Assembly: GCA_003225315.1 (NCBI GenBank)
Contig: QHZD01000004.1
Coordinates: 1 to 51,175 of the forward strand
Direction of reading: 5' to 3'
Origin: Acidobacteriota bacterium
Lineage (GTDB): Bacteria > Acidobacteriota > Terriglobia > Acidiferrales > UBA7541
DNA: 51,175 nucleotides
Translations under genes and position numbers: made by a program
Shown here: positions 1 through 51,175 of the stretch, one piece after another
How positions within the stretch are numbered: position 1 is the first letter of the stretch
How the letters are laid out: every line of letters starts with the position of its first letter
The notes under the pieces: model-generated
What the model was told of the DNA's origin: nothing
Seen by the model: the letters and a program-made list of their open reading frames with translations, nothing else
The model's database searches: none

Positions 1-174
1 CGGCTTCGTTCTCACGGGCTACTCGGAAACTGACCACTATTAAACGACGGCCTACCTTGACGGGGGCAGTTTCCCACCGTAGAGTCTCGGCATTCCTTAC
101 ACGACATGCCTTCGACTGGCGACGCGGGCCGAGGCGGCGGCCCTTCGATTGGGCAGACACGGACCGAGGTGATC

Positions 175-1491
175 GTGGCGAACGAAACAGAGACCGCCGT
201 CATGCCCGACGAAGCCAGCATTGTTCGCAAAGTGCGGATGCGGATTATTCCCTTCGTTTTTCTTCTGTATATCATTTCCTTTCTGGACCGGATCAACATC
301 GGGTTTGCCGCGCTGACGATGAACAAGGAGCTGGCCATTACGGCCAAGCAGTTTGGGCTGGTGGCCGGGATATTCTTTTTTGGGTACTTCCTGTTTGAAA
401 TTCCCAGCAACTTGCTGCTGCACAAGTTAGGAGCGCGGATCTGGATCGCGCGGATTTTGATTACCTGGGGAATCCTGGCGACGCTGACCGGCCTAGTGAA
501 TTCGGTGCCGCAACTCTATGTGGTGCGTTTTTTGCTGGGGCTTGCGGAAGCGGGTTATTTTCCAGGAATCGCGTTGTACTTGACGTACTGGTTTCGGCAA
601 CGCGATCAGGCGCAGGCGATTGCTCTGTTCCTTGCGGGCATACCTGTCACAAGCATACTGGGTGCTCCGGTTTCCACTTTTATCATGGATCATGTGCACT
701 GGCTGAGCGTCAGCGGCTGGCGCTGGCTCCTGATTCTGGAAGGAATTCCGGCCGTAATTGGCGGCGTGCTGACGTACTTTTTGCTGCCCAGCCGCCCGGC
801 GGAGGCTAAATTTCTCAGCAAGGAAGAAAAAGACTGGATTGAAGCGGGGCTGGCGAACGAAGAACGCGAGAAACTGGCGAGCCACAAAATTTCAGCGGTG
901 CAGGCGATGATGAATAGGCGGATCTGGCACCTGGGATCGATCGGATTCACCTTGAATACCGCAATGTACGGCATGAATTTTTGGATGCCGCAACTGGTGA
1001 AATCGCTGTCGAGCGGAATATCCAACAGTTTGGTCGGGCTTGTCGTGATGATCCCTCATCTTGTCGGCTTGCCGGTGATGGTACTGGTGTCGCGAAGTTC
1101 CGATCGTAGGCGGGAGCGGAGATTTCATGCGGCGATTCCTGCGATTACCGCCGGAATCGCTTTGGCGTCACTGGGGGCGACACATTCCATTTTTGCAACG
1201 GTCGTGCTTCTGTCGTTTGCTGCGCTGGGCATCTACAGCGTCTATGGCCCTTTCTATTCGCTGCCGGGCGATTTCCTGACGGGATTTGCGGCCGCGTCCG
1301 GGATCGCCCTGGTGAGTTCGCTCGCGAATCTGGGCGGATTCGTGGGACCTTATGCGATCGGCTGGATCAGCCAAGAAACGGGAAGCCTGTACGGCGGCTT
1401 GGCGGTTGCGGGCGTTTCGTTGTTTGCGTCGGCAACGTTGATGTTGCTGCTTCCAAGAAGGCTGCGCGGGAACGCGGGTGAACGCGGCTGA
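175..1491 (+). CDS. MFS transporter, anion:cation symporter (ACS) type
   Basis: A 438-residue inner-membrane permease with about 12 hydrophobic segments split by a charged central loop (about residues 205-240). After the first membrane segment it carries the LDRINIGFA signature (about residues 37-45) seen in the ACS/phthalate-tartrate branch of the major facilitator superfamily, whose members import organic acid anions with protons or sodium. The substrate cannot be read from the sequence. The reading frame is open from an ATG at 106, but I prefer the GTG at 175 because GAGGT lies 4 nt upstream (166-170) and the 106 start has no ribosome site; an ATG at 202 is also possible. It ends 5 nt before the stop of the convergent methyltransferase gene. 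Nothing nearby encodes an obvious catabolic pathway. Confidence 0.85.
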   Translation: MANETETAVMPDEASIVRKVRMRIIPFVFLLYIISFLDRINIGFAALTMNKELAITAKQFGLVAGIFFFGYFLFEIPSNLLLHKLGARIWIARILITWGILATLTGLVNSVPQLYVVRFLLGLAEAGYFPGIALYLTYWFRQRDQAQAIALFLAGIPVTSILGAPVSTFIMDHVHWLSVSGWRWLLILEGIPAVIGGVLTYFLLPSRPAEAKFLSKEEKDWIEAGLANEEREKLASHKISAVQAMMNRRIWHLGSIGFTLNTAMYGMNFWMPQLVKSLSSGISNSLVGLVVMIPHLVGLPVMVLVSRSSDRRRERRFHAAIPAITAGIALASLGATHSIFATVVLLSFAALGIYSVYGPFYSLPGDFLTGFAAASGIALVSSLANLGGFVGPYAIGWISQETGSLYGGLAVAGVSLFASATLMLLLPRRLRGNAGERG

Positions 1492-1496
1492 GGGAA

Positions 1497-2333
1497 CTAG
1501 GTATGCGTTGCGGGTTTGCGGGACCAGGCGCCGACCATGGCCATCCAGGTGACAACCGAGTTTGACGCCGCGACCTCGGCTTGAAGCCGTTCTCGTAGCG
1601 TATTAAGGTCACCGAGCGGCTCGAGGGGGAGATTAAATTGACGAGCTTGCGGCAATAAACTGGCAAGAACGTCGGGGACCCAGCGTACGAATTCCGGATC
1701 ATTGCCGAGCGGCATCTCCAGACTCATGGTTGGTGGAGACAGTCCCGCCTGCTGGAAAATCTGGTAAAGAGCGAACCCCATCTCCGTGTTTGCGCCGGAA
1801 CGCCGAAAAGTTTCGTGAATCAGCGAAGTGGCCGCAAACCAGAGCGGCAGGCGCGCGGCAAGCAGAAGAAAAGGCGCCCAAGAGAGTTCGTGGAAAGCAA
1901 CCACTCCGCCCGGACGAACCAGCGGAGTTAAGGAACGCAGGACGGCAAGGGGATCGGAAAGAAACATCAGGATGAAACGACCCACGACAGCGTCGAAGGG
2001 CTTGCTGCTAGAGATTTGAGAAACATCGGATTGAGTGAAGGTCACATTGGGCAAGCCGGCATCGGCGACGCGAGCACCGGCACGCGCGATCGAGCGCGGG
2101 TCGCGCTCAACGCCGACTACTTCACCGGAGGGACCAACCAGCTTGGCTGCAAGCATGGCTACATCGCCGACGCCTGAGCCGAGGTCAAGCACACGTTGGC
2201 CGGGACCAATGCCCGCGCTACGGAAGAATCGCTCCGTGAACGGAGCAAGCAGCGCGGCTTGCCGGATGAGGCGCTCATGTTCCGCATCGGTACTGCCGAG
2301 AGCATAGTTAGGAGCGGAGTTGGTCGTCGTCAT
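1497..2333 (-). CDS. Class I SAM-dependent methyltransferase
   Basis: A 278-residue soluble enzyme with the Rossmann-type SAM fold. Motif I, VLDLGSGVGD, is at about residues 48-57, and the acidic residue that binds the ribose follows in VVGVERD (about 72-78). The middle part (DAVVGRFILMFLSDP) matches motif II and post-II of UbiE/small-molecule methyltransferases, and VRPGGVVAFHE resembles motif III. The acceptor substrate is unknown. The open frame extends to 2513, but the start at 2333 puts the N-terminus (MTTTNSAPNYALG) at the usual distance from motif I, and the upstream extension is proline- and serine-rich and atypical. It is divergent from the TPR-GGDEF gene and shares a 256-bp upstream region with it. 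Confidence 0.8.
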   Translation of the reverse strand: MTTTNSAPNYALGSTDAEHERLIRQAALLAPFTERFFRSAGIGPGQRVLDLGSGVGDVAMLAAKLVGPSGEVVGVERDPRSIARAGARVADAGLPNVTFTQSDVSQISSSKPFDAVVGRFILMFLSDPLAVLRSLTPLVRPGGVVAFHELSWAPFLLLAARLPLWFAATSLIHETFRRSGANTEMGFALYQIFQQAGLSPPTMSLEMPLGNDPEFVRWVPDVLASLLPQARQFNLPLEPLGDLNTLRERLQAEVAASNSVVTWMAMVGAWSRKPATHT

Positions 2334-2589
2334 GATGCTGACCGATTGTAACACTGGGACACTCTGCAGCTGGCGCGGTTGATTCTGAGAAGATGGATTC
2401 GGGTGACGCATACTGCATCGGTGGATTTCGTGCGTTTTGCCGCTTCCCGATGGGGGTATATAGTTAATCAGGGGAGTTTGCGCCGGACGCAACGTGGAGC
2501 CCGGCCCCGTCATCTATTTTGAAAATTGTTTAGCATGGGTTTGGCACCGGATCGACAGCTTTCAGTCACCGCAAAGGCAACCTGAACGG

Positions 2590-5181
2590 ATGGCCGCAGA
2601 CGTAAGCAAACATCTGGATCGCGCCAAGCGCTTCCTCGAGAAGAACCGCGTCGAGGACGCCATCGTGGCGTATCTCGCCGTGCTCGACGAGTCGCCGCAG
2701 CACCAGGAAGCCACGCAAGCGCTCGGCGATCTCTACGCACGGATGGACCAGCCGGACCGAGCGGCTGTTTACTACGGCCTGCTGTTTGATTTGCTGGTCG
2801 ATCCAAAGGACGAGACCAAGGCGCTGGCTATCTACAACCGCTTTCTGCGCGCTGGCCGGGGGCAGCCGCCCGAGCGCATCGCTCGATACGCCTTCCTGCA
2901 ACAAAAACAGAATCATCCCGAGGAAGCCATTGAGCAGTACACGAAAGCCGCGGAGCTATTCGCGGCCGCGAACCGTGATGAGGACGCGCTCTTCTGCTGG
3001 GAGCGGCTCTCGCAGCTCGACCCGGAAAATCTGTCGCGGCAGCTTCGTCTTGCGGAAGGAGCCGAACGCATCGGCAAGAATGCTCTGGCCGCGCGAGCGT
3101 TTTTGCGGGCCGGGCAGCTTGCTTCGGCGAGCGGCGCATCCGCGGATGCGCTGCAAATTCTTGGCCGCGCGTACAAACTTGCGCCGCAAGAACGCAGCGT
3201 GGCATTGCTGTACGCCCAGGCAAACATGCAGACGGGAAACGCCGTACGTGCTGCCACCCTGCTGGAACCTTTTGCCGCATCCGAAAGCGACGCGGCCTTT
3301 CTCGTAACATTTAGCGACGCGCTGATGCGATCGGGAAGCCTTGAACGCGCGAGAGGGCTACTGGAGCGTCTTCTCCGAGAAAAAAATGAAGGCGTAACCC
3401 ATCTGTTCGAACTCGCGGATCGTTACGTCGCCGCGGGTCAGGATCAGAAAGCAACTGAAGTCCTGTTGTTGCTGAAGCGGCGGATGTTTGCCGACAAAAA
3501 GCAAAATGAATTCGTGGCGTTGATGGATGGCGTGGGCGCCAAATATCCGCATTCGCAGACGATTCTTGAATTCTGGGCGTCCATCCACAATGAATTGAAC
3601 CGCGAATCGCAATATTTCGAAGTGCTCATCAAGCTGTTCGATGTGTACCTTACGTCGGGAGACGTTAAGAAGGCGGCGGAGTCCCTCGAGAGGCTGGTGG
3701 ACATCGACGCGTACGACTTCCGCAATCAAGAGAGGATGGAACTGCTGCGCGGCAAAGTGGACGAGGGCCAGCTGAAACGGATTGCCAGCCGACTATTGAA
3801 GTCCGGCACTCCGACGCCGGGGCACGCTTCCCATGCGCATCACGCGGCGGCTACTCCAGCTCCTACTCCCGGCAGTGAAGAGGGCCGGCAAGTGCAGGCA
3901 CTGGAAGACTTGATCGTGCAGACAGAGATTTTTTTGCAGTACTCGCTGCATAACAAGGCGCTGGAGCGCCTGCAAAAAATCGCGGCGATATTCCCCGGAG
4001 AAGAAGAACGGAACGCGCGGCTTTCCAATCTCTACCAAATGGCGAACTGGTGGCCCCAGGGAGCGCCGCCCAAGCCTAAGACAAGTCCTGCCACCGTAGC
4101 GGCCGCACCGGTCGCACGCGTCGAAGAGGCGCCTTCGCCTATCACCACGAAAACCGGAGTGTATTCAGCGGAGACGTTGCGGGATCTTTCCAAGATTTCC
4201 GAGGTCAACCAAAAAATATTCCGTCAGCAGACGCCGCGAGCGATGCTGAACACAACTGTCAGCGAAGTGGGCACCTATCTGCGCGGAACTCGCGCGCTGG
4301 CCGTTGTCGGCGCACCAGGGAGGCCGCCGGAAATGGCCGCGGAGTTTTGCGCGCCTGGAGTGAAGCCTGCGCCTGGCGCACAGGTGGTGCTGCTTCTCGC
4401 GCACATCGAGAAGGCGGAGCCGGACGAACTCGGCGGGCTGGTGGTGCAGGCGTCCGAGGGATCGATTTTGAGTGATCTGGGGCTGGCGACGGCGCTGGGC
4501 GTGATGATCATGGACAAAGAGACGCAGATGCCAGCGGGAATGTTGATCGTAGGACATGCCGAAGACCACAAGTGGAAGCCGAATGAGGCTTATTTCCTGC
4601 AAGCTATCGGCGACCAGATGCTGATGAGCGTGAGCCACACGCGGCTGCGGTCGCTGGTGCGGCGCATGGGCGTTTCCGATGACCGTTCCGGCTTGCTGAG
4701 CCGCAGCTCGTACCAGAGTTGTTTGCTGACGGAGGCGGACCGCGCGCGGACGCAGGCGACGCCGCTGGCGCTGACGATTCTGCAGATTGACCACGGGGCG
4801 GAATTGCTGAGGCAGCAAGGAGAGTCGCCGCTGGAGCGATTTTTAGAGCAACTGGCGCGGTCGTTGCAGCCGATCGTGCGGCAGAACGACGTGGCGGTAA
4901 AATATACGTCGTGGTCGCTGGCGTTTATTCTGCCGGATACGACTTTGGCGGGGGCGCAGAACCTGGCGGATAAACTGCGGCGCGCGGCGAGCGGGCTGCG
5001 GCCGCCATGGGACTCGACTCAGATTACGCTGAGCGCGGGAATCGTCGAAGCCGTGCCGAAGCATGAGTTCGACAGCGAGGATATTGTGACGGACTTGATC
5101 AATCGCGCGGAGTTTTCGATTGAAGAGGCGAGGAAGCGCGGCGGGGATACGGTGGTGGCGCTCGAAACGCCAAAGCCTTAG
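2590..5181 (+). CDS. TPR-GAF-degenerate GGDEF signalling protein
   Basis: An 863-residue protein without signal peptide or membrane segments. The first roughly 400 residues are helical TPR-like repeats (for example EDAIVAYLAVLDESPQHQEA and EEAIEQYTKAAELFAAANRD). A His/Pro/Ala-rich linker follows, then more TPR, then a GAF-like domain (about 545-690) and a C-terminal domain with the length and ends of a diguanylate cyclase (about 700-855, ending in the typical IEEARKRGGDTVV). Where active cyclases have GGDEF this protein has TSWSL (about 773-777, inside KYTSWSLAFILPDT), so it should not make c-di-GMP; it may bind nucleotide or act as a scaffold. The frame opens at a GTG (2494), but ATG 2590 starts directly before the first TPR helix. 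Domain limits are by eye. Confidence 0.75.
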   Translation: MAADVSKHLDRAKRFLEKNRVEDAIVAYLAVLDESPQHQEATQALGDLYARMDQPDRAAVYYGLLFDLLVDPKDETKALAIYNRFLRAGRGQPPERIARYAFLQQKQNHPEEAIEQYTKAAELFAAANRDEDALFCWERLSQLDPENLSRQLRLAEGAERIGKNALAARAFLRAGQLASASGASADALQILGRAYKLAPQERSVALLYAQANMQTGNAVRAATLLEPFAASESDAAFLVTFSDALMRSGSLERARGLLERLLREKNEGVTHLFELADRYVAAGQDQKATEVLLLLKRRMFADKKQNEFVALMDGVGAKYPHSQTILEFWASIHNELNRESQYFEVLIKLFDVYLTSGDVKKAAESLERLVDIDAYDFRNQERMELLRGKVDEGQLKRIASRLLKSGTPTPGHASHAHHAAATPAPTPGSEEGRQVQALEDLIVQTEIFLQYSLHNKALERLQKIAAIFPGEEERNARLSNLYQMANWWPQGAPPKPKTSPATVAAAPVARVEEAPSPITTKTGVYSAETLRDLSKISEVNQKIFRQQTPRAMLNTTVSEVGTYLRGTRALAVVGAPGRPPEMAAEFCAPGVKPAPGAQVVLLLAHIEKAEPDELGGLVVQASEGSILSDLGLATALGVMIMDKETQMPAGMLIVGHAEDHKWKPNEAYFLQAIGDQMLMSVSHTRLRSLVRRMGVSDDRSGLLSRSSYQSCLLTEADRARTQATPLALTILQIDHGAELLRQQGESPLERFLEQLARSLQPIVRQNDVAVKYTSWSLAFILPDTTLAGAQNLADKLRRAASGLRPPWDSTQITLSAGIVEAVPKHEFDSEDIVTDLINRAEFSIEEARKRGGDTVVALETPKP

Positions 5182-5268
5182 ACCGCTTGGGGCCCGCGCG
5201 TGGTTGTGACGCTTGGTGGCCGAGGTTGTGATGAGTACCAAGGTTTTCATTCCGCACTCTTTCTCAGC

Positions 5269-6750
5269 TCAGCGCCCGTAGGTCTTCCGCAGATATTCCG
5301 CCGTGGATTGCATCAGATCGCTGTAGTCGCTGTGCAGCACTTCGCGCAGCGCTGCATCGGTAGCCATTCCGGCGCCGATGCGATCGAGAATTCTGTCAAT
5401 ATCCGTGATTCCGCTGGCCTGTTGGATGTATTCGACATTCGCCAGCGCCCATGCATACGCATACCGCGCGGTATCTCCGCTCATGTTCATCCACGAGCCT
5501 TCGAGCCGGCTGAGCGGGATGGCACGGCCGGCGCTGTAAATCTGCAGCAGAACCGCGGCATCTTCCCGGCTGCGCTGGCCCTCCATCCATTGTGCAAGTC
5601 CTTCTTGAATCCAGGTCGGCGCGCGAATCGCGCAACTAGCCGCCAGCCCGATGCAAGCGCTGCGCGTCTTCTGCGCGATGAAGCTGTGCGTCAGCTCATG
5701 TTTGAGGATGCGCGACAGTTCTCCATCAACGCTCGTCAGACCCTGCACCGGTACGCGGATGCGTCCGTCATTCAGCGCGCCCGCCCACGCCGGCGCCTTG
5801 GTGATGTCGCTGAAGGCATCTTGCGTATAGAGAATCACGCCAATCGATTCCGGCGGCGTAAAGTTCAGCTCGGACTCAATTTCCGAATAGTGCCTCTCCA
5901 GTGTTCGGAGCACGTCGCGGGCCAGCGCCGGCGCAGACGCGCCGCTGTAGCGCAGCTTGAAGTGGCTGCTCTCATTCTCCTTGTAACTCTCTTCTTCCTT
6001 CTTATCGGCCAGTGCTTTGTCGAGCGCCACCTGGACTTCTTTATCCGGCCGCAGGGCCAGTGCGCGCTTCCACTCCGCAACCGCCTGGTCTAATTTGTTC
6101 AAGCCGTAATAGGCCCAGCCTTCCAGCTTCGACACGTCGGCGTCGTCCGGCGCAAAACGCCGCGCACGCTCCAGGTATTCCAGCGACTCCTTAAACTCGC
6201 TCCGGCGAAGCAGAAGGTAGCCTACATTCATCAAAAACACCGGTTCTTGCGGCGCATAAGTCAACGCCGTTCGCGCATCGATGAGGGCATGCTCCATGTC
6301 GCCGTGGGCTAATTCGAGATTTGCCGCCAGATGATGCCCTAGTGCTGCGCTCCGATTGGCAGAAGGTTCGCCCGAACGAGCCGCACTTTCCAATTTCGCA
6401 ATGTATTGCCGGTCGATCGCACCATCGTGGACAGCACCCAGTTCGACTTCAGCGCTCGCTCCACGCGCTTCCATCCTCGGCGGAGCGATAGCCAGATTCG
6501 CGGCATCGGCTCCTGATGAACCGGGCATGGGGGCGTCACTGCCCTTCTCAATGTGATCGACGATGGATTTCGGCAAGCTTAATTCGCCGGCGGAGGTCAG
6601 GTACTTTACCTTGTCTCCCTCTTCCACTGCGCTCAGGGCCATGATGCGGCGGCCATTCTTTAGGACTATCGTGTCCGCCGCTGCGCGACTGCTCAAGAAC
6701 AGGAGCACAACGCAGAGCGAGACACCGCGAATTCGGCTAACTGAAATCAT
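5269..6750 (-). CDS. Exported TPR protein with gluzincin (peptidase MA-like) metalloprotease domain
   Basis: A 493-residue secreted or periplasmic protein. The N-terminus has a signal peptide (VSLCVVLLFLSSRAAA) followed by a short region with TIVLKNGRRI, which occurs in many acidobacterial exported proteins. TPR-like helices occupy about residues 125-235. The C-terminal half is a zinc-peptidase domain with HELTH (H351, E352, H355) and a downstream glutamate in WIQEGLAQW (E383), the gluzincin pattern of the peptidase MA family. Substrates are unknown. I chose ATG 6750 because GGAAG lies about 10-12 nt upstream; the ATG at 6768 is the alternative. The gene is divergent from the M1-like peptidase, and 88 bp between the two starts must hold both promoters. 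The long plus-strand frame opposite (5200-6093) is a shadow. Confidence 0.78.
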   Translation of the reverse strand: MISVSRIRGVSLCVVLLFLSSRAAADTIVLKNGRRIMALSAVEEGDKVKYLTSAGELSLPKSIVDHIEKGSDAPMPGSSGADAANLAIAPPRMEARGASAEVELGAVHDGAIDRQYIAKLESAARSGEPSANRSAALGHHLAANLELAHGDMEHALIDARTALTYAPQEPVFLMNVGYLLLRRSEFKESLEYLERARRFAPDDADVSKLEGWAYYGLNKLDQAVAEWKRALALRPDKEVQVALDKALADKKEEESYKENESSHFKLRYSGASAPALARDVLRTLERHYSEIESELNFTPPESIGVILYTQDAFSDITKAPAWAGALNDGRIRVPVQGLTSVDGELSRILKHELTHSFIAQKTRSACIGLAASCAIRAPTWIQEGLAQWMEGQRSREDAAVLLQIYSAGRAIPLSRLEGSWMNMSGDTARYAYAWALANVEYIQQASGITDIDRILDRIGAGMATDAALREVLHSDYSDLMQSTAEYLRKTYGR

Positions 6751-6838
6751 GAGGCGGTATCTTCCCATTTTAATTCGAGGCCGCGAGTTTGCGCCGCCTG
6801 CCTTGTTCCCTCATGCCGAATATGACTACACTTCTTCT

Positions 6839-9274
6839 ATGAAGGTGGGGGGAGTCTTTTTCGCGCTGTGGTGTCTCCTGGCGCCAGCGGCATTTCCAGA
6901 AGAGAGATCGCCGCATGAATTATATGATGCGATCAAGGCGCTCCGAGTCGATCCTTCCAGTGTTTATCGCATCTCTCCCGCAAACGACATCCAATTGCGC
7001 CGTGGCGAGGCGGTTCTCTCGTTTGAGGAAGGGGCCCTCACCTTTTTCTCTCCGCTCGATGGACAGATTACCGGCGCTGTGTTTTCCGGGCGCGGCCACG
7101 TGTTGGCAGTCCCGCGCGATCCGGTAGAAAAACAGCAGATGGGGCGTTTTCTCGGAGCGCCGGTCCTCGATGAGGAATTCATCAACGGCTATCTGCGTTT
7201 CACGGACGACACCGCCGGGGAACTTCTCCGGCAATTCCACGCCGCAAATCTTACGCCTCAAACGGATACATCTATCGGCGCGCAGTGGGACTCCGCGGTG
7301 GCTCAGCTCAATCCCAGCTACACTCTTCGCATTCTCACTGAACGGTTGTCGACCAACCCCAGGCCCTGCTTCTACGCCGGATTTGAAGGCACGGCCACTG
7401 GCCCGTTCGATGTCGTGCTTGACGCGCAGCGGGACGAGCAATTCCTTCTCGGACAAGTTCACAAAGGAGGCGGTGACAGTTCGTACGATGTCTGGACCTC
7501 GCATCGAATTCCAGATATTCCCGTATTTCCAACGGCCTTTCGCGCATTGAGCTACTCCATCGAGACCACCATTTCCCCCAATAACTCACTGGATGCCACA
7601 GCCAGCGTGCATTTGCGCGCAATAGGCGGGACAGAGCGCGTTCTTTCTTTCCAGCTCTCCCGGGCTCTGACCATTGACGGCGTCACAAGCGAGCAAGGCG
7701 CTTCCTTGGCTTTTTTTCAGAACGAGGGCATGAATCTCCAGGAGCGCAGCGCGCGAGGCAACGACTATCTGAATGTCGTTCTTCCGCAGGCGCCGCGGCC
7801 TAATCAGGAATTCACTCTTCGTTTTCATTATCGCGGCGACGTCATCCATAACGCCGGAAACGGCGTGTTGTTCGTCGGAGCGAGAGAAAGCTGGTACCCC
7901 CACCTGGGAGATAGCGCGGAATTTTCCGACTATGATCTCCTTCTGCGCTGGCCCCACAAACTTCGGCTGGTCGCCACCGGCTCTAAAGTCGAAGAGCACG
8001 AGGAAGGAGATTTCCGCGTTGGCCACTGGAAAGCGGAGAAGCCCATATCCGTCGCCGGCTTCAATCTCGGTGAATATGCTTCAGCCTCCATTGTCACCGA
8101 GGCTCGTGCCATCGAGGTCTTTGCCAATCGCGAACTCGAAGACGATCTTGTGAAGCGCCTTTCTGCGCGGAACATGGAAACATTGGATCCCTCTTCCAGA
8201 CGATTTGGTGCTGCAGCGACGGGGCGTCCGGTCGCACCGCCTCCTCCCCCCACTCCCAGCCCGGCCGATGCGCTCAAGCAGCTAGGCAAAGAGATCGATT
8301 CCGCGGTCCGTTTTTACGAAGTATTCAGCGGCCCCTTTCCCTTCCACAGCCTCAGCGTCTCGCAGATACCCGGAACCTTTGGGCAAGGCTGGCCCGGTCT
8401 GCTCTATGTTTCCACGTACTCCTTTTTGCCTTCCGAAGCCCAACAACGCGCGGGACTGAGCACGGCCGGACAGGAGCACTACACCGAGCTGGTTCCTTAT
8501 CACGAAGTGGCACATCAATGGTGGGGAAACGTCGTGGCATGGTCGAGCTACCGCGACCAGTGGATTGACGAGGCTATAGCGAATTACCTCGCCGTGCTGT
8601 TTGCCGATACCAAGAAGAATCCGGACCACAAGCTGCACGTCTGGCTGGCTCGCTACCGGCAGCAACTCGTAGAGAAAAAGCCGGGCGCCAGCGAACCACC
8701 GGGCGAGATAGGCCCCCTCGCCCTCGGTCTCCGCCTCAATTCCTCAAAGTCGCCGTCCGGCTACGAAGAGATCGTCTACAGCAAGGGCACGTGGATCTTT
8801 CACATGTTGCGAGAAATGCTGCGGCAGCCCGGCGCCAAAAATCCTGACTCGCGCTTTTGCACCCTCCTGCAAACGCTGGTAACCAAGTACGCCTACCGCG
8901 CGCTTTCCACCGATGACCTGCAGCACGAAGTGGAGGGGGTCATGACGCCCGGCATGGACCTTGAAGGCGGACACTCGATGGAATGGTTCTTCGAAGAGTG
9001 GGTGCGCGGAACCGGAATCCCGCACTATCGCGTGGAATTCACGACTCACCACACGGAAAAGGGCTATCTGATCCGCGGTCATCTTTTTCAGACCGGGGTG
9101 CCGCGCTCATTTATCGCCAGCGTTCCCCTTTATGCCGCCGGCGCTGGATACGGAACGCTCCTGGGCACCGTAGTAACGGCCGGTCCGGAAACACCGTTTC
9201 AGTTCGTCACTACAGTTCCGCCACACAAAATTGTCATCGACCCCCGGATGACGCTGCTTTGTGCCTCGGAGTGA
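6839..9274 (+). CDS. Exported M1-family (gluzincin) metallopeptidase
   Basis: An 811-residue protein with a signal peptide (VFFALWCLLAPAAFPE). The zinc site is canonical for M1 peptidases: HEVAH (H555, E556, H559) with the third ligand 19 residues later in WIDEA (E578). A Tyr-containing helix (SGYEEIVYSKGTWIFHML) follows and may carry the catalytic tyrosine. The usual aminopeptidase motif GxMEN, expected about 30-40 residues before HExxH, is not seen; the region reads IPGTFGQGWPGLLY, so exopeptidase activity is uncertain. A proline-rich linker (PPPPPTPSP) lies before the catalytic domain. The frame is open from 6563, but ATG 6839 places the signal peptide at the N-terminus. Likely periplasmic or outer surface. 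It is divergently paired with another exported metallopeptidase. Confidence 0.82.
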   Translation: MKVGGVFFALWCLLAPAAFPEERSPHELYDAIKALRVDPSSVYRISPANDIQLRRGEAVLSFEEGALTFFSPLDGQITGAVFSGRGHVLAVPRDPVEKQQMGRFLGAPVLDEEFINGYLRFTDDTAGELLRQFHAANLTPQTDTSIGAQWDSAVAQLNPSYTLRILTERLSTNPRPCFYAGFEGTATGPFDVVLDAQRDEQFLLGQVHKGGGDSSYDVWTSHRIPDIPVFPTAFRALSYSIETTISPNNSLDATASVHLRAIGGTERVLSFQLSRALTIDGVTSEQGASLAFFQNEGMNLQERSARGNDYLNVVLPQAPRPNQEFTLRFHYRGDVIHNAGNGVLFVGARESWYPHLGDSAEFSDYDLLLRWPHKLRLVATGSKVEEHEEGDFRVGHWKAEKPISVAGFNLGEYASASIVTEARAIEVFANRELEDDLVKRLSARNMETLDPSSRRFGAAATGRPVAPPPPPTPSPADALKQLGKEIDSAVRFYEVFSGPFPFHSLSVSQIPGTFGQGWPGLLYVSTYSFLPSEAQQRAGLSTAGQEHYTELVPYHEVAHQWWGNVVAWSSYRDQWIDEAIANYLAVLFADTKKNPDHKLHVWLARYRQQLVEKKPGASEPPGEIGPLALGLRLNSSKSPSGYEEIVYSKGTWIFHMLREMLRQPGAKNPDSRFCTLLQTLVTKYAYRALSTDDLQHEVEGVMTPGMDLEGGHSMEWFFEEWVRGTGIPHYRVEFTTHHTEKGYLIRGHLFQTGVPRSFIASVPLYAAGAGYGTLLGTVVTAGPETPFQFVTTVPPHKIVIDPRMTLLCASE

Positions 9275-9361
9275 AAAAAACTTTCGTTTTGGAATGCGGT
9301 GCCCTGGGGCAGAACTCTTCAGTCGAACGTCGGCTGGATTCAACTCGAGTGGGATGAAATT

Positions 9362-10270
9362 TCAGGGAACGACGTTCTTAAATCGATCGAACATCAACTG
9401 TTTCTCAAGGAGCGGGCTGTCCAGATTGAGCTCCGCTTTTCCGCCCTCTCCAAAAACGTAAGGGAAACCCAGGGGGTCACGGGGAATGCCGCGGACTAGT
9501 CCTGCCTGAACCAAGTCGCTCATGCGAGACGGCCGTTTGCCATGCCTCTTGGCATACTCGTCGGCCAGCGCATCGAGTTGCTTGCAATCTTCCTTCACCG
9601 TAAGCAACTGCAAATGCATCAGCGCATTTTTTTTGACCGAGGGATCGGCACTGGTGTCGTAGATGTCCTTCCACAGGAACAAGGAAGTTTCAAACGATTC
9701 CCCTTCCGCCGCCACCTTGGCAGCCATGATTTTCATCCACACCAGGGCGTTTGGTTTCTTGCTTCCTTCCAGAAAAGCCGCCGAAGCCTTCTGGTAATCC
9801 TTCAAATCGAAGTAGTAAACGAATCCCAGGTCTTCATAGAGGCGCCAGTACTCCGGATTCGCCTGGATCCCGCGCTGAATCAATTGCACGGCCAGATCCG
9901 GCCTGCCCGCGCCGCCGGGTGCCGCCGGGCTGAGGAACATCGCGCCAAACCTGTAGGCGATCACCAGATTCGGATCGAGGGCCGTGGTGATATCCAGAAG
10001 CGGCCAGAGCAAGTCGAGATTCGCCTGGCCTCTTAAATGTTTGTTTCCGTAGTACTGCACGACGCGCGTCCAGTAAATGTCCGCCAGCAGCGGCGCGTAC
10101 TCCAGGCTCATCGCTTTAACGAGCTTTGGCGAACGCAGCAGGACCTCGTCACGCTCCTCGCTTATCGACGCGCGCTGTGCATCGATGCCGTGTTGCAGCC
10201 GCCATATGCCCGCAAATCCAAGCGGAACAACCAGCAAAAGCAGCCACGCGATGCTCTTCTCCGATTTCAT
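9362..10270 (-). CDS. Membrane-anchored TPR-like protein linked to ABC exporter genes
   Basis: A 302-residue protein with one N-terminal membrane helix (about residues 7-22, IAWLLLLVVPLGFAGI), then a helical, TPR-like extracytoplasmic part containing NPEYWRLYEDLGFVYYFDLK and repeated Ala/Leu-rich helices. The end has a conserved-looking segment, GIPRDPLGFPYVFGEGG, resembling the tail found in general-secretion pseudopilin-like or related acidobacterial hypotheticals. I do not recognise a named family. Its ATG (10268-10270) overlaps the stop of the ABC permease by ATGA, so it is translationally coupled to the permease and very likely works with it, perhaps as an accessory periplasmic or membrane subunit. 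The longer start at 10324 would overlap the permease by 58 nt and is unlikely. Confidence 0.7.
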   Translation of the reverse strand: MKSEKSIAWLLLLVVPLGFAGIWRLQHGIDAQRASISEERDEVLLRSPKLVKAMSLEYAPLLADIYWTRVVQYYGNKHLRGQANLDLLWPLLDITTALDPNLVIAYRFGAMFLSPAAPGGAGRPDLAVQLIQRGIQANPEYWRLYEDLGFVYYFDLKDYQKASAAFLEGSKKPNALVWMKIMAAKVAAEGESFETSLFLWKDIYDTSADPSVKKNALMHLQLLTVKEDCKQLDALADEYAKRHGKRPSRMSDLVQAGLVRGIPRDPLGFPYVFGEGGKAELNLDSPLLEKQLMFDRFKNVVP

Positions 10271-11043
10271 TTCAAGTTCCGTCGCGAAAACACTGCGGCC
10301 GCCGCCGTCAAAACGATGGTGCAATAAACCACGGCGTACAAAGTATTTTGCAGGATCAACGCTCCGGGAACCACTCGCCCGTGCGCGGCCATGGCCATCA
10401 CGTTGAAATTCTCAAAATTCGGAAGCAGGTAGGAGAGCCATTTCGTGAAGGCCGACATTGGCGGGCTCATCACTTCGATCGGTAAATTCCTCAGCTCCTG
10501 TACGTACAAGCCGGCGCTATACAGGCCCACGGTGAACAATATTGCCAGCAGTGGCGTCGTGAAGCAGGAAAACAGCAGCGCCAGCGCGACGATCAGCGCC
10601 AGCTTCAGCAATATGAAATACACCGCCACCAGCACCACGGTGTCGCTTCTCTCCAGCGAATGCTTCACGTAGAGCATCGCCAGCAGCAGCCCCATGGCCA
10701 TCGCTGCCGTGTTCACGGCCAGCGTCAGCACCAGACCGGCGAATTTCCCGAGCAGGAATTCGGATCGCCGCACCGGCTTCGCGAGCAGTGTGTAGAGCGT
10801 GCGCTTGTCCATTTCCTTGGAAACCAACGCGACACCGAGAAAAATGGAAATCAGCAGCCCGATCACCGAAATGGCGCTCAAGCCGAGGCTCACAATTACC
10901 GTTTGCTCGATCCCAATCGAAATCTGTCCCACGGCCACGGATGCGGCTATCATCAGCAGCGCGAAAAACACCAGGTTGTAAAGCACCCGGTCGCGCACTG
11001 CTTCGCGAAACGTGTTCAACGCCACGACGCCTGCGCGCCTCAT
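10267..11043 (-). CDS. ABC-2 type transporter permease
   Basis: A 258-residue integral membrane protein with about six hydrophobic segments. The N-terminal part, LNTFREAVRDRVLYNLVFFALL, is the typical entry of ABC-2 permeases (the NatB/NosY-like group), and VSKEMDKRTLYTLLAKPVRRSEFLLGK is the hallmark loop after the second segment, cut here into its recognisable pieces SKEMDKRT and LLAKPVRR. It pairs with the ATPase encoded just upstream (ATGA overlap at 11040-11043) and is followed by the TPR-like gene with another ATGA overlap, so the three form one operon. ABC-2 systems export small molecules, lipids or peptides, or drive membrane processes; the cargo here is not known. Confidence 0.82.
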   Translation of the reverse strand: MRRAGVVALNTFREAVRDRVLYNLVFFALLMIAASVAVGQISIGIEQTVIVSLGLSAISVIGLLISIFLGVALVSKEMDKRTLYTLLAKPVRRSEFLLGKFAGLVLTLAVNTAAMAMGLLLAMLYVKHSLERSDTVVLVAVYFILLKLALIVALALLFSCFTTPLLAILFTVGLYSAGLYVQELRNLPIEVMSPPMSAFTKWLSYLLPNFENFNVMAMAAHGRVVPGALILQNTLYAVVYCTIVLTAAAAVFSRRNLK

Positions 11044-11993
11044 TGCCCGCTCACCTCGACTGCCGCTCCCTGCGCACGGTCCGCCTCCACCAGATTCATG
11101 AAAAATTCTTCCAGCGTCGCTTTCACTTGCGACACCGATAGGATGTGCGCTCCCGCTCCTCGCAGTTGTTCGATCGCGGCGTACAACTCCTCCTCAGGCA
11201 CCTGCAGCCGGTAACAGTCGCCCGTGCGGGTTGCCTTGGAGAGCAGCGGCACATTGGCCGTCCCCGTCAACTCGAAAAGAATCTCCATTCCCAGCGTCTT
11301 CATGTCTACGAGGGTGCCCGGTGCGCCGACTCCTCGAAGTTTCCCCCCGACAATCACGCCCACGCGGTCGCACAAGGTCTCCGCGTCCGAGAGAATGTGG
11401 GTGGAAAACATCACTGTCTTCCCATCCTTTTTCAATTCCAGAATGATGTCGCGCACTTCGCGCCTGCCGACGGGGTCCAGCCCCGACATCGGCTCGTCCA
11501 GAATCACCACTTTCGGGTCGTGCAGGATTGCCTGAGCAAGCCCCACGCGCTGCAGCATCCCCTTGGAATATTTTCGCAGCTGTATCTTGCGCGCAGTTTC
11601 CAACCCTACCTTCCTCAGCATCCGATCGACGCGGTCTTTCCGGTCGGCCGCAGTCAGGTCGTGAAACCGGGCAAAATAGTCGAGCACTTCCGCCGCGGTC
11701 AGGTAGTCGTAGAAGTAGGGCTGCTCGGGCAGGTAACCGATGTCCCCGTGCATCTCCACGTCGCTGATAGGCTTGCCGAGGATTCGCGCGCTACCAGCCG
11801 TGGGAAAGATCAACCCCATCAGCAGCTTGATGGTCGTGGATTTACCGGCGCCGTTCGGCCCGATAAAGCCAAACACGTCGCCCATTTCCACCTGCATGCT
11901 TAGCCCTTCGAGCGAGGTTCTCTTCTTAAGGTGCAAGAAGCCGAAGGGATATTCTTTGGTCAGATTCTCAATTTCAATCGCTGGGTCTGGCAT
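11040..11993 (-). CDS. ABC transporter ATP-binding protein
   Basis: A 317-residue cytoplasmic ATPase of the ABC-2/NatA group. Walker A is GPNGAGKST (residues 45-53), the Q-loop region is IGYLPEQPYFYDYLT, the signature is YSKGMLQRVGLAQ, Walker B is VVILDEPMSGLDP, and the switch histidine is in MFSTHILSD. The C-terminal roughly 90 residues form the extra domain usual in NatA-like ATPases. It energises the permease downstream (ATGA overlap). The radical SAM gene lies 105 bp upstream in the same direction, so joint transcription is possible. The start ATG at 11993 fits the family start (PAIEIENLTKEY). Confidence 0.9.
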   Translation of the reverse strand: MPDPAIEIENLTKEYPFGFLHLKKRTSLEGLSMQVEMGDVFGFIGPNGAGKSTTIKLLMGLIFPTAGSARILGKPISDVEMHGDIGYLPEQPYFYDYLTAAEVLDYFARFHDLTAADRKDRVDRMLRKVGLETARKIQLRKYSKGMLQRVGLAQAILHDPKVVILDEPMSGLDPVGRREVRDIILELKKDGKTVMFSTHILSDAETLCDRVGVIVGGKLRGVGAPGTLVDMKTLGMEILFELTGTANVPLLSKATRTGDCYRLQVPEEELYAAIEQLRGAGAHILSVSQVKATLEEFFMNLVEADRAQGAAVEVSGQ

Positions 11994-12098
11994 GTATTCA
12001 TTGTTCGCAAGTCGGAGGTGACCGTCAATGTTTCAGCACAAACATGTGCACGGAATGAAAATACAAAGAAGGCGACAGCTAGATCAAGTAAGCCGAAA

Positions 12099-13175
12099 TC
12101 AGGAGTCGCCGCGCGCATGTCCGATCTGCACCAGCTCTTCTTGCGGGGTTGCCGGTGGCGTTATCGGCATAGGGCTCAAGTTTTGTGGGTCCCGCCAATT
12201 ATCCAGCATTCCTACCTGCTGCACGCACGAAACGGTGCATCGCGGCGCGCAAAACTTCTTGGTGGAATACTCCCGGTGCCGCATTTCCGGCGTGTATTGC
12301 GACAACGGAATCCCCGGATATCCGCGCTGTTGCGAGCACCAGTGCACCAGACCATCCTCGCAAATATACAGATACCGCGAGCCTGAACGGCACCGCCAGT
12401 TGTGTTCCTTTCCTCGCGCTACGTTGTGCTGAAACTCGTTGAATCGCGAGAATGAGCGCTTTCCCAGCGCCATGACTTCCTCGAAGATTTCCTGTTCATG
12501 CGGACCGAGCGGTTTCAATTGCCCATTGTTATCGTGAATGATCCCCACAGTACTGGTGAAGCCCAACTCCACCGCGCGGTGCGCGATCTTCAGCGCATCG
12601 TCAGGATCTTTCACTCCGCTGCCCAGCACGGAATTGATATTCACCTGAAACACCGCGTACTGCGACAGCATCACCAGCCGACCATCCAGCGTTTTCAAGC
12701 TCTTTTTGGAAACCTCGTCCGGCACCACGTTATCGATGCTGATCTGCAGGTGTTCCAGCCCCGACTCATTCAGCCGCTCAATGCGTTCTTTGTTCAGATA
12801 GAAACCGTTGGTGATCAACCCGGCGATCATGCCCCGCCGCCGGATGTGCCGGATCACCTTATCCAACTCCGGGTGCATCAGCGGTTCGCCTCCGCTGATG
12901 GTAATGATCGAAGTCCCCATTCCGGCTAGAATATCCAGACGCTTCTTCATTTCTTCCAGCGGCACTGGCTTTGAAGAATCATCGAATTCGTTGCAGTAGG
13001 TGCATGCCAGATTGCACTGCCGCATGGGGATGATATGCACCAGGATGGGATGTTTCGTCGAGACGAGCGCCTTCCCGATCATTTTCAGCTCGCGCACACG
13101 CGTCCTCAGGAACCGCAGCCGTCTGCGCAGCCGTGTTTTCGCACTCGCCCGCGCCACTCTTGTCTCTTCAGTCAT
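12099..13175 (-). CDS. Radical SAM protein with cysteine-rich C-terminus
   Basis: A 358-residue enzyme. The radical SAM [4Fe-4S] site is CNLACTYC (C54, C58, C61), followed by a SAM-contact motif [12 protein letters not shown]. The last third has seven cysteines (in [28 protein letters not shown]), a pattern like the SPASM or twitch auxiliary cluster regions of peptide- and lipid-modifying radical SAM enzymes. The N-terminus is very basic ([16 protein letters not shown]), which may bind membranes or nucleic acid. The reaction is unknown; no precursor peptide is obvious next to it. The ABC ATPase starts 105 bp downstream in the same direction. The start at 13175 overlaps nothing, and a 224-bp gap separates it from the divergent permease. 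Confidence 0.83.
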
Positions 13176-13399
13176 GAATGAAACGGAATCCCCAGCCAGT
13201 AATTATACACGACCGTCCAGACGCGGACCGGCATTTGGGGCGGAATTGTCACCTTACCCGGGGCCTTGAATCGGAACTAAACCCCGATGGCTACGTAATA
13301 ATCTGTAAGCGGAGTCGGCCTCGCCTAACCATCGGGGCTCCTCCGTCGTCTATCCTGCAAGGGTCGGCGAAGACGAAGCGGTTGCCATACGAGGTGCCG

Positions 13400-15835
13400 A
13401 TGCAATCTCTGGCCTCTGATTTGCGCTACGCCGCCCGCGAACTCCGGAAGCGGCCGGGCTTTACGCTGACCGCAGTTCTCTCCCTGGCCCTGGGAATTGG
13501 TGCCACTAGCGCCGTTTTCAGCGTCATTTACGCCGTCCTGATTGACCCATTCCCCTACCCAGGCTCCGACCGCATTGTGGAGGTTCGGCTTGTGGACAAG
13601 AGTGGCAGCGATCGCCACTACATCGGCTTCACCGGCCCGCAAATCGATCAGCTCCGCCAGGCCAAGTCCCTCGAAGACATCACCGCCATGGATTGGTGGA
13701 ACCTGACCACCACGGACGGCGACCTGCCCGAAGACGTGCAGGCCATGTACATTTCGCCAAACGCACCGAGTCACTGGGGCATTCGCGCGCTGAAGGGGCG
13801 CTGGCTGATTCCTTCCGACGCTCCACCGGGACAATCTCCGCAGCCCGTCGTGGTGTTGACCTACCAGTTTTGGCAACGCTACTTTATGGGCGATCCCAAC
13901 GTCGTCGGCCGCACCATGCAGCTGGTGCACAAGCCCTACCAGATCGTTGGCGTGATGCCGCCGCGTTTTAAGTGGGGCGCCGCGGACATTTATGTTCCGC
14001 TAAAGGTTACACAGGACCCAAACATCCATTTTGCCGCTTCGTTCAAACTCCGCCCTGGGGTGAAGCCTACGCAAGCAAGCGCGGAGTTGCAGCCCATTCT
14101 GGAGCAATTTGCTAAGCAGTCTCCAACAGAATATCCGGACGGCTTCAGGGTGAAAATGCCCAGCATTGTCGACGTATATGCCAGGCCGCTTGGAGCTACG
14201 CTTTATCTCCTGCTGGGCGCGGTGGCTTCGCTCCTGCTGATCGGTTGCGCCAATGTTTCTATCTTGCTTCTGGCACGAGGCACCGAACGGCAGCACGAAC
14301 TCGCCGTGCGGGCGGCCATTGGCGCCGGACGCTGGCGACTGATACGTCAGCTGCTTACGGAGTCTCTAGCCATCGCCGCGGCCGGAGCTACACTCGGCGT
14401 GCTGCTAGCCTGGAGGGGACTCGCGTTCATCGTGGCGCGGCTTCCGGAGTTTTCTTTCCCTGCGGAATCCGTAATAAAAATGAATGTGCCGGTGCTGCTG
14501 TTCAGCGTAGCGTTGGCGTCCACCAGCGCGATTGTGTTTGGACTCTTGCCGGCGCTGCAACTTTCGCGGCCAGAGATTGCGCGGCTGATGCAGAGCAGCA
14601 CCCGCCGCGTCGCCGGAAGCGTGCTTGCCAAACGCGCCCACGGCACGTTGGTCGCTGCGCAGGTCGCGCTTACCCTGCTGTTGCTCACCGCAGCGGGCGC
14701 CGCGGGCAAAGGCTTCGTCCTCCTGTTGCACGCCGATCTGGGCTACGACCCGCACAACACCATGTCCGTGCCCATTCCCGTGCATGAAAACACGCATGTA
14801 ACCTGGAAGGAGCGCGCCGAATACTTCGAGCAGATTCGCGCTAGAATCGCGGCGATGTCCCCAGTGGTGGCCGCGGGCATCTCCACCAACGCCACGCCGC
14901 CCTCGAGCGGCTGGCCTCAGCCGATTGAAATCCTCGGCAGCACGGCGGCGGAAAAGCCCGAAGTACGCGTGAACTTCGTCAGTCCGGAATATTTCCCGCT
15001 GCTGCGTATTCCGCTTGCGCAGGGCCGCTTGTGGGATCACGCGGAAACCATGCGCGGCGCGCTGCTCGCCGTCATCAATCAAACGATGGCCCGCCAGTAT
15101 TGGCCAAATGGCGACGCCATTAACCATCAGATCCGAATTCCTTCGCTGAAGGACCAGCCGCCTTATCAGCGTGCCGTTCCCGGAAGTGATGGGTGGATGC
15201 AAATTATCGGCATTGTGGCTGACACTCGGGATGACGGCCTGCGAAACGCGGTCAAACCCGCGGTTTACGTGCCTTTTACCGCGCAGATGTGGATGTTTAC
15301 GCAAATCCTGGTGCGCGCGCGGACCGCGCCGCTTTCGCTTTTGCGCGACATTCGCGCGCAGCTTGTGCAGCTCGATCCGGAACAACAGACCATGCGCGTT
15401 CGCGACCTCGACGCCTGGATTACCGGCCAGCAGGAGTATGCCCAACAGCGCCTCGTCGCCACGCTATTCGGAATCTTCTCCATCCTCGCACTGGCCCTTG
15501 CTGCCGTCGGACTTTACAGCGTGGTGTCCTACGGCGTCGCGACGCGCACCAACGAATTTGGCATTCGCATGGCTCTCGGCGCGAAAGCCGCCGATGTATT
15601 TCGCATTGTCTTGTTTTCCACGGCGGTGAACGTGGGTGGCGGGCTGGCGGCTGGCCTTCTCCTCAGCATCGCGTTCGACAAACTTGCCACAAAGTGGGTC
15701 ATGGAAAGTTCGCGCGACCCGTTCATCCTCGCTGGCGTGACCCTGCTACTGATCGTCGCGGCGGCCTTGGCTTGCCTCGTCCCGGCCCGCCGCGCCGCCT
15801 CTGTCGATCCCATGGAAGCGCTACGCTACGAGTAG
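13400..15835 (+). CDS. MacB/FtsX-like orphan ABC permease of the acidobacterial duplicated type (ADOP)
   Basis: An 811-residue inner-membrane protein with the opening DLRYAARELRKRPGFTLTAV typical of acidobacterial ADOP permeases. The layout is a membrane helix at about 20-45, a periplasmic MacB-type domain, three helices, a linker, a second periplasmic domain and three more helices, ending in ARRAASVDPMEALRYE, the usual FtsX/MacB permease tail. It thus holds two MacB-like halves, and no ATPase gene is next to it. Its cargo is unknown; the family is heavily amplified in Acidobacteriota, and a role in export or envelope transport is inferred. The frame is open from 13178, but ATG 13400 has GAGG 5 nt before it (13391-13394). 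Confidence 0.9.
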   Translation: MQSLASDLRYAARELRKRPGFTLTAVLSLALGIGATSAVFSVIYAVLIDPFPYPGSDRIVEVRLVDKSGSDRHYIGFTGPQIDQLRQAKSLEDITAMDWWNLTTTDGDLPEDVQAMYISPNAPSHWGIRALKGRWLIPSDAPPGQSPQPVVVLTYQFWQRYFMGDPNVVGRTMQLVHKPYQIVGVMPPRFKWGAADIYVPLKVTQDPNIHFAASFKLRPGVKPTQASAELQPILEQFAKQSPTEYPDGFRVKMPSIVDVYARPLGATLYLLLGAVASLLLIGCANVSILLLARGTERQHELAVRAAIGAGRWRLIRQLLTESLAIAAAGATLGVLLAWRGLAFIVARLPEFSFPAESVIKMNVPVLLFSVALASTSAIVFGLLPALQLSRPEIARLMQSSTRRVAGSVLAKRAHGTLVAAQVALTLLLLTAAGAAGKGFVLLLHADLGYDPHNTMSVPIPVHENTHVTWKERAEYFEQIRARIAAMSPVVAAGISTNATPPSSGWPQPIEILGSTAAEKPEVRVNFVSPEYFPLLRIPLAQGRLWDHAETMRGALLAVINQTMARQYWPNGDAINHQIRIPSLKDQPPYQRAVPGSDGWMQIIGIVADTRDDGLRNAVKPAVYVPFTAQMWMFTQILVRARTAPLSLLRDIRAQLVQLDPEQQTMRVRDLDAWITGQQEYAQQRLVATLFGIFSILALALAAVGLYSVVSYGVATRTNEFGIRMALGAKAADVFRIVLFSTAVNVGGGLAAGLLLSIAFDKLATKWVMESSRDPFILAGVTLLLIVAAALACLVPARRAASVDPMEALRYE

Positions 15836-15848
15836 CCAGCGCGCACCC

Positions 15849-16844
15849 TTACTGTGGTTTCGGGAGTGCCGCCATGGCTTCTCGAAACGAAGCCAGATTA
15901 GTCTTATCCACTACGGCCGTGCCGGTATCCACTCCGCTCGGCAAGGGGGATGCCGGAGCCGTGCGCCAGTCCTTAAATTCCTTCACCGCGTTGTGGTGCA
16001 AGTCGTCCAGGAATTTCAGCCCATAGTAGCTCATCACATAGGGTTTCTGAGCGATCGTCGACGAGATTGCGCCTTTCTCAATTAGGTCCAACGTCTTCGG
16101 ATCCTTGTCAAACGCCACGATCGGCAGTTTGCCTGCCATGTTGAACCGCTCCAAGGCGTCCGCGGCTCCGGGCCCTCCCGCCGCTTCCAGGCAAACGATC
16201 CCGTCTATTTTTTCTTTCTTCAGGATTAGGTCGGAGATCTGGTCGAACGCGTTTCGCCAATCCCCTTTGTCATCCAGAATCTTCGTCAGCTTCAGCGCGG
16301 GGAAATTCTTCAGTGCATCCGCCACGCCCGCCAGGCGATCGTCCAAATTGCGCTGTCCCGGAATCGTGATCACCACGATGTTTCCTTTTGGAGCCAGCGC
16401 CGCCATTCGCCTCACGCTCTCTCTCCCGGCCCGCACGTTATCCGTCCCGATATACAGCAGCCTCTTCGACTCCGGCACGTCCGCATCCACGCAAATCACC
16501 GGAATCCCTGCTGCCACCGCTTTGTCGATGTCCGCCCGGAAAAAATCCGTTCGCGCCGCGGACAGGCAGATTCCGGAAGGCTGCTTGTCCACAAGGTCCC
16601 GGAACATGGTCGCCTCTGCGCCGGGGTCATAAGTCTCCGGACCGATCAGTTCAGCCCTCACGCCCAGCGCCTTGGCCGCGTCGAGAAAGCCTGCTTGCGC
16701 TTCCTGCCAGTACGGCAAATTGATGTTCGTCGCCACAAAGTAGTACTTCTCGGTTTCCGCGTGGTATGGCTTCGCGCAAGACCCAATGACCGCCGCCACC
16801 AGGAGAAGAAGAAAAGATGCCAGGGCTACTGCATTTTTCCTCAT
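15849..16844 (-). CDS. Sugar-type periplasmic binding lipoprotein (RbsB-like)
   Basis: A 331-residue lipoprotein: the signal peptide ends at a lipobox (VIGSC, lipidated Cys23). The rest has the two-lobed type I periplasmic binding fold of ribose/LacI-like proteins, with YYFVATNINLPYWQEAQAGF near the start, PVICVDADVPES and the hinge segments VAFDKDP and IAQKPYVMSYYGLK. Such proteins bind sugars or related small molecules and pass them to an ABC importer or a receptor. Here no permease or ATPase gene is adjacent, so it is an orphan or works with components elsewhere. It converges with the ADOP permease (13 bp between stops). The start at 16844 has GGAG a short way upstream (AAAGGAGAATTTC before the ATG). 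Confidence 0.85.
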   Translation of the reverse strand: MRKNAVALASFLLLLVAAVIGSCAKPYHAETEKYYFVATNINLPYWQEAQAGFLDAAKALGVRAELIGPETYDPGAEATMFRDLVDKQPSGICLSAARTDFFRADIDKAVAAGIPVICVDADVPESKRLLYIGTDNVRAGRESVRRMAALAPKGNIVVITIPGQRNLDDRLAGVADALKNFPALKLTKILDDKGDWRNAFDQISDLILKKEKIDGIVCLEAAGGPGAADALERFNMAGKLPIVAFDKDPKTLDLIEKGAISSTIAQKPYVMSYYGLKFLDDLHHNAVKEFKDWRTAPASPLPSGVDTGTAVVDKTNLASFREAMAALPKPQ

Positions 16845-17085
16845 TGAAATTCTCCTTTCGCATTCCGTCCGGCCTTCGGGAACTGAATTCCTCGTACCGA
16901 TGGCATTCTGATTGTTAGGGAATCCTCCATGCTGTTTTCCCGGAGGCTGATTTGCAGCCGGATTCTAACACCACCCGGTCCCGTCAACGTATTCTTTTGA
17001 TTTAGGGAGAGCCCGCCCACCTGTTCTCAGCCGACGGTTCAGGCGGAAACGCCACGCTTCGCGAGTTGCAACTTGGGGAGTTTTT

Positions 17086-17265
17086 TTAGGAACGCTTGCG
17101 CAACTCTTCGGCAGGAACCGCAACGACTCGGCCGTCACGCCAGATATACATTGGCAACCCTTCGCGGGCGTGTTCCTCAATAGCATTCTCGACCGCCGCC
17201 CTAAGCGCCAGCAAGGCACGCTCAGAAAAAGGCAATTCAAGTACGTTTCGAGGAGGCTCAATCAT
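17086..17265 (-). CDS. Small conserved-looking hypothetical protein (59 aa)
   Basis: A short gene on the minus strand. The translation starts MIEPPRNVLELPFSERALLA, continues with an amphipathic helix LRAAVENAIEEHAREG and ends in LPMYIWRDGRVVAVPAEELR. The C-terminal pattern W-x-D-G-x-V-V-x-x-P-x-E-E-L resembles small proteins I associate with Acidobacteriota and other soil bacteria, some of which sit next to toxin or other small-protein genes; no partner gene is visible here. A ribosome site CGGAG lies 6 nt before the ATG (17263-17265). The codon bias and clean stop support a real gene. Function unknown. Confidence 0.6.
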   Translation of the reverse strand: MIEPPRNVLELPFSERALLALRAAVENAIEEHAREGLPMYIWRDGRVVAVPAEELRKRS

Positions 17266-17347
17266 GTTGCTCCGTTGCTCTTTACGAAGTCATTGTAACT
17301 CTTTGTGTCAGTTACGTGGAGAGCTTTGTCCTCGTTTCAATCCAAAC

Positions 17348-17902
17348 ATGCCATCATGTGGCATGCATACAAAATCCAAAATCGTCTGTGCTGGAACCTT
17401 CTATCTATTCGCACTCATTCAAGTGGCTGCCGCCGCGCCACCGCCAGACCGTTGCGAGTATCCTCCGGGCCTGCATGATGAAATCTCAAAAAAATATCCC
17501 GGCACCCACTTGGTCGGTTTGGCGGATCTCGAGGAATACGACAGAAAGCTGTACCGAAAAGACCACGGCACGCGGTGCCCTGGCCTGGTCCACGTTAACT
17601 TTTATGGTGACGGGAAGCCAACGTACGCCCTTGTCTTGATTGCGGGAGAGAACCCGAAGCGAAGAGCGCAACTCGTTGTGGCGCACCAAGTTGGCAACGA
17701 TTGGGAGATTCGCTCATTGGAGACGACAGACGGAACGCCCGTGGTCTGGCGTCAAGGGCCCGGTAAGTATGATGGTATGTACGAGGAGGAACAGCAGATT
17801 CTGGCGAGAAACCCAGTCATTGTCTTTTGCGGTTATGGGTCATGGGCGATACTCTATGCGTGGACGGGCGCCGAGGTAAAGAAGATCTGGCTTTCGGATT
17901 AG
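17348..17902 (+). CDS. Exported hypothetical protein
   Basis: A protein of about 184 residues whose N-terminus is a signal peptide (KIVCAGTFYLFALIQVAAAA), so it is probably periplasmic or secreted. The mature part contains two cysteines in the first third (CEYPPG and TRCPGLVHVNFYGDG) and a C-terminal segment VIVFCGYGSWAILYAWTG. FYGDGKPTYALVLI resembles a beta-rich FG-GAP-like or nuclease inhibitor-like region seen in small secreted proteins, but I do not recognise the family. The start could also be ATG 17363; neither has a clear ribosome site. Frames upstream of 17348 overlap the 59-residue gene on the other strand and are not supported. Confidence 0.55.
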   Translation: MPSCGMHTKSKIVCAGTFYLFALIQVAAAAPPPDRCEYPPGLHDEISKKYPGTHLVGLADLEEYDRKLYRKDHGTRCPGLVHVNFYGDGKPTYALVLIAGENPKRRAQLVVAHQVGNDWEIRSLETTDGTPVVWRQGPGKYDGMYEEEQQILARNPVIVFCGYGSWAILYAWTGAEVKKIWLSD

Positions 17903-18010
17903 CGCCTGTTCAAGGCGGCGACTCCCGCCTGGGGATTTCCTTCCCATCAGTGGGATTCCACCTTTCATTTCTGTCATCTCGTTGTATCCAAGCCACTTAC
18001 CAGTAATCAC

Positions 18011-18038
18011 TTGACAAATCTCAAGAATATAGTATAAT
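18011..18038 (+). promoter_or_regulatory. Strong sigma-70-type promoter before the fumC leader
   Basis: A perfect TTGACA (18011-18016) and a perfect TATAAT (18033-18038) are separated by 16 bp. A 5-bp inverted repeat, CTTGA-N6-TCAAG (18010-18025), overlaps the -35 box and could be a repressor or activator site. Transcription would start near 18045. This is the best promoter match I find in the window, about 400 bp upstream of fumC. Confidence 0.65.
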
Positions 18039-18450
18039 AGTAATTCAAGTCAGGCACGATTCTTCCGTGCCTCCCCCGTCATGGGTGCCCAACAAGCGGT
18101 TCTTCTAACTCCCTCAAAATCAGTCCATCTACGCAGGAGAGTTCTCTGTCCACAAATCGCGCCCGTAAGCCCTTTGTTTTCCGCACTTGCAAAGAGTGTA
18201 CAAACCCCTCATTCCACGTGCTTTAGCTTTCTATTGTTTTCATGCACTTACGAGCTCTTTTGCACTGGTGGAAAGCTCAACCCTTTTCTTTTCATGAGAT
18301 TCCGCACTCTTTGCCAAAAACACCCCCGGTGGGGGTGGGGCGCTTCTTCCTATTCAACAACTCCTCGTCATTTTCCTTGCCCCCCTACTTCCTTACCTCC
18401 TTGCTTCCACCCTGATAAACTCAGGGCGAAGCCTCATCGAGGAGCCACCC
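18039..18450 (+). other. Intergenic region and long fumC leader, no protein gene seen
   Basis: This 412-bp stretch (within the 548-bp gap 17903-18450) has no convincing gene. Just after the predicted transcript start there is a hairpin, AGGCACG-N7-CGTGCCT (18052-18072), which would be the first structure of the RNA. A second GC-rich hairpin is at 18321-18337. The body is pyrimidine-rich (many CTTCC and TTCCTT stretches). A 125-residue plus-strand frame (18081-18458) has odd composition and overlaps the fumC start; I do not call it. The region may be a regulatory leader for fumC or carry a small RNA. Confidence 0.45.
18316..18337 (-). terminator. Possible rho-independent terminator, minus strand
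   Basis: Read on the minus strand, a 7-bp stem (CACCCCC / GGGGGTG, loop ACC) is followed directly by five T residues. This fits an intrinsic terminator for leftward transcription. On the plus strand there is no T-run after the stem, so it would not stop fumC transcription. No leftward gene ends here, so the purpose is unclear; it could end antisense RNA coming from fumC. Confidence 0.3.
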
Positions 18451-19866
18451 ATGTCTGAAGCCGCCAAGACAGCAGCCTCCACCCCGACTCGCGTCGAGTC
18501 CGACTCCATGGGCAAGATCGAAGTCCCCGCCGACCGCTATTACGGCGCGCAGACCGCCCGCTCCCTCATCCACTTCGCCATCGGCAAGGACACCATGCCC
18601 CCTGAGCTTATCCGCGCCTTCGGCATCCTCAAAAAAGCCGCCGCGCTCGTCAACCAGGACCTCGGCAAGCTGTCGCACGAAAAGTGCAGCCTCATCGTCC
18701 GGGCCGCCGACGAAGTCGTCGCCGGAAAACTCAACGGCCACTTCCCTCTCCGCGTCTGGCAAACCGGCAGCGGCACTCAAACCAACATGAACGTCAACGA
18801 AGTGATCTCCAATCGCGCCATTGAAATGGCCGGCGGCGTCATGGGCAGCAAGAAGCCCATCCATCCCAATGACGACGTCAACATGTCGCAGTCCTCCAAC
18901 GACACGTTTCCCGCCGCCATGCACATCGCCGCAGCCACGGAAACCTCTCGCCGCCTGCTTCCCGCTGTCAAAACTCTTCGCGACGCGCTCGACGCCAAAG
19001 GGAAAGAATTCGCGGACATCGTCAAAATCGGCCGCACGCATTTGCAGGACGCCACGCCGCTCACCCTTGGCCAGGAATTTTCCGGCTACGTCAATATGCT
19101 TGACCGCGATGGCGGCCGCATCGCCGTCGCTCTCGACGGCCTGTACGATCTCGCCATCGGCGGCACTGCCGTTGGCACCGGCCTCAATGCGCATCCCGAA
19201 TTCGCCGAACGCGCCGCGCGCAAAATCGCTGAACTCACCGGGCTTCCCTTTCGCTCGCATCCCAATAAATTCGCCGCGCTCGCTGCGCACGACGAAATCG
19301 TTTTCGCCTCCGGCGCGCTGAAAACGCTTGCCGCCTCGCTCATGAAAATTGCCAACGATATTCGCTGGCTCGCTTCCGGCCCGCGCTGCGGCCTCGGCGA
19401 ACTCACGCTTCCGGAGAACGAACCGGGCTCTTCCATCATGCCAGGCAAGGTGAATCCCACGCAGGCCGAAGCCCTCACTATGGTCTCCGTACAAGTGATG
19501 GGCAATGACGCCGCTATCGGTTTTGCCGGCTCGCAAGGCAATTTCGAGCTCAACGTTTTCAAGCCCGTGATGATTTTCAATTATCTCCACTCTGTCGAAC
19601 TTCTCGCCGACGCCTGCAAAAGTTTTGTCGAACACTGTGTCCTCGGCATCGAAGCCAACCGCGAGCAAATCGCTCACTACGTCCACAACTCCCTCATGCT
19701 CGTCACTTCGCTTGCTCCCAAAATCGGCTACGACAACGCCGCCAAAGTTGCCAAGACTGCCCACAAAGAGCACATCAGCCTCCGCGAAGCCGCCATCAAA
19801 CTAGGCTTCGTCACCGCCGAAGAATTCGACGCCCTCGTCAAGCCCGAGGACATGACCCATCCGTAG
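18451..19866 (+). CDS. fumC: Fumarate hydratase, class II
   Basis: A 471-residue cytoplasmic enzyme that interconverts fumarate and L-malate in the TCA cycle. The superfamily signature [11 protein letters not shown] is at about residues 326-336, and other class II fumarase blocks are present: YYGAQTARS near residue 30, [13 protein letters not shown] (about 109-121), [31 protein letters not shown] and FELNVFKPV. Its length is usual for FumC (about 460). The start ATG has GAGGAG about 10 nt upstream. It is preceded by a strong promoter and a long leader, and the unknown gene starting 10 bp after its stop may be read with it. It complements the succinate dehydrogenase operon elsewhere in the window. 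Confidence 0.97.
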
Positions 19867-19876
19867 CGAGCAAACC

Positions 19877-20611
19877 ATGATTATCACGAACTTCAATCAG
19901 AGGCTTGGCGAGACAATCTCCTGGTGCTTGTCGCAGGAAATCATTGGCGAGCTTAGCGAGGACAAAAGCATCGTGCACCGACGAATGATGAACCGCCAAG
20001 GTGCCGAACTAGTGGGCAAGGCTTATAGGATGCTCCTACCCTACGAACGTGCAGGCTGGATTTCGCGATGGCTTGCCAGCAAGAAAATCCGTCAAGCATC
20101 AGAGACCCGCCGCGAGGGCGAGAAGCTGATGGCCACTGCCGACGTGGGATCCATTGTCCCACCACTTCGCCACCAGCTGAGAAGCGAAGTGCTGCGCCTT
20201 TTCGCACAATCTTTGGCTGAGTTGGGTTCTGATCATGCCGCAATCGTGGACCAAGTTGCTGAGGCTCGCTCTCATGCCCTGAGAGAATCAGATAAAGTTT
20301 CGAAGTCGGAGAGTTCTGATCTTTGTAGCGGCCGCCTTCTACTGTACGCGCCAGAAGAGAATTTGGCCGACGGTGCTGCAGAGTATGTCTCCTTCGGGTT
20401 CTTTGACGTGGACAACGTTCCTCCTTGGGACACTTGGGTGACGATGTTCGGAAAATACCTCGTTTCCTGGGTTCCTCCGCAGCTTTTTCAGCTTGTCCAA
20501 GAAGGACTGGACGTAAATCCGGAACAATGCATCCTTTGGGCGGACGATCCCTCAGTTTCCAGAGAACCGATCGGGCGAGCCCTCAGTGAAGTTTTTACAA
20601 AGGTGGCCTAA
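19877..20611 (+). CDS. Hypothetical protein of unknown family
   Basis: A 244-residue, mostly helical, probably cytoplasmic protein with no signal peptide. It begins MIITNFNQRLGETISWCLSQ and has a charged helical centre (SEVLRLFAQSLAELGSDHAA, RSHALRESDKVSKSES) and a more compact end with GFFDVDNVPPWDTWVTMFGKYLVSWVPP. I do not recognise it. The base composition is a little more AT-rich than the flanking genes, which could mean recent acquisition. It lies between fumC (10-bp gap) and the acetamidase-family gene (4-bp gap), so it may be part of a short transcription unit with them. Confidence 0.55.
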   Translation: MIITNFNQRLGETISWCLSQEIIGELSEDKSIVHRRMMNRQGAELVGKAYRMLLPYERAGWISRWLASKKIRQASETRREGEKLMATADVGSIVPPLRHQLRSEVLRLFAQSLAELGSDHAAIVDQVAEARSHALRESDKVSKSESSDLCSGRLLLYAPEENLADGAAEYVSFGFFDVDNVPPWDTWVTMFGKYLVSWVPPQLFQLVQEGLDVNPEQCILWADDPSVSREPIGRALSEVFTKVA

Positions 20612-20615
20612 CTTC

Positions 20616-21668
20616 ATGCGGACGGAAAAATTCGCCTTGGTCAGTGCCCTGCTTCTCACCGCGATCGCATTTTTTGGACCGGAACTTAGCGCGCAGCAGG
20701 CGGAGGCGACGTACACGCTGAAGGCGACGCCGAAGACCGTCGCGTGGGGCTACTACGACGCGAAGGCGGCGCCGGTGTTGCGCGTCAAGTCGGGCGACAC
20801 CGTGGAAATTCAGACGCTGATCACCAACAGCCCCAAGCGGCTCGAAGATGCCGGCCTGCCGCCGGAGCAGGTCGAGCAATCGCTGCGCGACATCACCGAG
20901 CAAGTGAAGGACAAAGGCCCCGGCGGGCACATTTTGACGGGGCCGATTTTCATCGAAGGCGCGGAAGTCGGCGACGTTCTCGAAGTAAAAATTCTGGCGA
21001 TAAAGCTGGCGATTCCTTACGCCTACAACGCGTTCGGTGCGGGGCGCGGCTATCTGCCGGACGATTATCCTTACTCGAAAATGAAAATCATCCCTCTGGA
21101 CGAAAAGCGCATGGTCGCGAAATTCGCGCCGGGCATCGAGATTCCGCTGCATCCCTTTTTCGGGAGCATGGGCGACGCGCCGCCGGAAAGCGCCGGCCGC
21201 TTCAACAGCGCTCCGCCGTGGATTATGGCCGGCAACCTCGATAACAAGGACCTCGTCGCCGGGTCGACGCTCTACATTCCGGTGCATGCGCCCGGCGCGC
21301 TCTTTGAAGTCGGCGACGGCCACGCCGGCCAGGGCGACGGCGAAGTGGACATCACCGCGCTCGAAACTTCGCTCATCGGCACGTTTCAATTCATCGTGCG
21401 CAAGGACATGCACCTGAAGTGGCCGCGCGCCGAAACGCCCACGCACTACATCACCATGGGCCTCAACGATGACCTGAACGCCTGCGCCACGCTGGCCGTC
21501 CGCGAAATGATCGATTTCCTCGTGACCGAAAAGCATCTCTCGCGCGACGACGCCTACATGCTTTCGAGCGTCGCCGCCGATCTCCACATCACCGAGCTCG
21601 TCGACGGCAATAAAGGCGTCCACATGATGCTCCCCAAATCCATCTTCGTCTCCGGTTCATCCAAATGA
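20616..21668 (+). CDS. Exported acetamidase/formamidase-family protein
   Basis: A 350-residue protein of the FmdA/AmdA family, which hydrolyses short amides (formamide, acetamide) to acid and ammonia. The family motif VGDGHAGQGDGEVDITALE is at about residues 231-249, with supporting blocks SGDTVEIQT, GGHILTGPIFIEGAEVGDVL and NLDNKDLVAGSTLYIPV. An N-terminal signal peptide (FALVSALLLTAIAFFGPELSAQ) suggests a periplasmic location, unlike the usual cytoplasmic enzymes, so the real substrate may differ. ATG 20616 has AAGGTGG about 9 nt before it; the frame extends to 20586 but would overlap the previous gene. Its stop overlaps the next start by ATGA. Confidence 0.85.
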   Translation: MRTEKFALVSALLLTAIAFFGPELSAQQAEATYTLKATPKTVAWGYYDAKAAPVLRVKSGDTVEIQTLITNSPKRLEDAGLPPEQVEQSLRDITEQVKDKGPGGHILTGPIFIEGAEVGDVLEVKILAIKLAIPYAYNAFGAGRGYLPDDYPYSKMKIIPLDEKRMVAKFAPGIEIPLHPFFGSMGDAPPESAGRFNSAPPWIMAGNLDNKDLVAGSTLYIPVHAPGALFEVGDGHAGQGDGEVDITALETSLIGTFQFIVRKDMHLKWPRAETPTHYITMGLNDDLNACATLAVREMIDFLVTEKHLSRDDAYMLSSVAADLHITELVDGNKGVHMMLPKSIFVSGSSK

Positions 21669-22813
21669 ACGAAAGGAAATTATCGTTCCGACCTGTAGCT
21701 CAGGCCTTTAGGCCTGAGGAATCTGCTTTTTCTTGCGCTTCCACAAAGCAGATTCCTCGGGCAGGCACTGCCCTCGGAATGACACTTTTCACCCTTTTCC
21801 CGGAGTCCGTTCAGTTCCAAATCATTTTCTTTCATGCGCTGCTGCTATTTCTCGGTGTGCTCTCTGGGGCGGCCTCGGCGTTCTCTGCGAACTCGGTGGC
21901 CTCTGCGTTAAATCTTTTTCCTGTTTCTTCCTTCCAAACAGAAAAACCCGAATGGTGCAAACCGCTTCCCCGCCCGGAATACAAATCGCTGCAGCGCGTT
22001 CTTCCCGACGATCCCTGGTTCGAGGTCTACAAAGTCGCGCCGGGAGTTTTCGCCATCTACGAACCACATCAAGCGGAAGAAACCATTTCGTACCTGATTG
22101 TCGGTACCAAACAGGCGGTGCTTTTCGACACCGGCATGGGCATCAGCGACATTCACAAAGTCACCACGAAATTGACCTCCCGCCCGGTCGTGATTCTCAA
22201 TTCGCACACGCACGACGACCACGTCGGCGGCAACTGGCAGTTCACATTCGTTTACGGCATGGACACCGATTTCACGCGGAAGAACGCCAAAGGTTCGCGC
22301 GAAGATGCGCAAGCGGAAATCGCCCCCGACCAGCTCTGCGGCGAATTGCCAAAAGGCTTCAATCCAAAAATGTACGCCACCAAGCCGTGGAGGATTTCGC
22401 ACTTCATCCATGACGGCTTCACAGTCAATCTGGGCGGACGCAAATTGGAAGTTCTTGGGACTCCAGGCCACACGCCGGACTCCATGGCCCTGCTCGATCG
22501 CGCCAACGGCTTGCTCTTTACCGGCGACACCTACTATCCCGCTCCTATCTGGCTGTTCCGTCCGGAAACGGATCTCGACGCTTACGTGAATTCCGTGAAG
22601 CGGCTTGCGGCACTTGCGCCAAATTTGAAACTCGTGCTGGGCGCGCACAACATCCCGGTGGCCGAACCTTCGGTGCTGCCGCGGCTCGTCATCGCGATCC
22701 AGGCGGTGCGCTCGGGCCAGGGGACCGTCAAGGCGGGCGGAGAAGGCAAAGCCATCCACAGCTTCGATGGTTTCGATTTTCTTCTTGCCGCCCCCAAGAA
22801 GGAGAACAATTAG
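21665..22813 (+). CDS. MBL-fold metallo-hydrolase with repeat-derived N-terminus
   Basis: The C-terminal roughly 290 residues are a metallo-beta-lactamase-fold hydrolase: HxHxDH as SHTHDDHVGG (His181, His183, Asp185, His186), a later GTPGHTPDSM with the third zinc histidine, and LLFTGDTYYPAP with the bridging aspartate. The substrate is unknown. The start is uncertain. ATG 21665 overlaps the previous stop as ATGA, and ATG 21779 is the next possibility, but the first roughly 80 codons are built from palindromic and 9-bp tandem repeats. A hydrophobic run (FFHALLLFLGVLSG) might be a signal or anchor if translated. The catalytic domain itself begins near residue 95. Confidence 0.8.
   Translation: MNERKLSFRPVAQAFRPEESAFSCASTKQIPRAGTALGMTLFTLFPESVQFQIIFFHALLLFLGVLSGAASAFSANSVASALNLFPVSSFQTEKPEWCKPLPRPEYKSLQRVLPDDPWFEVYKVAPGVFAIYEPHQAEETISYLIVGTKQAVLFDTGMGISDIHKVTTKLTSRPVVILNSHTHDDHVGGNWQFTFVYGMDTDFTRKNAKGSREDAQAEIAPDQLCGELPKGFNPKMYATKPWRISHFIHDGFTVNLGGRKLEVLGTPGHTPDSMALLDRANGLLFTGDTYYPAPIWLFRPETDLDAYVNSVKRLAALAPNLKLVLGAHNIPVAEPSVLPRLVIAIQAVRSGQGTVKAGGEGKAIHSFDGFDFLLAAPKKENN
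21699..21773. repeat. Composite palindromic repeat (three hairpins)
   Basis: Three perfect inverted repeats follow each other: CTCAGGCC-TTTA-GGCCTGAG (21699-21718), AATCTGCTTT-N15-AAAGCAGATT (21720-21754) and GGGCAG-GCA-CTGCCC (21759-21773). The last one sits in the context GATTCCTCGG...TCGGAATGAC, a kind of dispersed intergenic repeat I recall from many bacteria, Acidobacteriota included. It lies inside the reading frame at the 5' end of the MBL gene, without a stop codon. Confidence 0.7.
21851..21909. repeat. 9-bp tandem repeat (CTCTGCGTT / CTCGGCGNN type)
   Basis: Four adjacent 9-bp units start at 21874 (CTCGGCGTT), 21883 (CTCTGCGAA), 21892 (CTCGGTGGC) and 21901 (CTCTGCGTT), with weaker copies from 21851. 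On the other strand this is the common dispersed repeat AACGCAGAG-. The units are in frame and encode a run of Ser-Ala-x triplets in the N-terminal part of the MBL protein. Confidence 0.65.
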
Positions 22814-22832
22814 TTGGAGAAATTCACCGGAC

Positions 22833-23459
22833 ATGCGCTCATTGCGGCACAAAACGGCTGGCTTGGCGATTCTCTCTTTGCTGCTGCTCGCGCCAGTTGC
22901 ATCCGCGAGCCAGTCGCGGCGCGACAAGAGTGTATGGAACTATGACGGCGGAGTCTTCTTTGCCACCGACGGCTCGCTACCGAATGGAGTTTGTTTCCGC
23001 GTGTCCGGCAACCTGGATGCTCCCGATTTCTTTCTCAATCTGAAGCGCATCAACGACGAGAAAGGCACCATCTTCCGCCGCGGCACGGAAACGGTCACGC
23101 ATTTCCCCGATGAACTTTTTTTATCGTTCGAGATTCACGATCTGCCATGCACACCCGGACTCCGAGAAGCTGAAGCGCGCACGTACTTGACCCCGGAAAT
23201 GATCGGCACCCTTAGAGTTTCCTTTTATTGGAAGCGTGGAGTGGAGTTGCGCGCCGCGAAAAATGTCACCGAGCTTCACGCGGGGATCGAACCGGTTGTG
23301 CCTTACGCGGCCAATCTGGCGTCGGAATTGCCCAAGCGATTCGAGTGGTCCTATCAGCTGGCCGTTCCCAGCAAAGACGTCCCGCTCACCGACAGTCTGG
23401 TCATGGTCTTTCGCACCACCGACGGGCGCATCGCGGCGCGCGTTGCCGCGCGCCTCTAG
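22833..23459 (+). CDS. Exported hypothetical protein
   Basis: A 208-residue protein with a signal peptide (TAGLAILSLLLLAPVASASQ), so periplasmic or secreted. The mature part is predicted beta-rich and has one Cys pair candidate (GVCFRV and LPCTPGL). The C-terminal half contains LRVSFYWKRGVELR and WSYQLAVPSKDVPLTDSLVMVFRTTDGRI. I do not recognise the family; similar exported proteins with FATDGSLPNG openings occur in Acidobacteriota by my recollection. It follows the MBL gene by 19 bp and is probably co-transcribed with it. ATG 22833 is the start that puts the signal peptide first. Confidence 0.65.
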   Translation: MRSLRHKTAGLAILSLLLLAPVASASQSRRDKSVWNYDGGVFFATDGSLPNGVCFRVSGNLDAPDFFLNLKRINDEKGTIFRRGTETVTHFPDELFLSFEIHDLPCTPGLREAEARTYLTPEMIGTLRVSFYWKRGVELRAAKNVTELHAGIEPVVPYAANLASELPKRFEWSYQLAVPSKDVPLTDSLVMVFRTTDGRIAARVAARL

Positions 23460-23545
23460 CCCTCCACTCTCTCCTAGGGATGCCCGGCACATCGTATTCC
23501 CCTGAGTCTACGCGAAGAATAAGCGATGATTGTTTGGGCTTTGTC

Positions 23546-23944
23546 TCAGCCCATCGAACTGGCTTTTTGCGGTTCGATTTTGTAGGTGACGCGCACTTCG
23601 CCTGGCTGGCGGAAAGGATAGATGGGTTTGCCAAGATATTTTTGCGAGAGCTTGTTGATGTGGTCGTCGGCGCCTTTTTCCGTGATTTCGACGACGCGGC
23701 CGCGGACTTCCAAGTAACGATACGGGTTCGCGGGATCCTGGAGCGAAATCGAAACGCGAGGATCGCGCCGGACATTTTTATCCTTCACGCGGCCCTTCGC
23801 TGAATTAAAGCGAACGAATTTGCCGTCGTAATCCACCCAGACGGGCGTCACTTGCGGGCTTCCATCCGTCATCAGCGTCCCGAGATTTCCAAACGCCGGC
23901 TTCTCGAGCAAGTCCTTGTGGCTTTCTGGAATCACCTGGCTCAT
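23546..23944 (-). CDS. PPOX-class F420-dependent oxidoreductase
   Basis: A 132-residue split-barrel flavin/deazaflavin-binding protein of the pyridoxamine-phosphate-oxidase-like superfamily. The blocks GTLMTDGSPQVTPVWVDYDG, RFNSAKGRVKDKNVRRDPRV, NPYRYLEVRGRVVEITEKGA and PFRQPGEVRVTYKI match the subgroup annotated as F420-dependent in actinobacteria. Members reduce or oxidise small molecules with coenzyme F420. It is the last gene of a leftward operon that also carries two F420 biosynthesis genes (cofH, cofC), which supports F420 rather than FMN as cofactor. It starts 18 bp after scoB. Confidence 0.85.
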   Translation of the reverse strand: MSQVIPESHKDLLEKPAFGNLGTLMTDGSPQVTPVWVDYDGKFVRFNSAKGRVKDKNVRRDPRVSISLQDPANPYRYLEVRGRVVEITEKGADDHINKLSQKYLGKPIYPFRQPGEVRVTYKIEPQKASSMG

Positions 23945-23962
23945 ATCGGCCTCCTCCCCAAA

Positions 23963-24709
23963 TTATGCAAAACTCATTTCCGGAATTTGCCGGCGGACGA
24001 TCAGTGGCGCGCCGGTCAACGCTTGGACTTCTTCCGCGCTCCAGCAGGGAGCCACTTCGCGCAGGAGCAATCCTTCCGGCTTCACGTCGATCACGGCAAG
24101 ATCCGTGACGATAGTGTCCACACATTCAAGAGCAGTCAGCGGATAGGTGCATCGCTTCACGATTTTCGGCGCGCCATCTTTCGTGCTGTGTTCCATGCAG
24201 ACGATTAAGGTTTTGGCGCCCGCCGCGATGTCCATCGCGCCGCCGATTCCACCAGGGCCTTTCGCACCGGGAATTCTCCAGTTCGCAAGGTCGCCCTTTT
24301 CTGAAACTTGAAATCCCCCAAGCACGGCGACGTCGAGATGCCCACCGCGGGTCATCACATGCGCATCCGCTTGATGAAAAAAAGAAGCTCCCGGAATCAG
24401 CGTGACGGGCACTTTCATGGCGTCGACCAGGTCGAAGTCTTCCTCGCCGGGTTTTGCGCGCGGCCCCATTCCCAAAATTCCATTTTCGCTGTGGAAATAA
24501 ACGGTGATTCCTTTGGGCAAATGGCCGGCGATGAGATTGGGAATCCCCCACCCGAGGTTCACATAGGCGCCATCCGGCAATTCAAGCGCGGCGCGTTGCG
24601 CGATTTGTTCGCGCGTCAATCGCGGCTTGGCGATGCCGCCAGCCGGCATCACCTTTTCCGAAATGCCGTTACGCGGCATACCGATTCTCGGAATGCCGTC
24701 ACTCGGCAT
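23963..24709 (-). CDS. scoB: 3-oxoacid CoA-transferase subunit B
   Basis: The catalytic subunit of a two-subunit CoA transferase that moves CoA between succinyl- or acetyl-CoA and a 3-oxo or short-chain acid. The active-site glutamate lies in SENGILGMGP (E75 with this start), and NLGWGIPNL, KVPVTLIPGA-like and GGAMDIAAGAK blocks fit SCOT beta. The first 30 residues are a threefold 10-residue repeat (MPSDGIPRIG, MPRNGISEKV, MPAGGIAKPR), encoded by a 30-bp palindromic DNA repeat that gives three in-frame ATGs (24709, 24679, 24649). The 24709 ATG has the best ribosome site (AAAAGGA, about 7 nt), while the family start resembles the third (IAKPRLTREQIAQRAA). It overlaps scoA by 11 nt. Confidence 0.88.
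   Translation of the reverse strand: MPSDGIPRIGMPRNGISEKVMPAGGIAKPRLTREQIAQRAALELPDGAYVNLGWGIPNLIAGHLPKGITVYFHSENGILGMGPRAKPGEEDFDLVDAMKVPVTLIPGASFFHQADAHVMTRGGHLDVAVLGGFQVSEKGDLANWRIPGAKGPGGIGGAMDIAAGAKTLIVCMEHSTKDGAPKIVKRCTYPLTALECVDTIVTDLAVIDVKPEGLLLREVAPCWSAEEVQALTGAPLIVRRQIPEMSFA
24632..24709. repeat. Three tandem 30-bp palindromic repeats at the scoB start
   Basis: Each unit carries an ATGCCG-N5-CGGCAT inverted repeat: 24633-24649 (extended by one more base pair), 24663-24679 and 24693-24709. The left arms start exactly 30 bp apart. Because 30 is divisible by 3, each unit gives an in-frame ATG for scoB and a 10-residue protein repeat starting MP-x-x-GI. The scoA stop codon (24699-24701) lies in the loop of the third palindrome. 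Confidence 0.85.
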
Positions 24710-25376
24710 AGCGGATTCCTTTTGCTTGCACGATGCGATGAACGAAGATCGCGGGAGTCACGACGTGTTCCGGATGGATAGCGCCGATCGGAACGATTTC
24801 TTCTACTTCGGCGATGGTGGTCTGCGCGGCCATGGCCATAATGGGATTGAAATTTCTTGCCGCCAGCCGATAGGTCAAATTTCCCAGCTCATCGGCAGTC
24901 TGCGCCTTGATCAGCGCATAATCAGCGTGAATCGGCCGTTCGAGAATGCAGCGGCGTTCTTCGAGGACGCGCTCTTCCTTTCCTGCGGCAACTTCCGTGC
25001 CTACGCCCACCGTGGTGTAGAAACCTTGCAGACCAGCAGCGGCAGCGCGCATGCGCTCGCACAAAATGCCTTGCGGGACGAGTTCCAGCGTCACTTCCTT
25101 GGCGGCGAAACGTTCCAGAAAATGATTGGCGTGCGGTCCGGGAAAAGCGGCAATCACGTGCTTGATCTGATTGTTCTTGAACATGATTCCAAGCTCGCCG
25201 TCACGCGTCCCGCAATTGTTGCTGACAGCAGTGATGTTCTTCGCGCCTTTCCGCGCCAACGCTTGAATGAGGTTATTTGGAAAGCCCGCGCCTCCGAATC
25301 CCCCGACCATGATTTGCGCGCCATCGGGAATATCCGCGACGGCTTCGTCGAGGCTGGCGTAGACTTTCTTCTTCAA
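24699..25376 (-). CDS. scoA: 3-oxoacid CoA-transferase subunit A
   Basis: A 225-residue partner of subunit B. The N-terminal KKKVYASLDEAVADIPDGAQ and the glycine-rich VGGFGGAGFPNNL are characteristic of SCOT alpha, as are AVSNNCGTRDGELGI and LVPQGILCERMRAAAAG. The start is taken at TTG 25376, where the family's conserved N-terminus begins; GTG 25406 is possible. Neither start has a strong ribosome site, so translation may be coupled to cofC, whose reading frame runs 104 nt into this gene. Together with scoB it would activate a short-chain acid for degradation or return acyl groups. It is embedded in an F420-related operon. Confidence 0.88.
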   Translation of the reverse strand: MKKKVYASLDEAVADIPDGAQIMVGGFGGAGFPNNLIQALARKGAKNITAVSNNCGTRDGELGIMFKNNQIKHVIAAFPGPHANHFLERFAAKEVTLELVPQGILCERMRAAAAGLQGFYTTVGVGTEVAAGKEERVLEERRCILERPIHADYALIKAQTADELGNLTYRLAARNFNPIMAMAAQTTIAEVEEIVPIGAIHPEHVVTPAIFVHRIVQAKGIRYAE

Positions 25377-26034
25377 TGTTGGGCAGGAATCTCGCCGCAA
25401 CACCACTCGCGTGCAGCCAGCGTCCGGTTTCCGTTGCGCTCAAATCGTGCTCGAGCAGGGCGCGCAAATCGGCCTCGTCGTCCACATCCATCTCCAGCCG
25501 GACATTGCGGCGCACGATTACCTGGGCCTGGGAATTTTCGGCTTCGGCAAGGTGCTTCGCGAAACTTCCGTTTCCAAAGTGTGACGGGAACAGGGTGGGC
25601 GGTGTTCGCAACATGGCGTTTGTGCCGGTGCCGTCACGCGAGGGAACAATTACGAGGGAGGGCGCTCGGCATTCAACGGCGAGCAGTTCGTCGATGTCGG
25701 CCGATTGAATAAGCGGCAAATCCAAGGGCAGGCGCAGCAATCCGCTGACGCCCCTATGCTCGCAGAGCTTCGAAGCGGCGTCCACGGAATGGCTCTCGGA
25801 AATTTGCCACTCCTCGCGCAGAATCTCCCAGCCGTTTTCTTCGGCTAATTGCATGGCGGGCTCGTAATTCGTGATGACAAAGATCCTGTCAGCGCGGCGC
25901 ACGCCTTGGACAGCGCGAACGGTGTCCGCAAGCATGGTCTCGGCCAATGAAAAGCGTTCTTCCGGCGTCAGCACGCCGATCAATCTCGTCTTCGCATTAC
26001 GCAGATCTTTGACTGGCAAGAGGAGTGCTCGCAT
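25273..26034 (-). CDS. cofC: 2-phospho-L-lactate guanylyltransferase (F420 biosynthesis)
   Basis: The 253-residue product matches CofC/FbiD, which condenses GTP with 2-phospholactate, PEP or 3-phosphoglycerate to start the F420 side chain. Visible family blocks: LLPVKDLRNAKTRLIGVLTP (N-terminal nucleotide site), RLPLDLPLI (the DLP metal site), VIVPSRDGTGTNAMLRTPP and GNGSFAKHLAEA, then LEMDVDDEADL. The normal end would be shortly after that last block. The final roughly 33 residues (Arg-rich, RQPRRSRRGYSRWRANHG) are the out-of-frame reading of the start of scoA, so a stop codon has probably been lost or a frameshift exists. Nine bp separate it from cofH. Confidence 0.88.
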   Translation of the reverse strand: MRALLLPVKDLRNAKTRLIGVLTPEERFSLAETMLADTVRAVQGVRRADRIFVITNYEPAMQLAEENGWEILREEWQISESHSVDAASKLCEHRGVSGLLRLPLDLPLIQSADIDELLAVECRAPSLVIVPSRDGTGTNAMLRTPPTLFPSHFGNGSFAKHLAEAENSQAQVIVRRNVRLEMDVDDEADLRALLEHDLSATETGRWLHASGVAARFLPNIEEESLRQPRRSRRGYSRWRANHGRGIRRRGLSK

Positions 26035-26043
26035 GGGAGTCGC

Positions 26044-27282
26044 TCAGTAGGCGCCTTCCGGGTACGTTACGTTGTTATCCGCACGGACCATCGGGAGTTG
26101 CGGCGGGGCTGTTGGTGGATGGTGTTCAGGATTGTCAAAGACGCGCCGGATTGTGTAGGTGGTCGTGCGTTCCGCTGGGACTCGTCCAATCGATCGAATC
26201 TTCGCGCGAAATTCTTCAGGCGACACATATTCTCCGAATGTTGCGCCAGCAGCTTTGGAAATATTTTCTTCCATGAGCGTCCCGCTGAAATCGTTTGCGC
26301 CTGCTTGCAGGCACGCGAGCGACGTTTCGAATCCGAGCTTCACCCAGGACACCTGTAAGTTCTTTATCGCTCCGTGCAGGAGCACTCGCGCCAAAGCATG
26401 CACGCGCAGGTGCTCTTCCCGTTTGGCGCCCGGCCTGGCTCCGCCGTGACGGTAAAGCCGCGTATTCTCATGAATGAATCCTAGCGGCACGAACTCCGTG
26501 AATCCACCGGTGCGTTTTTGGATCGAGCGCAATAAGAGGATGTGACGCACCCAATCGGCGGGCTCTTCGACGTGGCCATACATCATGGTTGAAGTCGTGG
26601 GAATGCCCAGTTCGTGCGCGGCGGAGATAATTTCCACCCATCGCGCGGCCGGTAATTTGTTGGGACTCAGTTCCTTTCGGACGCTATCATCGAGGATTTC
26701 CGCGGCCGTGCCGGGAATGCTGCCCAGCCCCTCGTCTTTCATCATTTGCAAGTAGTCGCGCAGCACCATTCCGGTTTTCGTGACGCCGTAATCGATTTCC
26801 ATCGGCGAGAACGCATGCACATGCATTTCAGGGATGGCGCGCTTGATGGCGCGGAGCAGATCGCGGTAGAAAAATCCATCGAGGTCGCGCGGCAGCCCGC
26901 CTTGGACGCAAACTTCCGTGGCGCCGCGTTCCCAGGCTTCGCAAACGCGGCGAACAACTTCACCGAAGGAGAGCGAGTAGGCGTCGGCGGCTCCGGGGCC
27001 GCGTCCAAAGCCGCAAAAACTGCATCCGACGAAACAGACATTCGTGAAATTGATGTTTCGATTTACGACGTAAGTGATGGCGTGGCCGACGGTTTCTCGG
27101 CGCAATTGATCGGCGAAGACAACGAGAGCTTCCAGCGCTGAACCTTCCGCTGTCGCGAGGATCAATCCTTGTTCGAACGTCAACTCCTCGCCTGAAGCCG
27201 CGGCGTGTAGAGTCTCGCGAATCTCCGCCGGACAGGCTTCCGCCGCCGGTATGCTGCTTCCGTTGATCGCGGGCGTAGCCAT
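26044..27282 (-). CDS. cofH: FO synthase subunit 2 (radical SAM, F420 biosynthesis)
   Basis: A 412-residue radical SAM enzyme. The cluster motif is CFVGCSFC (C83, C87, C90), preceded by YVVNRNINFTNVC, the shared opening of CofH/MqnE/MqnC proteins. EVCVQGGLPRDLDG, FSPMEIDYG, FVPLGFIHENTRLYR and AGANDFSGTLMEENIS indicate CofH rather than the menaquinone enzymes. With CofG it joins tyrosine and a diaminouracil to make 7,8-didemethyl-8-hydroxy-5-deazariboflavin, the F420 chromophore; cofG is not in this window. It is the first gene of the leftward operon and is separated by 136 bp from the divergent cytochrome c gene, where its promoter must lie. Confidence 0.88.
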   Translation of the reverse strand: MATPAINGSSIPAAEACPAEIRETLHAAASGEELTFEQGLILATAEGSALEALVVFADQLRRETVGHAITYVVNRNINFTNVCFVGCSFCGFGRGPGAADAYSLSFGEVVRRVCEAWERGATEVCVQGGLPRDLDGFFYRDLLRAIKRAIPEMHVHAFSPMEIDYGVTKTGMVLRDYLQMMKDEGLGSIPGTAAEILDDSVRKELSPNKLPAARWVEIISAAHELGIPTTSTMMYGHVEEPADWVRHILLLRSIQKRTGGFTEFVPLGFIHENTRLYRHGGARPGAKREEHLRVHALARVLLHGAIKNLQVSWVKLGFETSLACLQAGANDFSGTLMEENISKAAGATFGEYVSPEEFRAKIRSIGRVPAERTTTYTIRRVFDNPEHHPPTAPPQLPMVRADNNVTYPEGAY

Positions 27283-27418
27283 TTCCTGTGTATCCTACCA
27301 GAGGAAGCCGCTCTCCGACTCACATCGGCGAGCGAAATGAAGAGGCCGCACCACTGTTAGGCCCGAAGATTCGCCACTGGCCGCGCTGGACCTCATCCAT
27401 TACCATACACGCAAAGCC

Positions 27419-28042
27419 ATGAAACGCAGAACTCTGATGATTATCGTCGTCGCGCTGGCGCTCCTCGGGCTGATTGTCGCTGTGGCCGCTTCGCTGCTGC
27501 ATGATGGCCTTAGCGCCCGCGCCAAGCCCACGCAAATTGAAACTGTGATTGCTCGCAATGCACGTCATCTGGCGATCCCTGCGAACGCACGTTTGACACA
27601 GAACCCCGTGTTGGCCTCGGTGGAGGATCTGCGCGATGCGCGGCTTCATTTCGCGGATCATTGCGCCATTTGCCATGACAACGACGGCAGCGGAGAGACC
27701 GCGATTGGCAGTGGCCTCTATCCCAAGCCGCCCGATCTGCGTTTGCCGCAAACGCAAAATCTTACGGACGGCGAGTTGTTCTGGATTATTGAGAACGGCG
27801 TGCGGTTCACGGGAATGCCCGCATTTGCAAGCGGTGGTGAGCATGGAGGCACACAGGATAGTTGGAAGCTGGTTCACTTTATTCGCCACCTCCCGCACCT
27901 CGCGGCCGCGGAACGCATGGAGATGGAGCGCTATAATCCCAAAGGCCCGGAAGACCGGGAAGAAGAACAGCAGGAAAATGATTTTTTGAAGGGAGCAACG
28001 CCACGGCGGAAACCGGAATCACAAGATCATCACAAGGAATGA
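27419..28042 (+). CDS. Membrane-anchored or exported c-type cytochrome
   Basis: A 207-residue protein with an N-terminal hydrophobic helix (IIVVALALLGLIVAVAASLL) that anchors it or is cleaved. One haem-binding motif, CAICH (C82, C85, H86), and a probable methionine ligand in FTGMPAF (M133) define a class I monohaem cytochrome c domain facing the periplasm. The C-terminal roughly 40 residues are charged and low in complexity (EDREEEQQEND). It probably transfers electrons in the periplasm; the partner is unknown. Divergent from cofH; the next gene follows by 40 bp and is probably transcribed with it. The opposite frame (27320-27898) is a shadow. Confidence 0.85.
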   Translation: MKRRTLMIIVVALALLGLIVAVAASLLHDGLSARAKPTQIETVIARNARHLAIPANARLTQNPVLASVEDLRDARLHFADHCAICHDNDGSGETAIGSGLYPKPPDLRLPQTQNLTDGELFWIIENGVRFTGMPAFASGGEHGGTQDSWKLVHFIRHLPHLAAAERMEMERYNPKGPEDREEEQQENDFLKGATPRRKPESQDHHKE

Positions 28043-28082
28043 GCCGGATCACGACGGCGTAAGATTCGCGCGGGAGACATTC

Positions 28083-28439
28083 ATGAAACTTCGTCTATCT
28101 TTGCTGGGATTGTTCTTTGCGGTTGTGGCGGGCACGGCTTTCGCTCACGGAAGTAAAGTTCATGTGAAAGGAACGGTCGAAAAAATTGGCGCGGATTCCG
28201 TAGTGGTGAAAACCGCCGACGGCAAGAGTGTGGAAGTGAAATTCGCCGCTTCAACGGTCTTTTTGTCGAGGTCCAACAATGAGGACAAACCAGCGAAGGC
28301 CGAAGACCTCGCCGCTGGCGATCTCGTAGTCATTCATGCCACGCCCAAGGACAAGATTCTTGAGGCCGATGAAATAAAGTTCTCCGTGCCAGCTGCAGCC
28401 AAGACCGCAGTTACTGCTCCAGCGAAGCCCAAGTCTTAA
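28083..28439 (+). CDS. Small periplasmic beta-barrel-like protein (DUF5666-like)
   Basis: A 118-residue protein with a signal peptide (LSLLGLFFAVVAGTAFAHG). The mature domain (HVKGTVEKIGADSVVVKTADGKSVEVKF ... DLAAGDLVVIHATP) has the short alternating pattern of an OB-fold-like or DUF5666 domain, seen in small exported proteins often found near metal or redox genes. The tail (PAAAKTAVTAPAKPKS) is an Ala/Pro/Lys linker. Function unknown; it follows the cytochrome c gene by 40 bp and may work with it, for example in metal handling. Confidence 0.65.
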   Translation: MKLRLSLLGLFFAVVAGTAFAHGSKVHVKGTVEKIGADSVVVKTADGKSVEVKFAASTVFLSRSNNEDKPAKAEDLAAGDLVVIHATPKDKILEADEIKFSVPAAAKTAVTAPAKPKS

Positions 28440-28469
28440 AGAGTTTTTCTTGACAGTGAGGCTTGTCAT

Positions 28470-29561
28470 TCAATCCACCAGATGGCATGAGTGCGTCTTC
28501 AAGACCAGCCACACGCGGCGGCCAGCTGTTAGCTCCAAGGCGCGTACTGCGCCGGGTGTAATGTGCGCAACGAAGGTGACACCACAGTCGACGCGCGCAA
28601 TCACCATCGTGCCGCGCTGCTCGAGTGAAAGGATGCGCCCTTCCATCACGTTTCGCGCGCTCAGTCCGCGCGGACGTTCGGTCGCCAGCAAAATGTCGCC
28701 TGCACGAATAGCGACTTGCACGCGGCTGCCTGCGGCGGCGTAGCCGAGCGGCACCTCGATCTCGCAGGGGCTTTCGCCCAGCTTCACGCGCATCACGCCG
28801 TCAGCCTCACGCAGATCGAGCACCGTGGCGTTCAGCAGATTCTCGAAGCAGGCGGCTTGCGCCAACTTTTTGCGGCGCGGCGCATCGAGTACTTCTATAG
28901 GCTCGCCGGCGCTCACGACGCGTCCATTGTCCAGGGCGATCACACGTTCGCCCAGCGCATCTACTTCGTCGCGGTTGTGCGTCACGTACAAGATCGGGAT
29001 CGCCCTCGCTGTATTCCACGCGCGCAAGTCGTCCACAATCGCAGCCTTCAGCTCGGCGTCCAATCCTGTCAGTGGTTCGTCTAGCAGGAGGACTCGCGGC
29101 TCCGTCACCAGGGATCTCGCCAGTGCGATCCGCTGCTTTTCGCCTCCGGAAATTTCTCCGGGTCTTTGCTTTCGCAATTTTTCGACGCGAAAAACCGCGA
29201 GAATTTCGCCAACGCGCTCGCGCCTTTGCCCTTCTGGCAAATTTCGCAGTCCGTAAGCAACATTTTCTTCCGCGCTCAGATGCGGGAACAATGCCAGGGT
29301 TTGAAAGACGTAAGCGATTCGCCGCTTCGGCGCTGGAATATGGATCGCACGGACGGAATCGAAGAGAACATCGCCGCCAAGAAGGATTCGTCCCTCGTCC
29401 GGCCGCGCCAGCCCGGCGATGCAATCAAGCAGCGTGGATTTGCCGGCACCGGAAGCTCCAAACAAAATCGTGATCCCCGGAGGAACTTCGATGGAAACGT
29501 CGAGAACAAAAGAAGAGGCGCCGGGGCCGTGGCGCCCCTTGCGAATTTGCGCGGCGAGCAT
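28470..29561 (-). CDS. modC: Molybdate ABC transporter ATP-binding protein
   Basis: A 363-residue ATPase. Walker A is GASGAGKST, the signature is ISGGEKQRIALARSLV, Walker B is VLLLDEPLTGLD, and the switch histidine is in LYVTHNRDEVDALGE. The C-terminal roughly 110 residues form a TOBE/Mop-like domain (VRVKLGESPCEIEVPLGYAAAGSRV, with VQVAIRAGDILLATERP). ModC drives molybdate or tungstate uptake with ModA and ModB encoded upstream. Frames start at 29594, but ATG 29561 removes the overlap with modB and puts the conserved N-terminus first. It is the last gene of the unit and converges with the small periplasmic protein gene, 30 bp between the stops. Confidence 0.9.
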   Translation of the reverse strand: MLAAQIRKGRHGPGASSFVLDVSIEVPPGITILFGASGAGKSTLLDCIAGLARPDEGRILLGGDVLFDSVRAIHIPAPKRRIAYVFQTLALFPHLSAEENVAYGLRNLPEGQRRERVGEILAVFRVEKLRKQRPGEISGGEKQRIALARSLVTEPRVLLLDEPLTGLDAELKAAIVDDLRAWNTARAIPILYVTHNRDEVDALGERVIALDNGRVVSAGEPIEVLDAPRRKKLAQAACFENLLNATVLDLREADGVMRVKLGESPCEIEVPLGYAAAGSRVQVAIRAGDILLATERPRGLSARNVMEGRILSLEQRGTMVIARVDCGVTFVAHITPGAVRALELTAGRRVWLVLKTHSCHLVD

Positions 29562-29569
29562 CGTGCCGT

Positions 29570-30238
29570 TTACTTCGCCGCCCATGGCGTCCATACGCGG
29601 CGATTCACAGCATAGACAACGGATAGCACAGCGAAGGAAATCACCAGAAGGAGCAGCGCCATGCGGTTCGCAGCGCCGTATTCCAGGGACTGCACGTGGT
29701 CGTAAATGTCGATCGAAACCGTTCGCGTGACGCCCGCCAGATTTCCACCTACCATTAAGACCACGCCGAATTCTCCCAGCGTATGGGCAAAACTCAACAC
29801 TGCGGCGATGACCACTCCCGGCAGCGACAATGGCAGAATGACACGCCAGAACGTCCGCAAAGCTCCCGCACCTAGCACGGCAGAGGCGTCCAGCAGCCTT
29901 GGGTCCACGCCTTCAAACGACGCGGTCAGCGGCTGGACCGCAAATGGAAAGCTGTACAGTACGGAGGCAAGAATCAGTCCGGTGAATGTGAACGCGAGGC
30001 CGTGGCCAAACAGAGCGATCCACAGTTTTCCGAGCGGGCCGCGCGGTCCCATGGCCACAAGCGCGTAGAATCCGAGCACGGTCGGCGGCAGCACCAGTGG
30101 CAGAGCCACCACCGATTCGAGGAGAAATTTTCCGCGCCAGGTTGAATACGCCAGCCAGTAGGCCACGGGCATGCCGATTGCCAGCAAGATCGCGGCTACG
30201 CAGGCCGCTAACTTCAGCGATAACCACAATGCTTCCAC
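29570..30238 (-). CDS. modB: Molybdate ABC transporter permease
   Basis: A 222-residue inner-membrane protein with five or six hydrophobic segments. The binding-protein-dependent transport signature is in the fourth loop: HTLGEFGVVLMVGGNLAGVTRT, with the typical EFG core. LPLVLPPTVLGFYALVAMGPRGPLGK is the characteristic ModB segment. The start is GTG 30238 with AAAAGGA 5 nt before it. It lies between modA and modC in the same direction and forms the membrane channel for molybdate. Confidence 0.9.
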   Translation of the reverse strand: MEALWLSLKLAACVAAILLAIGMPVAYWLAYSTWRGKFLLESVVALPLVLPPTVLGFYALVAMGPRGPLGKLWIALFGHGLAFTFTGLILASVLYSFPFAVQPLTASFEGVDPRLLDASAVLGAGALRTFWRVILPLSLPGVVIAAVLSFAHTLGEFGVVLMVGGNLAGVTRTVSIDIYDHVQSLEYGAANRMALLLLVISFAVLSVVYAVNRRVWTPWAAK

Positions 30239-30294
30239 GTCTGTCCTTTTACGAACTTCCCACGCGGTTTTTCCGCGCCGTCAGCATCTCTGCG

Positions 30295-31104
30295 TTATTT
30301 CTTTGCGTTTTCTTCAGGAACTTGAAAACCATATTTCGCCAATGTGGGTCGCCCTGCTGCGCTTTTTACAAATTCCAGAAAGGCTCGCGCCGCATCTTTG
30401 TGCTTGGCGTCTTTCAGAATAATTGCTCCCTGCTCAAGGGCTGGATGCATCCCCGCCGGTATTTCCCAACGCTTTCCATCACGCATGGACGGGGAAACTG
30501 CCAGCGATAACGCGACAATTCCTGCCTGGGCATTCCCTGATTGCACAAACTGTGCCGCTTGCGAAATGTTTTCTCCGTAGATCAACTTTAGTTTCACCTG
30601 TTCGTAGATGCCCGCTTTTTGCAGCGCTACGACGGCCGCGCGTCCATAGGGCGCGTGTTCTGGATTCGCGATGGCAATCTTCTCGACGCTCGCATCCAGC
30701 AAGGCTTTCCATCCTTGCGCGATCACGTCCACTTTCGCATCCGAGGGCATCCAAATGACGATTGTGCCGACGGCGTATTCGTATAGTGTTCCGGGCTCCG
30801 TGAGTCCAACGGCTTCCAGTTTCCGTGGATATTCAATGTCCGCCGAAAAGAAAAGGTCGAATGGAGCCCCATTTTGTATTTGTGAAAAGAAGTTTCCGCT
30901 TGATCCGTAAGTCACATTCACCCTGGTTCCTGTCTGCTTCTCAAACTGTTGCGATAATTCTTCCATGGCAAATTTCAAGTCGGCCGCTGCCGCTACGCGG
31001 ATTTCCCTTCCTTGAGCTCGCGCTTCCTGCAAGACAAGGAACGCAGAAAGAATGAGTGCAGAGAGGCGGAACCACATACGCCAGTTTGTTTTTCCGCTTG
31101 TCAC
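30295..31104 (-). CDS. modA: Molybdate-binding periplasmic protein
   Basis: A 269-residue periplasmic binding protein with a signal peptide (WFRLSALILSAFLVLQEARAQG). The family opening REIRVAAAADLKFAMEELSQ, the oxyanion-binding VTYGSSGNFFSQIQNGAPFD and LFFSADIEYPRKLEA are typical ModA blocks. The later YAVGTIVIWMPSDAKVD and PEHAPYGRAAVVALQKAGIY belong to the second lobe. It captures molybdate or tungstate and delivers it to ModB. It starts 3 bp after the regulator's stop and 56 bp before modB. Confidence 0.9.
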   Translation of the reverse strand: MTSGKTNWRMWFRLSALILSAFLVLQEARAQGREIRVAAAADLKFAMEELSQQFEKQTGTRVNVTYGSSGNFFSQIQNGAPFDLFFSADIEYPRKLEAVGLTEPGTLYEYAVGTIVIWMPSDAKVDVIAQGWKALLDASVEKIAIANPEHAPYGRAAVVALQKAGIYEQVKLKLIYGENISQAAQFVQSGNAQAGIVALSLAVSPSMRDGKRWEIPAGMHPALEQGAIILKDAKHKDAARAFLEFVKSAAGRPTLAKYGFQVPEENAKK

Positions 31105-31107
31105 AAA

Positions 31108-31515
31108 TCACACTCTCAATATCATTACTTCAGTTGACTTGATCAGCGCGGCGGCCCGGTCGCCCAGCTTTAGCCGTAGCTCCTTGGCTGCGTCCGCTGT
31201 GATAATCGACGTAATGTGCTGTTCCCCGATGGCCAGTGTGACCTGCGCGAGCAGGCCGCTGAATTTGATGCCCACGACGCGCCCAATCAGCTGGTTTCGC
31301 CCGCTGATTTTGCGGAAATTTCCTCTCCGCGTCTCAACATCACCATGACTGAGCTTCCTGGGAAACATCCGGTCGATCTCGCTTTCCGGCAAGCGGTGAT
31401 GACCGCCGGGCGTCTTCACCGACTTGATTTTTCCGTGGTAGATCCACTGCTTCAAGGTGGGATAGCTGATGCCTAGGATGTTTGCGGCTTCCCGCGGAGC
31501 CAAAAACTTCTGCAC
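31108..31515 (-). CDS. HTH-TOBE molybdate-responsive regulator (ModE-like role)
   Basis: A 135-residue fusion. Residues about 1-55 are an excisionase/MerR-type winged helix (LAPREAANILGISYPTLKQW, with GGHHRLPESEIDRMF). Residues about 70-135 are one TOBE/molbindin domain (GRNQLIGRVVGIKFSGLLAQVTLAI..., AAALIKSTEVMIL), which binds molybdate or tungstate oxyanions. This is not the usual ModE layout, where the HTH is of a different type and two TOBE domains follow. It starts with GTG after AAGGAGG, heads the leftward operon with modABC, and is likely to repress that operon when Mo is plentiful. An inverted repeat upstream (31533-31550) may be its site. Confidence 0.85.
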   Translation of the reverse strand: MQKFLAPREAANILGISYPTLKQWIYHGKIKSVKTPGGHHRLPESEIDRMFPRKLSHGDVETRRGNFRKISGRNQLIGRVVGIKFSGLLAQVTLAIGEQHITSIITADAAKELRLKLGDRAAALIKSTEVMILRV

Positions 31516-31532
31516 GATCCGCCTCCTTCGAA

Positions 31533-31550
31533 TGTGAAGAATATCTCACA
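31533..31550. promoter_or_regulatory. Inverted repeat, possible operator of the HTH-TOBE regulator
   Basis: TGTGA-N8-TCACA lies between the start of the molybdate operon (31515) and the fadN-like gene, about 18-35 bp upstream of the GTG. It is a perfect 5-bp-arm dyad in the expected position for an autoregulatory operator. The sequence is also close to a CRP-type half-site pair (whose spacer is 6, not 8). Support is positional only. Confidence 0.35.
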
Positions 31551-31592
31551 GTGAATCGTTATAGCAATACGTTTTTATACGACTATCGGAGC

Positions 31593-34043
31593 CTAGTTTC
31601 GCAAGGGTTTCCCGGTTTTCAGAGTGTGAGCGATGCGTTCCTGGGTTTTCTTTTCGCCGCAGAGGGAGACAAAAGCTTCGCGCTCGAGATCGAGGACATA
31701 CTGTTCGCTGACCAACTGCGGCGAGGTCAGCGGCCCGCCTGCAAGGATGTTCGCGAGTTTTCGGCCCACGTGCGCGTCATATTCCGAGGCATAGCCCCCG
31801 CGGAGCATCATATGGATAGCGAGCTTTGCGCCGGCAAGAAATTGTTCGCCGAGCACTTTGATTTGCGTCGTTTGCGCGCCTTCCTGCCAACTAGCCGCGA
31901 GAGGCTTGTAGCCGCCGCGGACGAGCGCCAGCGCAGCTTCCTTGGCGTCAGCAACCAGCCGGTCGCGGTTCATGGAGACACCATCTTCGCGGCGCAAATA
32001 TCCCAGGTCGCGGCATTCCTCAGCGCTGGTACCCACCTTGGCCATAGCGATGGATTCGAAGATGGGCTTCAACGCGTGGAAAAGATCCAGGTCGGATTCA
32101 GGAGAAGAGGACAGGCTAAAGCCCGTCCCACTGGCGTGCTCGTTCGCGCGGATCAACATTTCCTTCGTGCCGCCGCCGCCGGGAATTAGGCCAACACCAG
32201 TTTCCACCAAGCCGATGTAGGCTTCCGCCGCAGCCTGAATTTTCGCGGCGTGCAAGCTCACTTCGCAGCCGCCGCCGAGCGCCATCCCCTGTGGCGCGGC
32301 CACTACCGGCTTTGGAGCGTACTTGATCGCCAGGTTGATGTTCTGGAATTGCTTCACAGCCATGTGCAATTCGTCCCACTCCTGCTCCTGGGCGCCAACC
32401 AGGACCAGCATCAGGTTGGCGCCAACGGAAAAATTCACCGCCTGGTTGGCGATAACCATGGCGTCAAATTCCGATTCCAGCCGCTTCAGGCCCTTGTGCA
32501 GCATGGCGATCAGGTCGGCGCCGATGGCGTTCATCTTGGCATGAAATTCGCAGCACACCACGCCATCGCCGAGATCGATCAGGCTCGCTCCGGAATTGCG
32601 CTCCACCTCGCGGCCGGCATCCTTCAGTGATTTGAGAATGATGACGCCTTTCGGCTCTTCGACTTTCTTCGATACATCGCTGCAAATGTCGAAAACAGTG
32701 GTCGTACCCTTTTCCGATTCGTAAAAGCCCTTGCGGCCGCTCGATAAGACTTTTTCGATAACCTGCGGCAGCGCCCGGCCTTCCTTTTGCACCTGTCCCG
32801 CGAAAGCCTTGACACCAATCGCATCGATGATTTCGAACGGGCCAAGTTCCCAGGCGAAGCCCCAGCGCATCGCACGATCAACGTCTACAACGTTGTCGGA
32901 AATTTCAGGCACGCGGCGTGCCGCATACAAACACATTTCAGAAAGCGCGCCCCACAGGAACTGTTGGGCTTTGTCACCCTTCTGCCCTTCCAGTACGGGC
33001 CCGACCAGCGCGCGCAGCCGCTCTCTTGTGTCCTCGATGGCTTTGCCCATTTCGAAGGAGGCGAATCTCGCTTTCTGCCGCGCGCGATATTCCATGGTGT
33101 TCACATCGAGCGTGAGAATTTCCTTTTCGCCCTCGCCCTTGACCTTTTTGTAGAAACCCTGGCCGGTCTTGTCGCCGAGCCAGCCGCGCTTGGCCATTTC
33201 TTCCACCAGCGCCGGGACTTTGTACATTTCCCGCGACTCATCATTTGGCGCGGTTTCGTAGATATTCTTCACCACGTGCACGAGCACATCGAGGCCCACA
33301 ATATCTGCCGTGCGAAACGTCGCAGACTTTGGCCAGCCAGCCGCCGGTCCAGTGCAGGCGTCCACTTCCTCCACCGTCATGCCTAGAGTGCCCATCAGAC
33401 GGAGCGCGTTCAGCATGGAAAATGTGCCGATGCGATTGGCGATAAAGTTCGGCGTGTCCTTCGCTATTACCACACCTTTTCCGAGCCGCCGGTCACAAAA
33501 CTCGCGCAATGTCTCGACTACTTCACGGGATGTTTTCGGCCCGGGGATCACTTCCACCAGTTTCAGATAGCGGGGCGGATTGAAGAAGTGCGTTCCTGCC
33601 CAATGCTGCTGAAACTCTTCGCTCATGCCCTCGGCGATCAAGTGCACGGGCAGGCCGGACGTGTTGGTGGTTACGATGGCTCCGGGCTTACGGAACTGGG
33701 CCACGCGCGCCAGCAATTTCCGTTTGATTTCCAGATTCTCCGCGACGACTTCGATGATCCAATCGGCCTCGGCGCAGCGTGCTAGATCATCCTCAAAGTT
33801 TCCGATGGCAATTTTCTCCGCAAGTGCGGAGGTGAAAAAAGCGGCAGGCTTGGACTTCTTTGCCGCCTCTAATCCGGCGCGCACGATCTTGTTGCGCTCG
33901 GAGCTCGGCGCATCCGCAGGCAGATTTGGCGGAACAATGTCGAGCAGAATGCACGGCAAACCGGCGTTCGCGAAATGGGCGGCGATCCGCGAACCCATCG
34001 TTCCCGCTCCCAACACCACTGCCTTTTCGATGCGACGGTTCAT
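31593..34043 (-). CDS. Fused 3-hydroxyacyl-CoA dehydrogenase / enoyl-CoA hydratase (FadN-like)
   Basis: An 816-residue bifunctional beta-oxidation enzyme. The N-terminal NAD-binding part starts with KAVVLGAGTMGSRIAAHFANAG; catalytic dehydrogenase blocks include HFFNPPRYLKLVEVIPGPKT (about residue 143 on) and NFIANRIGTF. The enoyl-CoA hydratase/crotonase part is C-terminal (VVAAPQGMALGGGCEVSLHA, about 600-620; ETGVGLIPGGGGTKEM). This dehydrogenase-first order is that of FadN (YusL) rather than E. coli FadB. It oxidises acyl-CoA intermediates; the thiolase partner is not in the window. The start at 34043 has AAAAGG about 8 nt upstream; the frame extending to 34112 is unlikely. The divergent patatin gene starts 116 bp away. 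Confidence 0.9.
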   Translation of the reverse strand: MNRRIEKAVVLGAGTMGSRIAAHFANAGLPCILLDIVPPNLPADAPSSERNKIVRAGLEAAKKSKPAAFFTSALAEKIAIGNFEDDLARCAEADWIIEVVAENLEIKRKLLARVAQFRKPGAIVTTNTSGLPVHLIAEGMSEEFQQHWAGTHFFNPPRYLKLVEVIPGPKTSREVVETLREFCDRRLGKGVVIAKDTPNFIANRIGTFSMLNALRLMGTLGMTVEEVDACTGPAAGWPKSATFRTADIVGLDVLVHVVKNIYETAPNDESREMYKVPALVEEMAKRGWLGDKTGQGFYKKVKGEGEKEILTLDVNTMEYRARQKARFASFEMGKAIEDTRERLRALVGPVLEGQKGDKAQQFLWGALSEMCLYAARRVPEISDNVVDVDRAMRWGFAWELGPFEIIDAIGVKAFAGQVQKEGRALPQVIEKVLSSGRKGFYESEKGTTTVFDICSDVSKKVEEPKGVIILKSLKDAGREVERNSGASLIDLGDGVVCCEFHAKMNAIGADLIAMLHKGLKRLESEFDAMVIANQAVNFSVGANLMLVLVGAQEQEWDELHMAVKQFQNINLAIKYAPKPVVAAPQGMALGGGCEVSLHAAKIQAAAEAYIGLVETGVGLIPGGGGTKEMLIRANEHASGTGFSLSSSPESDLDLFHALKPIFESIAMAKVGTSAEECRDLGYLRREDGVSMNRDRLVADAKEAALALVRGGYKPLAASWQEGAQTTQIKVLGEQFLAGAKLAIHMMLRGGYASEYDAHVGRKLANILAGGPLTSPQLVSEQYVLDLEREAFVSLCGEKKTQERIAHTLKTGKPLRN

Positions 34044-34159
34044 GGCATGCCTTTTTACTGGATTTACGAGGCCGTATAGTTCGATGGGACAGGTTACAAA
34101 ACCGGCATGCACGGGTCAAACGATGGGCCGATTCGCGGTGATGGAGCTAAACTAGAGAA

Positions 34160-35044
34160 ATGTCGGAAGAGAACAAAGCCGCCGGGCCGCTAGGCTGGCT
34201 GCGGACCGCAAAGGACAAGTTTCGGGCTTTTGCGTACGGCGAACAAGGCGAACCTAAGGAACGTCCGCGCGTCGGCCTGGCCCTTGCGGGCGGCTTCGCG
34301 CGTGGCATTGCGCACATCGGGGTGCTTCGCGTTCTGCGCGAAGCGGGAATACCCATTGATTGCGTCGCGGGCACGAGTGTTGGCGCCTTGATCGCCGTGG
34401 GGTACTGCGCGGGGGCATCGCTGGACGTGATGACCGAAGTAGGAGCAAGCACAAGCTTCACGGATTTCGGACGCTGGACGCCCTCCTGGCTCGGACTGGC
34501 CACTAATCAGCGCTTGGAAAAATATATTGCGCGTTTTACATCCGTAAAGACATTTGAGGAATTACAGACTCCGCTGGCTATCGCCACCACGGACATCACC
34601 GCTGGCGTTTCCGTCTACTATTCGCACGGCCCCATTGCGCCGCCGTTGCGGGCCTCCTGCGCGTACCCGGGCCTTTTTGTGCCTATCCAGTTCGAAGGTC
34701 GCACGCTCGTCGACGGATTCCTGACCTCGCCAGTGCCGATCGAAGGCGCCTTGCTTCTTGGCGCGGATATCATCATCGCGGTTTACCTGGAATCGGGCAA
34801 CATCGAAGAGCCGCGCACGTTTACTGACGTTCTGAGCCGGTCTTTCAACATCATCCAGAGGCATGGCGATCTCGCCTGGCGAACGCAGGCGGACATCATC
34901 ATCGAGCCGGATGTGAAAAATTTTGTGTGGGATGATTTCACCAAGACGCCGAATATGGTCGCGGCCGGCGAAGCGGCGGCGCTGGCGGCTTTGCCGGAAA
35001 TTCGCGCTCTGCTGCAGGGCGAGAAGCGGGATTCAGCAGCTTAA
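34160..35044 (+). CDS. Patatin-like phospholipase (RssA-like)
   Basis: A 294-residue hydrolase of the patatin/RssA group. The oxyanion segment GGFARG (about 44-49), the nucleophile in GTSVG (Ser73), and an aspartate in LVDGFLTSP (Asp185) form the catalytic dyad; the usual DGG is DGF here. Members cleave acyl ester bonds of phospholipids. The first roughly 35 residues are a charged extension without a signal peptide, so it is probably cytoplasmic or membrane-associated. It is divergent from the FadN-like gene, and both could act in lipid turnover. It ends 60 bp before a palindromic repeat. Confidence 0.87.
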   Translation: MSEENKAAGPLGWLRTAKDKFRAFAYGEQGEPKERPRVGLALAGGFARGIAHIGVLRVLREAGIPIDCVAGTSVGALIAVGYCAGASLDVMTEVGASTSFTDFGRWTPSWLGLATNQRLEKYIARFTSVKTFEELQTPLAIATTDITAGVSVYYSHGPIAPPLRASCAYPGLFVPIQFEGRTLVDGFLTSPVPIEGALLLGADIIIAVYLESGNIEEPRTFTDVLSRSFNIIQRHGDLAWRTQADIIIEPDVKNFVWDDFTKTPNMVAAGEAAALAALPEIRALLQGEKRDSAA

Positions 35045-35101
35045 GAACATTCTCCACACCACGTAAGAAGAAAGACTTCTTGAGCTTAATTTCTTTGCCG
35101 A

Positions 35102-35128
35102 GTTGGGCGCAGCGATGCTGCGCCCCTA
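35102..35128. repeat. Intergenic palindrome between convergent genes
   Basis: GGGCGCAGC-GAT-GCTGCGCCC (35105-35125) is a perfect 9-bp stem with a 3-base loop, flanked by short further complementarity (AGTTG ... CAACT across an interruption). It lies between the stops of the patatin gene and the 86-residue gene. It may be a REP-like dispersed element or act as a bidirectional stem without a T-run. Confidence 0.6.
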
Positions 35129-35143
35129 CAACTTCCGGAGAAT

Positions 35144-35404
35144 CTATTCGCGAGTGACTTGCACTGCCACGGGTTGGCCTTCGCCTTTGCCGCGCTGGGT
35201 GAGCCAGGCTGCAAGACCTTCCGCAAAACGTTCGGGCGCCAGGCGGAAGCTTGCTTCCACCTTGCCATCGGCTACGGGAAGTGTGTCGTCAAAGTCGGCG
35301 GAGTTGGTGAAGTTGCGCATGCAGAATTGATCGAGCCAATCGAGCGGGCAGGCGCGGGTTTCGCCGCGAATCACGACGTTGACATGGAATTTTTGTGCGT
35401 ACAT
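35144..35404 (-). CDS. Small hypothetical protein (86 aa)
   Basis: The frame starts with ATG at 35404 and reads MYAQKFHVNVVIRGETRACP, then a segment with LDWLDQFCMRNFTNSADFDD and an end rich in Glu/Arg (FRLAPERFAEGLAAWLTQRGKG). It has no signal peptide. I favour it over the overlapping plus-strand frame (35159-35446), whose translation is richer in Ala/Gly/Cys and less protein-like. Family and function unknown. It lies 70 bp after the start region of the desaturase gene's stop and is transcribed leftward. Confidence 0.45.
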   Translation of the reverse strand: MYAQKFHVNVVIRGETRACPLDWLDQFCMRNFTNSADFDDTLPVADGKVEASFRLAPERFAEGLAAWLTQRGKGEGQPVAVQVTRE

Positions 35405-35474
35405 GAAGCGCGCTTGGGAGCGAAGCTCCGCACAAACAGTTTATGACAGAACGAGCTTTCCGGCGCGCTATTGG

Positions 35475-36320
35475 TTAGGACGCGCGGGGGCGCTTGACGG
35501 AGTGGGCCAAGCCGACGGCTTCGAGCATCCAGATGAAATACCATCCGATGTCGGTCTGATACCAACGAAGGCCGAGGCGCGCCGAACCTGCGTGCGTGTG
35601 ATGATTCTGATGCCAGTTCTCACCCCACGCCGTCAATTGGAACGGGCCAAGCCACCAGACATTCATGCTGGAATCGCCTTCTTCGACATGGTTGAGGTGC
35701 GTGAGGCTGTTCACCAGGCACTGCATGTGCAGTGAGTAGACGAGGCGGATCGCGCCCATCCAGAAGAAACCCATCCAGCCGAAACCCAAAATCAAGCCAA
35801 TACAAATTGAGAATACAATGACGGGCGTTTCTGCCCAGCCCCAAATCTTATAGATGCCACCGGTTAGCTCGGGAGCCCAGCGCTTCTTGTCGGCGGGGTG
35901 TGTTTGATAGAGCCAGCGAAGATGCGCCCACCAGAAGCCGCCCTGTTTGGGACTAGAGATATCCTCCGGAGTGTCAGTGACGGAATGATGAAGGCGATGA
36001 TAGGCGACCCAGCTTGCGGGATGACCGGAACCGTTAAAGACCGCCCAAAAGATCAAGAATTGCTCAATAATGGGGTTCGTCTTTAAGGTCTTGTGCGCCA
36101 ACATACGGTGATAGCAGACCGTAGTGCCGAGACCACCAAAGGCGATGCTAAGCACAGTCATGCCGACAACCTTGAGGTTTGGCACGGGAAATAGGATCAG
36201 GCCAACGACGGCAAGAACGTGAATTAGAACGAGATAGGCGAAGACGCCTTCTTTGCCATGCACGGGTTTCCAGAAGGGCCGGTCCCAGGGGCGCTCTTGT
36301 TGCGTTACGGTCAATTCCAT
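35475..36320 (-). CDS. Fatty acid desaturase (acyl-CoA/delta-9 type)
   Basis: A 281-residue integral membrane di-iron enzyme. The three histidine boxes are HRMLAH (71-76), HRLHH (108-112) and HQNHH (237-241). Two pairs of membrane helices (about 29-65, 162-200) fit the stearoyl-CoA/acyl-lipid delta-9 desaturase family. It inserts a double bond in saturated acyl chains and adjusts membrane fluidity. Two direct repeats (AAAAGTGAACA) 110-130 bp upstream of its start may be regulatory. It is a single-gene unit transcribed leftward. Confidence 0.92.
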   Translation of the reverse strand: MELTVTQQERPWDRPFWKPVHGKEGVFAYLVLIHVLAVVGLILFPVPNLKVVGMTVLSIAFGGLGTTVCYHRMLAHKTLKTNPIIEQFLIFWAVFNGSGHPASWVAYHRLHHSVTDTPEDISSPKQGGFWWAHLRWLYQTHPADKKRWAPELTGGIYKIWGWAETPVIVFSICIGLILGFGWMGFFWMGAIRLVYSLHMQCLVNSLTHLNHVEEGDSSMNVWWLGPFQLTAWGENWHQNHHTHAGSARLGLRWYQTDIGWYFIWMLEAVGLAHSVKRPRAS

Positions 36321-36429
36321 ATTCTCTCCGGCGATCTGCTTAATTGATTGCGTGAGTGCCCGGTGTGCAGAACGTGATAGGCACTTCTAACGATACCATT
36401 TTCCAAGGCGGGCCGCAGGAAAACTGTAC

Positions 36430-36453
36430 AAAAGTGAACACAAAAAGTGAACA
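36430..36453. promoter_or_regulatory. Direct repeat upstream of the desaturase gene
   Basis: AAAAGTGAACA occurs at 36430-36440 and again at 36443-36453, one unit per 13 bp. The pair sits about 110 bp upstream of the desaturase start, in a 183-bp AT-richer gap. CTGT and ACAG flank the pair on either side, which hints at a larger imperfect dyad. It may be a regulator site; no regulator is identified. Confidence 0.35.
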
Positions 36454-36503
36454 GCAAAGAAAGAGCGAATTGTGGAAGAAAACAGGGCACCGTTTGCGCC
36501 CGA

Positions 36504-37967
36504 TTAGTTCTGTTGTGGCGAGTAGAATCGGCCGTTGTGAGCGGCCGCCTGCGCGACTGGCGTGGTTTTCGAAAGAGTTTTGACCAGATCGTATAGGAAG
36601 GCCTGGCCCTCGTAAAAAGATTGTACAGCCACGCGTTCATCGCGGCCATGGAATCGGATGTCGTCGCGGTCGAAGAAAATGCCCTGGACTCCATACGTTG
36701 GAATACCGGCAATGCGAAGGGCCTTCCCGTCAGTCGCTCCCATCACCATGATGGGCACTACCGGCACACCTGGCCAAAGAGCTTCCGTCGCTCGGCTTAC
36801 TGCTGCCAGCACATCGGGTCTTTGCGCAGAAGCAGGCCCGGGGGCCGGCTCGCCGAGAAGTTTTACTTCGACCTGGTCATCCGCCACGACCTTCCGCAAA
36901 GTGGTTTGCACATACTCGACGGAGTCTTCGGGCAGCACGCGGCAGTTGACGGTGGCGGTTGCAAGCTGAGGCAGTGCGTTCATCGCATGCCCACCCTCCA
37001 GTAGCGTTGCCACACAGGTGGTACGCAGAGTGGCGTTCCATGCGGGAGAAGCCGCCGCAACCCGCTGCATCGCTTCCTGCGAACCTTTCCCAACCCTGGC
37101 GAGATCCTCCTTCATGGGACCCGATTCGATCTTCGCCATTTGCTGGAAGTAGGCTGCGGTCACTTCGTTGGTCTTGAGCGGAAATCCGAAGTTTGAAAGC
37201 CGCTGCAACGCAGCCGCGAGACGATAGATGGCGTTGTCGGCTACAGGCATCGAGCTGTGGCCGCCTTTGTTTCGCACCTCAAGCCGGAAATTGACCACGT
37301 ATTTTTCGCTGACCTGTAGATCGTTGGAGATCTTTTTGCCGCCGGCGGATTCGCCCCAGCCGCCTTCGTTGAGAGCGAACTCGGAGTCAATGAGATCGCG
37401 ATGATTCTTGAGCAGCCAAGCAACGCCATTGTACGGGCCGCCGCCTTCTTCATCGGCAGTGAGAGCTACGATGATGTCACGGTCGGGTTTGAAGCCTTCC
37501 TTTTTGTATTGGAGCAAGTTGGCAATCCACAGAGCGGCCTGGGCTTTGTCGTCGCCGGTGCCGCGGCCGTAGAAGAAACCATCGCGCTCATTCAATTGGA
37601 AAGGGTCCATGCTCCAGTCTTCTCGCTTGGCTTCGACGACATCAATATGGGCGAGAAGGAGCACTGGTTTGAGGGCTCCGGTGCCGTGATAACGAACGAC
37701 GATATTGGACTTCTTTGGAACCGCGCCGCCAACGAAGATATCGGATTCTGGGAAGCCCGCGGCGCGCAAACGAGCTGCAGCAGCCTCGGCAACGGGAGTA
37801 GTAGCGCCCGTGGTGAAGCCAGACTGGATTTCGACAAATTCCTTGTAAATGTCGTGGGCGAGCTTTCTCTCCGCATCGGGGCGCGTCGTTTGTGCGCTAA
37901 CGCGACCGAAATCGAGAAGCACGATGAGAGTCAAATAAAACAGATGAGACTTTTTCATTGTCGACAT
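36504..37967 (-). CDS. Exported M20-family metallopeptidase
   Basis: A 487-residue carboxypeptidase-like protein with a signal peptide (HLFYLTLIVLLDFGRVSAQ). M20 zinc-site blocks are visible: LLLAHIDVVEA (His107, Asp109), GRGTGDDKAQA (Asp139 bridging), LTADEEGGGP (Glu173 catalytic, Glu174 ligand), and a C-terminal FHGRDERV with the last His. A dimerisation domain (RNKGGHSSMPVADNAIYR) lies between. It removes C-terminal residues or cleaves dipeptides in the periplasm; substrates are unknown. The start is ATG 37967 or 37958. It is followed on the left by the desaturase promoter region. Confidence 0.9.
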   Translation of the reverse strand: MSTMKKSHLFYLTLIVLLDFGRVSAQTTRPDAERKLAHDIYKEFVEIQSGFTTGATTPVAEAAAARLRAAGFPESDIFVGGAVPKKSNIVVRYHGTGALKPVLLLAHIDVVEAKREDWSMDPFQLNERDGFFYGRGTGDDKAQAALWIANLLQYKKEGFKPDRDIIVALTADEEGGGPYNGVAWLLKNHRDLIDSEFALNEGGWGESAGGKKISNDLQVSEKYVVNFRLEVRNKGGHSSMPVADNAIYRLAAALQRLSNFGFPLKTNEVTAAYFQQMAKIESGPMKEDLARVGKGSQEAMQRVAAASPAWNATLRTTCVATLLEGGHAMNALPQLATATVNCRVLPEDSVEYVQTTLRKVVADDQVEVKLLGEPAPGPASAQRPDVLAAVSRATEALWPGVPVVPIMVMGATDGKALRIAGIPTYGVQGIFFDRDDIRFHGRDERVAVQSFYEGQAFLYDLVKTLSKTTPVAQAAAHNGRFYSPQQN

Positions 37968-38022
37968 GCGCGCATTCTTCCACGAGCGGGCCTATTCAAG
38001 CAACTCTCGCAGCGCTACAACG

Positions 38023-38820
38023 CTACTGTGAACGATCATTGTCCTTGCGAGATTTCCACAGAATTTGGCGGAGAATACCGAGCGTCAGTTCGGCGTCAGG
38101 AGCGGAAAGGCGCAGGCGGTGGACGAGTCGGCGGATTTTGTCTTCCGTGGGAGCGGCAGAGCGCCGCTTCTGTGACGCGATTGGATGCAATTTCAAATAG
38201 CCGCTGGCGCGGAGTGCGTCAAGCAAGAGTGCGGTAAGCCGCTCGAGGTCTGCGGCGATGGCGGGGGCATGCTTCTCCGGTTTCACCGAGGCCTGTGGAT
38301 CGCGCGCGAGTTCGTAGAGGCACACGGCTACAGCCTGGCCGAGGTTCATCGAACGATGCTCTTCGCGCGTGGGAATGCGCAGGAGCCAATGGCAGTGGCT
38401 GAGGTCTTCGTTCGAAAGACCACGCTTCTCAGAACCAAAAAGCAGAGCAACACGGCCGCCGGCGAGCTGCTTGCTAAGAAGACGGGCAGCTTGATCCAGG
38501 CGGCGGACGGGGTGCTGCAATTGACGTTGTCCAACGGAAGTAGTTCCGACAACGAGTGTGCAATCGACGACCGCTTCCGCGACGGTTTTGAATTCCGTAG
38601 CTTGCGCAAGCAGCGGCGCTGCACCGACGGCGGAACGCGCCTCGCGAAAAGCCAACTCATACGGGTTGACAACGCGAAGATGGAAGAAGCCGAAATTGCT
38701 CATGGCGCGAGCGGCTGCGCCGATGTTGAGCGGATTGCGCGGAGCCACAAGAATGACACGCAGGCGGTCGGAATCAGCGTTGGGGAGCACGGAGACGAGT
38801 TTACAGCAGGTAGAAAACAC
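38023..38820 (-). CDS. trmJ: TrmJ-like tRNA/rRNA 2'-O-methyltransferase (SpoU family)
   Basis: A 265-residue SPOUT methyltransferase. The family motifs are RNPLNIGAAARAMSNFGF (motif 1, near the N-terminus), ALLFGSEKRGLSNEDLSHCH (motif 2) and IPTREEHRSMNLGQAVAVCL (motif 3), spaced as in TrmJ, which methylates the 2'-O of nucleotide 32 in tRNAs. The C-terminal tail (LRLSAPDAELTLGILRQ) resembles the TrmJ extension. The start is GTG 38820, with no strong ribosome site. It is transcribed leftward and is divergent from pckG. Confidence 0.85.
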   Translation of the reverse strand: MFSTCCKLVSVLPNADSDRLRVILVAPRNPLNIGAAARAMSNFGFFHLRVVNPYELAFREARSAVGAAPLLAQATEFKTVAEAVVDCTLVVGTTSVGQRQLQHPVRRLDQAARLLSKQLAGGRVALLFGSEKRGLSNEDLSHCHWLLRIPTREEHRSMNLGQAVAVCLYELARDPQASVKPEKHAPAIAADLERLTALLLDALRASGYLKLHPIASQKRRSAAPTEDKIRRLVHRLRLSAPDAELTLGILRQILWKSRKDNDRSQ

Positions 38821-39076
38821 GAGTCAGCGCGGCGGAGGGCCGCTTGCGCGCCCGGCGATGGGTAACATAGACTGGGGCGGGTAGAAGAATGCGCCTGCCA
38901 GCCTGGCCGGAATTTCCCGCCTTTGCATGGGCCTGTTGGCATGGCAGAGTCCAATCGCTCCACGACTCCAGCCTGGTTGGGGTCATCATCCAGCGTGTCA
39001 CCGGCGCCTCAAGCGGCCGGGATGCTGTATTTTGGACCGTGCGGCGTCGAAAGATTAGGCCAGCAGGGGGATCAGC

Positions 39077-40831
39077 GTGGCAACTCCACTAGAAACCTGG
39101 GTTGATCAGGCGGCTAAGCTGACGAAGCCGGACCGCGTGGTGTATTGCGACGGCTCCGAAGCAGAGTACCAGCGAATGATCGCGGAGATGCTGCGCCAGG
39201 GCGATTCATTCACGCTCAACGAGAAGACCTTCCCGAATTGCCACTTGCATCGCAGCAGCCCAAATGACGTGGCGCGGACCGAGCACCTGACGTTCATCTG
39301 CTCCCCCGAAAAGGATGAAGCCGGACCCACGAACAACTGGATGGACCCGAACGCTGCGAAGCATAAGGTGGGCGCGCTGCTGGACGGAGCAATGCGCGGC
39401 CGAACAATGTATGTAGTGCCTTATGTGATGGGACCAGTGAGCTCGCCGATCAGCAAAGTTGGCGTGGAAGTCACGGACAGCCCATACGTGGTGGCGAGCA
39501 TGCGGATCATGTCGCGTATGGGCAAAGTAGCCATGGACCGGCTGGGAGCTTCGAACGAGTTTGTCCCCGGACTGCATTCGCTGGGCGACTTGGATCCCAC
39601 GCGGCGGTACATTGTCCACTTTCCTCAGGAGAAATTGATCTGGAGCGTGGGGTCGGGCTACGGTGGAAACGCGCTGCTCGGGAAAAAGTGTTTTGCTCTC
39701 CGGATTGCCAGCGTAATGGCGCGCGAGCAGGGCTGGATGGCCGAGCACATGCTGATCCTGGGGCTGGAATCTCCGGGCGGTAAAGTAACATACATGGGCG
39801 CGGCGTTCCCGAGCGCGTGCGGAAAAACAAATCTGGCAATGATGGTGTCGGCGCTCGAGAACCAGGGGTATCGCGTCTGGACCGTTGGAGACGACATCGC
39901 GTGGATGAAAATCAGCGAAGACGGATATTTGCACGCCATCAATCCGGAAGCGGGCTTTTTTGGGGTGGCTCCGGGCACGGGTATGAAAACCAATCAGAAC
40001 GTGATGGGAGCGCTGCACAAGAACACGCTGTTTACGAACGTGGCGATGACTCCCGAGCGGGAGCCGTGGTGGGAAGGAATTGGCAGCGATGCGCCAGCTG
40101 GGCTGACCAACTGGAAGGGCGAGGCGTGGGATCCATCCAAAGGCACGGCGGCGCATCCGAATGCGCGGTACACCGTGCCGGCGCGCCAGTCGCCAAGCAT
40201 TTCTCCGAAGTGGGAAGCGCCGGAAGGCGTGCCGATATCGGCGTTCATATTTGGAGGGCGCAGAGCCCGAGTGGCGCCGCTGGTGTATGAATCGTTTGAC
40301 TGGCAGCACGGCGCGTTTGTGGGCGCATCGATGGCCAGCGAGACGACCGCCGCGGCGACAGGCGACTTGGGCATCACGCGACGGGACCCCATGGCCATGC
40401 TTCCTTTCTGCGGTTACAACATGGCGGACTATTTTGGGCACTGGCTGGAAATGGGAAAGAAAATACCAAAGCCGCCGAAGATTTTTCATGTGAATTGGTT
40501 CCGCAGGGGCGCCGATGGAAAGTTCCTTTGGCCGGGTTATGGTGAAAACGTTCGCGTACTGAAGTGGATTCTGGAGCGCGTGGAAGGCCGCGGCGCAGCG
40601 CAGGAAACTCCCATCGGCTACGTTCCCGCAAAGAATGGGCTGACGCTGGACGGCATGAAGATTGCAAACGAGGCGTTGAGCGAACTGCTGCGCGTGAATC
40701 CGGAAGATTGGGATGCGGAGATGGAAGAGTCCAGGCAGTTCCTCGCCAAATTCGGCGCGCGTCTGCCTCGGAAAATTGGCGAAGAGCATGAAAAACTGGC
40801 GCGCCGATTTCAGCGCGTCGTAACGGCCTAG
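39077..40831 (+). CDS. pckG: Phosphoenolpyruvate carboxykinase (GTP)
   Basis: A 584-residue gluconeogenic enzyme that converts oxaloacetate and GTP to PEP. The GTP-type signature block FPSACGKTNLAMM (about residues 244-256) with the P-loop Lys250, the metal and substrate blocks RTEHLTFICSPEKDEAGPTN and GPVSSPISKVGVEVTDSPYV, and FIFGGRRARVAPLVYESFDW identify the GTP rather than the ATP family. It starts with GTG after AGGGGG. It has its own 256-bp upstream region shared with trmJ. PEP is also a possible substrate donor for CofC in the F420 pathway, though this is only a speculation. Confidence 0.97.
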   Translation: MATPLETWVDQAAKLTKPDRVVYCDGSEAEYQRMIAEMLRQGDSFTLNEKTFPNCHLHRSSPNDVARTEHLTFICSPEKDEAGPTNNWMDPNAAKHKVGALLDGAMRGRTMYVVPYVMGPVSSPISKVGVEVTDSPYVVASMRIMSRMGKVAMDRLGASNEFVPGLHSLGDLDPTRRYIVHFPQEKLIWSVGSGYGGNALLGKKCFALRIASVMAREQGWMAEHMLILGLESPGGKVTYMGAAFPSACGKTNLAMMVSALENQGYRVWTVGDDIAWMKISEDGYLHAINPEAGFFGVAPGTGMKTNQNVMGALHKNTLFTNVAMTPEREPWWEGIGSDAPAGLTNWKGEAWDPSKGTAAHPNARYTVPARQSPSISPKWEAPEGVPISAFIFGGRRARVAPLVYESFDWQHGAFVGASMASETTAAATGDLGITRRDPMAMLPFCGYNMADYFGHWLEMGKKIPKPPKIFHVNWFRRGADGKFLWPGYGENVRVLKWILERVEGRGAAQETPIGYVPAKNGLTLDGMKIANEALSELLRVNPEDWDAEMEESRQFLAKFGARLPRKIGEEHEKLARRFQRVVTA

Positions 40832-40846
40832 AGAATCACCGTAACT

Positions 40847-41389
40847 TCAGTGATGGCCGCCGGCGCGGCGCCCTGGCGAACTGACGGGCGGCATATCTTC
40901 CGTGTCAAAAGCGGCGGGTCCACGCTCGAAATGAAAGTCAGGCCGGCTTTCCAGCAGCCGGACGCAACGATTCCAGCGCAGAATGCTGTCGTCATTGCCT
41001 GCGGGCCGGATTTTTTCCGCTTCCGCAAAGCAGCGCATGGCTTCTTCCACTAACGGCAGGAGAGTGTGCGGAGCGTAGCCCACGAGGAGCTGCGTCTTGG
41101 CGTGGCGCTCGTGCAATAAACCGGTGTAATAAAGCTGCTCGTAGGGATCACGCAGCCCCTGAAAAATGGACTGAACCTCGAGATATCGATCGCTCGCGGC
41201 GCCGATAAACTGGTCGGTGATGGAGAGGCCCAGCATGCGGCGAGCAAGCTGATGCTCCGGATCAACTGCGAGGATATCCCTGCAAATGGATTCGGCCTCT
41301 TCGGGCTCGTTGAGGTAACGGTATAGCTCGACTTTGGCAAGGGCCTCGGGAATGCCCGCCTTGGAGATGGATTTTAGTTGGTGACCCAT
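40847..41389 (-). CDS. TPR-like hypothetical protein
   Basis: A 180-residue helical protein with TPR-like helices (VELYRYLNEPEEAESICRDI and EHQLARRMLGLSITDQFIG) and a Pro/Gly/His-rich tail ending in a GGHH. No signal peptide or membrane segment. Function unknown; the tetratricopeptide-like shape suggests protein binding. It follows sdhB by 64 bp in the same direction and may be read through from the SDH operon. Its stop is 15 bp from that of pckG. Confidence 0.65.
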   Translation of the reverse strand: MGHQLKSISKAGIPEALAKVELYRYLNEPEEAESICRDILAVDPEHQLARRMLGLSITDQFIGAASDRYLEVQSIFQGLRDPYEQLYYTGLLHERHAKTQLLVGYAPHTLLPLVEEAMRCFAEAEKIRPAGNDDSILRWNRCVRLLESRPDFHFERGPAAFDTEDMPPVSSPGRRAGGHH

Positions 41390-41453
41390 GGGATCTCCTA
41401 TTTCCTGGCCCGTCGTTCAATCGCAGCCTACCTAGAATTGACACCCTAACCAC

Positions 41454-42185
41454 TCAGCCGCCCCGAATCTTCCGGAACAACATGGTCAAGGGATCGTAAA
41501 ACTCGTCCACCACACGCTCCTTGAGCGGGATGATGGCGTTATCCGTAATGTGAATCTCTTCGGGACAAACCTCCGTGCAGCACTTCGTGATATTGCAATA
41601 GCCCAGGCCAAGTTGATCCTTGAGCAAGCCCGCGCGGTTGAGCCCGTCCAGCGGATGCATTTCGAGGCCGGCCACTCGAACGAAGAATCGCGGGCCGGCG
41701 AACTGTTCCTTCTTGTCGTGCTCGCGAAGTACGTGACAAACGTTTTGACACAGAAAACATTCGATACACTTACGAAACTCCTGGACCCGGTCCACATCCA
41801 ACTGCGAGATTTTCCATTCCACCCTCTTACGCGGCTCGAAGGGAGGGATTTTGCGATTGACACGATAGTTCCAGGAAACGTCGGTGACAAGGTCTTTGAT
41901 GCGCGGAAAAGATTTCATGGGAAGGACGGTGATGGGCTGATCTTGCGGGAGATCGTCCATGCGCGTTTTACAGGTCAGGCGCGGACGGCCATTGACTTCC
42001 GCGGAGCACGAGCCGCACTTGCCTGCTTTGCAGTTCCAGCGAACGGCGAGATCGGGAGCGAGGTACCCCTGAATGTAATGGAGCGCATCGAGAACGACCA
42101 TGCCGGGTGCGACCGGGACGCGATAGTCGACCGTCTGCCCGCCGCTCGAATCGCCACGAAAAACGCGCAGGGTAGCTTCCTTCAT
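41454..42185 (-). CDS. sdhB: Succinate dehydrogenase iron-sulfur subunit
   Basis: A 243-residue subunit carrying three iron-sulfur clusters. The [2Fe-2S] ligands are in CKAGKCGSC (C52, C57, C60) and C72; the ferredoxin-like ligands are CIECFLCQNVC (C140-C143-C146-C150) and CNITKCCTEVC (C197, C203, C207). It passes electrons from SdhA to the membrane anchor (succinate to quinone). The start ATG overlaps the stop of the DUF3291-like gene by ATGA (42182-42185), so it is part of the same unit. Confidence 0.95.
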   Translation of the reverse strand: MKEATLRVFRGDSSGGQTVDYRVPVAPGMVVLDALHYIQGYLAPDLAVRWNCKAGKCGSCSAEVNGRPRLTCKTRMDDLPQDQPITVLPMKSFPRIKDLVTDVSWNYRVNRKIPPFEPRKRVEWKISQLDVDRVQEFRKCIECFLCQNVCHVLREHDKKEQFAGPRFFVRVAGLEMHPLDGLNRAGLLKDQLGLGYCNITKCCTEVCPEEIHITDNAIIPLKERVVDEFYDPLTMLFRKIRGG

Positions 42186-42583
42186 GATGGCTCCCCTTTT
42201 TTCGATCTCTCCATCGTTTCATCCCACCGCAGAGGCAAGTTCGATCCCAATACGTTCCACTTGGTGAACTTTGTCTGCCCCATGTGCGGCATCATAGCCT
42301 TCATCGCCTGCCCGTGAGGAATCCTCGCGACGAAATCCATCAGCTGCTTTTCGTCAGTCCACGCGGAGAGCGTCCAGAAATTCCGGCTCAATATCTTTGC
42401 GCGAAGCGAGTAACCGATAATCCCAGGGGTTGCGCCCAATTGCTTTTGAATCTGGAATGAGAACTTGAGGAATGCCGGAATCGCGCGGTACTTCTTCAGC
42501 GGCAAGAAAGAGAGCAGCGCAAAGTACTCCCGGTTCGTATCGGGTGTCGCGAATTTGATCCATGGCGTATCCATATCCGGCAT
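42182..42583 (-). CDS. DUF3291/ABM-like dimeric alpha-beta barrel protein within the SDH operon
   Basis: A 133-residue protein with the short alternating pattern of the dimeric alpha-beta barrel superfamily (REYFALLSFLPLKKYRAIPA, GIIGYSLRAKILSRNFWTLS, AWTDEKQLMDFVARIPHG). It resembles DUF3291, which is related to spheroidene and antibiotic-biosynthesis monooxygenase-like proteins. A function in the SDH complex is not known. Its position between sdhA (37-bp gap) and sdhB (ATGA overlap) suggests co-regulation, perhaps a quinone- or haem-related role. Confidence 0.6.
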   Translation of the reverse strand: MPDMDTPWIKFATPDTNREYFALLSFLPLKKYRAIPAFLKFSFQIQKQLGATPGIIGYSLRAKILSRNFWTLSAWTDEKQLMDFVARIPHGQAMKAMMPHMGQTKFTKWNVLGSNLPLRWDETMERSKKGEPS

Positions 42584-42620
42584 TCATCCCTTTATTTGAC
42601 TGGCCAAATGGAATGATGGT

Positions 42621-44342
42621 TCATACTTTGTCCTCGTCAAGGATCTCCTGCAATTCTTTGGGCATGGGCTTGATGGGAACTTCGCGCCGGCTCATGCCTC
42701 CGGATTCCCGGACAATGACGTTGCGTTTCTTCTCCCAGGCGGAATCGACACTTGGATGATCGATGCGGCTGTGCGCCCCGCGGCTTTCTGTACGGGCCAA
42801 GGCACTATACGTGACGGCTTCGGAGACAGTGAGCATGGCCTTCAAGTCAAACGAAAGATGCCAACCCGGATTGAAGAGGCGAGAGCCTTCGACACTAACC
42901 TTTGCCGCACGGGATTTTAGCTTGACCAACTCGGCGAGCGCTTTCTTCAGATCCTCATCGGTCCGAAAGATGCCGACGAGATTCTGCATCACCTCCTGCA
43001 GGTCGCGATGTACCGCGTAGGGACTTTCCGAACCGGAGTTCGAAAACGGCGCCAGCAATTCCTTTTCCGCCTGCTCGATTTGCGCGTTGTCGATGGAAGG
43101 AGTCGAGGAGCGCTTGGCATGCTGAGCGGCGGCTAGTCCGGCGCGGCGTCCAAACACCAAAAGATCGGAGAGAGAATTGCCACCAAGGCGATTTGCTCCA
43201 TGCAGTCCAGCAGCAGCCTCGCCGGCCGCGAAGAGTCCAGGCACGGTTGATTGCGCTGTTTCCGCATCCACGCGGATGCCACCCATCATGTAGTGGCACG
43301 TCGGGCCAACCTCCATGGGACCCTTAGTGATATCGACGTCTGCAAGTTCCTTGAACTGGTGATACATACTGGGAAGTTTTTTCTTCACGTACTCCGCGGG
43401 CTTGTGGGAAATGTCGAGATACGCGCCACCATGTTCAGTGCCGCGGCCTTCTTTGACTTCGGTGTAGATGGAGCGTGCGACCACATCGCGCGTGGAAAGC
43501 TCCATGCGCTTGGGGTCGTACTTTTCCATGAAGCGTTCGCCCACCTTGTTGCGCAGGATGCCGCCTTCGCCACGCACCGCTTCGGTGACGAGAATGCCTT
43601 GCACGCCGGGCGGCCACACCATTCCTGTGGGATGGAACTGCACGAATTCCATATCCATTAGTTCCGCTCCTGCCTCGTAAGCAAGTGCCATCCCATCGCC
43701 GGTGTATTCCCAGGAGTTGGAAGTGACGCGCCAGGCTTTGCCAATACCGCCCGTGGCAATGACGATGGACTTCGCTTTGAAAACGATGAAGCGGCCGTTC
43801 TCGCGCCAATACGCAAACGCCCCGGCAACGCGGCCGCCATCCATCAAGAGTCGCGTGACCGTGCATTCCATGTAAACGTCGATTCCCTGCTGGACACCGC
43901 GATCCTGCAGCGTGCGAATCATTTCGAGGCCCGTGCGGTCGCCTACGTGACAGAGGCGCTTGAAGGTGTGGCCGCCAAAGGCGCGCTGAAGAATGTCGCC
44001 GCTTTCGGTGCGGTCGAACAGGGCGCCCCATTGTTCGAGTTCGCGAACGCGATCGGGGGACTCTTGAGCATGAAGCTGGGCCATGCGCCAGTTGTTCAGA
44101 AATTTTCCGCCGCGCATCGTGTCGCGAAAATGAGTCTTCCAACTGTCGGCGGCATCCACGTTGGCCATGGCCGCGGCAATCCCGCCTTCGGCCATTACGG
44201 TGTGAGCTTTTCCGAGAAGCGATTTGCAGACCACGCCGACGGAAGCGCCTTGCGCGAGCGCTTCGATCGCGGCCCGCAACCCGGCGCCGCCAGCGCCAAT
44301 AATCAAAACGTCGTGTTCGCGGGTCTCGTAATTTGCAGTCAC
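42621..44342 (-). CDS. sdhA: Succinate dehydrogenase / fumarate reductase flavoprotein subunit
   Basis: A 573-residue flavoprotein. The FAD site is VLIIGAGGAGLRAAIEA, the covalent FAD histidine is probably His47 in GKAHTVMAEGG, and substrate-site blocks include GGKFLNN, THQ-like GAELMDMEFVQFHPTGM, MELSTRDVVARSI and HYMMGGIRVD, and GLFAAGEAAAGLHGANRLGGNSL. It oxidises succinate. The start is GTG 44342, which overlaps the sdhC stop by GTGA and has GAGG a few nt before it; the longer frame to 44423 is not supported. Confidence 0.96.
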   Translation of the reverse strand: MTANYETREHDVLIIGAGGAGLRAAIEALAQGASVGVVCKSLLGKAHTVMAEGGIAAAMANVDAADSWKTHFRDTMRGGKFLNNWRMAQLHAQESPDRVRELEQWGALFDRTESGDILQRAFGGHTFKRLCHVGDRTGLEMIRTLQDRGVQQGIDVYMECTVTRLLMDGGRVAGAFAYWRENGRFIVFKAKSIVIATGGIGKAWRVTSNSWEYTGDGMALAYEAGAELMDMEFVQFHPTGMVWPPGVQGILVTEAVRGEGGILRNKVGERFMEKYDPKRMELSTRDVVARSIYTEVKEGRGTEHGGAYLDISHKPAEYVKKKLPSMYHQFKELADVDITKGPMEVGPTCHYMMGGIRVDAETAQSTVPGLFAAGEAAAGLHGANRLGGNSLSDLLVFGRRAGLAAAQHAKRSSTPSIDNAQIEQAEKELLAPFSNSGSESPYAVHRDLQEVMQNLVGIFRTDEDLKKALAELVKLKSRAAKVSVEGSRLFNPGWHLSFDLKAMLTVSEAVTYSALARTESRGAHSRIDHPSVDSAWEKKRNVIVRESGGMSRREVPIKPMPKELQEILDEDKV

Positions 44343-45097
44343 AGGAGCCTCAGGTCCCGGAACGCGCCGCTGGCGATCATGCGCACGTAGAAATCCGCGA
44401 AACCAACAGAAACGAGGCTGCACCAGGCGAAGAGCATGTGGTGCTCGTTCAAGAAGCTAACAAAACTCCAGGCCTCAAAGCGTGAGCGTCCGAAAGTCGC
44501 GCAGGAAAAACAGTCGACTTTGCCGCCGGCAAGATGACGCAAAGAGTGGCAGGAAAACGTGTAAAGCGAAAGCAGGGTGACATTGATCGTTATGACGAGC
44601 GTGCCAACGCCGATGCCGAAATGGCCGTCGAAGAAGAACGAGCGAATCGCGTCGTGCCAGAGAAAAAGGATAAACAGAACCGCAAGATAGAAAAAATAGC
44701 GATGCACATTTTGCAGGATGAAAGGAAAAGCCGTCTCGCCTCTATAGTTACGCCGAGGGAACTCGCCAACCGCGCAGGCCGGGGGATCCAGGAAGAATGC
44801 ACGGTAGTAGGCTTTGCGGTAGTAATAGCACGTGGCACGAAAGCCGAAAGGCCCGGCGAGAATCAAGAGCGCGGGAGAGAATTTCCACCAGCGGTGTTCC
44901 GGATCGATGAGAGGTGAATAGAAGGGTGAGAGGTACGGTCCCCACTCGTAGTATTTCCCTTCAAAAGCACGCAGCGTCGCGTAGATGCCGAAACCGCCGA
45001 GAACAATGATGACCGGGAGAATCTCAGTCCACCAGGCGTCCCGGCGGAGAGTGCTGCCGAGCCGGGATTCCGGCAAAAGTGTGGGAGTTCCAGCCAT
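44339..45097 (-). CDS. sdhC: Succinate dehydrogenase cytochrome b membrane subunit
   Basis: A 252-residue membrane protein with about five hydrophobic segments, long for a single SDH anchor (common anchors are 110-130 residues). Histidines in suitable membrane positions (NVHRYFFYLAVLF, LWHDAIRSFFF, FSCHSLRHLAGG) may bind haem b. As the only membrane subunit gene here, it would replace separate SdhC and SdhD. It anchors the SdhA-SdhB module and reduces quinone. It is the first gene of the leftward operon, and its stop overlaps the sdhA GTG. Confidence 0.85.
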   Translation of the reverse strand: MAGTPTLLPESRLGSTLRRDAWWTEILPVIIVLGGFGIYATLRAFEGKYYEWGPYLSPFYSPLIDPEHRWWKFSPALLILAGPFGFRATCYYYRKAYYRAFFLDPPACAVGEFPRRNYRGETAFPFILQNVHRYFFYLAVLFILFLWHDAIRSFFFDGHFGIGVGTLVITINVTLLSLYTFSCHSLRHLAGGKVDCFSCATFGRSRFEAWSFVSFLNEHHMLFAWCSLVSVGFADFYVRMIASGAFRDLRLL

Positions 45098-45181
45098 CCA
45101 ATGACCTCCAGCGTGGCAGTAGGGTAGTCAATACACAGATTATTTCAAGCGAAAACTATCGACAAGACGATTGATGGCGAT

Positions 45182-45484
45182 TTAGAGAATGGTTTGGATT
45201 TCGGCGTCGATGGAAACATGCGTGGCTGGGACTCCGTCGATCGTGAATTTCTCGCCTGCAACTTCCGAAAATTGGAAAAAGCGGCTGATGTGATAATCCT
45301 CATCGTAACCGGAGAACAGGCGTTCCGTTTCCGCCTTTGTCAAACCAAAGGCAGAAAGTGCAACCGGCTCTCCGAACTTGCCGGCCCGAGAACGGTATAA
45401 GCGGACGAGATCGCCGAGCGTCATCATGGCATTTGGCGATTGCGAAGCGGTCGACGAAGAGGTGCCAGTTCCTTCGGCGCTCAT
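45182..45484 (-). CDS. Small hypothetical protein (100 aa)
   Basis: A 100-residue protein beginning MSAEGTGTSSSTASQSPNAM (a disordered Ser-rich start), then MTLGDLVRLYRSRAGKFGEP and GYDEDYHISRFFQFSEVAGE, and an end (TIDGVPATHVSIDAEIQTIL) that appears compact. ATG 45484 has GGAG 8 nt before it; the frame extends to 45592 but with a hydrophobic, atypical N-terminus. It lies 84 bp upstream of sdhC in the same direction, so it may be the first gene of that unit. No function can be assigned. Confidence 0.55.
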   Translation of the reverse strand: MSAEGTGTSSSTASQSPNAMMTLGDLVRLYRSRAGKFGEPVALSAFGLTKAETERLFSGYDEDYHISRFFQFSEVAGEKFTIDGVPATHVSIDAEIQTIL

Positions 45485-45680
45485 AGACTTCTCCTGACAA
45501 AGTGTACTGCCGAGGACAAAGAGAAGGAAAGAGTTTACCTGAGGGAACGCTGAGGAGCCCTGAACGCGGAACAGCAACAGAAATGAAGGCAAGCGGATTG
45601 GTGGGAGTCAGAACTTGGTGTGGAACACCAGGATTGGGTAAGATGCTCAGTCAGAGGTCAGAAACCGAGGAGGAAAGAGT

Positions 45681-46154
45681 ATGGGTATCGCGGTAGGTCA
45701 GACAGCGCCTGATTTTACCCTGCAGAATCAGGAAAAGAAGGAAGTGAAGCTCTCCGATTTCGCGGGAAAGAAGAATGTCGTGTTGGTGTGGTATCCGCTG
45801 GACTGGAGCCCGACGTGCACGAACGAGCATGCCTGCTTCGTCAATGAGATGAAGGCGTTCGAAACGCTGGACGCGGAAGTGCTGGGCGTCAGTGTGGATA
45901 GCGTGTGGTCGCACAAGGCGTATGCGGAGAAAATGGGGATCAAGTATTCGCTACTTGCCGATTTTCATCCGCGGGGAGCAGCCAGCGAGAAGTACGGCGT
46001 ATACCTGGCAGACAAAGGCATTACCGGCCGGGCCATCGCCATCATCAACAAAGCCGGAAAAGTGGCGTGGTTCAAGAACTACGACATTCCCGTGGTGCCG
46101 GATTTGAAAGAAGTTGCGGCCGCGCTGAGCAAGGTGAAAGCGGCGACTGCGTAA
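45681..46154 (+). CDS. Peroxiredoxin (AhpC/TSA, AhpE-like)
   Basis: A 157-residue thiol peroxidase. The active site is in WYPLDWSPTCTNEH (peroxidatic Cys46), followed by Cys52. The region IAVGQTAPDFTLQNQEKKEV and the closing SEKYGVYLADKGITGRAIAI complete the fold. The PxxxSxxC pattern fits AhpE- or Bcp-like enzymes, which reduce hydrogen peroxide or alkyl peroxides. Cys52 may or may not be a resolving residue; the spacing to Cys46 is one more than usual for Bcp. It has its own upstream region and converges with the cytochrome c gene (38-bp gap). Confidence 0.9.
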   Translation: MGIAVGQTAPDFTLQNQEKKEVKLSDFAGKKNVVLVWYPLDWSPTCTNEHACFVNEMKAFETLDAEVLGVSVDSVWSHKAYAEKMGIKYSLLADFHPRGAASEKYGVYLADKGITGRAIAIINKAGKVAWFKNYDIPVVPDLKEVAAALSKVKAATA

Positions 46155-46192
46155 AGAGAACGTTGCGTGGGCTTTGGGAATCAAGTTGATAC

Positions 46193-46696
46193 CTAAGGAT
46201 TAGTCGCAGGCGCCTCTGCCTTTCCAACAGCGTCCGCTTTCTTCTCAGAAGTGGGTGTCTTGAGCGGTGTTGAGAAAGATCGAACGAGAAGCACCAAGCC
46301 CCAGCGCTGATCTTCAGTCAAGCGCGTCTTGAACGAGGGCATGGGTTTTCTGCCTTCGCTGATTTGGTAAAAGATCTCACCGTCAGTGACCGAGTTCATG
46401 CGGTGGGCGTCGGTGAGGTCGGCTGGAGCCGGAAAGTGCAGCCTGGCTTTGGGGCCGTCGCCTTTGCCTCCCTCCCCGTGGCACTGAGCGCATTCCTCCA
46501 CGTAAATTCCCCTGTCAGCCTTCAGCGTTGACTCCGTGGGCGGGACTGGATTCTTCAATTTCTTTATTTCCTCTGGAACGACCCACGGCCTGTCTCTCTG
46601 GAACGCCGCGTAAACAAGCACGATGCAAACAAGGGCAAGGAGCGAGGCCAAGAGGATTTTGCGCGTCTTCAGACTGAGCTGCGCGTCAGTGGGCAT
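46193..46696 (-). CDS. Membrane-anchored c-type cytochrome
   Basis: A 167-residue protein with an N-terminal membrane helix (KILLASLLALVCIVLVYAAF) and one haem motif CAQCH (C69, C72, H73) with a likely axial methionine in KPMPSF (Met119). It is a class I cytochrome c facing the periplasm. The C-terminal tail is Lys/Ala/Pro-rich (EKKADAVGKAEAPAT). It probably feeds or accepts electrons of respiratory oxidases. It starts 82 bp downstream of mntH's stop and is transcribed in the same direction, perhaps as a separate unit. Confidence 0.86.
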   Translation of the reverse strand: MPTDAQLSLKTRKILLASLLALVCIVLVYAAFQRDRPWVVPEEIKKLKNPVPPTESTLKADRGIYVEECAQCHGEGGKGDGPKARLHFPAPADLTDAHRMNSVTDGEIFYQISEGRKPMPSFKTRLTEDQRWGLVLLVRSFSTPLKTPTSEKKADAVGKAEAPATNP

Positions 46697-46778
46697 AGCG
46701 GTCTGGAAAATTCTCGCACATTCAATCTGGCAACGGAAGGCAGAGGAGACGCGAGGAAGCGAACGTTAAAAAGTGCGA

Positions 46779-48173
46779 TCAGGCCGAACGGAAGATGAGC
46801 CACACAAGTTCGGCGTTGAAGAACAAGATGGCGGCGGCGACGACCCACGCGACGGCACTGGTAAATCGCGAGTTGGCGAACTCCCCCATCTTGGAGCGGT
46901 CCCCCGTAAATCGGATTAGCGGGATCACCGCGAATGGCAACTGAAAGCTAAGAATCACCTGACTGAGAATCAGTAACGAGGTTACTTTGTTCTCGCCCGC
47001 AATGCCAATCACCAGGGCCGCAGGAATAATGGCGATGGAGCGCGTGATGAGCCTGCGGAGCCAAGGCCTGAGGCGGATGTTGAGAAAGCCCTCCATTACG
47101 ATCTGGCCGGCAAGGGTGCCGGTAAGCGTGGAGTTCTGGCCGGAGGCCAGCAACGCGCAGGCAAAGAGCGTGCTGGCAAGGCTTGCTCCGAGGACCGGGC
47201 TGAGAAGTTTGTAGGCATCGGCGATTTCCGCAACGTTGTGAAGGCCGCGGGTGTGGAAAGCTGCGGCGCCCAGAACAAGAATCGCGGCATTGATAAAAAG
47301 CGCGAAGCCGAGCGCCAGCGTGGAATCGAAGATGGCATATCGCACGGCTTCACGCCGGTCACGCGTGGAAGATCCAAAATCGCGTGTCTGCACGATGCTC
47401 GAGTGAAGATAGAGATTGTGGGGCATCACCGTGGCCCCAAGGATGCCAATGGCAATGTAAAGCATTCCGCGGTTCCGCAGGATTTCGGCGCGCGGGATGA
47501 AGCCGATTGCTGCTTCGCGCCACAGAGGGTGGGCGAAAAAGATTTCGTAAGCAAAACAAGCGGCGATCGAACCGATAAGCGTCACGACAAACGCTTCCAC
47601 AAGGCGAAACCCGCGGCCTTGCAGTGCGAGCACAATCAAAACGTCGAAAGCGGTGATGAGCACGCCCGTCAGAAGTGGGAGCCCGAAGAGAAGTTTCAGC
47701 GCGACGGCGGAGCCCAGAACCTCCGCGAGATCGCACGCTGCGATAGCGATTTCGCATACTACCCAGAGAAACAGCCCAGTGCGGCGTGAATAATGTTCGC
47801 GGCACGCTTGAGCCAGGTCACGCCCCGTAGCAATTCCGAGCTTTGCAGAGAGCGCCTGCAAGAACATCGCCATCAAGTTGGTGAGGAGGATGACGCTCAG
47901 AAGCGTGTAGCCAAATTTCGAGCCTCCGCCGATGTCCGTTGCCCAGTTGCCGGGGTCCATGTAACCGACGGCGACCAGATAACCAGGGCCGGCAAACGCC
48001 AGGATTTTTCGGAACCAGGAAGCGCCAGCGGAGAAAGGGATGGTGCGATGCGATTCCGGCAACGACGGCAGGACGGCCCTGGCGGACGTCTCCGCGGTCT
48101 CGTAGAAGCCAGCGGAAGCTCCACCGGTGACCGGCGGGTCAGTTTCGAATTGTGGGGGGCCCGTGCGCGCCAT
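46779..48173 (-). CDS. mntH: Nramp-family divalent metal transporter
   Basis: A 464-residue inner-membrane transporter with about 11 hydrophobic segments. The metal-binding motif DPGN is at 73-76 (in GYMDPGNWATDIGGG), and the second hallmark, MPHNLYLHSS, is in the middle. The family (MntH) imports Mn2+ and Fe2+ with protons. The first 50 residues are a soluble extension rich in Pro, Thr and Glu. An AT-rich region directly upstream (48174-48240) holds a palindrome that may be a metal-responsive operator. Single-gene unit; no accessory regulator is visible. Confidence 0.93.
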   Translation of the reverse strand: MARTGPPQFETDPPVTGGASAGFYETAETSARAVLPSLPESHRTIPFSAGASWFRKILAFAGPGYLVAVGYMDPGNWATDIGGGSKFGYTLLSVILLTNLMAMFLQALSAKLGIATGRDLAQACREHYSRRTGLFLWVVCEIAIAACDLAEVLGSAVALKLLFGLPLLTGVLITAFDVLIVLALQGRGFRLVEAFVVTLIGSIAACFAYEIFFAHPLWREAAIGFIPRAEILRNRGMLYIAIGILGATVMPHNLYLHSSIVQTRDFGSSTRDRREAVRYAIFDSTLALGFALFINAAILVLGAAAFHTRGLHNVAEIADAYKLLSPVLGASLASTLFACALLASGQNSTLTGTLAGQIVMEGFLNIRLRPWLRRLITRSIAIIPAALVIGIAGENKVTSLLILSQVILSFQLPFAVIPLIRFTGDRSKMGEFANSRFTSAVAWVVAAAILFFNAELVWLIFRSA

Positions 48174-48240
48174 GTCTTAGTTAACTATGCTAAATAACAT
48201 TCCTAAACTACACTTAATAACCTTTGCTTGTCAATGGGAC
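48174..48240 (-). promoter_or_regulatory. AT-rich mntH upstream region with promoter-like and palindromic elements
   Basis: On the minus strand TTGACA (48229-48234) is followed 18 bp later by TAGTTT, a weak -10 box. TAGTTAACTA (48178-48187) is a perfect 10-bp palindrome just before the ATG. The stretch is far more AT-rich than neighbouring sequence, which suits metal-repressor sites (MntR or Fur type), but I cannot match a known consensus box. Confidence 0.4.
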
Positions 48241-48352
48241 TTTTTGTCCTACTCGCTAACGAGACTGGCAACGCAAGCAGCCCGGGCCGCAGGTCATGCG
48301 AATCACGAGTGCTTGTGATAAGTTCAAAACAGCGGTCCCGGAGCCAAACGAA

Positions 48353-48661
48353 ATGGATCAACAGCAGCCAGTACAGGGTCAGGTGCAGATCAAAGCCGAC
48401 GAAAAAGAGTTACAAGGGCAATACAGCAACCTGGTGATGATTCACCACAATCTCGAAGAGTTCACCATGAACTTTATCTATATTTTCCCGAATGGCACGC
48501 AAGGAAAACTGCTGAACAGTATGATCGTCAGCCCGGGACACGCGAAGCGTATCTGGCGCGCGCTGGGAGAGAATCTGGCGCGCTACGAAGCGCAATTTGG
48601 CACCATCAAAGAATCGCCGGAAGGAAGCACGCCGGCGCCAAACGTCGGCTTCGTGCAGTAG
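48353..48661 (+). CDS. DUF3467-family protein
   Basis: A 102-residue protein, MDQQQPVQGQVQIKADEKEL at the start, then YSNLVMIHHNLEEFTMNFIY and an end with GKLLNSMIVSPGHAKRIWRALGENL. The pattern matches DUF3467, small cytoplasmic proteins of unknown role widespread in bacteria. ATG 48353 is preferred to the in-frame start at 48296, as the DUF begins here; no strong ribosome site is seen. It stands alone, 95 bp ahead of the tRNA-Ile gene in the same direction. Confidence 0.85.
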   Translation: MDQQQPVQGQVQIKADEKELQGQYSNLVMIHHNLEEFTMNFIYIFPNGTQGKLLNSMIVSPGHAKRIWRALGENLARYEAQFGTIKESPEGSTPAPNVGFVQ

Positions 48662-48755
48662 AAGCCGATTTGTTCGCCTCAAGCATGCGGCAGAGAGGTT
48701 GCAGTTGTGCCCAGCCTCATGCGCCTGCTAGAATTCTTAGGTTGTTCTTCGATTT

Positions 48756-48832
48756 GGGCCTGTAGCTCAGGTGGCTAGAGCGCGCCCCTGATAAGGGCGA
48801 GGTCGGTGGTTCAAGTCCACCCAGGCCCACCA
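48756..48832 (+). tRNA. tRNA-Ile (anticodon GAT), CCA encoded
   Basis: A complete 77-nt cloverleaf. The acceptor stem is GGGCCTG/CAGGCCC with A as discriminator and CCA encoded at the 3' end (48830-48832). The D-arm is in AGCTCAGGTGGCTAGAGC, the anticodon stem is CGCCC/GGGCG around the loop CTGATAA (anticodon GAT, 48790-48792), and the T-arm is GGTGG-TTCAAGT-CCACC. It reads AUC/AUU codons. An integrase gene pointing at it ends 62 bp downstream. Confidence 0.96.
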
Positions 48833-48894
48833 TTTGTTTCAGTAGGTTATGGGGTGTTCTCCCACAAATCTCAACCCACAGGCCAACCCACACC

Positions 48895-50070
48895 TCACTG
48901 CACCATTTGCGTACCCACTCCTAACGCCGTCAGATATTCCCCCTGCGCCGCCAGTGTTTCATCGCAGTCCTCCTGCGTGTACAGATCGAGCGTCGTCTGA
49001 ATCTTTGCGTGACGCAGAATGCCCTGCACAGTTTTCGGTTCGACTTTCGCCTTGTTCACTAGCCAGTTGCTTAGGCTGTGACGCAGGTTGTGAAGCCCGA
49101 ACCGTTGGCCATCCTCGATAGGCACTCCCGCCTTCTTTGCCGCCGGTCGCAGATGATCGGCGACGAAAACAGACGCGGAGAGGGGAACACGGCCGCGCGC
49201 TTTCAAGGAAGGGAACACGAAGTCCCCGTCCTTCGCATAGGGGCTTTGTCCACGCCATGCGCGCAGATGGGCAGCCAGAATCGGATGCAGCGGAACGTAT
49301 CCGTCCGACGCCTCCGTTTTGGTCTCGCCATCCTTGCCTTTTGCCCAGCGTTTTGAAATCCGAATCCTTCCCTCGTTCCACAGCACGTCCGACCAGCGCA
49401 CCGCTAGGATCTCCGAAGCGCGGAGCGCCGTAGCGGCGCAGGTGAGCACCAGCGTGAAGTGAAGAGGCGAAGGAAGGGCCTTCAGGATCGCAAGCGTTTG
49501 CGCTGGCGCGATGACGATGGCCTTGTAGGCGGTCTTCGAGCGCGTCTCGACGTGCTGCGCTGGATTTTTCGCGACATGCTCATGCAGGATGCCGACCTTG
49601 TAGATGCGGCTCATGACGCCCCGCATCTTCGCAATCGTCGTCCAGGCAAGACCGCTGTTCTCGTGAAGCGACTTCAGCCAGCGCTGAATATCGAGCGGCT
49701 TGATGTCTTCCGCGATTTCGTTTCCGAAACGCGGGACGAGATAGGCACGCACGATATGCTCAACGTGACTGATGGTGTTCGCCGATTTCGGGCGCACGGA
49801 ATCCGCCCCGAAATCGGCCTTGAGATAATGCTCCGCAAGAAAATCAAAATGGATGCGGCCGGGCACGGGGCTGTCGTTAATCCTGACGGGCAAACCAAGC
49901 CGGTCCGCCTCGCACCGTGCGTCCTTATCCTTCGGAAATTCCCGGACAAGTCCGATGGGCATGACGTTCTCGACCCTTCTGCCGTCTGAATTCGTAACCC
50001 GATACCGTAGCACCCAGGTTTCTCCTCCCCTGCGTTTTACTTTCTTGAGTGATCCTCGCTGATAGGACAT
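48895..50070 (-). CDS. Tyrosine recombinase / site-specific integrase
   Basis: A 391-residue integrase with an N-terminal SAM-like core-binding region and a C-terminal catalytic domain. Catalytic residues are Arg217 (TALRASEIL), His327 and Arg330 (HNLRH), His354 (ILRHAKI) and the nucleophile Tyr364 (LDLYTQ). A probable catalytic lysine is near residue 251. The enzyme integrates DNA by pairing attachment sites. ATG 50070 has GAGGAG just before it. It is adjacent to and transcribed toward tRNA-Ile, which is its probable target, and follows the excisionase-like gene by 11 bp. Confidence 0.93.
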   Translation of the reverse strand: MSYQRGSLKKVKRRGGETWVLRYRVTNSDGRRVENVMPIGLVREFPKDKDARCEADRLGLPVRINDSPVPGRIHFDFLAEHYLKADFGADSVRPKSANTISHVEHIVRAYLVPRFGNEIAEDIKPLDIQRWLKSLHENSGLAWTTIAKMRGVMSRIYKVGILHEHVAKNPAQHVETRSKTAYKAIVIAPAQTLAILKALPSPLHFTLVLTCAATALRASEILAVRWSDVLWNEGRIRISKRWAKGKDGETKTEASDGYVPLHPILAAHLRAWRGQSPYAKDGDFVFPSLKARGRVPLSASVFVADHLRPAAKKAGVPIEDGQRFGLHNLRHSLSNWLVNKAKVEPKTVQGILRHAKIQTTLDLYTQEDCDETLAAQGEYLTALGVGTQMVQ

Positions 50071-50081
50071 AGCTCCTCTTT

Positions 50082-50609
50082 TCAGCGGGGACTGCCAGAT
50101 CTGATCGTACACGGTTTTGGTGGTTTTGGAATCGAAGTCTCATTCCGTACAACGGAAGCGGCGAGTTCCGAGAGTCGAAACACCCAGATTTTGCGTTTGC
50201 CCCCTGTACCGAGCGCATAGGCTCCGGCGATACCTCTGCGGGCGAGCTCCAGCAGATAGCGACGTTTGACGCAGAGAAACTGAGCCGCCTCGTCGGCCGA
50301 GGCAAACGGCTCCGGGATCACGGGCACTTGCCTCGACACTTTGGCCGTGATAACCGTTGCAGGAGCGGAGAAAGTTTCGTCACTATCTCCTCTTTCTCCT
50401 GTTGTGGCCGCTTCCTGCGGCATTGCAATGACTGACTTGTCCGGCTCGCTTGCATGGGATGCCCATACTGGAGTTGGCTGTCGATGTTGCAAACCTCTCG
50501 GGAGAGCCTCGGACATCGAGGGCAACGAATCCACGGTAAGGTGCGAGGCATGCCGTCTTGACGACGCTGTGTTCTCGCGCACACCGAATTGGGTTGAGCG
50601 ATGATTCAT
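50082..50609 (-). CDS. Excisionase-like helix-turn-helix protein
   Basis: A 175-residue protein. Residues about 1-95 are disordered in appearance (Thr/Ser/Pro/Ala-rich). The C-terminal part FASADEAAQFLCVKRRYLLE, followed by LARRGIAGAYALGTGGKRKI and WVFRLSELAAS, is an excisionase/MerR-like HTH domain, as used to control integrases. It probably sets the direction of recombination or represses the integrase promoter. It lies between the ribbon-helix-helix-like gene (6-bp gap) and the integrase, so the three form one unit. Confidence 0.75.
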   Translation of the reverse strand: MNHRSTQFGVRENTASSRRHASHLTVDSLPSMSEALPRGLQHRQPTPVWASHASEPDKSVIAMPQEAATTGERGDSDETFSAPATVITAKVSRQVPVIPEPFASADEAAQFLCVKRRYLLELARRGIAGAYALGTGGKRKIWVFRLSELAASVVRNETSIPKPPKPCTIRSGSPR

Positions 50610-50615
50610 GTTTTT

Positions 50616-50864
50616 TTAAGCGGTCTTGGTAGTGCCCTCATTTTGAGATTGTTCATGGTTGTGGTTGTTAGTGTCTTGGCCTAGCCAGCGTTTGAACTCG
50701 GCGTCCTTACGGAATAGGAGCTTAAGCGCCTCGGCGACGACGTAGGAAGCGTTTGCGTCGATGAACTCAGCGTATCTGTCCAAGTTGTGTCTGACTTCAT
50801 CCTCTAGCCGGACCTGCAGGGTTGTAGTTTTTGGATGTTTCGATGGTGCCTTCAGAAGTGCCAA
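50616..50864 (-). CDS. Ribbon-helix-helix-like small DNA-binding protein
   Basis: An 82-residue protein with TTTLQVRLEDEVRHNLDRYA (the beta strand and first helix of a ribbon-helix-helix or CopG-like fold), then FIDANASYVVAEALKLLFRK (second helix), and a hydrophilic, Asn/His/Gln-rich tail. Start is TTG 50864, which has AAAGGAGG 7 nt upstream and leads straight into the domain; the longer frame to 50987 has no ribosome site. It might be an antitoxin or a transcription factor of the island. It is the first gene of the integrase unit. Confidence 0.6.
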   Translation of the reverse strand: MALLKAPSKHPKTTTLQVRLEDEVRHNLDRYAEFIDANASYVVAEALKLLFRKDAEFKRWLGQDTNNHNHEQSQNEGTTKTA

Positions 50865-51175
50865 GCGCTTTCCTCCTTTCGGTGTTCGGGATGCATTACG
50901 GCCTGCATTACAAACTGTTTGCTCCGACTCTTGCACGCGGCCAAAACACGGCCCCGAGCTGCTCGGGGCGGGCGGGAGCGACCCCATGAAATTTTGGGCG
51001 GCTGAAAGCCGTCAAATTCGGGGTTCTATAAAGGGGGGATGTCAAGAAAAAACAATTCCCCTTCCGCAAGGAGAGGAGCGTTTTTCTGACATCGAGCTCC
51101 CGCCCAAGATTGCGAGGTGAGCACGCCAGTATTTTGGTCGTTACCGCCGGAACGTTTCGCATCATGTTGCTGGTC
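50865..51175. other. Island DNA at the window edge, no gene called
   Basis: No convincing gene. The minus-strand 85-residue frame (50908-51165) has weak coding character. The stretch holds an imperfect inverted repeat (51040-51053 against 51080-51091, TGTCA-AGAAAAA and TTTTTCT-GACA) enclosing CCTT-CCGC-AAGG, a possible RNA or DNA hairpin, and AGGGGGG/CAAGGAG purine stretches. It is upstream of the ribbon-helix-helix-like gene and probably contains its promoter. Confidence 0.35.

Follow-up and report, generated by a model that had tools for sequence, protein, structure and literature searches.

The known pathway to the cofactor F420 that has separate cofG and cofH genes and a stand-alone cofE comprises CofG, CofH, CofC, CofD and CofE. 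A 2021 review names Acidobacteria among the phyla that encode F420 biosynthesis genes; its passage on this phylum deals with gene presence only, without operon structure or a scoAB neighbor (PMC8498797). The same review describes the known dehydro-F420 reductases as proteins of the FMN nitroreductase family (PMC8498797), and the CofC of the 3PG-F420 type (Mycetohabitans) is described as having a serine at S162 and a histidine at H145 (PMC8764529). Among the FDR-B/Rv1155-type F420H2-dependent reductases, MSMEG_3380, the protein of PDB entry 3F7E, is reported to break down lactone-containing aflatoxins with F420H2 (PMC3034190).

Here we analyzed a window of 51,175 nucleotides (i.e., the whole stretch of DNA under study) from a draft acidobacterial genome, in which cofH and cofC are followed by the CoA-transferase genes scoA and scoB and by a PPOX-class gene. 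The arrangement differs from the known F420 pathway in that the cof genes lie at two loci and that scoAB and PPOX are placed after cofC. Compared with the genomes of relatives, the locus probably belongs, as one of two, to a complete F420 system of an Acidobacteriota subdivision 2 genome, with a scoAB pair that would not need F420.

Results

The initial annotation, made from the DNA letters alone, had described five leftward open reading frames. Scored against the cut-offs of curated NCBIfam models, all five lie above them, and both their place and their family names were right. The features, with scores in bits, are:

26044..27282, minus strand: cofH, FO synthase subunit 2 (5-amino-6-(D-ribitylamino)uracil--L-tyrosine 4-hydroxyphenyl transferase), 412 aa; TIGR03551, 490.7 (cut-off 374.1)
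25273..26034, minus strand: cofC, guanylyltransferase, 253-aa ORF whose conserved core ends near 25400; TIGR03552, 140.5 (cut-off 105)
24699..25406, minus strand: scoA, 3-oxoacid CoA-transferase subunit A, probable true start TTG 25376; TIGR02429, 271 (cut-off 128.5)
23963..24709, minus strand: scoB, 3-oxoacid CoA-transferase subunit B, SENG motif intact; TIGR02428, 286.5 (cut-off 243.55)
23546..23944, minus strand: PPOX-class FDR-B/Rv1155-type reductase, probably F420H2-dependent; TIGR03618, 117.4 (cut-off 79.05)
27283..27418, no strand: intergenic region from which cofH and a cytochrome-c-type gene diverge, the putative operon promoter region judged from gene positions

From the coordinates, cofH and cofC are separated by 9 bp and scoB and PPOX by 18 bp, and scoA and scoB overlap by 11 bp. 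The cofC/scoA overlap, singled out before as the exception to this tight spacing, is present in the sequence, though derived. Relative to its relatives, the window lacks 25 bp at this junction, and with them the stop codon of cofC and the ATG of scoA; the deletion was seen in the window only. CofC measures 223–236 aa in the 15 congeners read (228–232 aa in the nine where scoA follows), and the last ~37 residues of the window CofC are an out-of-frame tail created by the deletion. In eight of the nine congeners with cofC-scoA, scoA begins at an ATG; that of G150 is broken by a frameshift. Judged from the ATG of the relatives, scoA in the window probably starts at TTG 25376 (104-bp overlap) or GTG 25406 (134 bp). 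Thus, the long overlap is a result of the 25-bp deletion, and we reject it as a meaningful design, since no relative read shows such an overlap. The missing 25 bp may be an assembly error instead of a true deletion.

We further searched the rest of the source genome, a draft of 57 contigs for which the tool gives a completeness of 97.64% and a contamination of 0.67%. The genes cofG, cofD and cofE, which lie outside the window, were all found on another contig as a cofE-cofG-cofD run (G000:C17:86794-89693), each above its cut-off (cofG 468.9, cofD 323.6 and cofE 289.1 bits). An npdG gene (NADPH:F420 reductase), also above its cut-off at 229.1 bits, lies 3.6 kb from this run. All five genes of the known pathway thus score above curated cut-offs, split between cofE-cofG-cofD on C17 and cofH-cofC in the window. 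The window CofH fell below the cut-offs of the menaquinone enzymes MqnC (345.4 against 428.1 bits) and MqnE (295.5 against 434.55 bits), and in the CofH tree it clusters with its own genus and family, apart from its own genome's two MqnC/MqnE-like copies. CofH as a menaquinone enzyme is ruled out by these scores and by the tree, and CofC passes its profile, TIGR03552. The proposed acidobacterial origin is likewise supported, the nearest named genomes being those of Acidobacteriota subdivision 2. With cofE, cofG, cofD and npdG present elsewhere in the genome, the gene set looks complete, and F420 synthesis is likely on this genomic evidence. The novelty that had been attached to F420 in this phylum was overstated, given the review cited above (PMC8498797) and the presence of CofC above its cut-off in 59 of 200 genomes, an even draw from the class rather than the whole class. 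The genes cofH, cofD and cofC occur together in 8 of 10 members of the family's other genera.

The CofC precursor type was judged by two diagnostic residues. The aligned residues of the window CofC, G154 and T136, are those of the PEP/2-phospholactate type, and G154 is invariant in all eight aligned CofC proteins. The 3PG-F420 type, hinted at by the top PDB match 7p97, was ruled out by G154/T136 in place of the described S162/H145 (PMC8764529). If PEP is the precursor, a dehydro-F420 reductase (the FbiB C-terminus or FbiE) is needed. None of 24 genomes carried an FbiB C-terminal-type reductase above the TIGR03553 cut-off, and the best match in the source genome was partial, at 24.6 bits; this model may miss a stand-alone FbiE. 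The two best FbiE leads, one from G150 and one from G005, obtained better scores as BluB proteins.

The PPOX protein was expected to use F420, and this expectation is supported by both its structure-level relatives and its distribution. Its nearest solved chain is 3f7e (E 5.7e-24; 44 of 107 aligned residues identical), i.e., the F420H2 user MSMEG_3380 (PMC3034190). Both are TIGR03618-type proteins; unlike MSMEG_3380, the PPOX protein is acidobacterial and shares its operon with cofC. PPOX is above the cut-off in 24/24 genomes that carry F420 genes (cofD and cofE are present in 23 of them; the other, G064, has cofH and cofC) compared to 0/4 without. Its presence therefore matches that of the F420 genes in 28/28 genomes when G064 is taken as F420-positive. 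The npdG gene was above its cut-off in 18 of 19 F420-positive genomes and also in G064, and in none of the four F420-less ones. These patterns suggest that PPOX is probably an F420 user.

For scoAB, both subunits are above the cut-offs of 3-oxoacid (succinyl-CoA) CoA-transferase ScoAB/PcaIJ, models that fix the family and not the substrate, and among solved structures SCOT-type enzymes match best. The SENG motif in scoB we take to be the catalytic-glutamate motif. The genome holds two ScoA copies, that of the window being 48% identical to the one on C29. Unlike known ScoAB/PcaIJ, the window pair sits in an F420 operon, an arrangement kept among close relatives: cofC and scoAB are adjacent in 10 of 16 genus members (the window plus 15 stretches), 3/10 other family members and 0/10 genomes outside the family. 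The adjacency was seen in four genera and recurs at 21 of the 71 named loci. The full order cofH-cofC-scoA-scoB-PPOX, which we did not find in the literature searched, occurs in 10/16 genus members; in another three, all F420-positive, cofHC and PPOX stand without scoAB.

Conversely, in the F420-less G138, G146 and G196, scoAB of the same clade holds the same locus with the same flanking genes, without cofHC and PPOX, and a search of these loci (L079-L081) for remnants of cofC, cofH and PPOX gave no score above chance. The ScoA tree puts these three together in a single clade, so that they amount to roughly one event of loss. Clade-B scoA is present in 14 of 23 F420-positive and 3 of 4 F420-less genomes (Fisher p = 1, in tables that treat genomes as independent and ignore kinship). 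In this count G064 was excluded, having cofH, cofC and PPOX but cofG, cofD and cofE not above cut-off; G150, whose frameshifted scoA was not long enough for the ScoA tree, was counted as having the gene; and G022 was entered among the genomes lacking clade-B scoA, although two contig-end fragments of that clade occur there and would give 15/23 instead. The sole scoA of G194 belongs to clade A. The placement of scoAB had been taken to suggest that acyl-CoA chemistry is coupled to a redox step with F420, a reading that this independence does not support. Since scoAB is kept without F420 and F420 without scoAB, i.e., the two separate in both directions, we do not adopt coupling as the main reading. 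From these comparisons, scoAB looks like a conserved neighbor separable from the F420 genes, and not a part of the F420 system.

Discussion

The gene set suggests the following scheme. CofG and CofH would make FO, CofC and CofD would attach a phospho-C3 acid of the predicted PEP/2-phospholactate type, and CofE would add glutamates. NpdG would then reduce F420 with NADPH, and PPOX would spend F420H2 on a probably unsaturated substrate. ScoAB, in this scheme an ordinary 3-oxoacid CoA-transferase, is co-directional and probably co-transcribed with its F420 neighbors, and in several of the family's genera it has remained beside cofC.

The adjacency of cofC and scoAB in four genera, together with the region of the congener G005, where cofHC, scoAB and PPOX lie within ~50 kb amid acyl-CoA catabolic genes and three luciferase-like proteins, speaks for some functional link. 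One form of such a link would be a single catabolic route in which PPOX, with F420H2, reduces an unsaturated acid or a lactone, ScoAB converts the product to its CoA ester and cofHC is co-regulated for cofactor supply. The 21 of 71 named loci, the occurrence of PPOX with scoAB in G190 without cofHC, their 4.7-kb distance in G005 amid acyl-CoA dehydrogenase, thiolase and CoA-transferase genes, and the lactone-containing substrates of MSMEG_3380 (PMC3034190) are consistent with this route. We nevertheless consider it unlikely: three F420-less genomes keep scoAB, three F420-positive genomes have the locus with PPOX and without scoAB, and G014, G106 and G182 have cofC-scoAB on one contig and their best PPOX match on another. 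Rather improbable, too, is the version in which F420 serves acyl catabolism, PPOX saturating an enone, enoate or lactone before ScoAB adds CoA, with cofHC co-transcribed for supply and the operon a remnant of a larger, G005-like cluster.

PPOX might instead be the missing dehydro-F420 reductase, finishing the cofactor rather than using F420H2. It lies near cofC, shares the phyletic pattern of the F420 genes over 28 genomes, and would fit both the CofC residues and the 0/24 count for the FbiB C-terminal type, whose model a stand-alone FbiE may escape; yet its nearest solved relative uses F420H2 (PMC3034190), the dehydro-F420 reductases described are of the FMN nitroreductase family (PMC8498797), and a 2-phospholactate precursor requires no reductase, leaving this role very unlikely. 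That the F420 genes are unused remnants or contamination is a very improbable reading, prompted by the draft state of the genome and by a 25-bp deletion absent from relatives. The completeness and contamination figures oppose it, the five cof genes, npdG and PPOX are all open frames with no inner stops, the CofH tree places the window protein among its own genus and family, and congeners carry the same genes.

Apart from the locus itself, no FO-synthase gene scored above the cut-offs in 9 of the 60 genomes of the class that have cofC, with G190, G030 and G106 as types of such lineages; this may point to FO salvage. If genomes with cofC, cofD and cofE and without FO-synthase genes are real, FO sharing between bacteria becomes testable.

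Gains and losses at one locus distinguish an F420-linked neighbor (PPOX) from an unlinked one (scoAB), which cautions against deducing function from a single operon. The analysis provides a lineage of Acidobacteriota, represented here mostly by metagenome assemblies, with a well-supported set of F420 genes, and names for it a likely F420 reductase (NpdG) and a likely F420 user (PPOX).

The F420 gene set of the genome

Five consecutive ORFs are read leftward at 23546-27282, and each product scored over its curated NCBIfam cut-off:

26044-27282, leftward, cofH (490.7 bits)
25273-26034, leftward, cofC (140.5 bits)
24699-25406, leftward, scoA (271 bits)
23963-24709, leftward, scoB (286.5 bits)
23546-23944, leftward, Rv1155-type PPOX protein (117.4 bits)

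The MqnC and MqnE models also match the window CofH, both under their own cut-offs, and in a tree with the genome's two MqnC/MqnE-like proteins (so labelled on a sub-cut-off match to the CofH model) it falls inside the CofH group with support of 100/99. The CofH and CofC calls of the initial annotation are thereby upheld. Its guess of an Acidobacteriota origin was also right: scanning named genomes with the CofC alignment returned 71 loci, the closest from Acidobacteria bacterium 13_2_20CM_57_17 (91% CofC identity); among those next in line are numerous subdivision-2 (gp2) assemblies, 'Candidatus Acidiferrum typicum' (72%) and Terriglobia bins. Acidobacteria are listed among the phyla encoding F420 biosynthesis genes in a 2021 review (PMC8498797), and no description of this operon was found in titles or abstract openings of the open-licence literature on F420, Acidobacteria and CoA-transferase neighbourhoods.

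The window corresponds to contig C3 in a draft genome of 4.98 Mb and 57 contigs, reported as 97.64% complete and 0.67% contaminated. The cof genes that the initial annotation had placed outside the window were found together by profile search on contig C17:

C17:86794-89693, cofG (468.9 bits), cofD (323.6) and cofE (289.1), grouped
C17:82551-83198, npdG-type NADPH:F420 reductase (229.1 bits, cut-off 149.8)

With these matches, the F420 pathway gene set of this genome looks complete. The genome also encodes three luciferase-like proteins, one over the TIGR03842 cut-off and two over no cut-off in the same scan. When aligned, the window CofC shows a glycine and a threonine in place of the serine and histidine of the 3-phosphoglycerate enzyme of Mycetohabitans, residues named as diagnostic in PMC8764529, which makes PEP or 2-phospholactate the likelier precursor. 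PEP would require a dehydro-F420 reductase; across 24 genomes, of which four are F420-less, no protein reached the cut-off of the FbiB C-terminal model, which may miss stand-alone FbiE.

cofC without FO-synthase genes

Among 60 cofC-positive genomes of the class (59 over cut-off plus G044, below it), nine had neither cofG nor cofH over cut-off:

Genomes (G) with cofC but without cofG or cofH, with locus stretches (L)
G190 (L051/L190/L093), 94% complete
G030 (L055), 99% complete
G106 (L060)
G001 (L182), 97% complete
G002 (L069), 100% complete; contig ends soon past cofC
G065 (L185)
G039 (L184)
G116 (L072)
G120 (L183)

All nine carry cofD, eight carry cofE, and seven have an npdG-like gene near cofC. 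Assembly gaps are possible in at least G065 and G039, since their congeners do carry cofG and cofH, and are a harder explanation in the four genomes whose completeness is listed. Salvage of FO is a fair guess for genomes of this kind; nothing on point appeared in the literature titles or abstract openings searched, and PMC7554672, in the part available, names cofG/H only in a legend.

Conservation of the cofC-scoAB neighbourhood

In the genus sample with cofC (16 members, the window plus 15 stretches), the order cofH-cofC-scoA-scoB-PPOX is present in 10, cofH-cofC-PPOX without scoAB in three (G154, G158 and G194), cofH-cofC with neither neighbour in two (G005 and G022) and cofC alone in one (G190, whose counterpart of the window locus contains PPOX-scoB-scoA and no cofHC). 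scoAB follows cofC in 3/10 genomes from other genera of the family (G014, with a gap of ~675 bp, G106 and G182) and in 0/10 outside it, where the G002 contig stops just past cofC. Among the named loci, several of which are the same assemblies as the genus and family sample, 21/71 have cofC, scoA and scoB, a count that includes three of unassigned family (L129, L130 and L169), and L101, truncated inside scoA, is a further case. Thus, cofC-scoAB adjacency is conserved among relatives, and none was seen further out. In G150, scoA is split over two frames (L046, ~4482-5094), as a pseudogene or by assembly error.

The long cofC/scoA overlap in the window results from a 25-bp deletion. Nine congeners with scoA behind cofC have a CofC of 228-232 aa, and scoA starts with ATG in eight of them. 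In a comparison with the nearest relative, L100, whose CofC has 228 aa, 25 bp are missing from the window, and with them the stop codon of cofC and the ATG of scoA; this deletion, with its junction at 25374-25378, is not seen in relatives, and the window CofC bears an out-of-frame tail beyond its conserved core. As the sequence reads, the start of scoA must lie at TTG 25376 or somewhere upstream of it. The deletion could be genuine or could have arisen in assembly.

PPOX and scoAB in genomes without F420 genes

The nearest solved relative of the window PPOX is 3f7e (E 5.7e-24; 44/107 aligned residues identical). This is the structure of MSMEG_3380, an FDR-B reductase that depends on F420H2 and has been assayed with aflatoxins (PMC3034190). 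A TIGR03618 protein scored over cut-off in 24/28 genomes searched, namely the 23 with cofD and cofE together with G064, where cofH and cofC are present and cofG, cofD and cofE gave no match over cut-off. No TIGR03618 protein over cut-off was seen in G102, G138, G146 and G196, the four in which no cof gene reached its cut-off; three of these gave weaker PPOX matches. Similarly, npdG was over cut-off in 18/19 F420-positive genomes (all except G158) and in G064, and in 0/4 F420-less genomes. Luciferase-like proteins occur in 19/19 F420-positive genomes and G064 and in none of G138, G146 and G196; the two copies in F420-less G102 disfavour a strict link with F420.

Most ScoA proteins fall in two clades, of each of which the window's genome has one copy; those of G081 and G094 are long-branched and lie outside both. 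The window clade is found in 14/23 F420-positive genomes vs 3/4 F420-less genomes (Fisher p = 1; the first count is 15/23 with contig-end fragments of G022), so that its presence is unrelated to F420 genes. These three, G138, G146 and G196, keep it at the same locus with the same flanking genes: a metallo-beta-lactamase-fold gene and a hypothetical gene, scoB, scoA, a TetR gene and mod genes (modA lying outside the G146 stretch). PPOX, cofC and cofH are absent from this locus, no remnants of them were found there, and a TonB-type ORF occupies part of the gap in G138. In the F420-less stretches L079, L080 and L081, scoA is separated from the mod genes by this TetR regulator gene; at that position F420-positive relatives have cofC-cofH together with a cytochrome-c gene and a DUF5666 gene.

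The initial annotation had taken the operon as a sign that an F420 redox step is coupled to acyl-CoA chemistry, a reading that is not supported, because PPOX tracks F420 whereas scoAB stays without it. Some gene content does point the other way. Within ~50 kb, G005 (C2:197000-250000; L186, L187 and L082) carries cofHC, window-clade scoAB and PPOX together with three luciferase-like proteins, an acyl-CoA ligase, ETF alpha, an Fe-S protein, enoyl-CoA hydratase, thiolases, an acyl-CoA dehydrogenase and several CoA-transferase genes, and a relative, L122, has the portion with ETF, cofHC and hydratase in common with it. A link between F420 and acyl-CoA chemistry in part of the lineage is therefore conceivable, and we consider it improbable. 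The F420-less trio forms one clade, which corresponds to about one loss event, and in the ScoA tree it lies within the genus with G005 branching earlier, which favours loss of the F420 genes over their late gain. On this reading, PPOX disappeared with the F420 genes in this trio and scoAB persisted.
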